Position numbers and translations under genes: made by a program | Source: Chamaelirium japonicum | Taxonomy: Eukaryota > Streptophyta > Magnoliopsida > Liliales > Melanthiaceae | Assembly: GCA_947650365.1 (NCBI GenBank) | Contig: CANTAL010000136.1 | Span: 372,001-436,000, forward strand | Direction of reading: 5' to 3' | DNA: 64,000 bases | Notes under the pieces: generated by a model | Seen by the model: the letters and a program-made list of their open reading frames with translations, nothing else | Told to the model about the DNA's origin: nothing | The model's database searches: none | In this document: one piece after another, positions 1 through 64,000 of the stretch | How positions within the stretch are numbered: the stretch's first letter is position 1 | Layout of the letters: each line of letters begins with the position of its first letter

Positions 1-3000
1 TTGCACGAATGTATCCATTCTAATTCCTTCGTGCGATCCATTCTAATTCCTTCGTACGATCTATTCTCATTCCTTCGTACGATCCATTCTAATTTGCTCG
101 TACGATCTATTCTAATTCATTCCCATGAATTAATCCATTCTAATTCATACGTACGATCCATTCTAATTCATTTATACGATCCAATCTAATTCATTCATAC
201 GATCCATTCTAATTCATTCGCACGAATGTATCCATTCTAATTCATTCGTACGATTCATTCTAATTCATTCGCACAATCTATTCTAACTCATTCGTACGAT
301 CTATTCTAATTCATTAGCACGATCCATTCTAATTCATTCATACGATCCATTCAATTTCATTCGTACGATCCATTCTTACTCATTCGTATGATCCATTCTA
401 ATTAATTCGCACGAATGTATCCATTCTAATTCATTCGTATGATCCATTCTAATTCTTTCGCACGATCCATTATAATTCATTCATACGATCCATTCTAATT
501 CATTCGTACGATCCATTCTAATTCATTCGCACAATCTATTCTAATTCATTCGTACAATCCATTCTAATTCATTAGCACGATCCATTCTAATTCATTCGTA
601 CGATCCATTCTATTTCATTGTTACGATCCATTCTTACTTATTCGTACGATCCATTCTACTTCATTTGCACGAATATATCCATTCTAATTCATTCGTACGA
701 TCCATTCTAATTCATTCGCATGATCCATTCTAATTCATTCATACGATCCATTCTAATTCATTCGTACGATCCATTCTAATTCATTCGCACGATCCATTCT
801 AATTCATTCATACGATCCATTCTAATTCATTCGTACGATCCATTCTAATTCATTTGCACGAATGTATCCATTCTAATTCATTCGTACAATCTATTCTAAT
901 TCATTCGCACAATCTATTCTAATTCATTCGTACGATCCATTCTAATTCATTAGCACGATCCATTCTAATTCATTCGTACGATCCATTCTATTTCATTGGT
1001 ACGATCCATTCTTACTCATTCGTACGATCCATTCTAATTCATTCGCATGAATGTATCCATTCTAATTCATTCGTACGATCCATTCTAATTTATTTGCACG
1101 ATCTATTCTAATTTATTTATACGATCCATTCTAATTCATTCGTACGATCTATTCTAACTCATTCGCACGATCCATTCTAATTCATTCATACGATCCATTC
1201 TAATTCATTCATACAATCCATTCTAATTCTTTCGCACGAATGTATCCATTCTAATTCATTCGTACGATCCATTCTAATTCATTCATACGATCTATTCTAA
1301 TTCATTCGCACGAATGTATACACTCTAAATAATTCATACGATCCATTCAAATTCATTCGCACAATCTATTCTAGTTCAATCGTACGATCCGTTCTAATTC
1401 ATTAGCACGATCCATTCTAATTCATTCGTACGATCCATTCTTTTTCATTCGTACGATCCATTCTTACTTATTCGTACGATCCATTCTAATTCATTCGCAC
1501 GAATGTATCCATTCTAATTCATTCGTATGTTCCATTCTAATTCATTTGCACGATCCATTCTAATTCATTCATACGATCCATTCTAATTCAATCCTACGAT
1601 CCATTCTATTTCATTCGTACGATCCATTCTTACTCATTCGTACGATCCATTCTAATTCATTCGCACGAATGTATCCATTCTAATTCATTCGTACGATCCA
1701 TTCTAATTAATTTGCATGATCCATTCTAATTCATTCATACGATCCATTCTAATTCATTCATACGATCCATTCTAATTCATTCGTGCGAATGTATCGATTC
1801 TAATTCATTTGTACGATCCATTCTAATACATTCGCACAATCTATTCTAATTCATTCGTACGATCCATTCTATTTCATTCGTACGATCCATTCTTACTCAT
1901 TCGAACGATCCATTTTAATTCATTCGCATGAATGTATCCATTCTAATTCATTCATACGATCCATTCTAATTCATTTGCACGATCCATTCTAATTCATTGA
2001 TACGATCCATTCTAATTCATTCGTACGATCCATTCTAATTCATTCGCACAATCTAATCTAATTCATTCGTACGATCCATTCTAATTTATTAGCACGATCC
2101 ATTCTATTTCATTCGTACGATCCATTCTTACTCATTCGTACGATCCATTCTAATTCATTCGCACGAATGTATCCATTCTAATTCAATCATACGTTCCATT
2201 CTAATTTATTCACACGATCCACTCTAATTCATTCATACGATCCATTCTAATTTATTCGTACGATCCATTCGAATTCATTCGCACCATCCATTCTAATTCA
2301 TTCATACGATCCATTCTAATTCATTCGTACGATCCATTCTAATTCATTCGCACGATCCATTCTAATTCATTCATACGATCCATTCTAATTCATTCATACG
2401 ATCCATTCTAATTCATTCGCACGAATATATCCATTCTAATTCTTTTGTACGATCCATTCTAATACATTCGCACAATCTATTCTAATTCATTCATACGATC
2501 CATTCTATTTCATTCGTACGATCCATTCTTACTCATTCGAACGATCCATTCTAATTCATTCGCACGAATGTATCCATTCTAATTCATTCATACGATCCAT
2601 TCTAATTCATTTGCACGATCCATTCTAATTCATTCATACGATCTATTCTAATTCATTGGTACGATCCATTCTAATTCATTCATACGATCAATTCTAATTC
2701 ATTCGCACGAATGTATCCATTCTAATTCATTCGCACGATCCATTCTAATTCATTTGCACAATCTATTCTAATTCATTCGTACGATCCATTCTAATTCATT
2801 AGCACGATCAATTCTAATTCATTCGCACGATCCATTCTATTTCATTCGTACAATCTATTCTTACTCATTAGCACAATCCATTCTAATTCATTCGCACGAT
2901 CCATTCTAATTCATTCATACGATCCATTCTAATTAATTTATACAATCCATTCTAATTCTTTCGCACGAATGTATCCATTCAAATTCATTCGTACGATCCA

Positions 3001-4404
3001 CCCTAATTCCTTCGTATGATCCATTCTAATTCATTCGCATGAATGTATCCATTCTAATTCATTCGTATGATCCATTCGAATTCATTCATACAATCCATTC
3101 TAATTCATTCATACGATCCATTCTATTTCATTCGCACGAATGTATCCATTCTAATTCATTCGTACGATCCATTCTAATTCATTCGCACGATCCAATATAA
3201 TTTACTCGCACGATCCATTCTAATTCATTCGTACGATCTATTCTATTTCATTCGTACGATCCATTCTTACTCATTCGTACGATACATTCTAATTCATTTG
3301 CACGAATGTATCCTCATTCGCACGATCCATTCTAATTCATTTGCACGATCCATTCTAATCCATTCATACAATCCATTCTAATTCTTTCGCACGAATGTAT
3401 CCATTCTAATTCATTCATACGATCCACCCTAAATCCTTCGTTTGATCCATTCTAATTCATTCGCACGAATGTATCTATTCTAAGTAATTCGTACGATCCA
3501 TTCGAATTCATTCATACGATCCATTCTAATTCATTCATACGATCCATTCTAATTCATTCGCACAAATGTATCCATTCTAATTCATTCATACGATCCATTC
3601 TAATTTATTCGCACAATCTATTCTAATTCATTTGTACGATCCTTTCTAATTCATTCGCACGATCCATTCTAATTCATTTGCATGATCCATTATAATTCAT
3701 TCATACAATCCATTCTAATTCTTTTGGACGAATGTATCCATTCTAATTCATTCGTACGATCCATTATAATTCCTTCGTACGATCCATTCTAATTCCTTCG
3801 TACGATCCATTCTAATTCATTCGCAAGATCCATTCTAACTCATTCATACGATCCATTCTAATTCATTCGTACGATCCATTCTAATTCATTCGCACGATCC
3901 ATTCTAATTCATTCATACAATCCATTCTAATTCTTTCGCACGAATGTATCCATTCTAATTCATTCGTACGATCCATTCTAATTCCTTCGTACGATCCATT
4001 CGAATTCATTCAAATGAACCATTCTAATTCATTCATATGATCCATTCTAATTCATTCGCACAAATATATCCATTCTAATTCATTCGTACGATCCATTCTA
4101 ATTCATTCGCACGATCCAATCTAATTCATTCGCACGATCCATTCAAATTCATCATTCGCACAATCTATTCTAATTCATTCGTACGATCCATTCTAATTCA
4201 TTAGCACGATCCATTCTAATTCATTCGTACGATCCATTCTATTTTATTCGTATGATCCATTCTTACTCATTCGTATAATCCATTCTAATTCATTCGCACG
4301 AATGTATCCATTCTAATTCATTCGGCCTATCCATTCTAAATCATTCGCACGATCCATTCAAATTCATTCATACGATCCATTCTAATTCATTCGTACGAAC
4401 AATT
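1..4404 (+). repeat. Satellite block, plus orientation
   Basis: Tandem 23-bp monomers with interspersed 28-bp GAATGTATCC monomers, all in the plus direction. Positions 1-2,670 match 37,128-39,797 at a constant offset of 37,127. From about 2,685 the block belongs to a different duplication (see 2,685-8,260), so a recombination joint lies near 2,670-2,690. The block ends in the junction ATTCTATAGAAT at about 4,402-4,413. Confidence 0.93.
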
Positions 4405-6264
4405 CTATAGAATGGATATATTCATGGGAATGAATTAGAATGGATCGTACGAAGGAATTAGAATGGATCATACGAATGAAATAGAATGGATCGTACGAAG
4501 GAATTAGAATGGATCGTACGAAGGAATTAGAATGGATCGTACGAAGGAATTAGAGTGGATCGTACGAATAAATTAGAATGGATACATTCGTGTAAAAGAA
4601 TTAGAATGGATTGTATGAATGAATTAGAATGGATCGTGCAAATGAATTAGAATGGATCGTGCGAATCAATTAGAAAGGATCGTACGAATGAATTAGAATA
4701 GATTGTGCGAATGAATTAGAATGGATCGTACGAATGAATTAGAATGGATACATTCATGCGAATGAATTAGAATGGATCGTATGAATGAATTAGAACGGAT
4801 CGTATGAATGAATTCGAATTGATCGTACGAATGAATTAGAATGGATACATTCGTGCGAATGAATTAAAATGGATCATACGAAGAAATTAGGGTGGATCGT
4901 ACGAATGAATTAGAATGGATACATTCGTGCGAAAGAATTAGAATGGATTGTATGAATGAATTAGAATGGATCGTGCAAATGAATTAGAATGGATCGTGCG
5001 AACGAGGATACATTCGTGCGAATGAATTATAATGGATCGTACGAATGTGTAAGAATGGATCGTACGAATGAAATAGAATAGATCGTACGAATGAATTAGA
5101 ATGGATCGTGCGAATGAATTAGATTGGATTGTGCGAATGAATTAGAATGGATCGTACGAATGAATAAGAATAGATACATTCGTGCGAATGAATTAGAATG
5201 GATCGTACAAATGAGTATGAATGGATCGTACAAATGAAATAGAATAGATCGTACGAATGAATTAGAATAGATCGTGCTAATGAATTAGAATGTATCGTAC
5301 GAATGAATTAGAATCCATTGTGCGAATGAATTAGAATGGATCTTACGAATGAATTAGAATGGACACATTCATGCGAATGAATTAGAATGGATCGTATGAA
5401 TGAATTAGATTGGATCGTATGAATGAATTAGAATGGATCGTACGTATGAATTAGAATGGATACATTCGTACGAAAGAATTAGAAAGGATTGTATGAATGA
5501 ATTAGATTTGATTGTGCAAATGAATTAGAATGGATCGTGCGAATGAGGATATATTCGTGCGAATGAATTAGAATGGATCGTACAAATGAGTAAGAATGGA
5601 TCGTACGAATGAATTAGAATAGATCGTACGAATGAATTAGAATGGATCATGCAAATGAAATAGATTGGATCGTGCGAATGAATTAGAATGGATCGTACGA
5701 ATGAATTAGAATGGATACATCCGTGTGAATGAATTAGAATGGATCGTATGAATGAATTAGAAAGGATCGTATGAATGAATTCGAATGGATAGTACGAATG
5801 AATTAGAATGGATACATTCGTACGAATGAATTAGAATGAATTATACGAAGGAATTAGGGTGGATCGTACGAATGAATTAGAATGGATACATTCGTGCGAA
5901 AGAATTAGAATGGATTGTATGAATGAATTAGATTGGATCGTATGAATGTATTAGAATGGATCATGCGAATGAATTAGAATGGATTGTGCTAATGAGTAAG
6001 ATCCATTCTTACTCATTCGTACGATCCATTCTAATTAGAATGGATCGTGCGAATGAATTAGAATGGATCGTACGAAAGAATTAGAATGGATACATTCGTG
6101 CGAATGAATTATAATGGATCTTATGAATGAATTAGAATAGATCGTATGAATGAATTCGAATGGATCGTACGTATGAATGAATTAGAATAGATAGTTTAAA
6201 TGAATTAGAATGGATCGTATGAATGAATTAGAATGGATCGTGCGAATGAATTAGAACGGATCAT
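4405..6264 (-). repeat. Satellite block, inverted
   Basis: The same monomer read as its reverse complement (GAATTAGAATGGATCGTACG). It is entered through the symmetric joint ATTCTATAGAAT and left near 6,264 where CATGC meets TAATTCATTCATACG. About 38 bases near 6,001-6,038 turn back to plus orientation. The block is duplicated at 11,567-13,424 with the same joints. Confidence 0.92.
6001..6038 (+). repeat. Micro-inversion inside inverted satellite block
   Basis: Inside the minus-oriented block, GTGCTAATGAGTAAG switches directly to plus-oriented GATCCATTCTTACTC. After about one and a half monomers the array switches back at CTAATTAGAATGG. The same structure recurs at 13,159-13,196. Confidence 0.85.
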
Positions 6265-9200
6265 GCTAATTCATTCATACGATCCATTCTAATTCATTTG
6301 TACGCTCCATTCTAATTCATTCGCACAATCTATTCTAATTCATTCGTACGATCCATTCTAATTCATTCGCACGATCCATTCTAATGCATTTGCACGATCC
6401 ATTCTAATTCATTCATACAATCCATTCTAACTCTTTCGCACGAATGTATCGATTCTAAATCATTTGTACGATCCACCCTAATTCCTTCGTATGATCCATT
6501 CTAATTCATTCGTACGATCAATTCTAATTCATTAGCACGATCCATTCTAATTCATTCATACGATCCATTCTAATTCATTCGTACGATCCATTCTAATTCA
6601 TTCGCACGATCCATTCTAATTCATTCGCACAATCTATTCAAATTCATTCGCATGATCCATTCTAATTCATTTATACGATCCATTCTAATTCATTCATACA
6701 ATCCATTCTAATTCATACGATCTATTCTAATTCATTCACACGATCCATTCTAATTCATTCATACGATCCATTCGAATTCATTCGCACGATCCATTCTAAT
6801 TCATTCATACGATCCATTCTAATTCATTCATACAATCCATTCTAATTCTTTCGCACGAATGTATCCATTCTAATTCATTCGTACGATCCACCCTAATTCC
6901 TTTATATGATCCATTCTAATTCATTCACATGAATGTATCCATTCTAATCCATTCGAATTCATTCATACGATCCATTCTAATTCATTCATATGATCCATTC
7001 TAATTCATTCGTACGATCCATTCTAATTCATTCGCACGAATGTATCCATTCTAATTCATTCGTCGTACGATCCAATCTAATTCATTAGCACGATCCGTTC
7101 TAATTCATTCGTATGACCCATTCAATTTCATTCGTACGATCCATTCTTACTCATTCGTACGATCCATTCTAATTCATTCACACGAATGTATCTATTCTAA
7201 TTCATTCGTACGATCCATTCTAATTCATTCGCACGATCCATTCTAATTCATTCATACGATCCTTTCTAATTCATTCGTACGATCCATTCTAATTCATTCA
7301 CACAATCCACTCTAATTCATTCATACGATTCATTCTAATTCATTCATACAATCCATTCTAATTCTTTCGCACGAATGTATCCATTCTAATTCATTCGTAC
7401 GATCCATTCTAATTCATTCGAACGATCCATTCTAATTCATTCGCACAATCTATTCTAATTCATTCGTACGATCCATTCTAATTCATTAGCACGATCCATT
7501 CTTATTCATTCGTACGATCCATTCTATTTCATTCGTACGATCCATTCTTACTCATTCGTACGATCCATTCTAATTCTAATTCATTCGTACAATCCATTCT
7601 AATTCATTAACACGATCCATTCTAATTCATTCATACGATCCATTCTATTTCATTCGTACGATCCATTCTAATTCATATGATCCATTCTAATTCATTTGTA
7701 CGATCCATTCTAATTCATTCATACAATCCCTTCTAATTCTTTTGCACGAATGTATCAATTCTAATTCATTAGCACAATCCATTCTAATTCATTTCATTCG
7801 TATGATCCATTCTAATTCATTCTAATTCATTCATACGATCCATTCTAATTCATTCATATGATCCATTCTAATTCATTCGAACGATCCATTCTAATTTATT
7901 CGCACGATCCATTCTAATTCATTCGCACGATCTATTCTAATTCCTTCGTACGATCCATTCTATTTTATTCGCATGATCCATTCTAATTCCTTCGTACGAT
8001 CCATTCTAATTCATTCACATGAATGTATCCATTCTAATTCATACGTACGATCCATTCTTACTCATTCGTACGATCCATTCTAATTCTTTCGCACGAATGT
8101 ATCCATTCTAATTCATTCGTACGATCCACCCTAATTCCTTGGTATGATTTATTCTAATTCATTCGCTCGAATGTATCCATTCTAATTCATTCGTACGATC
8201 CATTCAAATTCATTCATACGATTCATTCTAATTCATTCATACGATCCATTCTAATTCATTCGCACGAATGTATCTATTCTAATTCATTTATATGATCCAA
8301 TCTAATTCACTCATACGATCCATTCTAATTCATTCACACGAATGTATCCATTCTAATTCATTCGTACGATCCATTCTAATTCATTCTCACAATCTATTCT
8401 AATTCATTCGTACGATCCATTCTAATTCATTCGCACGATCCATTCTATTTCATTTGTACGATCCATTCTAATTCATTCATACAATCCATTCTAATTCTTT
8501 TGTACGAATGTATCCATTCTAATTCATTCGTATGATCCTTTCTAATTCCTTCGTACGATCCATTCTAATTCATTCCCATGAATGTATCCATTCTAATTCC
8601 TTCGTACATTCCATTCTAATTCATTCATACGATCCAATCTAATTCATTCATACGATCCATTCTAATTCATTCGCACGAATGTATCCATTCTAATTCATTC
8701 TAATTCCTTCGTACGATCCATTCGTATGAGCCATTCTAATTCCTTTGCACGATCCATTCTAATTCATTCGCACAATCTATTCTAATTCATTCGTACGATC
8801 CATTCTAATTCATTAGCACGATGCATTCTAATTCATTCGTACGATCCATTCAATTTTATTCGTACGATCCAATCTTACTCATTCGTACGATCCATTCTAA
8901 TTCATTCGCACGAATGTATCCATTCTAATTCACTCGTACGATCCATTCTAATTCATTCGCACGATCCATTCTAATTCATTCATACGATCAATTCTAGTTC
9001 ATTCATACGATCCATTCTAATTCATTCGCACGAATGTATCCATTCTAATTTATTCGTACGATCCATTCTAATTCATTCGCACAATCTATTCTAATTCATT
9101 CATACGATCCATTCTAATTCATTCGCACGATCCATTCTAATTCATTCGCACGATCCATTCTAATTCATTCATACAATCCATTCTAATTCTTTTCCACGAA

Positions 9201-11566
9201 TGTATCCATTCTAATTCCTTCGTACGATCCATTCTAATTCCTTCGTATGATCCATTCTATTTCATTCGTATGATCCATTCTAATTCCTTTGTACGATCCA
9301 TTCTAATTCATTTCCATGAATGTATCCATTCTAATTCATACGTACGATCCATTCTAATTCATTCATACGATCCAATCTAATTCATTCATACGATCCATTC
9401 TAATTCATTTATACGATCCATTCTAATACATTCGCACAATCTATTCTAATTCGTTCGTACGATCCATTCTAATTCATTAGCATGATCCATTCTAATTCAT
9501 TCGTACGATCCATTCAAATTCATTCATACGATCCATTCTATTTCATTAGCACTATCCATTCTAATTCATTTGTACGATCCATTCTAATTCATTAGCACGA
9601 TCCATTCTAATTCATTCGCACGAATGTATCCATTGTAATTCATTCATATAATCCATTCTAATTCTTTCGCACGAATGTATCAATTCTAATTCATTCGTAC
9701 AATCCATCTTAATTCCTTCGTATGATCTATTCTAATTCATTCGCACGAATGTATCCATTCTAATTCATTCGTACGATCCATTCGAATTCATTCATACGAT
9801 CTATTTTAATTCATTCATACGATCCATTCTAATTCATTCGTACGATCAATTCTAATTCATTCGCACGAATGTATCCATTCTAATTCATTCGCACGATCCA
9901 TTCTAATTCATTTGCACAATCTATTCTAATTCATTCGTACGATCCATTCTAATTCATTAGCACGATCAATTCTAATTCATTCGCACGATCCATTCTATTT
10001 CATTCGTACAATCCAATCTTACTCATTAGCACAATCCATTCTAATTCATTTGCACGATCCATTCTAATTCATTCATACGATCCATTCTAATTAATTTATA
10101 CAATCCATTCTAATTCTTTCGCACGAATGTATCCATTCAAATTCATTCGTACGATCCACCCTAATTCCTTCGTATGATCCATTCTAATTCATTCGCATGA
10201 ATGTATCCATTCTAATTCATTCGTATGATCCATTCGAATTTATTCATACGATCCATTCTAATTCATTCATACAATCTATTCTATTTCATTCGCACGAATG
10301 TATCCATTCTAATTCATTCGTACGATCCATTCTAATTCATTCGCATGATCCAATATAATTTACTCGCACGATCCATTCTAATTCATTCGTACGATCTATT
10401 CTATTTCATTCGTACGATCCATTCTTACTCATTCGTACGATACATTCTAATTTATTCGCACGAATGTATCCTCATTCGCACGATCCATTCTAATTCATTT
10501 GCACGATCCATTCTAATCCATTCATACAATCCATGCTAATTCTTTCGCACGAATGTATCCATTCTAATTCATTCATACGATCCACCCTAAATCCTTCGTA
10601 TGATCCATTCTAATTCATTCGCACGAATGTATCTATTCTAATTAATTCGTACGATCCATTCGAATTCATTCATACGATCCATTCTAATTCATTCATACGA
10701 TCCATTCTAATTCATTCGCACAAATGTATCCATTCTAATTCATTCATACGATCAACTCTAATTTATTCGCACAATCTATTCTAATTCATTTGTACGATCC
10801 TTTCTAATTCATTCGCACGATCCATTCTAATTCATTTGCATGATCCATTATAATTCATTGATACAATCCATTCTAATTCTTTTGGTCGAATGTATCCATT
10901 CTAATTCATTCGTACGATCCATTATAATTCCTTCGTACGATCCATTCTAATTCCTTCGTATGACCCATTCTAATTCATTCGCATGATCCATTCTAACTCA
11001 TCCATACGATCCATTCTAATTCATTCGTACGATCCATTCTAATTCATTCGCACGATCCATTCTAATTCATTCATACAATCCATTCTAATTCTTTCGCACG
11101 AATGTATCCATTCTAATTCATTCGTACGATCCATTCTAATTCCTTCGTACGATCCATTCGAATTCATTCAAACGATCCATTCTAATTCATTAATACGATC
11201 CATTCTAATTCATTCGCACAAATATATCCATTCTAATTCATTCGTACGATCCATTCTAATTCATTCGCACGATCCAATCTAATTCATTCGCACGATCCAT
11301 TCAAATTCATCATTCGCACAATCTATTCTAATTCATTCGTACGATCCATTCTAATTTATTAGCACGATCAATTCTAATGCATTCGTACGATCCATTCTAT
11401 TTTATTCGTATGATCCATTCTTACTCATTCGTACAGTCCATTCTAATTCATTCGAACGAATGTATTCATTCTAATTCATTCGGCCTATCCATTCTAATTC
11501 ATTCGCACGATCCATTCAAATTCATTCATATGATCCATTCTAATTCATTCGTACGAACAATTTTAT
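6265..11566 (+). repeat. Satellite block, plus orientation
   Basis: Plus-oriented monomers. The block contains small register changes such as the CGTCGTACG variant at about 7,062 and doubled CTAATT units at about 7,576. Its first two kilobases belong to the duplication shared with 13.4-15.5 kb. A segment at about 8,283-9,400 reappears at about 19,067-20,205. The block ends at the joint ATTTTATAGAAT near 11,561-11,572. Confidence 0.92.
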
Positions 11567-14500
11567 AGAATGGATATATTCATGGGAATGAATTAGAATG
11601 GATCGTACGAAGGAATTAGAATGGATCATACGAATGAAATAGAATGGATCGTACGAAGGAATTACAATGGATCATACGAAGGAATTAGAATGGATCGTAC
11701 GAAGGAATTAGAGTGGATCGTATGAATGAATTAGAATGGATACATTCGTGTAAAAGAATTAGAATGGATTGTATGAATGAATTAGAATGGATCGTGCAAA
11801 TGAATTAGAATGGATCGTGCGAATCAATTAGAATGTATCGTACGAATGAATTAGAATAGATTGTGCGAATGAATTAGAATGGATCGTACGAATGAATTAG
11901 AATGGATACATTCGTGCGAATGAATTAGAATGGATCGTATGAATAAATTAGAATGGATCGTATGAATCAATTCGAATTGATCGTACGAATGAATTAGAAT
12001 TGATACATTCGTGCGAATGAATTAAAATGGATCATACGAAGAAATTAGGGTGGATCGTACGAATGAATTAGAATAGATACATTCGTGCGAAAGAATTAGA
12101 ATGGATTGTATGAATGAATTAGAATAGATCGTGCAAATGAATTAGAATGGATCGTGCGAACGAGGATACATTCGTGCGAATGAATTAGAATGGATCGTAC
12201 GAATGAGTAAGAATGGATCGTACGAATGAAATAGAATAGATCGTACGAATGAATCAGAATGGATCATGCGAATGAATTAGATTGGATTGTGCGAATGAAT
12301 TAGAATGGATCGTACGAATGAATAAGAATAGATACATTCGTGCGAATGAATTAGAATGGATCGTACAAATGAGTATGAATGGATCGTACAAATAAAATAG
12401 AATAGATCGTACGTATGAATTAGAATAGATCTTGCTAATGAATTAGAATGAATCGAACGAATGAATTAGAATCCATTGTGCGAATGAATTAGAATGGATC
12501 TTACGAATGAATTAGAATGGACACATTCATGCGAATGAATTAGAATGGATCGTATGAATGAATTAGATTGGATCGTATGAATGAATTAGAATGGATCGTA
12601 CTTATGAATTAGAATGGATACATTCGTACGAAAGAATTAGAATGGATTGTATGAATGAATTAGATTTGATTGTGCAAATGAATTAGAATGGATCGTGCGA
12701 ATGAGGATATATTCGTGCGAATGAATTAGAATGTATCGTACGAATGAGTAAGAATGGATCGTACAAATGAAATAGAATAGATCGTACGAATGAATTAGAA
12801 TGGATCGTGCAAATGAACTAGATTGGATCGTGCGAATGAATTAGAATGGATCGTACGAATGAATTAGATTGGATACATTCGTGCGAATGAATTAGAATGG
12901 ATCGTATGAATGAATTAGAATGGATCATATGAATGAATTCGAATGGATCGTACGAATGAATTAGAATGGATACATTCGTGCGAATGAATTAGAATGGATC
13001 ATACGAAGGAATTAGGGTGGATCGTACGAATGAATTAGAATGGATACATTCGTGCGAAAGAATTAGAATGGATTGTATGAATGAATTAGATTGGATCGTA
13101 TGAATGTATTAGAATGGATCATGCTAATGAATTAGAATGGATTGTGCTAATGAGTAAGATCCATTCTTACTCATTCGTACGATCCATTCTAATTAGAATG
13201 GATCGTGCGAATGAATTAGAATAGATCGTACGAATGAATTAGAATGGATACATTCGTGCGAATGGATTATAATGGATCTTATGAATGAATTAGAATGGAT
13301 CGTATGAATGAATTCGAATGGATCGTACGTATGAATGAATTAGAATAGATAGTTTGAATGAATTAGAATGGATCGTATGAATGAATTAGAATGGATCGTG
13401 TGAATGAATTAGAACAGATCATGCTAATTCATTCATACGATCCATTCTAATTCATTCGTACGATCCATTCTAATTCATTCGCACAATCTATTCTAATTCA
13501 TTCGTACGATCCATTCTAATTCATTCGCACGATTCATTCTAATTCATTTGCATGATCCATTCTAATTCATTCATACAATCCATTCTAACTCTTTCGCACG
13601 AATGTATCGATTCTAAATCATTCGTACGATCCACCCTAATTCCTTCCTATGATCCATTCTAATTCATTCGTACGATCAATTCTAATTCATTAGCACGATC
13701 CATTCTAATTCATTCATACGATCCATTCTAATTCATTCGTACGATCCATTCTAATTCATTCGCACGATCCATTCTAATTCATTCGCACAATCTATTCAAA
13801 TTCATTCGCACGATCCATTCTAATTCATTTATACGATCCATTCTAATTCATTCATACAATCCATTCTAATTCATACGATCTATTCTAATTCATTCACACG
13901 ATCCATTCTAATTCATTCATACGATCCATTCTAATTCATTCGCACGATCCATTCTAATTCATTCATACGATCCATTCTAATTCATTCATACAATCTATTC
14001 TAATTCTTTCGCACGAATGTATCCATTCTAATTCATTCGTACGATCCACCCTAATTCCTTCATACGATCCATTCTAATTCATTCCCATGAATGTATCCAT
14101 TCTAATCCATTCGAATTCATTCATACGATCCATTCTAATTCATTCATATGATCCATTCTAATTCATTCGTACGATCCATTCTAATTCATTCGTACGATCC
14201 ATTCTAATTCATTCGCACGAATGTATCCATTCTAATTCATTCGTCGTACGATCCAATCTAATTCATTAGCACGATCCGTTCTAATTCATTCGTACGACCC
14301 ATTCTATTTCATTCGTACGATCCATTCTTACTCATTCATACGATCCATTCTAATTCATTCGCACGAATGTATCCATTCTAATTCATTCGTACGATCCATT
14401 CTAATTCATTCGCACGATCCATTCTAATTCATTCATACGATCCTTTCTAATTCATTCGTACGATCAATTCTAATTCATTCGCACGATCCACTCGAATTCA

Positions 14501-15535
14501 TTCATACGATCCATTCTAATTCATTCATACAATCCATTCTAATACTTTCGCACGAATGTATCCATTCTAATTCATTCGTACGATCCACCCTAATTCCTTC
14601 GTATGATCCATTCTAATTCATTCAAACGATCCATTCTAATTCATTCGCACGAACCATTCTAATTCATTCATACGATCCATTCTAATTCATTTGAACGATC
14701 CATTCTAATTCATTCGCACAATCTATTCTAATTCATTCGTATGATCCATTCTAATTCATTAGCACGATCCATTCTAATTCATTCGTACGATCCATTCTAT
14801 TTCATTCGTACGATCCATTCTTACTCATTCGTACGATCCATTCTAATTCTAATTCATTTGTACAATCCATTCTAATTCATTAGCACGATCCATTCTAATT
14901 CATTCGTACGATCCATTCTATTTCATTCGTACGATCCATTCTAATACATACGATCCATTCTAATTCATTTGTATGATCCATTCTAATTCATTCATACAAT
15001 CCATTCTAATTCTTTTGCAAGAATGTATCAATTCTAATTCATTAGCACGATCCATTCTAACTCATTTCATTCGTATGATCCATTCTAATTCATTCTAATT
15101 CATTCATACGATCCATTCTAATTCATTCATACGATCCATTCTAATTCATTCGTACAATCCATTCTAATTTATTCGCACGATCCATTCTAATTCATTCGCA
15201 CGATCCATTCTAATTCCTTTGTACGATCCATTCTATTTTATTCGCATGATCCATTCTAATTCCTTCGTACGATCCATTCTAATTCATTCACATGAATGTA
15301 TCCATTCTAATTCATACGTACGATCCATTCTTACTCATTCGTACGATCCATTCTAATTCTTTCGCATGAATGTATCCATTCTAATTCATTCGTACGATCC
15401 ACCCTAATTCCTTGGTATGATCCATTCTAATTCATTCGCTCGAATGTATCCATTCTAATTCATTCGTACGATCCATTCAAATTCATTCATACGATTCATT
15501 CTAATTCATTCATACGATCCATTCTAATTCATTCG
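9843..15535 (+). repeat. Segmental duplication B within satellite
   Basis: Second copy of the segment at 2,685-8,260. The copies share rare variants such as GCACGATCAATTC, the joint TATAGAATGGATATATTC and TCGCTCGAATG. This shows that long blocks, not just single monomers, were copied. Confidence 0.85.
11567..13424 (-). repeat. Satellite block, inverted (second copy)
   Basis: Duplicate of the inverted block at 4,405-6,264, offset 7,158. It includes a matching 38-base turn-back at 13,159-13,196 and the same exit joint at about 13,424. Confidence 0.92.
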
Positions 15536-17550
15536 CACGAATGTATCCATTCTAATTCATTCGTACGTTCCATTCTAATTCATTCGCACAATCTATTCTA
15601 ATTCATTCGTACGATCCATTCTAATTCATTCGCACAATCCATTCTAATTCATTTGTACAATCCATTCTAATTCATTCATACAATCCATTCTAATTCTTTT
15701 GCACGAATGTATCCATTCTAATTCATTCGTACGATCCATTCTAATTCCTTCGTACGATCCATTTTAATTCATTCCCATGAATGTATCCATTCTAATTCAT
15801 ACGTACGATCCACGATCCATTCTAATTCATTCATAAAATCCATTCTAATTCTTTCGCACGAATGTATCCATTCTAATTCATTTTTATGATCCACCCTAAT
15901 TCCTTCTTATGATCCATTCTAATTCATTCAAATGAATGTATCCATTCTAATTCATTCGTATAATCCATTCGAATTCATTCATACGATCCATTCTAATTCA
16001 TTCATACAATCCATTCTAATTCTTTTGCACGAATGTATCCATTCTAATTCATTCGTACGATCCACCCTAATTCCTTCGCATGATCCATTCTAATTCATTC
16101 ATACGATCCATTCTAACTCATTCGCACGATCCATTCTAATTTATTCATACGATCCATTCTAATTCATTCGAACGATCCATTCTTATTCATTCGCACAATC
16201 TATTCTAATTCATTCGTACGATCCATTCTAATTCATTAGCACGATCCATTCTAATTCATTCGTACGATCCATTCTATTTCATTCGTACGATCCATTCTTA
16301 CTCATTCGTACGATCCATTCTAATTCTAATTCATTTGTACAATCCATTCTAATTCATTAGCACGATCCATTCTAATTCGTTCGTACGATCCATTCTATTT
16401 CATTCGTACGATCCATTCTAATACATACGATCCATTCTAATTCATTTGTATGATCCATTCTAATTCATTCATACAATCCATTCTAATTCTTTTGCACGAA
16501 TGTATCAATTCTAATTCATTAGCACGATCCATTCTAATTCATTTCATTCGTATGATCCATTCTAATTCATTCTAATTCATTCATACGATCCATTCTAATT
16601 CATTCGTACAATCCATTCTAATTTATTCGCACGATCCATTCTAATTCATTTGCACGATCCATTCTAATTCCTTTGTACGATCCATTCTATTTTATTCGCA
16701 TGATCCATTCTAATTCCTTCGTACGATCCATTATAATTCATTCACATGAATGTATCCATTCTAATTCATACGTACGATCCATTCTTACTCATTCGTACGA
16801 TCCATTCTAATTCTTTCGCACGAATGTATCCATTCTAATTCATTCGTACGATCCACCCTAATTCCTTGGTATGATCCATTCTAATTCATTCGCTCGAATG
16901 TATCCATTCTAATTCATTCGTACGATCCATTCAAATTCATTCATACGATTCATTCTAATTCATTCATACGATCCATTCTAATTCATTCGCATGAATGTAT
17001 CCATTCTAATTCATTCGTACGTTCCATTCTAATTCATTCGCACAATCTATTCTAATTCATTCGTACTATCCATTCTAATTCATTCGCACAATCCATTCTA
17101 ATTCATTTGTACAATCCATTCTAATTCATTCATACAATCCATTCTAATTCTTTTGCACGAATGTATCCATTCTAATTCATTCGTACAATCCATTCTAATT
17201 CCTTCGTACGATCCATTCTAATTCCTTCGTACGATCCATTCTAATTCATTCCCATGAATGTATTCATTCTAATTCATACGTACGATCCACGATCCATTCT
17301 AATTCATTCATAAAATCCATTCTAATTCTTTCGCACGAATGTATCCATTCTAATTCATTCGTATGATCCACCCTAATTCCTTCTTATGATCCATTCTAAT
17401 TCATTCACATGAATGTATCCATTCTAATTCATTCGTATGATCCATTCGAATTCATTCATACGATCCATTCTAATTCATTCATACGATCCATTCTATTTCA
17501 TTCGGACGATCCATTCTTACTCATTCGTATGATCCATTCTAATTCATTCG
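13425..17550 (+). repeat. Satellite block, plus orientation
   Basis: Plus-oriented monomers. The stretch 14.5-17.5 kb holds two tandem units of about 1,477 bp, seen from paired rare markers: doubled CTAATT at 14,841 and 16,318, TCGCTCGAATG at 15,436 and 16,890, and CCACGATCC at 15,810 and 17,287. Local offsets differ by exactly 23 bp where one copy has gained or lost a monomer. Confidence 0.92.
14500..17470 (+). repeat. 1,477-bp tandem duplication in satellite
   Basis: Two adjacent units, about 14,500-15,990 and 15,990-17,470. Shared markers are 1,477 apart at both ends and 1,454 apart in the middle, which is one monomer less. A related partial copy lies at about 7.3-8.26 kb within duplication A. 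Confidence 0.8.
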
Positions 17551-17654
17551 TAGAATCACACTGGGTCTCCCCACGATCAACTAACGTTCAAAGGTGCACC
17601 TTTCAATTCAACCAAATACAAAGTGTAAGGCCGCAACCTAAACACCTGAATGAT
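17551..17654. other. Non-satellite segment at orientation switch (copy 1)
   Basis: About 104 bases unlike the satellite, placed exactly between a plus and a minus satellite block. The last 77 bases (17,578-17,654) recur at 22,342-22,418 with four visible differences. The first 27 bases (17,551-17,577, containing CACTGGGTCTCCCCACG) occur only here. The shared part contains the perfect 14-base palindrome AAAGGTGCACCTTT. I see no coding potential and no resemblance to the neighbouring retrotransposon. It may be a remnant of the sequence beside which the satellite first arose or was inverted. Confidence 0.9.
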
Positions 17655-17950
17655 TGTGCGAATGAATTATGAATGAACTAGAATAGATTCTGCGAATGAA
17701 TTAGAATGGAACGTGCGAATGAATTAGAATTGATCGTACAAATGAATTAGATTGGATGCATTCATGCGAATGAATTAGAATGGATCGGACGAATGAATTA
17801 GAATGGATACATTCGTGCGAATGAATTAGAATGGATCATACAAATGAATTAGAATGAATTGTATGAATGAATTATAATGGATCGTACGAATGAATTAGAA
17901 TGGATCGTATGAATAATCGTATGAATGAATTAGAATGTATCGTACGTATC
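17655..17950 (-). repeat. Satellite block, inverted, short
   Basis: About 300 bases of minus-oriented monomers following the 77-bp segment. It ends at about 17,950 in CGTACGTATCGTACGTACG, a run of overlapping CGTACG palindromes where orientation returns to plus. Confidence 0.9.
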
Positions 17951-20900
17951 GTACGTACGATCCATTCTATTTCATTCATATGATCCATTCTTACTCATTC
18001 ATACGATCCATTCTAATTCATTCGCATGAATTTATCTATTCTTATTCATTCGTACCATCCATTCTAATTCATTCGCACAATCTATTCTAATTCATTCGCA
18101 CGAATTTATCCATTCTTATTCATTCGTACCATCCATTCTAATTCATTCGCACAATCTATTCTAATTCATTCGTACGATCCATTCTCATTCATTCGCACGA
18201 TCCATTCTAATTCATTTGCACGATCCATTCTAATTCATTCATATAATCCATTCTAATTCTTTTGCATAAATGTATCCATTCTAATTCATTCGTACGATCC
18301 ATTCTAATTCCTTCGTACAATCCATTCTAATTCCTTCGTACGATCCATTCTATTTCATTCGTATGATCCATTCTAATTCCTTCGTACGATCCATTCTAAT
18401 TCATTCCCATGAATGTATCCATTCTAATTCATACGTACGATCCATTCTAATTCATTCATACAATCCAATCTAATTCATTCATACGATCCATTTTAATTCA
18501 TTCGCATGAATGTATCCATTCTAATTCATTCGTACGATCTATGATCCATTCAAATTCATTCGCACAATCTATTCTAATTCATTCGTATGATCCATTCTAA
18601 TTCATTAGCACGATCCATTCTAATTCATTCGTACGATCCATTCTATTTCATTCGTAATATCCATTCTTACTCATTCGTACGATCCATTCTAATTCATTCG
18701 CACGAATATATCCATTCTAATTTATTCGTATGATCCATTGTAATTCATTTGCACGATCCATTCTAATTCATTCATACGATCCATTCCAATTCATTCGTAC
18801 GATCCATTCTAATTCATTCACAAGATCCATTCAAATTCATTCATACGATCCATTCTAATTCATTCATACAATCCATTCTTATTCTTTCGCACGAATGTAT
18901 CCATTCTAATTCATTCGTACGATCCACCCTAATTCCTTCGTACGATCCATTCTAATTCATTCGTACGATCCATTCTATTTCATTCGTATGAATTCCTTCG
19001 TACGATCCATTCTATTATTTTCCCATGAATGTATCCATTCTAATTCATACGTACGATCCATTCTAATTAATTCATATGATCCAATCTAATTCACTCATAC
19101 GATCCATTCTAATTCATTCGCACGAATGTATCCATTCTAATTCATTCGTACGATCCATTCTAATTCATTCTCACAATCTATTCTAATTCATTCGTACGAT
19201 CCATTCTAATTCATTCGCACGATCCATTCTATTCCATTTGTATGATCCATTCTAATTCATTCATACAATCCATTCTAATTCTTTTGTACGAATGTATCCA
19301 TTCTAATTCATTCGTACGATCCATTCTAATTCCTTTGTACGATCCATTCTAATTCATTCCCATGAATGTATCCATTCTAATTCATAAGTACATTCCATTC
19401 TAATTCATTCATACGATCCAATCTAATTCATTCATACGATCCATTCTAATTCATTCGCACGAATGTATCCATTCTAATTCATTCTAATTCCTTCGTACGA
19501 TCCATTCGTATGATCCATTCTAATTCCTTTGCACGATCCATTCTAATTCATTCGCACAAACTATTCTAATTCATTCGTACGATCCATTCTAATTCATTAG
19601 CACGATGCATTCTAATTCATTCGTACGATCCATTCTATTTCATTCGTACGATCCAATCTTACTCATTCGTACGATCCATTCTAATTCATTCGCACGAATG
19701 TATCCATTCTAATTCACTCGTACGATCCATTCTAATTCATTCGCACGATCCATTCTAATTCATTCATAAGATCCATTCTAGTTCATTCATACGATCCATT
19801 CTAATTCATTCGCACGAATGTATCCATTCTAATTTATTCGTACGATCCATTCTAATTCATTTGCACAATCTAAACTAATTCATTCATACGATCCATTCTA
19901 ATTCATTCGCACGATCCATTCTAATTCATTCGCACGATCCATTCTAATTCATTCATACAATCCATTCTAATTCTTTTCCACGAATGTATCCATTCTAATT
20001 CCTTCGTACGATCCATTCTAATTCCTTCGTACGATCCATTCTAATTCCTTCGTATGATCCATTCTATTTCATTCGTATGATCCATTCTAATTCCTTTGTA
20101 CGATCCATTCTAATTCATTTCCATGAATGTATCCATTCTAATTCATACGTACGATCCATTCTAATTCATTCATACGATCCAATCTAATTCATTCAAACGA
20201 TCCATTCTAATTCATTCGCACGAATGTATCCATTCTAATTCATTCGTACGATCCATTCTAATTCATTAGCACGATCCATTCTAATTCATTAATACGATCC
20301 ATTCTATTTCATATGTACGGTCCATTCTTACTCATTCGTACGATCCATTCTAATTCATTCGCACGAATGTATCCATTCTAATTCATTCGTACGATCCATT
20401 CTAATTCATTCGCACGATCCATTCTAATTCATTCGTACGATCCATCTAATTCATTCGTACGATCTATTCTAATTCATTCGCACGATCCATTCTAATTCTT
20501 TCATACAATCCATTCTAATTCTATCGCACGAATATATCCATTCTAATTTATCCGTACGATCCATTCAAATTTATTCATACGATCCATTCTAATTCATTCG
20601 TACGATCCATTCTAATTCATTCATACGATCTATTGTAATTCATTCGTACGATCCATTCTAATTCATTCGCACGATCCATTCTAATTCATTTGCACGATCC
20701 ATTCTAATTCTTTCAAACGATCCATTCTAATTCATTCATACAATACATTCTAATTCTATCGCACGAATGTATCCATTCTAATTCATTCGTACGATCCATT
20801 TGAATTTATTCATACGATCCATTCTAATTCATTCTTACGATCCATTCTAATTCATTCATACGATGTATTGTAATTCATTCATACAATCCATTCTAATTCA

Positions 20901-22341
20901 TTCGCACGATCCATTCTAATTCATTCACACGATCCATTCTAATTCATTCATATGAACCATTTTATTTCATTCGTACGATCCATTCTTACTCATTCGTATG
21001 ATCCATTCTAATTCATTCGCACGATCCAATCTAATTCATTCGCACGATCCATTCTAATTCATTCGTACAATCCATTCTAATTCATTCGTATGATCCACTC
21101 TAATTCATTCATACAATCCAATCTAATTCTTTTGAACGAATGTATCCATTCTAATTCATTCGTACGATTCATTCTAATTCATTCGCACGATACATTCTAA
21201 TTCATTCATATGATCCATTCTAATTCATTCATACAATCCATTCTAATTCTTTCGCATGAATATATCCATTCTAATTCATTTGTACGATCCACCCTAATTC
21301 CTTTGTATGATCCATTCTAATTCATTCGCACGAATGTATCCATTCTAATTCATTCGTACAATCCATTCGAATTCATTCATACGATCCATTCTAAATCATT
21401 TATACGATCCATTCTAATTCATTCATATGATCCATTCTAATTCATTCGCACGTATGTATTCATTCGCGCAATCTATTCTAATTCATTCGTATGATCCATT
21501 CAAATTCATTAGCACGATCCATTCTAATTTATTCGTACGATCCATTCTATTTCATTCGTACGATCTATTCTTACTCATTCGTATGATCCATTCCAATTCA
21601 TTCGCACAAATATATCCATTCTAATTCATTCGTACGATCCATTCTCATTTATTCGCACGATCCATTCTAATTCATTTGCACGATCCATTCTAATTCATTC
21701 GTACGATCCATTCTAATTCATTCGCACGATCCATTCTAATTCATTCGCACGATCCATTCTAATTCATTCGCACGATCCATTCTAATTCATTTGTATGATC
21801 CATTCTAATTCATTCATACAATCCATTCTAATTCTTTTGCACGAATGTATCCATTCTAATTCATTCGTACGATCCATTGTAATTCCTTCGTACGATCCAT
21901 TCTAATTCATTCCCATGAATGTATCCATTCTAATTCATTCGTACGATCCATTCTAATTCATTCGCACAATCTATTCTAATTCATTCGTACGATCCATTCT
22001 AATTCATTAGCACGATCCATTCTAATTCATTCGTACGATCCATTCTGTTTCATTCGTACGATCCATTCTTACTCATTCGTACGATCCATTGTAATTCATT
22101 CGCACGATCCATTCTAATTCATTCATACGATCTATTCTATTTCATTTGTACGATCCATTCTTACTTATTCGTACGATCCATTCTAATTTATTCGCACGAA
22201 TGTATCCATTCTAATTCATTCGTACGATTCATTCTAATTCATTCACACGATCCATTCTAATTCATTCGCACAATCCATTCTAATTCATTCGTACGATCTA
22301 TTCTAATTCATTCACACGATCTATTCTAATTCATTCTAATA
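17951..22341 (+). repeat. Satellite block, plus orientation
   Basis: Plus-oriented monomers. It includes about 19,067-20,205, a copy of about 8,283-9,400. The offset is 10,784, rising to 10,807 after one extra monomer. It ends abruptly at the second 77-bp non-satellite segment. Confidence 0.92.
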
Positions 22342-22418
22342 CAACTAACGTTCAAAGGTGCACCTTTGTATTCAACCAAATACAAAGTCTGAGGCCGCAA
22401 CCTAAACACCTGAATGAT
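22342..22418. other. Non-satellite segment at orientation switch (copy 2)
   Basis: This 77-base segment matches 17,578-17,654 with no gaps and about four substitutions. Here the palindrome is 16 bases (CAAAGGTGCACCTTTG). It again lies between plus-oriented satellite on the left and minus-oriented satellite on the right. The following satellite (GTGCGAATGAATTA and on) also matches copy 1, so the whole joint was duplicated. Confidence 0.92.
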
Positions 22419-25400
22419 CGTGCGAATGAATTACAAATGAATTAGAATAGATTGTGCGAATGAATTAGAATGGATCGTGCGAATGAATTAGAATGGATCG
22501 TACGAATGAATTAGAATGGATCGTATGAATGAATTAGACTGGATCGTGCGAATGAATTAGAATGAATCGTACGAATGAATTAGAATGGATACATTCATGC
22601 AAACGAATTAGAATGGATCGTACGAATGAATTAGAATAGATCATGCAAATGAATTAGATTGGATCGTGCGAATGAATTAGAATGGATCATATGAATGAAT
22701 TAGAATGGATACATTCGTGCGAATGAATTAGAATGGATCATACGAAGGAATTAGGGTGGATCGTACGAATGAATTAGAATGGATATATTCGTGCGAAAGA
22801 ATTAGACTGGATTGTATGAATGAATTACAATGGATCGTATGAATGAATTAGAATGGATACATTCGTGCGAATGAATTAGAATGGATCGTACGAATGAATT
22901 AGAATGGATCGTGCGAATGAATTAGAATGGGTCGTATGAATGAATTCGAATAGATCATACGAATGAATTAGAATGGATACATTCGTGTGAATGAATTAGA
23001 ATGGATCAAACGAAGGAATTAGGGTGGATCGTACGAATGAATTAGAATGGATACATTCGTGCAAAAGAATTAGAATGGATTTTATGAATGAATTAGAATG
23101 GATCATATGAATGAATTAGAATGGATCGTGCAAATGAAATATAATGGATCGTACAAATGAATTAGAATGGATCGTATGAATGAATTAGAATGGATCGTGC
23201 GAATGAATTAGAATGGATCGTATGAATGAATTAGAATGGATACATTCGTGCGAATGAATTAGAATGGATCGTACGAATGAGTATGAATGGATCGTACGAA
23301 TGAAATAGAATGGATAGTACGAATGAATTAGAATGGATCGTGCTAATGAATTAGAATGGATCATATGAATAAATTAGAATAGATTGTGCGAATGAATTAG
23401 AATGATCGTACGAATGAATTAGAATAGATCGTATGAATGAATTAGAATGGATCGTGCGAATGAATTAGAATGGATCGTACGAATGAATTAGAATGGATAC
23501 ATTCGTGCGAATGAATTAGAATGGATTGTACGAATGAAATAGAATGGATCGTACGAATGAATTAGAATGGATCGTGCTAATGAATTAGAATGGATCGTAC
23601 GAATGAAATAGAATGGATCGTACGAATGAGTAAGAATGGATCGTACGAATGAATTAGAATGGATACATTCGTGCAAAAGAATTAGAATGGATTGTATGAA
23701 TGAATTAGAATGGATCGTGCAAATATATTAGAATGGATCGTATGAATGAATTCGAATGGATCGCACGAATGAATTAGAATGGATACATTCGTGCGAATGA
23801 ATTAGAATGGATCATACAAAGGAATTAGGGTGGATCGTACGAATGAATTAGAATGGATACGTTCGTACGAAAGAATTAGAATGGATTGTATGAATGAATT
23901 AGAATGGATCGTATGAATGAATTAGAATGGATCGTGCGAATGAATTAGAATGGATCGTACAAATGAATTAGAATGGATCGTATGAATGAATAAGAATGGA
24001 TCGTCCGAATGAATTAGATTGGATTGTATGAATGAATTCGAATGGATCGTACGAATGAATTAGAATGGATACATTCGTGCGAATGAATTAGAATGGATCA
24101 TACGAAGGAATTAGGGTGGATCATACGAATGAATTAGAATGGATTGAATAAATGAATTAGAATGGATCGTATGAATGAATTAGAATGGATCGTGCGAATG
24201 AATTAGAATGGATCGTATGAATGAATTAGAATGGATCGTATGAATGAATTATAATGGATCGTGCGAATGAATTAGAATGGAACATATGAATGAATTAGAA
24301 TGGATACATTCGTGCGAATGAATTAGAATGGATCGTACGAATGAGTAAGAATGGATCGTACAAATGTAATAGAATGGATCGTACAAATGAATTAGAATGA
24401 ATCGTGCTAATTAATTAGAATGGATAGTACGAATTAATTAGAAAAGATTATGCGAATGAATTAGAATGGATCGTACGAATGAATTAGAATGGATCGTATG
24501 AATGAATTAGAATGGATCATGCAAATTAATTAGAATGGATCATACAAATGAATTAGAATGGATCGTGCGAATGAATTAGAATGGATACATTCGTGCGAAT
24601 GAATTAGAATGGATCGTATGAATGAATTAGAATGGATTGTACGAATGGATTAGAATGGATACATTCGTGCGAATGAATTAGAATGGATCGTACGAATTAG
24701 TAAGAATGGATCGTACGAATGAAATAGAATGGATCCTACGAATGAATTGGAATGGATCGTGCTAATGAATTAGAATGGATAGTACGAATGAATTAGAATA
24801 GATTGTGCGAATGAATTAGAATGGATCGTACAAATGAATTAGAATGGATCGTATGAATGAATTAGAATGGATCATGCTAATGAATTAGAATGGATCGTAC
24901 GAATGAATTAGAATGGATCATGTGTATGAATTAGAATAGATACATTCGTGCGAATGAATTAGAATGGATCGTATGAATGAATTAGATTGCATCATATGAA
25001 AGAATTAGAATGGATCGTATGTATGAATTAGAATGGATACATTCATGGGAATGAATTAGAATGGATCGTACGAAGGAATTAGAATGGATCAGACGAATGA
25101 AATAGAATGGATCGTACGAAGGAAATAGAATGGATCGTACAAATGAATTGGAATGGATCGTACGAATGAATTAGAATAGATTTAGCAAATGAATTAGAAT
25201 GGATCGTACGAATGAATTAGAATGGATACATTCGTGCGAATAAATTAGAATGGATCGTATGAATGAATTAGAATGGATCGTATGAATGAATCCGAATGGA
25301 TCGTACGAATGAATTAGAATAGATACATTCGTGCGAATAAATCAGAATGGATCATACGAAGGAATTAGGGTGGATCGTACGAATGAATTAGAATGGATAC

Positions 25401-26758
25401 ATTCGTGCGAAAGAATTAGAATGGATTGTATGAATGAATTATAATGAATCGTATGAATGAATTAGAATGGATTATACGAATGAATTAGAATGGATCGTAC
25501 GAATGAATTAGAATGGATCGTACGAATGAATTAGAATGGATCGTGCGAATGAATTAAAATGGATCATACGAATGAATTAGAATGGATATATTCGTGCGAA
25601 TGAATTAGAATGGATCGTACGAATGAGTAAGAATGGATCGTACGAATGAAATAGAATGGATCGTACGAATGAATTAGAATGGATCGTGCTAATGAATTAG
25701 AATGGATCGTACGAATGAATTAGAATAAATTGTGCGAATGAATTAGAATGGATCGTACGAATGAATTAAAATGGATCATATGAATGAATTAGAATGGATC
25801 GTGCGAATGAATTAGAATGGATCGTACGAATGACTTAGAATGGTTACCTTCGTGCGAATGAATTAGAATGGATTGTACGAATAAGAAAGAATGGATCGTA
25901 TGAATGAAATAGAATGGATCGTACGAATGAATTAGAATAGATCATGGTAATGAATCAGAATGGATCGTACGAATGAATTAGAATAGATTGTGCGAATGAA
26001 TACATTCGTGCGAATGAATTAGAATGGATCGTATGAATGAATTAGAATGGATAGTATGAATGAATTAGAATGGATCGTATGAGTGAATTAGAATGGATCG
26101 TATGAATGAATTCGAATGGATCGTACGAATGTATTAGAATGGATACATTCGTGTGAATGAATTAGAATGGATCGTACGAATGAAATAGAATGTATCCATT
26201 CTAATTCTAATTCATTCATAGAATGGATCGTACGAAGGAATTAGAATAGATCGTACGAATGTATTAGAATCGATCGTACGAATGAATTAGAATGGATACA
26301 TTCGTGCGAATAAATTTGAATGGATCGTACGAATGAGTAAGAATGGATCGTATGAATGAAATAGAATGGATCGTACGAATGAATTAGAATGGATCGTGCA
26401 AATGAATTAGATTGGATCGTGCGAATGAATTAGAATAGATCGTACGAATGAATTAGAATGGATACATTCGTGCGAATAAATTATAATGGATCATATGAAT
26501 GAATTAGAATGGATCGTATGAATAAATTCGAATGGATCGTACGACTGAATTAGAATGGATCGTGCGAATGAATTAGAATGGATCGTACGAATGAATTATA
26601 ATGGATCGTATGAATAAATTAGAATGGATCGTGGGAATGAATTAGAATGGATCGTACGAATGAATTAGAATGGATACATTCATGCGAATGAATTAGAATG
26701 GATTGTACGAATGAGTATGAATGGATCGTACGAATGAAATAGAATGGATTGTACGAAT
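22419..26758 (-). repeat. Satellite block, inverted, longest
   Basis: About 4.3 kb of minus-oriented monomers, the largest inverted block. A short plus-oriented turn-back (about 30 bases) lies near 26,190-26,220. Orientation returns to plus near 26,758 in the middle of a 28-bp-type monomer. Confidence 0.92.
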
Positions 26759-27054
26759 GTATCCATTCTATTTCATTCGTACGATCCATTCTTACTCATT
26801 CGTACGATCCATTCTAATTCATTCGCACGAATGTATCCATTCTAATTCATTCGTACGATCCATTCTAATTCATTCGTACGATCCATTCTAATTCATTCAT
26901 ACGATCCATTCTAATTCATTCATACGATCCATTCTAATTCATTCACACGAATATATCCATTCTAATTCATTCATACGATCCATTCTAATTCATTTGCACG
27001 ATCCATTCTAATTCATTCATACGATTCATTCTAATTCATTCGCATGATCCATTC
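26759..27054 (+). repeat. Satellite block, plus orientation, short
   Basis: About 300 bases of plus-oriented monomers between two inverted blocks. It ends in the near-symmetric joint ATTCTAAAGAAT at about 27,049-27,060. Confidence 0.9.
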
Positions 27055-28776
27055 TAAAGAATGGATACATTCATGGTAATGAATTAGAATGGATCATACG
27101 AATGAATTAGAATGGATCGTACGAATGAATTAGAATGGATCGTGCGAATGAATTAGAATGGATCGTACGAATGAATTAGAATAGATTGTGCGAATGAATT
27201 AGAATGGATCGTACGAATGAATTAGAATGGATACATTCGTGGGAATGTATCGTATGAATGAATTAGAATGGATCGTATGAATGAATTAGATTGGATCGTA
27301 TGAATGAATTAGAATGGATCGTGCGTATGAATTAGTATGGATACATTCATGGGAATGAATTAGAATGGATCGTACGAAGGAATTAGAATGGATCATACGA
27401 ATGAAATAGAATGGATCGTACGAAGGAATTAGAATGGATCGTACGAAGGAATTAGAAAGGATCGTACGAATGAATTAGAATGGATACATTCGTGTAAAAG
27501 AATTAAAATGGATAGTATGAATGAATTAGAATGGATCGTGCAAATGAATTTGAATGGATCATGCGAATGAGGATACATTTGTGCGAATGAATTAGAATGG
27601 ATCATACGAATGAGTAAGAATGGATCGTACGAATGAAATAGAATGGATCGTACGAATGAATTCGAATGGATCGTGCGAATGAATTAGATTGGATCGTGCA
27701 AGTGAATTAGAATAGATCGTACGAATGAACTAGAATGGGTACATTCGTGCGAATGAATTAGAATGGATCGTATGAATGAATTAGAATGGATCGTATGAAT
27801 GAATTCGAATGGATCGTACGAATGAATTAGAATGGATACATTCGTGCGAATGAATTAGAATGGATCATACGAAGGAATTAGGGTGGATCGTACGAATGAA
27901 TTAGAATGGATACATTCGTGCGAAAGAATTAGAATGGATTGTATGAATGGATAAGAATGGGTCGTATGAATGAATTAGAATGGATCGTGCGAATGAATGA
28001 GAATGGATCGTACGAATGAATTCGAATGGATCGTGCGAATGAATTAGAATGGATCGTATGAATGAATTCGAATAGATCGTACAAATGAATTAGAATGGAT
28101 ACATTCGAGCGAATGAATTTGAATGGATCATACGAAGGAATTAGGGTGGATCGTACGAATGAATTAGAATGGATCGTATGAATGAATTAGAATGGATCGT
28201 ATGAATGAATTAGAATGGATTGTATGAATGAATTCGAATGGATCGTACGAATGAATTAGAATGGATACATTCGTGCGAATGAATTAGAATGCATGATACA
28301 AAGGAATTAGTGTGGATAGTACGAAAGAATTAGAATGGATATATTCGTGTGAAAGAATTAGAATGGATTGTGTGAATATATTATAATAGATCGTATGAAT
28401 GAATTAGAATGGATCGTGCGAATGAATTAGAATGGATCGTACGAATGAATTAGAATGGATCGTATGAATGAATTAGAATGGATCGTGCGAATAAATTAGA
28501 ATGGATCATAGAATGAATTAGGATGGATACATTTGTGTGAATGAATTAGAATGGATCGTACGAATGAGTAAGAATGGATCGTACGAATTAAAGAGAATGG
28601 ATCGTACGAATGAATTAGAATGTATTAGGAATTAGAATGGATCGTATGAATGAATTCAAATGGATCGTATGAATGAATTCGAATGGATCGTAAGAATGAA
28701 TTAGAATGGATACGTTCGTGCGAATGAATTTGAATAGATCATACGAAGGAATTAGGGTGGATCGTACGAATTTGAA
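27055..28776 (-). repeat. Satellite block, inverted
   Basis: About 1.7 kb of minus-oriented monomers. Several variant units near 28,500-28,780 are truncated or irregular (for example GTATTAGGAATTAG). Orientation returns to plus at about 28,776 (GAATTTGAATGTATCC). Confidence 0.9.
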
Positions 28777-29632
28777 TGTATCCATTATAATTCATTTATA
28801 CGATCCATTCGAATTCATTCATACGATCCATTCTAATTCATTCGCATGAATGTATCCATTCAAATTCATTCGTACGATCCATTTCGATGCAATCTAATTC
28901 ATTCATACGATCCATTCTAATTTATTCGTACGATCCATTCTTACACATTTGTACGATCTATTCTAATTCATTCGCACGAATGTATCCATTCTAATTCATT
29001 CGTACGATCCATACTAATTCATTCGCACGATCCATTCTAATTCACTCATACGATCCATTCTAATTCATTCGTACGATCCATTCTAATTCATTCGCACGAT
29101 CCATTCTAATTCACTCATACGATCCATTCTAATTCATTCATACAATCCATTCTAAATCTTTCGCACGAATGTATCCATTCTAATTCATTCGTACGATCCA
29201 TTCTAATTTCTTCGTACGATCCATTCGAATTCATTCATACGATCCATTCTAATTCATTCATACGATCCATTCTAATTCATTCGCACGAATGTATCTATTC
29301 TAATTCATTCGTACGGTCCATTCTAATTCATTCGCACGATCCAATCTAATTCATTCGCACGATCCATTCTAATTCATCATTCGCACAATCTATTCTAATT
29401 CATTCGTACGATCCATTCTAATTCATTAGCACGATCCATTCTAATTCATTCGTACGATCTATTCTATTTCATTCGTACGATCCATTCTTACTCATTCGTA
29501 CGATCCATTCTAATTCATTCACACGAATGTATCATTCTAATTCATTCGTACGATCCATTCTAATTCATTCGCACGATCCATTCTAATTCATTCATACGAT
29601 CTATTATAATTCATTCGTACGATCCATTCTAT
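28777..29632 (+). repeat. Satellite block, plus orientation
   Basis: Plus-oriented monomers ending in the perfect symmetric joint CATTCTATAGAATG near 29,627-29,640. Confidence 0.9.
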
Positions 29633-29927
29633 AGAATGGATACATTCATGGGAATGAATTAGAATAGATCGTACAAAGGAATTAGAACGGATCATACGAA
29701 TGAAAAAAAATGGATCGTATGATGGAATTAGAATGGATCGTACGAAGGAATTAGAATGGATCGTACGAATGAATTAGAATGGTTACATTCGTGCAAAAGA
29801 ATTAGAATGGATTGTATGAATGAATTAGAATAGATCGTGCAAATGAATTAGAATGGATCGAGCGAATGAATTAGAATGGATCGTACGAATGAATTAGAAT
29901 AGATTGTGTGAATGAATTAGAATGGAT
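29633..29927 (-). repeat. Satellite block, inverted, short
   Basis: About 295 bases of minus-oriented monomers. They begin with the same phase (GGATACATTCATGGGAATG) as the inverted blocks at 4,405 and 11,567. Orientation returns to plus at about 29,927. Confidence 0.9.
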
Positions 29928-32900
29928 CCTTTCTTACTCATTCGTACGATCCATTCTATTTCATTTGTATAATCCTTTCTTACTCATTCGTACGATCCAT
30001 TCTAATTCATTCGCACGAATGTATCCATTCTAATTCATTTGTACGATCCATTCTAATTCATTCGCACGATCCATTCTAATTCATTCATACGATCCATTCT
30101 AATTCATTCGTACGATCCATTCTAATTCATTCGCATAATCCATTCTAATTCATTCATGCGATCCATTCTAATTCATTCATACAATCCATTCCAATTCTTT
30201 CACACGAATGTATCCATTCTATTTCATTCGTACGATCCACCCTAATTCCTTCTTATGATCCATTCTAATTCATTCGCATGAATGTATCAATTCTAATTCA
30301 TTCGTACGATCCATTCGAATTCATTCATACGTTCTATTCTAATTCATTCATGCGATCCATTCTAATTCATTCGCACGAATGTATCCATTCTATTTCATTC
30401 GTATGATCTATTCTAATTCATTCGCACAATCTATTCTAATTAATTTGTACGATCCATTCTAATTTATTCGCACGATCCATTCTAATTCATTTGCCCGATC
30501 CATTCTAATTCATTCATACAATCCATTCTAATTCTTTTGTACGAATGTATCCATTCTAATTCATTTGTAAGCTCCATTCTAATTCCTTCATACGATCCAT
30601 TCTAATTCCTTCGTACGATCCATTCTAATTCCTTCGTATGATCCATTCTATTTCATTCATATGATCCATTCTAATTCCTTCGTACGATCCATTCTAATTC
30701 ATTCCCATGAATGTATCCATTCTAATTTATACGTACGATCCATTCTAATTCATTCATACGATCCAATCTAATTCATTCATACGATCCATTCTAATTCATT
30801 CGCACGAATGTATCCTTTCTAATTCATTCGTACGATCCATTCTAATTCATTCGCACTATCTTTTCTAATTCATTCGTACGATCCATTCTAATTCATCAGC
30901 ACGATCCATTCTAATTCATTCGTACGATCCATTCTATTTCATTCGTACGATCCATTCTTACTCATTCATACGATCTATTCTAATTCATTCGTACGATCCA
31001 TTCTAATTCATTCGTACGATCCATTCTAATTCATTTATACGATCCATTCTAATTCATTCGTACAATTTATTCTAATTCATTCGCACAATCTATTCTAATT
31101 CATTCGTACGATCCATTCTAATTCGTTAGCACGATCCATTCTATTTCATTCGTACGATCCACTCTATTTCATTCGTACGATCCATTCTTACTCATTCGTA
31201 CGATCCATTCTAATTCATTCGCACAAATATATCCATTCTAATTCATTCGTACGATCCATTCTAATTCATTTGCACGATTTATTCTAATTCATTCATACGA
31301 TCCATTCTAATTCATTCATACGATCCATTCTAATTCATTTGCACGATCCATTCTAATTCATTCATATGATCCATTCTAATTCATTCGTACAATCCATTCT
31401 AATTCTTTCGCACGAATGTATCCATTCTAATTCATTTGTACGATCCACCCTAATTCCTTCGTATGATCCATTCTAATTCATTTGAACGAATGTATCCATT
31501 CTAATTCATTCGTACGATCCATTCGAATTCATTCATATGAACCATTCTAATTCATTCATACGATCCATTCTAATTCATTCGCATGAATGTATCCATTCTA
31601 ATTCATTCGTATGATCAATTCTAATTCATTAGTACGATCCATTCTAATTCATTCGCACGATCCATTCTAATTCATTTGCACGATCCATTCTAATTCATTC
31701 ACACAATCCATTCTAATTCTTTTGCACAAATGTATCCATTCTAATTCATTCGTACGATCCATTGTAATTCCTTCGTACGATCCATTATAATTCCTTCGTA
31801 CGATCCATTCTATTTCATTCATATGATCCATTCTATTTCCTTCGTACGATCCATTCTAATTCATTCCCATGAATGTATCCATTCTAATTCTTATGTACGA
31901 TCCATTTTAATTCATTCATACGATCCAATCTAATTCATTCATAAGATCCATTCTAATTCATTCGCACGAATATATCCATTCTAATTCATTCGTACGATCC
32001 ATTCTAATTCATTCGCACGATCCATTCTAATTCATTCGTACGATCCATTCTAATTCATTTGCACGATCCATTCTAATTCATTCATACGATCCATTCTAAT
32101 TTATTCATATGATCCATTCTAAATCATTCGCACGAATGTATCCATTCTAATTCATTCATACGATCCATTCTAATTCATTCGCACGATCCATTCCAATTCG
32201 TTCATACGATCCAGTCTAATTTATTCGTACGATCCATTCTAATTCATTTGTATGAATGTATCCACTCTAATTCATTCTTACGATCCATTCTAATTCATTC
32301 GCACGATCCAATCTAATTCATTCGAACGATCCATTCTAATTCATTCATACGATCCATTCAATTTTATTCGTATGATCCATTCTTACTCATTCGTACGATC
32401 TATTCAAATTCATACGTACAATCCATTCTAATTCATTCGTACGATCAATTCTAATTCGTTCGCACAATCTATTCTAATTCATTCGTACGATCCATTCTAA
32501 TTCATTAGCACGATTCATTCTAATTCATTCATACGATCCATTCTATTTCATTCGTACGATCCATTCTTACTCATTCTTACAATCCATTCTAATTCATTCG
32601 CACGAATGTATCCATTCTAATTCATTCATACGTTCTATTCTAATTCATTCGCACGATCCATTCTAATTCATTCATACGATCCATTCTAATTCATTTGTAC
32701 GATCTATTCTAATTCATTCGCACAATCCATTCTAATTCATTCATATGATCCATTCTAATTCATTCATACGATCCATTTTAATTCATTCGCACGAATGTAT
32801 CCATTCTAATTTATTCGTACGATCCATTCTAATTCATTCGCACGATCCATTCTAATTCATTCATACGATCCAGTCTAATTCATTCGTACGATCCATTCTA

Positions 32901-35559
32901 ATTCATTCGTACGAATGTATCCATTCTAATTCATTCGTGCGATCCATTCTAATTCATTCGCACGATCCAATCTAATTTATTCGCATGATCCATTCTAATT
33001 CATTTGTACGATCTATTCTATTTCATTCGTATGATCCATTCTTACTCATTCGTATGATCCATTCTAATTCATTCGCTAGAATGTATCCATTCTAATTCAT
33101 TCATATGATCCATTCTAATTCATTCGAACGATCTATTCTAATTCATTCATACAATCCATTCTAATTCATTCATACGATCCATTCTAATTCATTCGCACGA
33201 TCTATTCTAATTCATTCATACGATCCATTCTAATTCATTCACAAAATCCATTCTAATTCTTTCGCACGAATGTATCCATTCTAATTCATTCGTACGATTC
33301 ATTCTAATTCATTCGCACAATCTATTCTAGTTCATTCGTATGATCCATTCTAATTCATTCGCACGATCCATTCTAATTCATTTATACGATCCATTCTAAT
33401 TCATTCATACAATCCATTCTAATTCGTTTGCACGAATGTATCCATTCTAATTCATTCATACGATCCATTCTAATTCCTTCATACAATCCATTCTAATTCC
33501 TTTGTACGATCCATTCAAATTCCTTCGTATGATCCATTCTAATTCCTTCGTTCGATCCATTCTAAATCATTCCCATGAATGTATCCATTCTAATTCATAC
33601 ATACGACCCATTCTAATTCATTCATACAATCTAATCTAATTCATTCATACGATCCATTCTAATTCATTCGCACGAATGTATCTATTCTAATTCATTCTAA
33701 TTCCTTCGTTCCATTCGTACGATACATTCTAATTCCTTCGTACGAATGTATCCATTCTAATTCATTCGTACGATCCATTCTAATTCATTCGCACAATCTA
33801 TTCTAATTCATTCGTACGATCCATTCTAATTCATTAGCACGATCCATTCTAATTCATTCGTACGAACTATTCTATTTCATTCGTACGATCCATTCTTACT
33901 TATTCGTACGATCCATTCTAATTCATTCGCACGAATGTATCCATTCTAATTCATTCGCACGATCCATTCTAATTCATTCATACGTTCCATTCTAATTCAT
34001 TCGTACGAACCATTCTAATTCATTTGCACGATCCATTCTAATTCATTCATATGATCCATTCTAATTCATTCATATGATCCATTCTAATTCATTCGCACGA
34101 ATGTATCCATTATAATTCATTCGTACAATCCATTCTAATTCATTCGCACAATCTATTCTAATTCATTCGTACGATCCATTCTAATTCATTAGCACGATTA
34201 ATTCTAATTCATTCGTACGATCCATTCTATTTCATTGGTACGATCCATTCTTACTCATTCGTACGATCCATTCTAATTCATTTGCACGAATGTATCCATT
34301 CTAATTCATTCGTACGTTCCATTCTAATTCATTTGCACGATCTATTCTAATTCATTCATACGATCCATTCTAATTCATTCGTACGATCCATTCTAAGTCA
34401 TTCGTACGATCTATTCTTACTCATTCGTACGATCCATTCTAATTCATTCGCACGACTGTATCCATTCTAATTCATTCGTACGATCCATTCTAATTCATTC
34501 GCACGATCCATTCTAATTCATTCATACGATCCATTCTAATTCATTCGTCCGATCCATTCTAATTCATTCGCACGATCCATTCTAATTCATTCATACAATC
34601 CATTCTAATTCTTTTGCACGAATGTATCCACTCTAATTCATTCGTACGATCCACCCTAATTCCTTCGTATGATCCATTCTAATTCATTCGCACGAATGTA
34701 TCTATTCTAATTCATTCGTACGATCCATTCGAATTCATTCATACGATCCATTCTAATTCATTCATACGAGCCATTCTAATTCATTCGCACGAATGCATCC
34801 ATTCTAATTAATTAGTACGATCCATTCTAATTCATTTGCACAATCGATTTTAATTCATTCGTACGATCCATTCTAATTCATTCGCACGATCCATTCTAAT
34901 TCATTTGTACGATCCATTCTAATTCATTCATACAATCCATTCTAATTCTTTTGCACGAATGTTACCATTCTAATTCATTCGTACGATCCATTCTAATTCC
35001 TTCGTACGATGCATTCTAATTCCTTCGTACGATCCATTCTAATTTCTTTGTACGATCCATTCTAATTCATTCCCATGAATGTATCCATTCTAATTCATAC
35101 GTACGATCCATTCTAATTCATTCATACGATCCAATCTAATTCATTCATACGATTCCAATTCATTCGCACGAATGTATCCATTCTAATTCATTCGTACGAT
35201 CCATTCTAATTCATTCGCACAATCTATTTTAATTCATTCGGACGATCCATTCTAATTTATTAGCACGATCCATTCTAATTCATTCGTACGATCCATTCTA
35301 TTTCATTCGCACGATCCATTCTTACTCATTTGTACGATCCATTCTAATTCATTCGCACGAATGTATCAATTCTAATTCATTCATACGTTCTATTCTAATT
35401 CATTCGCACGAGCCATTCTAATTTATTCATACGATCCATTCTAATTCATTCGTACGATCCATTCTAATTCATTTGTACGATCCATTCTAATTCATTCGCA
35501 CGATCCATTCTAATTCATTCATACGATCCATTCTAATTTATTCATCCGATCCATTCTAA

Positions 35560-38500
35560 TTCATTCGCACGAATGTATCCATTCTAATTCATTTGTACGA
35601 TCCATTCTAATACATTCGCACAATCTATTCTAATTCATTCATACGATCCATTCTATTTCATTCGTACGATCCATTCTTACTCATTCGAACGATCCATTCT
35701 AATTCATTCGCACGAATGTATCCATTCTAATTCATTCATACGATCCATTCTAATTCATTTGCACGATCCATTCTAATTCACTCATACGATCCATTCTATT
35801 TCATTTGTACGATCCATTCTAATTCATTCGCACAATCTATTCTAATTCATTCGTACGATCCATTCTAATTTATTAGCACGATCCATTCTAATTGATTCGT
35901 ACGATCCATTCTATTTCATTCATACGATCCATTCTTACTCATTCGTACGATCCATTCTAATTCATTCGCACGAATGTATCCATTCTAATTCAATCATACG
36001 TTCCATTCTAATTTAGTCGCACGATCGACTCTAATTCATTCATACGATCCATTCTAATTCATTCGTACGATCCATTCGAATTCATTCGCACCATCCATTC
36101 TAATTCATTCATACGATCCATTCTAATTCATTCGTACGATCCATTCTAATTCATTCGCACGATCCATTCTAATTCATTCATACGATCCATTCTAATTCAT
36201 TCATAGGATCCATTCTAATTCATTCGCACGAATGTATCCATTCTAATTCATTTGTACGATCCATTCTAATACATTCGCATAATCTATTCTAATTCATTCG
36301 TACGATCCATTCTAATTCATTCGTACGATCAATTCTTACTCATTCGAACGATCCATTCTAATTCATTCGCACGAATGTATCCATTCTAATTCATTCATAT
36401 GATCCATTCTAATTCATTTGCACGATCCATTCTAATTCATTCATACGATCCATTCTAATTCATTCGTACGATCCATTCTAATTCATTCGCCCAATCTATT
36501 CTAATTCATTCGTACGATCCATTTTTATTCATTAGTACGATCCATTCTATTTCATTCATACGATCCATTCTATTTCATTCGTACGATCCATTCTTACTCA
36601 TTCGTACGATCCATTCTAGTTTATTCGCACGAATGTATCCATTCTAATTCATTCGTACGATCCATTCTAATTCATTCATACTATCCATTCTAATTCATTC
36701 GTACGATCCATTCTAATTCATTCGCACGATCCATTCTAATTCATTCATACGATCCATTCTAATTCATTCATACAATCCTTTCTAATTCTTATGCACGAAT
36801 GTATCCATTCTAATTCATTCGTACAATCCACTCTAATTCCTTCATATGATCCATTCTAATTCATTCGCACGAATGTATCCATTCTAATTCATTCGTACGA
36901 TCCATTCGAATTAATTCAGACGATCCATTCTAATTCATTCATACGATCCATTCTAATTCATTTGCAAGAATGTATCCATTCTAATTCATTCGAATGATCC
37001 ATTCTAATTCATTCGCACAATCTATTCTAATTCATTCGAACGATCCATTCTAAATCATTCGCACGATCCATTCTAATTCATTTGCACGATCCATTCTAAT
37101 TCATTCATACAATCCATTCTAATTCTTTTGCACGAATGTATCCATTCTAATTCCTTCGTGCGATCCATTCTAATTCCTTCGTACGATCCATTCTCATTCC
37201 TTCGTACGATCCATTCTAATTTGTTCTTACGATCCATTTTAATTCATTCCCATGAATTAATCCATTCTAATTCATAGGTACGATCCATTCTAATTCATTT
37301 ATACGATCCAATCTAATTCATTCATACGATCCATTCTAATTCATTCGCACGAATGTATCCATTCTAATTCATTCGTACGATCCATTCAAATTCATTCGCA
37401 CAATCTATTCTAACTCATTCGTACGATCTATTCTAATTCATTAGCACGATCCATTCTAATTCATTCATACGATCCATTCAATTTCATTCGTACGATCCAT
37501 TCTTACTCATTCGTACGATCCATTCTAATTAATTCGCACGAATGTATCCATTCTAATTCATTCGTATGATCCATTCTAATTCTTTCGCACGATCCATTAT
37601 AATTCATTAATACGATCCATTCTAATTCATTCGTATGATCCATTCTAATTCATTCGCACAATCTATTCTAATTCATTCGTACAATCCATTCTAATTCATT
37701 AGCACGATCCATTCTAATTCATTCGTACGATCCATTCTATTTCATTCTTACGATCCATTCTTATTTATTCGTACGATCCATTCTACTTCATTCGCACGAA
37801 TATATCCATTCTAATTCATTCGTACGATCCATTCTAATTCATTCGCATGATCCATTCTAATTCATTCATACGATCCATTCTAATTCATTCGTACGATCCA
37901 TTCTAATTCATTCGCACGATCCATTCTAATTCATTCATACGATCCATTCTAATTCATTCGTATGATCCATTCTAATTTATTTGCACGAATGTATCCATTC
38001 TAATTCATTCGTACAATCTATTCTAATTCATTCGCACAATCTATTCTAATTCATTCGTACGATCCATTCTAATTCATTAGCACGATCCATTCTAATTCAT
38101 TCGTACGATCCATTCTATTTCATTGGTACGATCCATTCTTACTCATTCGTACGATCCATTCTAATTCATTCGCACGAATGTATCCATTCTAATTCATTCG
38201 TACGATCCATTCTAATTCATTTGCACGATCTATTCTAATTCATTTATATGATCCATTCTAATTCATTCGTACGATCTATTCTAACTCATTCGCACGATCC
38301 ATTCTAATTCATTCATACGATCCATTCTAATTCATTCATACAATCCATTCTAATTCTTTTGCACGAATGTATCCATTCTAATTCATTCGTACGATCCATT
38401 CTAATTCATTCATACGATCTATTCTAATTCATTCGCACGAATGTATACACTCTAAATCATTCGTACGATCCATTCAAATTCATTCGCACAATCTATTCTA

Positions 38501-41500
38501 GTTCAATCGTACGATCCATTCTAATTCATTAGCACGATCCATTCTAATTCATTCGTACGATCCATTCTTTTTCATTCGTACGATCCATTCTTACTTATTC
38601 GTACGATCCATTCTAATTCATTCGCACGAATGTATCCATTCTAATTCATTCGTACGTTCCATTTGAATTCATTCGCATGATCCATTCTAATTCATTCATA
38701 CGATCCATTCTAATTCAATCATACGATCCATTCTATTTCATTCGTACGATCCATTCTTACTCATTCGTACGATCCATTCTAATTCATTCGCACGAATGTA
38801 TCCATTCTAATTCATTCGTACGATCCATTCTAATTAATTTGCACGATCCATTCTAATTCATTCATACGATCCATTCTAATTCATTCATACGATCCATTCT
38901 AATTCATTCGCGCGAATGTATCGATTCTAATTCATTTGTACGATCCATTCTAATACATTCGCACAATCTATTCTAATTCATTCGTACGATCCATTCTATT
39001 TCATTCGTACGATCCATTCTTACTCATTCGAACAATCCATTTTAATTCATTCGCACGAATGTATCCATTCTAATTCATTCATACGATCCATTCTAATTCA
39101 TTTGCACGATCCATTCTAATTCATTGATACGATCCATTCTAATTCATTCGTCCGATCCATTCTAATTCATTCGCACAATCTATTCTAATTCATTCGTACG
39201 ATCCATTCTAATTTATTATCACGATCCATTCTATTCCATTCCTATGATCCATTCTTACTCATTCGTACGATCCATTCTAATTCATTCGCACGAATGTATC
39301 CATTCTAATTCAATCATACGTTCCATTCTAATTTATTCGCACGATCCACTCTAATTCATTCATACGATCCATTCTAATTCATTCGTACGATCCATTCGAA
39401 TTCATTCGCACCATCCATTCTAATTCATTCATATGATCCATTCTAATTCATTTGTACGATCCATTCTAATTCATTCGCATGATCCATTCTAATTCATTCA
39501 TACGATCCATTCTAATTCATTCATACGATCCATTCTAATTCATTCGCACGAATGTATCCATTCTAATTCTTTTGTACGATCCATTCTAATACATTCGCAC
39601 AATCTATTCTAATTCATTCATACGATCCGTTCTATTTCATTCGTACGATCCATTCTTACTCATTCGAACGATCCATTCTAATTCATTCGCACGAATGTAT
39701 CCATTCTAATTCATTCATACGATCTATTCTAATTCATTTGCACGATCCATTCTAATTCATTCATACGATCTATTCTAATTCATTGGTACGATCCATTCTA
39801 ATTCATTCGCACAATCTATTCTAATTCATTCGTACGATCCATTTTTATTCATTAGTACGATCCATTCTAATTCATTCGTACGATCCATTCTATTTCATTC
39901 GTACGATCCATTCTTACTCATTCGTACGATCCATTCTAGTTTATTCGCACGAATGTATCCATTCTAATTCATTCGTACGATCCATTCTAATTCATTCGCA
40001 CGATCCATTCTAATTCATTCGTACTATCCATTCTAATTCATTCGTACGATCCATTCTAATTCATTCGCACGATCCATTCTAATTCATTCATACGATCTAT
40101 TCTAATTCATTCGTACAATCCTTTCTAATTCTTTTGCACGAATGTATCCATTCTAATTCATTCGTACGATCCACCCTAATTCCTTCGTATGATCCATTCT
40201 AATTCATTCGCACGAATGTATCCATTCTAATTCATTCGTACGATCCATTAGAATTAATTCAGACGATCAATTCTAATTCATTCATATGATCCATTCTAAT
40301 TCATTCGCAAGAATGTATCCATTCTAATTCATTCGTATGATCCATTCTAATTCATTCACACAATCTATTCTAATTCATTCGAACGATCCATTCTAATTCA
40401 TTCGCATGATCCATTCTAATTCATTTGCACGATCCATTCTAATTCATTCATATAATCTATTCTAATTCTTTTGCACAAATGTATCCATTCTAATTCCTTC
40501 GTACGATCCATTCTAATTCCTTCGTACGATCCATTCTCATTCCTTCGTACGATCCATTCTAATTCGTTCGTACGATCCATTCTAATTCATTCCCATGAAT
40601 TAATCCATTCTAATTCATACGTACGACCCATTCTAATTCATTCCCATGAACTAATCCATTCTAATTCATTCATACGATCCATTCTAATTCATTCGCACGA
40701 ATGTATCCATTCTAATTCATTCGTACGATCCATTCTAATTCATTCGCACAATCTATTCTAACTCATTCTTACGATCTATACTAATTCATTAGCACGATCC
40801 ATTCTAATTTATTCGTACGATCCATTCAATTTCATTCGTACGATCCATTCATACTCATTCGTACGATCCATTCTAATTAATTCGCACGAATGTGTCCATT
40901 CTAATTCATTCTTATGATCCATTCTAAGTCTTTCGCACGATCTATTATAATTCATTCATACGATCCATTCTAATTCATTCGTACGATCCATTCTAATTCA
41001 TTCGCACAATCTATTCTAATTCATTCGTACAATCCATTCTAATTCATTAGCACGATCCATTCTAATTCATTCGTACGATCCATCCTATTTCATTCTTACG
41101 ATCCATTCTTACTCATTCGTACGATCCATTCTACTTCATTCGCACGAATGTATCCATTCTAATTCATTCGTACGATCCATTCTAATTCATTCATATGATC
41201 AATTCTAATTCATTCATACGATCCATTCTAATTCATTCGTACGATCCATTCTAATTCATTTGCACGATCCATTCTAATTCATTCGTACGATCCATTCTAA
41301 TTCATTCGCACGAATGTATCAATTCTAATTCATTCGTACAATCTATTCTAATTCATTCGCACAATCTATTCTAATTCATTCGTACGATCCATTCTAATTC
41401 ATTAGCACGATCCATTCTAATTCATTCATACGATCCATTCTATTTCATTGGTACGATCCATTCTTACTCATTCGTACGATCCATTCTAATTCATTCGCAC

Positions 41501-42200
41501 GAATGTATCCATTGTAATTCATTCGTACAATCCATTCTAATTCATTCGCACGATCCATTCTAATTCATTTATACGATCCATTCTAATTCATTCGTACGAT
41601 CCATTCTAACTCATTCGCACGATCCATTCTAATTCATTCATACGATCCATTCTAATTCATTCATACAATCCATTCTAATTCTTTCGCACGAATGTATCCA
41701 TTCTAATTCATTCGTACGATCCATTCTAATTCATTCATCCGATCTATTATAATTCATTCGCACGAATGTATACATTCTAATTCATTCGTACGATCCATTC
41801 AAATTCATTCGCACGATCTATTCTAGTTCAATCGTACGATCCATTCTAATTCGTTAGCACGATCCATTCTAATTCATTCGTACGATCCATTCTTTTTCAT
41901 TCGTACGATCCATTCTTACTTATTCGTACGATCCATTCTAATTCATTCGCACTAATGTATCCATTCTAATTCATTCGTACGTTCCATTCTAATTCATTCG
42001 CACTATCCATTCAAATTCATTCATACGACCATTCTAATTCATTCGTACGATCCATTCTAATTCATTCCCACGATCCATTCTAATTCATTCATACGATCCA
42101 TTCTAATTCATTCATACGATCCATTCTAATTCATTCGCACGAATGTATCTATTCTAATTCATTCGTATGATCCATTCTAATACATTCGCACAATCTATTC
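35560..42200 (+). repeat. 3,343-bp tandem higher-order repeat (two units)
   Basis: Markers recur 3,343 bases apart: AATACATTCG at 35,611 and 38,954; TTAATTCAGACG at 36,911 and 40,254; CATGAATTAATCC at 37,254 and 40,597. Within the unit the offset drops to 3,320 (36.0-36.6 kb against 39.3-39.9 kb), a loss of exactly one 23-bp monomer in one unit. A third start may lie at 42,181, where the AATACATTCG marker returns after 3,227 bases. The first 2,670 bases of the window are a further copy. Confidence 0.8.
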
Positions 42201-45200
42201 TAATTCATTCGTACGATCTATTCTAATTCATTAGCACGATCCATTCTAATTCATTCGTACGATCCATTCTATTTGATTCGTAGGATCCATTCTTACTCAT
42301 TCATACGATCCATTCTTATTCATTCGCACGAATGTATCCATTCTAATTCATTCGTACGATCCATTTTAATTAATTTGCACGATCCATTCTAATTCATTCA
42401 TACGATCCATTTTAATTCGTTCGTAAGATCCATTCTAATTCATTCGCACAATCTATTATAATTCATTCGTACGATCCATTCTAATTCATTAGGACGATCC
42501 ATTCTAATTCATTCGTACGATCCATTCTAATTCATTCGCACGATTCATTCTAATTCATTCGTACGATCCATTCTAATTCATTCGTACGATCCATTCTAAT
42601 TCATTCGCACGATCCATTCTAATTCATTCGTACGATCTATTCTAATTCATTTGTACGATATATTCTAATTTATTCGTATGATCCATTCTAATTCATTCAT
42701 ACGATCCATTCTAATTCATTCGCACGAATGTATCCATTGTAATTCATTCGTACGATCCACCCTAATTCCTTCGTATGATCCATTCTAATTCATTCACACG
42801 AATGTATCCATTCTAATTCATTTGTACGATCCATTCGAATTCATTCATACGATCTATTCTAATTCATTCATACGATCCATTCTAATTCATTCGCACGAAT
42901 GTACCCATTCTAATTCATTCGTATGATCTATTCTAATTCATTCGCATAATCTATTCTAATTCATTCGTACGATCCATTCTAATTCATTCGCACGATCCAT
43001 TCTAATTCATTTGCACGATCCATTCTTATTCATTCATAAATTCATTCTAATTCTTTTGCACGAATGTATCCATACTAATTCCTTCGTACGATCCATTCTA
43101 ATTCCTTCGTACGATCCATTCTAATTCCTTCGTACGATCCATTCTATTTCATTCGTATGATCCATTCTTATTCCTTTGTACGATCCATTCTATTCATTCT
43201 TATGAATTTATCCTTTCTAATTCATACGTACGATCCATTCTAATTCATTCATATGATCCAATCTAATTCATTCATACGATCCATTCTAATTCATTCGCAC
43301 GAATGTATCTATTCTAATTCATTCGTACGGTCCATTATAATTCATTCGCACTATCTTTGCTAATTCATTCGTACGATCCATTCTAATTCATTAGCACGAT
43401 CCATTCTAATTCATTCGAAAGATCCATTCTATTTCATTCGTACGATCCATTCTTACTCATTCATACGATCCATTCTAATTCATTCGCACGAATGTATCCA
43501 TTCTAATTCATTCGTACGATCCATTCAAATTCATTCACACGATCCATTCTAATTCATTCATACGATCCATTCTAATTCATTCGTACGATCCATTCTAATT
43601 CATTCGCACAATCTATTCTAATTCATTCGTACGATCCATTCTAATTCGTTATCACGATCCATTCTAATTCATTCATACGATCCATTCTATTTCATTCGTA
43701 CGATCCATTCTTACTCATTCGTAAGATCCATTCTAATTCATTCGCACGAATGTATCTATTCTAATTCATTCATATGATCTATTCTAATTCATTTGCATGA
43801 TCTATTCTAATTCATTCATACGATCCGTTCTAATTCATTTGTACGATCCATTCTAATTCATTCGCACGATCCATTCTAATTCATTCATATGATCCATTCT
43901 AATTCATTCATACAATTCATTCTAATTCTTTCGCACGAATGTTTCCATTCTAATTCATTCGTTCGATCCACCCTAATTCCTTCGTATGATCCATTCTAAT
44001 TCATTCGAACGAATGTATCCATTCTAATTCATTCGTACGATCCATTCGAATTCATTCATACAATCCATTGTAATTCCTTCATACGATCCATTCTAATTCA
44101 TTCGCACGAATGTATCCATTCTAATTCATTCGTACGATCCATTCTAATTCATTCGCACAATCTATTCTAATTCATTCGTACGATCCATTCTAATTCATTC
44201 GCACGATCCATTCTAATTCATTTGCACGATCCAATCTAATTCATTTATACAATCCATTCTAATTCTTTTGCACAAATGTATCCATTCTAATTCATTCATA
44301 CGATCCATTCTAATTCCTTCGTATGATCCATTATAATTCCATCGTACGATCCATTCTAATTCCTTCGTACGATCTATTCTATTTCATTCGTATGATCCAT
44401 TCTAATTTCTTCGTACGATCCATTCTAATTCATTCCCATGAATGTATCCATTCTAATTCATACATACGATCCATTCTAATTCATTCATACGATCCAATCT
44501 AATTCATTCATAAGATCTATTCTAATTCATTCGAACGAATGTATCCATTCTAATTTATTCGTACGATCCATTCTAATTCATTCGCACAATCTATTCTAAT
44601 TCATTCGCACGATCCATTCTAATTCATTCATACGATCCATTCTAATTCATTCGTAAGATCCATTCTAATTCATTCGCACGATCCATTCTAATTCATTCAT
44701 ACGATCCATTCTAATTCATTCACACGAATGTATCCATTCTAATTTATTCGTCCGATCCATTCTAATTCATTCGCACAATCTATTCTAATTCATTCGTACG
44801 ATCTATTCTAATTCATTAGCACGATCCATTCTAATTAATTCGTACGATCCATTCTATTTCAATCGTACGATCCATTCTTACTCATTCGTACGATCGATTC
44901 TAATTCATTTGCACGAATGTATCTATTCTAATTCATTCGTACGATCCATTCTAATTCATTCGCACGATCCATTCTAATTTATTCATACAATCCATTCTAA
45001 TTCATTCGTACGATCCATTCTAATTCATTCGCACAATCTATTCTAATTTATTCGTACGATCTATTCTAGTTCATTAGCACGATCCATTCTAATTCATTCG
45101 TACGATCCATTCTATTTCATTCGTACGATCCATTCTTACTCATTCGTACGATCCATTCTAATTCATTCGCACGAATGTATCCATTCTAATTCATTCGTAC

Positions 45201-46229
45201 GTTCCATTCTAATTCATTCGCACGATCCATTAGAATTCATTCATACGATCCATTCTAATTCATTCGTACTATCCATTCTAATTCATTCACACGATCCATT
45301 CTAATTCATTCATACGATCCATTCTAATTCATTCATACAATCCATTCTAATTCTTTCGCACGAATTTATCCATTTTAATTCTTTCGTACGATCCACCCAA
45401 ATTCCTTCGTATGATCCATTCTAATTCATTCGCACGAATGTATCCATTCTAATTCATTCGTACGATCCATTCGAATTCATTCATACGATCAATTCTAATT
45501 CATTCATACGATCCATTCTAATTCATTCGCACGAATGTATCCATTCTAATTCATTCGTACGATCCATTCTAATTTATTCGCACAATCGATTCTAATTCAT
45601 TCGTATGATCCATTCAAATTCATTCGCACGATCCATTCTAATTCATTTGGACGATCTATTCTAATTCATTCATACAATCCATTCTAATTCTTTTGCACGA
45701 ATGTATCCATTCTAATTCATTCGTACGATCCATTCTAATTCCTTCGTACAATCCATTCTAATTCTTTCGTACGATCCATTCTAATTTCTTCGTACGATCC
45801 ATTCTAATTCATTCCCATGAATGTATCCATTCTAATTCATACGTACGATCCATTCTAATTCATTCATACGATCCAATCTAATTCATTCATACGATCCATT
45901 CTAATTCATTCGCACGAATGTATCCATTCTAATTCATTCGTACGATCCATTGTAATTCATTCGCACAATCTATTCTAATTCATTCGTACGATCCATTCTA
46001 ATTCATTTGCACGATCAATTCTAATTCATTTGCACCATCCATTCTAATTCATTCATAAAATCCATTCTAATTCTTTTGCATGAATGTATCCATTCTAATT
46101 CATTCGTACGATCCATTCTAATTCCTTCGTACGATCCATTCTAATTCCATCATACGATCCATTCTAATTCCTTCGTATGATCCATTCTATTTTATTCATA
46201 TGATCCATTCTAATTCCTTCATACGATCC

Positions 46230-48040
46230 ATTCTAATTCATTCCCATGAATGTATCCATTCTAATTCATACGTACGATCCATTCTAATTCATTCATACGA
46301 TCCAATCTAATTCATTCACACGATCCATTCTAATTCATTCGCACGAAGGTATCCATTCTAATTCATTCGTACGATCCATTCTAATTCATTCGCACAATCT
46401 ATTCTAATTCATTCGTACGATCCATTCTAATTCATTAGCACGATCAATTCTAATTCATTCGTATGATCCATTCTATTTCATTCGTACGATCTATTCTTAC
46501 TTATTCGTACGATCCATTCTAATTCATTCGCAAGAATTTATCCATTCTAATTCATTCGTACGATCCATTCTAATTCATTCGCATGATCCATTCTAATTCA
46601 TTCATACGATCCATTCTAATTCATTCGTACGATCCATTCTAATTCATTCGCACGATCCATTCTAATTCATTCATACGATCCATTCTAATTCATTCATACA
46701 ATCCATTCTAATTCTTTCGCACGAATGTATCCATTCTAATTCATTCGTACGATCCACCCTAATTCCTTCGTATGATCCATTCTAATTCATTCGCACGAAT
46801 ATATCTATTCTAATTCATTCGTACGATCCATTCGAATTCATTCATACGATCCATTCTAATTCATTCATACGATCCATTCTAATTCATTCGCACGAATGTA
46901 TCCATTCTAATTCATTCGTATGATCCATTCTAATTAATTCGCACAATCTATTCTAATTTATTCGTACGATCCATTCTAATTCATTCGCACGATCCATTCT
47001 AATTAATTTGTACGATCCATTCTAATTCATTCATACAATTCATTCTAATTCTTTTGCACGAATGTATCCATTCTAATTCATTCATACGATCCATTCGAAT
47101 TCCTTCGTACTGTCCATTCTAATTCCTTCGTACGATCCATTCTAATTCATTCCCATGAATGTATCCATTCTAATTCATACGTACGATCCATTCTAATTCA
47201 TTCATACGATCCAATCTAATTCATTCACACGATCCATTCTAATTCATTCGCACGAAGGTATCCATTCTAATTCATTCGCACAATCTATTCTAATTCATTC
47301 GTACGATCCATTCTAATTCATTAGCACGATCAATTCTAATTCATTCGTATGATCCATTCTATTTCATTCGTACGATCTATTCTTACTTATTCGTACGATC
47401 CATTCTAATTCATTCGCAAGAATTTATCCATTCTAATTCATTCGTACGATCTATTCTAATTCATTCGCATGATCCATTCTAATTCATTCATACGATCCAT
47501 TCTAATTCATTCGTACGATCCATTCTAATTCATTCGCACGATCCATTCTAATTCATTCATACGATCCATTCTAATTCATTCATACAATCTATTCTAATTC
47601 TTTCGCACGAATGTATCCATTCTGATTCATTCGTACGATCCACCCTAATTCCTTCGTATGATCCATTCTAATTCATTCGCACGAATATATCTATTCTAAT
47701 TCATTCGTACGATCCATTCGAATTCATTCATACGATCCATTCTAATTCATTCATACGATCCATTCTAATTCATTCGCACGAATGTATCCATTCTAATTCA
47801 TTCGTATGATCCATTCTAATTAATTCGCACAATCTATTCTAATTTATTCGTACGATCCATTCTAATTCATTCGCACGATCCATTCTAATTAATTTGTACG
47901 ATCCATTCTAATTCATTCATACAATTCATTCTAATTCTTTTGCACGAATGTATCCATTCTAATTCATTCATACGATCCATTCTAATTCCTTCGTACTGTC
48001 CATTCTAATTCCTTCGTATGATCCATTCTAATTCATTCCC
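46230..48040 (+). repeat. 909/886-bp tandem duplication in satellite
   Basis: Two adjacent units share unusual variants: CGAAGGTATCC at 46,343 and 47,252, GCAAGAATTTATCC at 46,530 and 47,416, and TACTGTCC at 47,108 and 47,994. The offset is 909 at the first marker and 886 at the next two. The second unit lacks exactly one 23-bp monomer just after the first marker. Confidence 0.88.
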
Positions 48041-51000
48041 ATGAATGTATCCATTCTAATTCATACGTACGATCTATTCTAATTTATTCGTAGGATCCAA
48101 TCTAATTCATTCATTCGATCCATTCTATTTCATTCGTACGAATGTATCCATTCTAATTTATTCGTACGATCCATTCTAATTCATTTGCACAATCTATTCT
48201 AATTTATTCGTACGATCCATTCTAATTCATTAGCACGATCCATTCTAATTCATTCGTACGACCCATTCTATTTCATTCGTACGATCCATTCTTAAACATT
48301 CGTACGATCCATTCTAATTCATTCGCACAAATGTATCCATTCTAATTCATTCGCACGATCCATTCTAATTCATTCGCACGATCCATTCTAATCCATTCGT
48401 ACGATCCATTCTAATTCATTCGCACAATTTATTCTAATTCATTCGTACGATCCATTATAATTCGTTAGCACGATCCATTCTAATTCATTCGTACGATCCA
48501 TTCTATTTCATTCGTACGATCCATTCTTACTCATTCGTACGATCCATTCTTACTCATTCGCACGAATGTATCCATTCTAATTCATTCGTATGATCCATTC
48601 TAATTCATTTGCATGATCTATTCTAATTCATTCATACGATCCATTCTAATTCATTCGTACGATCCATTCTAATTCATTTGCACGATCCATTCTAATTCAT
48701 TCATATGATCTATTCTAATTCATTCGTACAATCCATTCTAATTCTTTCGCACGAATGTATCCATTCTAATTCATTCGTACGATCCACCCTAATTCCTTCG
48801 TATTATCCATTCTAATTCATTCGAACGAATGTATCCATTCTAATTCATTCATACGATCCATTCAAATTCATTCATACGATCCATTCTAATTCATTCATAC
48901 GATCTATTCTAATTCATTCGCACGAATGTATCCATTCTAATTCATTCGTACGATCCATTCTAATTCATTCGCACAATCTATTCTAATTCATTCGTACGAT
49001 CCATTCTAATTCATTCGCACGATCCATTCTAATTCATTTGCACGATCCATTCTAATTCATTCATACAATCCATTCTAATTATTTTGTACAAATGTTTCCA
49101 TTCTAATTCATTCGTACGATCCATTCTAATTCCTTCGTACGATCCATTATAATTCCTTCGTACGATCCATTCTAATTCCTTCGTACGATCCATTCTATTT
49201 CATTCGTATGATCCATTCTAATTCCTTCGTACGATCCTTTCTAATTCATTCCCATGAATGTATCCATTCTAATTCATACGTACGATCCATTCTAATTCAT
49301 TCATACGATCCAATCTAATACATTCATAAGATCCATTCTAATTTATTCGCACGAATGTATCCATTCTAATTCATTCGTACGATCCATTCTAATTCATTCG
49401 CATAATCTATTCTAATTCATTCGTACGATCCATTCTAATTCATTAGCACGATCCATTCTAATTCTTTCGTACGATCCATTCTATTTCATTCGTACGATCC
49501 ATTCTTACTCATTCGTACGATCCATTCTAATTCATTCGCACGAATGTATCCTTTCTAATTCATTCATACGACCCATTCTAATTCATTCGCATGATCCATT
49601 CTAATTCATTCATACGATCCATTCTAATTCATTCGTACGATCCATTCTAATTCATTCGCACGATCCATTCTAATTCATTCATACAATCCATTCTAATTAA
49701 TTCATACGATCCATTCTAATTCATTCACACAAATCTATCCATTCTAATTCATTCGTACGATCCATTCTAATTCATTCCCACAATCTATTCAAATTCATTC
49801 GTACGATCTATTCTAATTCATTAGCACGATCCATTCTAATTCATTCGTACAATCCATTCTGTTTCAATCGTACGATCCATACTTACTCATTCGTACGATC
49901 CATTCTAATTCATTCGCACGAATGTATCTATTCTAATTCATTCGTACGATCCATTCTAATTCATTCGCACGATCCATTCTAATTCGTTCATACGATCCAT
50001 TCTAATTCATTCGTACGATCCATTCTAATTCATTCGCACAATCTATTCTGATTTATTCATACGAACCATTCTAATTCATTAGCACGATCCATTCTAATTC
50101 ATTCGTACGATCCATTCTATTTCATTCGTACGATCCATTCTTACTCATTCGTATGATCCATTCTAATTCATTCGCACGATCCATTCTAATTCATTCGTAC
50201 GATCCATTCTAATTCATTCGTACGATCCATTCTAATTCATTCGCACGATCCATTCTAATTCATTCATACGATCCATTCTAATTCATTCATACAATCCGTT
50301 CTAATACTTTCGCACGAATGTATCCATTCTAATTCATTCGTACAATCCATTCTAATTCCTTCGTATGATCCATTCTAATTCATTCACACGAATGTATCCA
50401 TTCTAATTCAATCGTACGATCCATTCGAATTTATTCATACGATCCATTCTAATTCATTCATACGATTCATTCTAATTCATTCGCACGAATGTATCCATTC
50501 TAATTCATTTGTACGATCCATTCTAATTCATTCGTACGATCCATTCTAATTCATTCGCACGATCCATTCTAATTCATCCATACGATCCATTCTAATTCAT
50601 TCATACAATCCATTCTAATTCTTTCGCACGAATGTATCCATTCTAATTCATTCGTACGATCCACCCTAATTCCTTCGTATGATCCATTCTAATTCATTCG
50701 CACGAATGTATCTATTCTAATTCATTCGTACGATCCATTCGAATTCATTCATACGATCCATTCTAATTCATTGATACGATCTATTCTAATTCATTCGCAC
50801 GAATGTATCCATTCTAATTCATTCATATGATCCATTCTAATTCATTCGCACAATCTATTCTAATTCATTCGTACGATCCATTCTAATTTATTCGCACGAT
50901 CCATTCTAATTAATTTGTACGATCCATTCTAATTCATTCATACAATTCATTCTAATTCTTTTCCACGAATGTATCCATTCTAATTCATTCATACGATCCA

Positions 51001-51680
51001 TTCTAATTCCTTCGTACGATCCATTCTAATTCCTTCGTACGATCCATTCTAATTCATTCCCATAAATGTATCCATTCTAATTCATACGTACGATCCATTC
51101 TAATTTATTCATACGATCCAATCTAATTCATTCATACAATCCATTCTAATTCATTCGCACGAATGTATCCATTCTAATTCATTCGTACGATCCATTCTAA
51201 TTCATTCGCACAATCTATTCTAATTCATTCGTACGATCCATTCTAATTCATTAGCACGATCCATTCTAATTCATTCGTACGACCCATTCTATTTCATTCG
51301 TACGATCCATTCTTACTCATTCGTACGATCCATTCTAATTCATTCGCACCAATATATCCATTCTAATTCATTCGCACGATCCATTCTAATTCATTCATAC
51401 GATCCATTCTAATTCATTCGTACGATCCATTCTAATTTATTCGCACAATCTATTCTAATTCATTCGTACGATCCATTCTAATTCGTTAGCATGATCTATT
51501 CTAATTCATTCGTACGATCCATTCTATTTTATTCATACGATCCATTCTTACTCATTCGTACGATCCATTCTAATTCATTCGCACGAATGTATTCATTCTA
51601 ATTCATTCGTATGATCCATTCTAATTCAGTTGCACGATCTATTCTAATTCATTCATACAATCCATTCTAATTTATTCGTA

Positions 51681-51685
51681 CGATC
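51681..51685. repeat. Presumed target-site duplication (left copy)
   Basis: CGATC, the last five satellite bases before the LTR. Ty3/gypsy integrases normally duplicate 5 bp. The matching copy would lie beyond the window end, so this is inferred. Confidence 0.5.
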
Positions 51686-51880
51686 TGTTTGGGGATATTT
51701 TTTGCTAGTCCGTGCGGTCTACCTGCAAGGCAAAGAAAAACGTAAGAACGGCTGGCTCCCTTAGGAGCACAGACCCTCCGACGCTCAAGTCAGTCTCAGG
51801 TGATCAATCGAGAGCTGTTGTAGACGAAAGTGGTAGGGAAAAGGATTTCCAACCTGTACTTCGGAGCCTGGGGGTGTGCA

Positions 51881-51888
51881 TTTATAGA
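51881..51888 (-). promoter_or_regulatory. LTR TATA box (3' LTR copy)
   Basis: TCTATAAA on the minus strand, about 200 bases from the LTR's inner transcription end. It is also present in the 5' LTR at 63,660-63,667. Transcription of the element would start about 30 bases further left (near 51,850), making most of the LTR U3. The start is inferred from spacing only. Confidence 0.65.
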
Positions 51889-52423
51889 CATTGGCGACCT
51901 ACCAGTGCCCAACACGTGGAGGTTCTTTCCGGTGCCTTCTAGGCCCCCCACGTTCTGGCACACATGGGTCTCTGTCAGTCCTTGGGACTTGGACTCCTGA
52001 CATTCTTCATCGCGTAGCTTGCCTGACGAAGTAGTGGGGGAGAGTATCTTTTTTGTTGCTGCCAGATGGCTATTTCGGGAATGTTCAAGTCCGGGAGGTC
52101 CCGAACCGACTCGGGCGGGCTTCCGTGGACTACAATCATCCACGTAGCTTCAGAGGGGTTTCGACACCTGGCAGCCTTTGTCACGAGTTGGGTTCTTAGG
52201 AGGGCAACCTCTTCGACAACGGGAGCGGCCTGACGATCTCTTTGAGTGCTCTACCGGTGTTTGTTGATGCCCTTCTAAGTTTTCTCTTTGGTCAAAGCTC
52301 CCGCACGAGCCTTGGGGCGGGTTCCAATGTGAGAGGGGGGCGAGGGCGTGCTCCCGCGCGAGTTCCTCATCCTTTGGATTCCTGGGGTCTATGAGATCCA
52401 TAGAAAGGGGCGAACTGATGGCG

Positions 52424-52912
52424 AGCTCCAGGGGCTGGGGCGAGCTCCGTTGCGAGCTGGGGGGCGAGCTCCTTGCGAGCTAGGAGGCGTGCTCCTCGCG
52501 AGCGGGGAGCGAGCTCCTTGCGAGCTAGGAGGCGTGCTCCTCGCGAGCAGGGAGCGAGCTCCTTGTGAGCTAGGGTAGCGAGCTCCTCGCGAGCTGGGGG
52601 GGGGGGGGGGGCGAGCTCCTTACGAGCTGGGGGGGCGAGCTCCTTACGAGCTGTGGGGCGAGCTACTCGCGGGCTGTTTGGAGCGAGCTCCTTGCGAGTT
52701 AGGCGAGCTCCCGGGTGAGCTGGGTGCGTGCTCACACAAGTGCCCATACAGCCCAATGTGGATCTCGCTCCCAGTTGAGATGAGTCGGCGAGCTGGTGGC
52801 GGGCTCCTCACGAGCGGGAGGGCGAGCTGCTCTTGGCGAGCTGGGGGGGGCGAGCCCTTTGGCGAGCTGGGGGGTGAGCTCTTGGTGAGCTGTGGGCGAG
52901 CTCCTTGAGATC
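52424..52912. repeat. GAGCTC-rich minisatellite in LTR U3
   Basis: A GC-rich tract of imperfect repeats built on GCGAGCTCCTTGCGAGCT. Three clear units start at 52,464, 52,509 and 52,554 (45 bp each) and alternate GAGCTCCTTGCGAGCT with GTGCTCCTCGCGAGC. An uninterrupted run of 16 G follows at 52,596-52,611. Apparent reading frames across it are by-products of the repeat. Confidence 0.85.
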
Positions 52913-52958
52913 CTCCTGTGTGATGTTCAAAATAAAGGGTTTTCGGCTACCCCCAACA

Positions 52959-52973
52959 TTACCCCCTCCTGAG
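52959..52973 (-). promoter_or_regulatory. Polypurine tract
   Basis: On the minus strand this reads CTCAGGAGGGGGTAA immediately before the LTR start TGTTGGGG. This is the expected site for priming plus-strand DNA synthesis of the element. The purine run is AGGAGGGGG with a short TAA before the LTR. Confidence 0.7.
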
Positions 52974-53547
52974 GGAGTGGCTGACGAGAGCGAGCCACTT
53001 GCTCAGGAGTTCTAACGAGCATACTATTTCGTGGCTTCCTCTCCTTACGATTTTAGCTTTGGTGGGCTTGGGACCAAGCTCCCATCCTTTGAAATGTGCC
53101 TGATATCAATGTCTGCCGCAACAATCGTTGGGCGGGCCGGGAGCTGTAGCCACGAGCGACCTCCCTCCGGTGCGAGCTTGCCACACGCGGACAGGGTCTA
53201 CTTCGGGCGAGCTGCGGGCACCTACCGCAGGCGATCTCGTGGCTTGGGCCTCGCACCAAAATCTCCGGCAGTCGTATCACCTTAAATGCGATACGAGACT
53301 CGAGATGGATACAATGAATCTCATCATGAGATCCCGATCGGCGCTCGCCACATGTCTCATTCTCATTCGCCTTTGTTTTTGTATGGAAATGACGGTGTCG
53401 GTGCCGGCGCAGCTTTTTTCCACGCGTGGTCCATGCGGCGCTTCGTGATTGGAGGAAGACGAGCTGTTGCTTCAACCACTGTCGTGTCGCTTCACTGGGC
53501 GCACTCGAGCATTAACTGTGGCCCGATTCACCTGCCTCTTACCCACC
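52974..53547. other. Spacer and upstream region of the antisense gene
   Basis: About 570 bases between the polypurine tract and the antisense gene's TATA box. Open frames here on both strands look accidental. An inverted CCAAT motif (ATTGG, 53,448-53,452) lies about 100 bases before the TATA box. I see no repeat and no recognisable protein. Confidence 0.5.
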
Positions 53548-53555
53548 TATAAATA
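53548..53555 (+). promoter_or_regulatory. TATA box of the antisense gene
   Basis: A consensus plant TATA box, TATAAATA, in CACCTATAAATAGGGG. A start site about 30 bases downstream (near 53,580) would give a leader of about 70 bases before the ATG at 53,650. With the intron further on, it suggests that the gene is transcribed from its own promoter, against the direction of gag-pol. Confidence 0.7.
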
Positions 53556-53649
53556 GGGGATGGGGGGCGATTTTTTACCGCTGCGTGAAAAACAGCTCTC
53601 CCTCCTCCTGCTTTTTTAGCTCGCAGCTCGCCAGCAACCTTTCGCTTTC

Positions 53650-54480
53650 ATGGCTTCTTCTGCTGCCGCTTCTTCTTCCGCTGCTGCTGCTGCTGCGTCC
53701 TCCCGAGAGGGGCCTCTCAATGTCGCCCCTATCTCGGTGCGAGCTCTGGGCTCAGGGGAAAAGGCTCCTCCGAAGGAGCCCGCCGTCGTCTGGCTTCATG
53801 ACATCGGGGGTGCGCCCATCCCCGAGAGTCTACGAACCGCGGTGGGCATCCCTCCGGAGCTCGCTATTCTTCCCCTCCCGAGCTCTGGGAGGCCGCTCTC
53901 TGGCACCGCGGTCTCCGTGGGGCAGATATGGTCAGGGCTCCGACTGCCCCTGAACCATCTGGCCAGTAAGCTCCTGGAGCTGGCGGGCTTATGCCCCGCC
54001 CAGCTTCCGGGAAACTCGTGGGGGATCCTTTACGGGCTTTCTCGAATCGAGGAAGCCCTAAACGTGAGGATCCCCCTGGCCTACCTCCTGAAGAAGTGGT
54101 TCCTCAAATCGGGACCCGTCTTCAGCAAGGTAGACTGTGGTCTATTCTACCTCACGGGTCGCCCCAGCGAGGTGCTACCGTTCTCCACCGTTGAGAACAA
54201 GGACCGGTACTGGAAGGAGTACCCATTCGTGATCGATGGCGAATGGCGAGGTCCTCGAGCCGGCATCCCCTCTCTTCCCGGCAGACCGCCTCTTCCTGTC
54301 TTCAAGGAGATCACGGAATACCGGGCCAAGGGGAAAAAGTGCATCGCCGTAGCCCGAGAGAAATCTCTCGACGAGGTGATACTGTACTTCCTCGGGGGAC
54401 GAACCCCCGAGAAGGTCCTTGCACCGGACTTTTCCTTCCTCTGGAATGATCTTCGGGCCGGAACCATCACCACCCGATAG
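53650..54480 (+). CDS. Antisense extra ORF of Tat element, N-terminal domain (276 aa)
   Basis: Codes for 276 residues and runs opposite to gag-pol. Residues 1-20 are a Ser/Ala run. A compact domain follows at about 60-190, containing GLRLPLNHLASKLLELAGL, a G-W-G motif, GLSRIEEALNV and WFLKSGPVFSKVDCGLFYL, and ending in a W-rich segment (RYWKEYPFVIDGEWRG). The pattern resembles the plant 'putative gypsy type transposon' family (Transposase_28), which in Tat elements is the extra ORF between pol and the 3' LTR; gene 23 of Grande is a known antisense case. Its biochemical role is unknown. The start is the first ATG after a TATA box 100 bases upstream. The frame ends in TAG (54,478-54,480), but the same frame continues with similar composition to 54,705, so this stop may be a mutation and the protein longer. 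Confidence 0.8.
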   Translation: MASSAAASSSAAAAAASSREGPLNVAPISVRALGSGEKAPPKEPAVVWLHDIGGAPIPESLRTAVGIPPELAILPLPSSGRPLSGTAVSVGQIWSGLRLPLNHLASKLLELAGLCPAQLPGNSWGILYGLSRIEEALNVRIPLAYLLKKWFLKSGPVFSKVDCGLFYLTGRPSEVLPFSTVENKDRYWKEYPFVIDGEWRGPRAGIPSLPGRPPLPVFKEITEYRAKGKKCIAVAREKSLDEVILYFLGGRTPEKVLAPDFSFLWNDLRAGTITTR

Positions 54481-56611
54481 AAGGTGATGCGGAAGAAGGT
54501 CGCGGTCTCCCGGCACGCTGGCTCGACCTCCTCGGCGGCCCCGGCGGCCTCCGGGGTGGGGACTTCGGCGAAGAAGGGGAAGAAGCGGGCTTCCCCAATC
54601 AAGGTCGCCGACCAGGAACCCTCGAGATGCTCTGCGAGGAGGACGTCCCCCCACCGCCGCCTCCAGTCGCAAAGCAGCCCCAGGTCAGGCGACCTTCCCT
54701 TGTAATATTTCTCCGAGGGTCCCAATCCCGGAGCCTCGGCATCGTCGCATTACTTTTGTCGAGGCAGAGGATCTGCGCATCGAGCTTCTTCTCAGCATGG
54801 CGGAAGTGGAGTCCCCAATGGCTGAAGTGTTGATGCGCGGATTGCCAGGTGACCCTTCTAAAACTTTGTTTGTTGCGGTGATGACCCCAGAGATGGAGGG
54901 CGCCACTCAGAAGAAGAAGAAGAAGAAAAAGAAGAAAGCTCCGTCTGCCCGCCCGACGGGAGAGGACGATGTCGTTCGGCAGGCTCGCGAAGCCTTCCAA
55001 TGAGTCCTTGAGGAGCGAAGGAAGGTCGCCCTCGCAGAGGCGGACTTGGGATCGGGCGACGATTTCAGCACCGCCTCTAGCTCGGATGATGAGGGGCGGG
55101 CTTCGGAAGATGAGCCCGCCCCTACAACTGCGGTGCCTCCCCCGCCCTTCGAGGGGCCGGCTTCCACCTCTCCGCACTTGCCCGCACCGAGCGTGCCCCC
55201 ACCGCAGGCCGTGCTCACCCTAGTGAGCATGGCCACTCCTGGGCACTCCGGGCGCCGCCAACGCGCCCGCCCGCGCCCCGACGGCCTCTCCTTCGTTCGC
55301 CCCCGCTCCCAGCGCACCGTCACCTCCTGCCGCCCCTGTTCCTAGCGCGCCCACCGTTGCGCCTCCTGCCATGCCAACAGCTGTACCAGTGCCCAGCGCG
55401 CCTACCACTCCCACGACCTCTCCCATTGTCGCAGCGCCCGACGCTCCCGCGGCCTCTCCCATCGCCGCAGTGCCCAACGCCCCCGCGGCCTCTCCCACCG
55501 CCGCAGTGCCCGACGCTCCCACGGCCTTGGAGGGGCCAGCAGCAACCCCTACTCCCTGCTCTCCTGCCAGCGTTCCAGCGGCCAACGCCCCAGTGGCCTC
55601 GCCAACCACCGCCCCGCTCGACACTCCAGCGGTTCCTTCCCTTACGGAGGAGCTGAGCAGGCTGGTCTACTAGTCTCCGAACCTGGGGGCCATCCTGGAG
55701 GATCTTCCGAGTTCAAGCTCGGAAGCCTCGGACCCCGACTTGCCCGGCAAAGGGGGAGCCGTCGCGCCGCCCCCCGTCAATGAAGGGGGTGCCGGCATTC
55801 AAGAGACCGAGGCCGCCACCCCCGCTGCCATTGCGCCTTCCCCAGCTGCCCCGACCGAGGTTAGCCAAGTGGGTTCCTCCTCAGGCGACCCCGAGCGCGC
55901 CCCTCACTATATGTGGGAGATCCTGGGGTGCAATATTTTCGCCCGGACTCCCTACATCGTCCTCGTCAACCGGCTTGCCGAGGTAAGATTTCCTTTTCGC
56001 TTCCTTGTCTCAAATCTCTCTTCTTGTTCTAACTTTCTTCTAACTGTTTTGCTTCGCCGTAGGTGGAGTGGGTCAGCCGGGCTCTGGCCGACGAGGTCGC
56101 TGGTGTCGCGGGGGATATGGTCTCCCTCTACGATGATACTCTCCACGGCTCGGAGAGGAGAGTAGACGAGCATATCCACCGTCTTCACCAGCTAGACCGA
56201 TCCGGCGAGCTCCCGGCTGAGGTGGACCGGCTGCGCCAGTAGGTCGCCTCCGCAGACACGGAGGTCGGCCAACTGCGCCAGCGGGCTACCACTTTTACCA
56301 CGGCGCTGGCTTTGGTCGAGGACGCACGCGCTCGCACCCTTTCGGATCTGCAAGAGGCTCTTCAAGCCAAAGAGGCCACCCAGAAAGAAATTGCCGAGCT
56401 CCAAAGCCAGGTGGCGGCCTCCAGATATAAGATCGCGGCGCTGAAGGAGGCGCATCTTCAAGATCTGCACTTCCAGCGGGGCCGGCTCCAATCGCAGCTC
56501 GACGAGCTCCTCCGAAAAGGCGCACACGACACCATTGCGAAGTACAAGGCCGAAAGGTCGAAGAAGAGGAAGCGCGGCGATGATGAGGGTGCTGCTGCAG
56601 GCCAAAACTAG
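54481..56611 (+). pseudogene. Antisense extra gene, remaining part (Pro/Ala linker and coiled-coil), broken
   Basis: Downstream continuation of the antisense gene. The frame of the N-terminal domain runs on to 54,705. A shift near 54.6-54.7 kb leads into a frame with FVEAEDLRIELLLSMAEVE, then a Lys run (about 54,912-54,940) and an acidic Ser/Asp stretch. A second shift near 55.2-55.3 kb leads into a long Ala/Pro-rich linker of repeated APS/TAAVP type, then HYMWEILGCNIFARTPYIVL up to the splice donor at 55,983. After the intron a heptad-like coiled-coil (about 56,200-56,520) follows, with a basic KKRKR near the C-terminus that could be a nuclear signal. In-frame stops lie at 55,001 (TGA), 55,671 (TAG) and 56,240 (TAG); the last stop is 56,609-56,611. 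The exon frames on both sides of the intron agree (phase 0), so this was a real spliced gene that has since decayed. Confidence 0.72.
55983..56062 (+). other. Spliceosomal intron of the antisense gene (80 bp)
   Basis: Donor GAG|GTAAGATTTCC at 55,983 and acceptor TTCGCCGTAG|GTGGAG ending at 56,062. In between the sequence is T-rich, with a branch-like TTCTAAC about 25 bases before the acceptor. It lies in a GC-rich coding region and is markedly AT-rich, as plant introns are. Removing it joins two open frames in phase 0, from RLAE to VEWVSRAL. Splicing on the plus strand shows that the gene was expressed antisense to the retrotransposon, since a genomic RNA would carry the intron in reverse. 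Confidence 0.8.
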
Positions 56612-57075
56612 GCTAGTTTTCTTTTGTAACCTCCGAACTTTGTAACTAAAAAAGATAAATGAAAAATTCATCTTCTTGAGCTCGTCTTTGTGCTCTTTTC
56701 TCCGTATCGTTTTCTTTACTTATGGGTCTGCTTCAAAATCTTTGCAGCGATCTTGAGGGCCATACCCCAGGCGAGACAACTAATTCGATTTATCCACTTC
56801 TATTTTAAAATATGCAAACGGAAAACTTGGCATGCTCGCTAAATCTCAATATAACCTCTGAGCCCGGAAAAAAGCGAACCAAATAACTTCAAAAATTTCC
56901 CTATGCTCAGAGATTTAAATCAATTTTATTTTAAAGAAAACTAGTAAGTGCTAGCTGCCCCCTGCCCGGTTAATTACCCCCAAGGATCCTGATCACTGGA
57001 CATGCCCTTCGAGGGGTTACCAAGGGATGTTTGGGTTACCTGAAAGGGGGATCGCCCTTCTCAAGTTTCCCTAGA
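56612..57075. other. Convergent intergenic region between antisense gene and integrase
   Basis: AT-richer sequence after the antisense gene's stop. It holds AAAAAAGATAAATGAAAAA (56,646-56,664), a plausible plant polyadenylation region for the plus-strand gene. I see no reading frame of substance. It forms part of the element's 3' UTR on the minus strand. Confidence 0.55.
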
Positions 57076-57084
57076 TCACACTGG

Positions 57085-57318
57085 GATGCTTCCGCTCATG
57101 GCTGGTGGGCGCGAAGGATCCCGGCTAGGCTTTAAGTCCCCTAAACAGCGGACTACCCTGGAAATCTCAAGGTCGCTCACTGGCGGCCTTTGAGGAGCCC
57201 AGTCTTGCTTTAAGCCCATATTGCGGCGGGCTACCCCGAGAATCTCAAGGTCGCTTTCCGGCGGACTCTGAGGAACCCGAATCTGCTTTAAGTCTGCACG
57301 ACGGCGGACTGTACCTTT
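57085..57318 (-). repeat. 78-bp tandem repeats in the 3' UTR (three units)
   Basis: Three imperfect units with the anchor CTTTAAG at 57,130, 57,208 and 57,286, exactly 78 bases apart. Other shared pieces are AATCTCAAGGTCGCT and GCGG(A/G)CTAC. Because 78 is a multiple of three, an accidental 86-codon frame spans them on the minus strand. Tandem repeats between pol and the 3' LTR are a known habit of Tat/Ogre elements and can seed satellites. These repeats do not resemble the neighbouring 23-bp satellite. Confidence 0.8.
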
Positions 57319-57413
57319 AAAGTTCGCAGCTTCCAAGCTAAGTTACTTTGGCGGAACCGACATTGTTCATTCATAAACTATCATAAGCCAATTTTTACAA
57401 AAGGTCGCCGGTC

Positions 57414-58736
57414 TTAGGCGTAAAACTTCCGAAGATGCGTAGCGTTCCAAGGTCGCTCAAGAAGGTCGCCCTCAGCAGTCATTAACTGGTAGGCCCCAGA
57501 TCCTCGCGCCTGATGCACTACGTAGGGGCCTTCCCAGTTCGCCGCGAGCTTCCCAGCGTTGGGCTCTTGCGTGTTTGCGAACACCTTTCTCATTATTAGA
57601 TCGCCGGTTTTGAATGCTCAATGGCGAACTTTCTTATCATAGGCGTGCTTCATTTCTTGTCTGTACCCGGCAAGGTGCAGGTTGGCGTGCTCCCGTCGCT
57701 CTTCGAGCTGATCGAGGGAGTTAGCAAGCAAATCGTCATTGTCGACCTCATCTGCTACGAGCCTCCTCTCGGTAGGCAGCTCGGCCTCCACGGGGAGTAC
57801 AGCTTCGCACCCATAAGCAAGACTGAAAGGTGACTCGCCAGTTGAGCATCGGGGAGTAGTGCGATAGGCCCACAACACGCCGTCGAGCTCCTGCTCCCAT
57901 AAACCCTTCTTTCCTTCCAACCTTTTCTTGAGGTTGTCGAGGATTACCCGATTGGTGGCCTCGGCCTGCCCATTGCTTTGAGGGTACCTTGGGGAGGAAA
58001 ACCTTAGGTCGACCCTATATTCGGCGCAAAAGCTTTTGATTAAGCGATTATCGAACTGGCGACCATTGTCGGTGATAAGTATTCGGGGCAGACCGAACCG
58101 ACAAAAAATGTTCTTCCAAAGGAAGTCTTTCACCTGCTTTTCACCTATCTTAGCTAGCGGGACCGCTTCCACCCATTTAGTGAAGTAGTCGGTGGCTACT
58201 AAGATGAATTTCTTCTGCCGGGCTGACTGAGGGAAAGGTCCCACAATGTCAAACCCCCACTACTGAAATGGCCAAGGGCTCACCAGAGGGCGCAGCTCTA
58301 CTGCGGGCATGTGAATTGTTGTGGCATGCTTCTGGCATTGAATGCACCTTCTGGCGACCTTCAACGCATCTTGCTCGAGGGTGGGCCACCAATATCCTTG
58401 TCGCCTTACTTTTGTAGCTAGAGACCGCCCACCAGCGTGATTCCCCAGCTCGCCGGAATGAATGCGATTAAAAACCTCTTCGGTTTTGGGGTGCTCAACA
58501 CAATGAAGATTTGGCCCGCCGAAGGATTTTCTAAAAAGGCGATCCCAGCGAATGAGATAGCGACCAGCGCACTTCTCCATTCGCCGAGCTTCTTCTTTGT
58601 CCTCCGGGAGCTTGCCCTTTTGGAGAAAACGAATAATAGGCGCGGTCCATCCGCCAGGTGACACGTCAGCCGCCACGTGGTTGACGGCAGGCTCTGTTAG
58701 TTGGAGTCGAGACTGACTTTGGACTTCGATATAAAT
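57414..58736 (-). pseudogene. Integrase (pol), broken
   Basis: Inserts the element's DNA into the genome. One frame runs from the end of the second RNase H to TAA at 57,414-57,416. The N-terminal zinc module is H-X6-H-X30-C-X2-C (RIHSGELGNHAG ... RRCIQC). The catalytic core keeps all three acidic residues: D in FDIVGPFP (58,248-58,250), D in ITDNGRQF and E in SNGQAEATN, the last two separated by exactly 35 residues. The C-terminal part (KTGDLIMRKVF, WEGPYVV, LRKFYA) follows, and there is no chromodomain, which separates it from chromoviruses. Two in-frame stops break it: TAG at 58,260 before WGFDIVG and TGA at 57,618 before AFKTGDL. Both fit a single C-to-T change (CAG to TAG, CGA to TGA). 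Confidence 0.92.
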
Positions 58737-59130
58737 CTGGCGAGCTTCCGATCCTCCCAGCAGGGAGGCGGCATTTGCCAAAGCGTCAGCCCGCCTATTA
58801 TCGGCCCACGGAATTTGTTTGAACGAGATATTCTTGAATCCTGCGGCCTTGTCTTTTACCAGGTCCACGTAGCCCGCCATTCGCGTATCCCGGGAGGCAT
58901 ATTCTCTTTGATTTGACAAATGATTAGCTGTGAGTCACTAAAGACCTTCAGCCGTTTGGCGCCTACTTCTTGAGCAAGCTCCAGTCGGCAAGCTGTGCCT
59001 CGTACTCTGCTTCGTTATTGGTGGCAGCGAAGTCCAATCGGACTGATTTCTCAAGGAGTACCGTCTGGGTAATTAGTGCGACCCCGATCCTGGCCCCCAA
59101 GGCATTAGAGGAGCCATCGACGAATAGCTC
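58737..59130 (-). pseudogene. Second (archaeal-type) RNase H domain, broken
   Basis: An additional RNase H that marks the Tat group and lies between the ordinary RNase H and integrase. All four acidic positions can be read: D in ELFVDGSSNA, E in NNEAEYEA, D in KVFSDSQLI and D in NRRADALANAAS. It is broken by a TAG just before ELFVDG (59,131; Trp is usual there, so TGG to TAG), a frameshift near 59,005 after EYEA, and another near 58,920 between SDSQLI and NQREYASRDTRM. In related elements this domain is thought to help remove RNA during reverse transcription or replace the first RNase H. Confidence 0.85.
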
Positions 59131-59721
59131 CTAATCCCGTACTTCCACAATTCCTGCTTGAGGGAGCTCGCTCTGGTTGACCAAGAACCTCGCCTTCCCA
59201 GGGTGTGCCTTAGTTGGCTCATCCTCCTGGTACTGGACCGGTTCTTCTATGGGGAAGTCCGCCAAGAAATTAGCAAGGGCCTGTCCTTTGACCGCAACTC
59301 GAGGGACATATTCCAGGCCGTAGGCGGCGAGCTCGGCGGACCATCGATAGAGCCTCCCTGCCACTGAGGGCCTAGAAAGTGCGCTCTTCAAAGGGTGCTC
59401 CGTAATAACTTTGACGGTATGCACCGAGAAGTATGGGTAAAGTTTTCTCGCGGTAAGGACCAAGGCCAACGCCACCTTCTCGATTGGTCGATACCGGAGC
59501 TCGGCAGGGAGCATTGTATGGCTTACGAAATAAACAGGCCGCTCCACCTTCGCTTCTTCCACCACGAGGACCCCGCTCACCGCATTCTCGGTGACCGCAA
59601 GATACACGCCCAGCTCGGCGCCATCCTTAGGTGCCACTAGGATTGGCGGGCTCGCTAGATAGTCCTTGATCTTTTGAAAGGCGCGCTCATACTTTTCATC
59701 CCAACAAATGCTCCCTCCTTT
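59131..59721 (-). pseudogene. RNase H domain of reverse transcriptase
   Basis: Degrades RNA in the RNA:DNA hybrid. It follows the reverse transcriptase in the same frame after one TGA (59,722). Recognisable blocks are WDEKYERAFQKIKDYLASPP, LGVYLAVTENAVSGVLVVEE, RPVYFVSHTMLPAELRY, IEKVALALVLTARKLYPYF and LSRPSVAGRLYRWSAELAAY. Spacing and order match the gypsy-type RNase H of Tat elements. The frame ends at TAG 59,131, where the second RNase H begins. Confidence 0.9.
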
Positions 59722-60720
59722 TCAAAGTAGCTCGAAAAGAGGTTGGCAATTATCTGAGGATTTGGAGATGAACCGATTTAGTGTGGCGATTCGCCCGCTC
59801 AGTCTCTGGACCTCTTGTCGGGTTCTTGGTGCGGGCATTTCGACAAGTGCTCGTATTTGCCCAGGGTCGGCCTCGATCCCCCTGTGGGTGACCAGGTACC
59901 CTAGGAATTTCCCCGAAGTCACCCCGAATGCGCACTTTGCCGGGTTTAGCCTCATTTGGTACTTTCTTAACACTTCGAAGATTTCGCAGAGATCGGCGAC
60001 ATGCCCCTCTCGCTCTCGACTCTTTACCAGGAGGTTATCTACATAAAATTCGATATTTCTACCGATCTGATCCTTAAACATCTGAGTGACTAACCTTTGG
60101 TAGGTCGCTCCGGCTTTTTTGAGTCCGAACGGCATTACCCGATAACAGAAAAGCTTCTGGTAGCCTGCCCCAGAATAGAAAGCGGTTTTCTCCTGATCGT
60201 CAATGTGGAGAGGTATCTGATTATACCCAGAATACCCGTCCATAAAGGATAAGGCCTGGAATCCGATTGCGGCGTCGACCAGCGCGCCTATTCATGGAAA
60301 AGGGAATCCGTCCTTCGGGCATGCTTTGTTGAGGTCGGAGAAGTCGATGCACACTCTGACCGCCCCACTTTTCTTGGGTACCGCCACGATATTGGAGATC
60401 CAATCGGGGAAGTGCGCCTCGCGGATAAAGCCCGCTCGCTCCAGCTTTTTCTATCTCTGCTGCCACCGCGGCGGACTTTGCAGCGGGTATGTGCCGAGCT
60501 TTTTGTTTCACCGGTGGGAAGTCTCGCAAGGTGTGCAGACGATGCCAGGCGACCTCTGGGTCAATCCCTGGCATGTCTTCGAAGCTCCAGGCGAACACGT
60601 CATGATATTCCCTGAGTAGGTTGGTTAAGGTTAGGACCTCGCCCTTAGTTAGCGAGGTCCCAAGATGGACGATCCTCGGTCCGTCCTTGCAACCGATGTT
60701 GACTTCTTGTAGCGGCTCGG
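59722..60720 (-). pseudogene. Reverse transcriptase (pol), broken, YVDN active site
   Basis: Copies element RNA into DNA. The N-terminal part (REYHDVFAWSFEDMPGIDP, then PPVKQKAR) is in one frame up to about 60,446. There one extra base in a T5 run (60,446-60,450, plus strand) moves the sequence to a second frame containing FIREAHFPDWISNIVAVPKK, VCIDFSDLNKACPKD, LSFMDGYSGYNQI, the MPFGLKKAGATYQRLV block and FLGYLVTHRGIEADP. The catalytic box reads YVDN (Asn codon at 60,034-60,036) where YVDD is expected; losing the second aspartate should abolish activity. A TGA at 60,292-60,294 falls where Arg is usual (after FPFP), and another at 59,722 also falls at a usual Arg. Another frameshift lies upstream near 60,720-60,745. 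Confidence 0.93.
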
Positions 60721-60873
60721 TAACGGGAAAACTTCCTCTCTAGGATCCTGACAGGCGACCTTTCTCCTCGAGCTTAAGATCCATACCGCTCCCACCCGGG
60801 GGTGAAGTAGGGGATTTAAACGAGGGACCTCTCTCGGGCTTTGAGGGAGCCCGCTTGAGGTGGGTGCTAATTG

Positions 60874-61545
60874 CTAGGAGGGCGCGGGCCTCTTGGCTTC
60901 AGCGACCTCTATGTCCATGAGGTAAAAGACATCCTGCTCGCATCTAGTAGCTATGACCTGGTCCCCTCGAATAACCACGACCCCGCTCGTGGTGGGAAAC
61001 TTGAGAGCCTGATGATTGGGCGAAGACACCGCATTCATTTGCCTCAACCAAGGTCGCCCAAGGATAGCGTTAAACGCGGAAAGCCCGTCTACCACGGCGA
61101 AGCAGACTTGGCGAGCCTCCGGGCCCGCGGTTACAGTGAAGGTTATTTCTCCTACCACTTTAGCGACCTCACCGGTGAATCCACTGAGGGAACTCATCGA
61201 GGGAGACAGATCGACTTGTCTCAACCCCATTTGCTGGAAGGCCGACAAGAACCGAATGTCCACGGCGCTTCCCGAATCCACCAGAGCTCGCCTTACTTCG
61301 ATATTGGCCATCATAAGGCGTATGACAAGAGGATCATTGTGGGGGGTTATGACCCCAGCCAGGTCATCTTCCGAGAACCAGAGAAAATCACGGGCTTCTA
61401 ACCTCGGCGTCTGGAGCAAAGCAGGGGTTAGAGAGACGGAATGTACCTTTCGAGCTCGCTCTATTTATCTGACCTACCGTCGAACTTCATTGCTGGATCT
61501 CGGGCCACTCAGGCACCCGCTAATGGTGTAGTAGATCGTCGGTCC
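60874..61545 (-). pseudogene. Aspartic protease (pol), partly intact
   Basis: Cuts the gag-pol polyprotein. The active-site block ALVDSGSAVDI (Asp codon at 61,276-61,278) and the later AFNAILGRPWLRQM, a typical retropepsin flap/ILGRP region, are both present. So are the family's leading EARDFLWFSEDDLAG and PHNDPLVI. The clean open stretch is 61,419-60,874. The upstream linker in the same frame (with TISG and EVRR) carries TAG at 61,474 and TAA at 61,465. It shares its frame with the zinc knuckle, as expected if gag and pol were one polyprotein. The frame ends in a stop at 60,874 about 150 bases before the reverse transcriptase part. Confidence 0.88.
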
Positions 61546-61793
61546 TCATGGGGGAGGCGGAGGTAGAGCGGGCTCGGCGGGCCCTGGGCGATCTCCTTCC
61601 CGAGGGACCCGTGCCGGGACTACCTCGAATCTCCTCGGAGGCGAGATGAACTGGTTCAAGTGCCCCTGGGTGACCAAATCTTCCAGGTGGTTCTTCAGAG
61701 CCCGGCATCTATTGGTGTGATGCCCGGGGCTGTGATGAAATGCGCACCGTCGGGTGTTGTCGGTCGAGCCGGGTTCCCCGTCTTGCAGGGGGG
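61546..61793 (-). pseudogene. Nucleocapsid zinc knuckle of gag
   Basis: Binds RNA for packaging. The 14-residue motif CAFHHSPGHHTNRC (61,746-61,705) fits C-X2-H-X4-H-X4-C, the Cys/His pattern used by Tat elements in place of the common CCHC. It is followed by ALKNHLEDLVTQGHLNQF. It is out of frame with the rest of gag because of a length change in a G6 run at 61,788-61,793 (C6 on the coding strand), and the frame stops at TGA 61,546-61,548. Confidence 0.85.
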
Positions 61794-63374
61794 AGGGTAC
61801 TGAACGAAAGGTTCATTCCGGATCTGGTGCAGGATTTGCCCCGGGGAGTTGGTCAGTACGGTGAAATCCCACTCCCCATGACCCGGAGGTAGGCGCCAGT
61901 GCGCCGGCCTTCCAGCGATCACCGCGGGGGCTTCTGCGGGCTGTGCGACTGGAGCTGCGGGTGGTCCGGGCAAAGGCGCCACCGGGGGTATCTCCCGCCT
62001 CTCTATGGCTTTAACGACGAGAGGTCGCAAAGCCGGAGGAGGTCACTGCTCAACTGCCTTCCCCTTCCGGTCTAACACCGCATCTTCAAGCTTGATGTGT
62101 TGCTGGACAAGGGCGAAGAGCTCGACCATCGTGCGGGGATCTTTGATCACCAGCACATTATGAAGTTTACTTCTCTCGGGGAGGGTGTTCCGGAAAGCGC
62201 TTACCGTCGTGCGATCTTGGCCGACCGCGTCGTCCAGAGCGAGGTAGGTGCTTCGAAAACGCGTTGCGAAGCTTCGAAGGGTTTCGTGGGTTCCCATGGC
62301 CAAGGTGAAGAGAGACTCAATCCTCTTAGGAGGTTGCCTGTTGCAGCGGTATTGCTCCAGAAACAATCTGGAGAGAGTAGGGAAGTCTGGAATGGTGCCC
62401 GATGGTAATTTGTGGAACCAGTTTAGCGCCGAGCCCATCAAGCTACTCGGGAAAGCCCGGCACAAGACATGGTCTTGGTCCCGGAAAAATAACAGCTTTC
62501 GGTAAGCCAAGAGATGGTCGACAGGATCTTGCGATCCATCGAACAGTACAAACTTGGGCAGGGTCCAATGGTGAGGGAAACCTCCTTGGTGCACCTCACT
62601 CGTGAAGGGCGAGCTCCCTCCGTAGGCGGCGAGATCCTCCAATAGATCCACCGGTGCACTAGGTCGCTACCAGTGCCCAGGGAGAACTCCCAAAGGCGGC
62701 TGCGCAGGTCCTAGGCGGTCGCGTACGCTTCCTTTCGGGAGGTCCGGGCCCGTATCGTGGCGACCTGAACGGGGTTCCTCCTGGCGACCTTCCCGGCGTC
62801 CACCGGTGGGCTGCTTTGCTACGAGAGTGGGTTGATGAGAGGCGGTCACCTCTTGGGCAGCACCAGGTATCACCTCCGTGGGCTCCTTCCCTCGTCGGCG
62901 ATGGCGCGGGTCACGGTCTCTCTCGAGAGATCTCGCCTCCGACTCGTCGGAGTCGGCGCTCCTGCCTCGGCGGTGGGGAAGGGTTACTCGTGAGGTCGCC
63001 TTGTTGCTAGACCGCTGGGTCACCAGCTTTTGCAACCTTGTAAGCGGGGTTTCGCGCACCCTGCGCACGGCCGTTCTCTCGGCCTGGGGCTCCGGATGGG
63101 AAGTCCGTCGGGCAGGTACGGCCATGTGCAGACGCGACAAGACAGGAGGTCGCACGGGGGATGGAACCCTCGCTAGCCCAGATCGCCGGCTTACCATCGG
63201 GACCTGACGCAGCCGCGTCAGTTCCTCCATCATGGCCCGCCGGGTGGCCAACATCTCCAACTGGAGCTGGTCACTGAGCGGGACAAGAGGATGGGGGGTC
63301 TTAGCAGGAGGTTTGCTGCATATAGACCCCGCACGGGTCCTTGTTCACCTGCGTCCCCTCTCCGCCGGAGTCAT
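61794..63374 (-). pseudogene. Gag (capsid protein), broken
   Basis: Structural protein of the particle. I chose the ATG at 63,374 because it lies about 70 bases after the primer binding site and shares the frame with all downstream gag blocks. The order is LEMLATRRAMMEELTRLRQV, a basic Arg-rich region (RRGRSADSDESEARSLERDR), then the capsid domain with FVLFDGSQDPVDHLLAY, LMGSALNWFHKLPSGTI, FLEQYRCNRQPPKRIESL and LRSFATRFRSTYLAL, which matches the plant retrotransposon gag family. After it comes a Pro/Ala-rich linker. In-frame stops lie at 63,345 (TGA), 62,667 (TAG) and 62,043 (TGA). The frame is lost at the G6 run just before the zinc knuckle. Confidence 0.9.
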
Positions 63375-63445
63375 CCTTGGGTTATGAGAGTCCACGGCTT
63401 TTAACCGTGTGGTCATGGGCGTTCCCACAGGAACCAGTCGAAAGA

Positions 63446-63462
63446 TCCCACAGACAGTGCCA
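63446..63462 (-). promoter_or_regulatory. Primer binding site
   Basis: TGGCACTGTCTGTGGGA on the minus strand, two bases after the 5' LTR's terminal CA. This TGGCRCYGTCTGTGGGA type is common just inside the 5' LTR of plant gypsy elements. I cannot name the tRNA with confidence. Confidence 0.8.
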
Positions 63463-63464
63463 AA

Positions 63465-64000
63465 TGTTTGGGGATATTTTTTACTGGTCCGTGCGGTCTA
63501 CCTGCAAGGCAAAGAAAAATATAAGAACGGCTGGCTCCCTTAGGAGCGCAGGCCCTCCGACACTCAAGTCAGTCTCAGGTGATCAATCGAGAGCTGTTGT
63601 AGACGAAAGTGGTAGGGAAAAGGATTTCCAACCTGTACTTCGGAGCCTGGGGGGGTGCATTTATAGACATTGGCGACCTACCGATGCCCAACACGTGGAG
63701 GTTCTTTCCGGTGCCTTCTAGGCCACCCACGTTCTGGCTCACATGGGTCTCTGTCAGTCCTTGGGACTTGGACTCCTGACATTCTTCGTCGTGTAGCTTG
63801 CCTGACGAAGTAGTGGGGGAGAGTATTTTTTTTGTTGCTGCCAGATGGCTATTTCGGGAATGTTCAAGTCCGGGAGGTCCCGAACCGACTCGGGCGGGCT
63901 TTCATGGACTACAATCGTCCACGTAGCTTCAGAGGGGTTTCGACACCTGGCAGCCTTTGTCACGAGTCGGGCTCTTAGGAGGGCGACCCCTTCGACAACG
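63465..64000 (-). repeat. 5' LTR (partial, cut by window end)
   Basis: The inner 536 bases of the 5' LTR. It aligns base for base with 51,686-52,221, with about 22 differences. It includes the TATA box at 63,660-63,667. The rest, including the U3 minisatellite and the outer border, lies beyond the window. Confidence 0.92.
63660..63667 (-). promoter_or_regulatory. LTR TATA box (5' LTR, promoter of gag-pol)
   Basis: TCTATAAA on the minus strand, identical to the 3' LTR copy. This one would drive gag-pol, with a start near 63,630 and R-U5 running to 63,465. Confidence 0.65.

Follow-up and report, generated by a model that had tools for sequence, protein, structure and literature searches.

Antisense ORFs of the TRP28 type are present in 97% of the Retand clusters treated in the available text of PMC11963269, where they occupy the long region between pol and the 3′ LTR. 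In maize, the Grande element carries gene23, an antisense accessory gene that is transcribed from its own internal promoter (PMC7264820) and gives rise to a nuclear protein (PMC7264820, PMC11963269). Elements of this type are thus already known to have an antisense TRP28 gene with a promoter of its own and a nuclear product. Expression as genes has been established for few families of Retand antisense ORFs, and their origin and function are named as open in the available parts of both papers. According to a December 2025 review, as far as its text is available, plant LTR retrotransposons are generally devoid of introns, with Ogre and EVADE constituting notable exceptions (PMC12786077). In these two, spliceosomal introns allow the element transcripts themselves to be spliced alternatively or in part, apparently on the sense strand (PMC12786077, PMC6317226), and introns and antisense ORFs go unmentioned in the accessible portion of a study of sunflower elements with additional ORFs (PMC11728184). 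HBZ of HTLV-1 is an antisense, spliced, and polyadenylated gene of a reverse-transcribing element, with transcripts that begin in the 3′ LTR (PMC1459196, in part). Finally, the accessible text of PMC9548176 describes the I-DsqI homing endonuclease gene, a protein-coding gene that lies antisense within a mobile element and has a 47-nt spliceosomal intron, the splicing of which has been demonstrated in vivo; its host, however, is a group I intron of slime mould rDNA, not a retrotransposon.

The locus described here lies in the window, i.e., the whole 64,000-nucleotide stretch of Chamaelirium japonicum DNA that was analysed. A Ty3/gypsy element resides on the minus strand and encloses a plus-strand gene at 53650–56611, antisense to the element (Table 1), an arrangement that the sequence-only reading had recognized and to which the LTRs and the pol and gag fragments, all on the minus strand, conform. 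The two LTRs align at 94.7% identity (1274 columns, 20 of which are gaps), and the domain order Gag-PR-RT-RH-INT, taken from minus-strand coordinates and including a weak PR match, fits Ty3/gypsy. The element is best called Retand-like (Tat clade), a name based on domain order and region layout rather than on the RT tree by which the lineage is formally defined. Its pol-to-3′ LTR region of ~4.66 kb, measured from the end of the integrase ORF at 57618 to the LTR at 52958, contains an antisense ORF as in Retand and falls within the 2.9–6.6 kb given in the available text of PMC11963269. The LTRs of 1273 and 1255 bp slightly exceed the 315–1194 bp of the clusters in that text, a range that describes the sample of PMC11963269 rather than defining the lineage. 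In all likelihood, the feature represents the antisense TRP28-type accessory gene of this Retand-like element and is, at the level of the family, a genuine spliced protein gene. It shares position, orientation, and domain type with the Retand antisense TRP28 ORFs. PMC11963269, however, counts ORFs of at least 600 bp, and the word intron is absent from the available texts of PMC11963269 and PMC7264820, whereas the window family has two exons separated by a conserved intron.

Table 1. Coordinates of the antisense gene and its host element (window numbering)
Feature	Position	Strand	Remarks
3′ LTR	51686..52958	-	TG...CA, 1273 bp; flanking 5-bp target-site duplication CGATC
TATA box	53548..53555	+	TATAAATA; internal region, outside LTR
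Exon 1 of antisense gene	53650..55982	+	broken by premature stops and frame changes in window copy
TRP28/Transposase_28-like domain	53926..54066	+	residues 93–139; under Pfam cut-off
Pro/Ala/Ser-rich linker	55220..55640	+	contains 36-bp tandem repeat
Spliceosomal-type intron	55983..56062	+	80 nt, phase 0, AG|GTAAGA...CTAAC...GTAG|GTGGAG
Branch-point-like block TAACTG	56041..56046	+	CTAAC at 56040–56044; columns conserved 0.90–1.00
Exon 2	56063..56611	+	182-codon frame and stop TAG at 56609–56611; coiled coil; one premature stop in window copy
Basic KKRKR motif, nuclear-localisation-like	56561..56575	+	near C-terminus
Probable 3′ end	56612..56690	+	TGTAA motifs, AAATGAA-like stretch, T-rich tract; read by eye in copies' downstream sequences
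Integrase fragment of pol (rve)	57618..58244	-	profile match E 1.2e-12
RNase H fragment of pol	59131..59637	-	profile match E 3.5e-16
Reverse transcriptase fragment of pol	59722..60243	-	profile match E 1.6e-20
Aspartic protease fragment, probable	60874..61419	-	E 0.099, weak, under cut-off
Gag fragment (Retrotrans_gag)	62043..62651	-	profile match E 2.5e-10
5′ LTR	63465..64000	-	1255 bp in all; runs past window to ~64719 (window numbering, read from L048)

The intron was characterized in 59 copies, the one in the window and 58 retrieved with queries that did not contain it. All 52 copies spanning the site retain the intron, with a GT donor in 52 and an AG acceptor in 51, so that both the textbook borders proposed by the sequence-only reading and the conservation sought among family members are borne out. 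Its length ranges from 72 to 91 nt, a YTRAY motif lies somewhere within it in 51/52 copies, and the mean pyrimidine fraction of its 3′ part is 0.71. The interior evolves no slower than fourfold-degenerate sites (K of 0.49, compared with 0.34 for the fourfold sites and 0.11 for second codon positions). GT-AG ends, a branch point, a pyrimidine-rich 3′ part, a non-coding interior, and retention across copies, the hallmarks of a spliceosomal intron, are therefore all found, and on these sequence grounds the intron is genuine by every comparative test run. Folding of the RNA of the intron region yielded nothing special (z -0.68). The opposing explanation, that the 80-bp stretch amounts to an indel, coding or neutral, which is never spliced, could draw on the exon 1 frame of the window, open through the stretch (ORF 55740–56165) and ending in a frame other than that of exon 2, and on five copies, all of a single clade with a 75-nt form, that can be read in frame into exon 2. 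Yet the other 47 of 52 copies cannot be so read, because of an in-frame stop in 35 and a frame-shifting length in another 12; splice and branch motifs are retained while the interior drifts, and the splice signals are kept even in the 75-nt clade. An unspliced indel is thus extremely improbable, and the suspicion that intact relatives might code through the segment applies to that one clade, in which, alone among the sampled copies, intron retention would possibly preserve the frame.

The persistence of the intron through retrotransposition, also anticipated from the sequence, is apparent at two further levels. Genome-wide, junction patterns matched 450 intron-bearing and 0 intronless sites, and the sensitivity of the two patterns is similar, since 41/52 and 40/52 copies fit them or their flanks. 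By parsimony on an N-domain tree, 16 of whose 49 inner branches are weakly supported, intron length has changed at least 21 times while the intron was never lost. The genomic RNA carries the intron reversed and should therefore escape splicing, which would explain why retrotransposition has not removed it; unlike the introns of Ogre and EVADE, the one in the window family belongs to an antisense gene and should resist such removal. A sense-strand intron was considered and rejected, its ends in the genomic RNA reading CT...AC.

The sequence-only reading took the gene to be self-contained, and for the window copy this view had to be abandoned. Compared with the related copy L012, the stretch from 54.48 to 56.24 kb shows four premature stops, one of which falls in exon 2, and no fewer than two changes of frame; by its sequence it is a pseudogene that retains TATA box and splice sites but from which the protein cannot be made. 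Among the 52 site-spanning copies, exon 1 is open for at least 690 codons back from the donor in 7, the 182-codon exon 2 is uninterrupted in 17, and both exons are open in only 3, for which a protein of 895–968 residues is predicted. Selection is nonetheless seen at the codon level. For the N-domain (55 copies), dN/dS decreases with the distance of the pairs, from 0.50 for close to 0.14 for distant ones, and for exon 2 it amounts to 0.17–0.21 in distant pairs. The proposed frame is the sole open one in the N-domain, the other five being open in 0/55 copies. The antisense frame rc1, whose dN/dS is likewise low at 0.24 for exon 2 and 0.28 for the N-domain, was rejected as a coding frame, as it is open in 0/51 and 0/55 copies, respectively. 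These codon patterns indicate that selection is acting on the protein. A captured host gene, carried as a passenger and now free of selection, would agree with the 49/52 sampled copies, and the window copy, that lack two open exons, and genomic capture would leave just such an intron-bearing antisense gene; but the lowest dN/dS values are those of the most distant pairs, and Retand elements throughout flowering plants typically have the domain (PMC11963269, available text), which makes a passenger that is no longer selected highly improbable. The antisense transcript could also act chiefly as RNA, regulating the genomic RNA as antisense or double-stranded RNA with its coding capacity being incidental. 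Its complementarity to the genomic RNA would extend over ~3 kb, and regulators of both kinds are named as possible in the accessible texts of PMC7264820 and PMC12786077. Codon-level selection (dN/dS down to 0.14–0.2) and the single open frame of the N-domain speak against this, however, and complementarity gains nothing from a conserved intron, so that a primarily RNA-based role is unlikely. Where the sequence-only reading left the choice between protein gene, antisense regulator, or both, the protein role is consequently the better supported, with an RNA role possible alongside.

The predicted protein is modular. A Transposase_28-like N-terminus had been proposed, and the likeness is detectable but weak: the window gene scores 12.6 bits where the curated cut-off is 26.2, all nine N-domains scanned match the TRP28 (PF04195) profile at E values up to 1 (best 0.0036), and whole exon-1 proteins match at E 1 in two of three cases and not in the third. 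In contrast to the Retand ORFs, the domain match thus stays under the Pfam cut-off, although TRP28 is typical rather than universal there (97% of Retand clusters in the available text of PMC11963269). No homologues were found in a large protein collection, either at E 0.001 with the window N-domain or at E 0.1 with a nine-row alignment; solved structures gave a single match at chance level (E 0.5), and NCBIfam gave coiled-coil-type matches only, far under cut-offs. A single-sequence structure prediction of the window protein was discarded (pLDDT 35.5). The remaining modules turned out as predicted from the letters: a Pro/Ala linker (P 28%, A 23% in the equivalent stretch of L012), a coiled coil in exon 2, where the heptad pattern of L012 was matched by 1/5000 shuffles, and the KKRKR C-terminus. 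A run of at least four K/R occurs in 16/17 copies with an uninterrupted exon 2, which is only suggestive of a nuclear-localisation signal. The gene23 protein of Grande is nuclear, and the protein predicted here may be so as well.

The consensus TATA box noted at 53548 is confirmed by the copies, 58/59 of which keep TATAAAWA, 92–114 nt upstream of the start codon position (53650 in the window). The putative promoter is thus situated outside the LTR, ~590 bp into the internal part of the element. The 11-mer CTATAAATAGG at this site, composed after the site had been viewed, occurs once in the window versus 0.01 times expected. At the other end of the gene, the motifs following exon 2 resemble a plant poly(A) signal. 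The copies have conserved TATA box, intron, and reading frame alike.

The antisense gene is very probably transcribed, spliced, and translated independently, and for these steps as well as for location and function we infer the following course. First, RNA polymerase II would start at the internal TATA promoter between 3′ LTR and pol and transcribe against the element. The spliceosome would then excise the single small intron, and the mRNA would terminate in the plant-type poly(A) region short of pol. Its translation would yield a protein composed of the TRP28-like domain, the Pro/Ala linker, the coiled coil, and the basic nuclear-localisation-like motif. By analogy with HBZ, a coiled-coil bZIP protein, this protein most likely acts in the nucleus to regulate how the element itself is expressed or replicated. 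Like HBZ, the gene would be antisense, spliced, and polyadenylated (PMC1459196, available text), but its putative promoter is internal rather than in the 3′ LTR, and no sequence relation is claimed. An internal promoter, predicted from the TATA box, would liken the gene to gene23, and splicing, demonstrated in vivo for I-DsqI, is deduced from comparative evidence.

The genome also contains a second, distant TRP28 family, which bears on the origin of the gene. Over exon 1 of L012, its PF04195 proteins show 25–32% identity. This family has two introns, one of which is placed similarly to that of the window family: a phase-0 interruption, the second of the two and found in 14/14 loci, directly precedes a coiled-coil exon, which is open in 5/6 longer loci. 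In both families, the coiled-coil exon comprises 182 codons and follows a phase-0 intron. Position, phase, and exon length only suggest that the introns are homologous, because profile comparison of the intron-adjacent C-terminal exons yielded no significant match between the families. Tentatively, the antisense TRP28-type gene may go back to an ancient gene with introns, of cellular or viral provenance, that was captured in reverse from genomic DNA and whose introns have been protected from retrotransposition ever since, a possibility that we consider less likely than not.

What is new in these findings is the conserved intron, which did not turn up in the accessible literature. It bears on the expression of antisense genes because splice signals do not persist unless the plus strand is transcribed and its transcript spliced. 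A junction-spanning read would identify the antisense gene unambiguously, as opposed to read-through or genomic DNA, and annotation based on ORFs, in which the C-terminal coiled-coil exon is overlooked, would be corrected by the intron. A family in which hundreds of copies have an intron extends the picture of intron exceptions drawn in the available text of PMC12786077. If the gene was indeed captured, antisense placement would keep a spliced host-type gene apart from the genomic RNA, a retroelement's antisense gene would have retained splicing-linked export and regulation, and the source of the Retand antisense region would be answered.

The antisense gene that the sequence-only reading noticed inside a minus-strand, Retand-like (Tat-clade) Ty3/gypsy element is, with its conserved intron, a real feature, but the state of the copy in the window had been misjudged. 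Compared with L012, a related copy from the same genome, the window copy is a pseudogene: its coding path is interrupted by four premature stops and changes frame at least twice. It nevertheless retains the TATA box, the donor, the branch-point-like motif, and the acceptor. The gene sits between the integrase and the 3′ LTR of its host element, whose LTRs share 94.7% identity across 1274 aligned columns and have TG...CA ends, with a flanking target duplication, CGATC; the host genome comprises 1.52 Gb. The element is inserted in a 23-bp minisatellite. In another copy (L011), the reverse complement of this minisatellite occupies the place of the missing exon 2 remainder, so the element family may meet the array repeatedly.

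Features of the element, its antisense gene and the adjoining repeats (window numbering)
Feature	Position	Strand	Remarks
23-bp minisatellite	47000-51685		TAATTCATTCGTACGATCCATTC; about 197 copies in the part scanned
LTR	51686-52958	minus	
GAGCTC-rich tandem array	52437-52910		23- and 45-bp units; present in both LTRs
TATA box	53548-53555		
Antisense gene (TRP28 type)	53650-56611	plus	
Exon 1	53650-55982	plus	
Intron	55983-56062	plus	80 nt, phase 0
Exon 2	56063-56611	plus	
78-bp repeat	57148-57310		about 2 copies, between antisense-gene end and integrase
Gag, protease (weak match), RT, RNase H, integrase fragments	62.7-57.6 kb		separate ORFs
LTR	63465 to ~64719	minus	last 719 bp outside the window, taken from fetched locus L048

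Further copies were collected with two queries, both devoid of the intron: 53650-54477 yielded 39 loci besides the window and 53480-53720 another 19 (58 fetched), the best 40 of 1538 and 1770 candidates, respectively, being scored. The intron site is spanned by 52 of the 59 copies, window included (five have no match there and two a partial one), and the intron is present in all 52. A GT donor is found in every case, whereas the AG acceptor, an AG preceding the donor, and a YTRAY motif each occur in 51; the sole acceptor lost (AA) belongs to L044, an otherwise typical intron. Lengths range from 72 to 91 nt and are spread over all three frame classes (30, 9, and 13 copies). A stop in the exon-1 frame lies within the intron in 35/52 copies, and in-frame read-through is impossible in 47. 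The remaining five (L052, L054, L055, L058, and L059) constitute one diverged clade in which a retained intron would preserve the frame, because its 75 nt are divisible by three and contain no in-frame stop.

In the copy alignment, there is hardly any variation in the donor GTAA or at the exon edges, whereas the intron interior for the most part drifts. Pairwise distance amounts to 0.28 in the interior, compared with 0.16 and 0.13 for the exons on either side, and the intron is the most divergent segment in 949 of 1326 copy pairs. Among 17 copies (136 pairs), K falls from 0.49 for the intron to 0.34 for fourfold sites and 0.11 for second codon positions; intron and fourfold-site values correlate at only 0.37. 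Parsimony on a tree of the N-domain (the N-terminal, Transposase_28-like region of exon 1), 16 of whose 49 inner branches are weakly supported, yields at least 21 intron-length changes and zero intron losses. Genome-wide, an exact pattern of the intron-bearing junction that permits intron lengths of 67-95 nt matches 450 times, 208 of them forward and 242 reverse, while its reversed control does not match at all. The corresponding intronless pattern has 0 matches in the genome. As 41 of the 52 copies fit the former and the flanks of 40 the latter, both patterns are about equally sensitive.

The encoded protein bears marks of selection. Exon 2 consists of exactly 182 uninterrupted codons in 17/52 copies and exhibits a dN/dS of 0.17-0.21 in pairs with dS >0.15 and of 0.32-0.40 in the six closest pairs. 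Alternative frames give 1.3 to 1.7, save one antisense frame at 0.24 that is open in 0/51 copies. Across 55 copies, dN/dS of the N-domain is 0.50 for the closest pairs and drops to 0.14 for the most distant, the course that selection on active lineages combined with decay of inserted copies would produce. The proposed frame is open in 29 of these copies and each other frame in none; an antisense frame with a dN/dS of 0.28 is likewise open in 0/55. Exon 1 is open for at least 690 codons back from the donor in 7/52 copies, or in 6/52 if a stricter start motif is required; three of the 52 have both exons open. The predicted protein combines an N-terminal domain weakly matching Transposase_28, a Pro/Ala linker, a heptad pattern (seen in L012, where one in 5000 shuffles reaches it), and a basic motif (present in all but one of the 17 copies having an uninterrupted exon 2). 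TATAAAWA is found 92-114 nt upstream of the start codon position in 58/59 copies. This count is slightly favoured by the sampling, since the query that retrieved 19 of the 58 fetched copies included the TATA box, whereas the one that retrieved the other 39 did not. Downstream of the stop, TGTAA motifs, an AAATGAA-like stretch, and T-rich sequence are seen by eye in most copies shown.

A genome search with PF04195, in which the best 150 of 5979 candidates were scored, returned at least 137 matches, those listed lying above the curated cut-off. Fourteen of these loci, picked mostly for long open frames, represent a second, distant TRP28 family (L068-L081); the six longer ones are 25-32% identical to exon 1 of L012. 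All 14 share two interruptions at the same positions. A count by eye from the aligned loci gives 12 with GT and 13 with AG for the first interruption, and 13 and 14, respectively, for the second. The middle exon of 137 nt is open in 12/14 loci. The second intron is in phase 0 and lies immediately 5′ of the coiled-coil exon, which, among the six longer loci, has 182 codons in five and is broken in one. Since comparison of exon sequences between the two families gave no significant match, a common origin of the phase-0 intron is suggested, and not more. GC replaces the GT donor in the second intron of L073 and the first of L081, perhaps reflecting GC-AG introns or decay, and L075 contains a local partial duplication. 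Despite the missing sequence match, the terminal exon comprises 182 codons in both families (L012 2720-3265; L068-L072).

According to PMC11963269, antisense TRP28 ORFs characterise Retand elements, occurring in 97% of clusters, and gene23 of Grande has been described with its own promoter and a nuclear location (PMC7264820, PMC11963269). The word "intron" is absent from both papers, and PMC7264820 calls for a search for antisense and spliced transcripts. In a December 2025 review, Ogre and EVADE stand out among plant LTR elements as notable exceptions that do have introns (PMC12786077). In the papers covered by the literature search, no report was recognised that gives an antisense gene of this type an intron; the search did not extend to the original papers on Grande, RIRE2, and the Tat extra ORFs, which may mention one. 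The closest proven parallel found, also an antisense gene that has an intron and belongs to a mobile element, is I-DsqI (PMC9548176).

Selection keeps splice signals only where a plus-strand transcript arises and is spliced. Because the signals have been kept, the antisense gene was very probably expressed while the element family was spreading. The intron persists because the genomic RNA is the opposite strand; as no intronless junction was found, cDNA copied from the spliced mRNA seems not to re-enter the element. Given a protein under selection with a nuclear-type motif, the product may most simply be regarded as a regulator, by analogy with HBZ, a known regulator (PMC1459196), and with the role that PMC11963269 and PMC7264820 give as a proposal for antisense proteins of other Retand elements.
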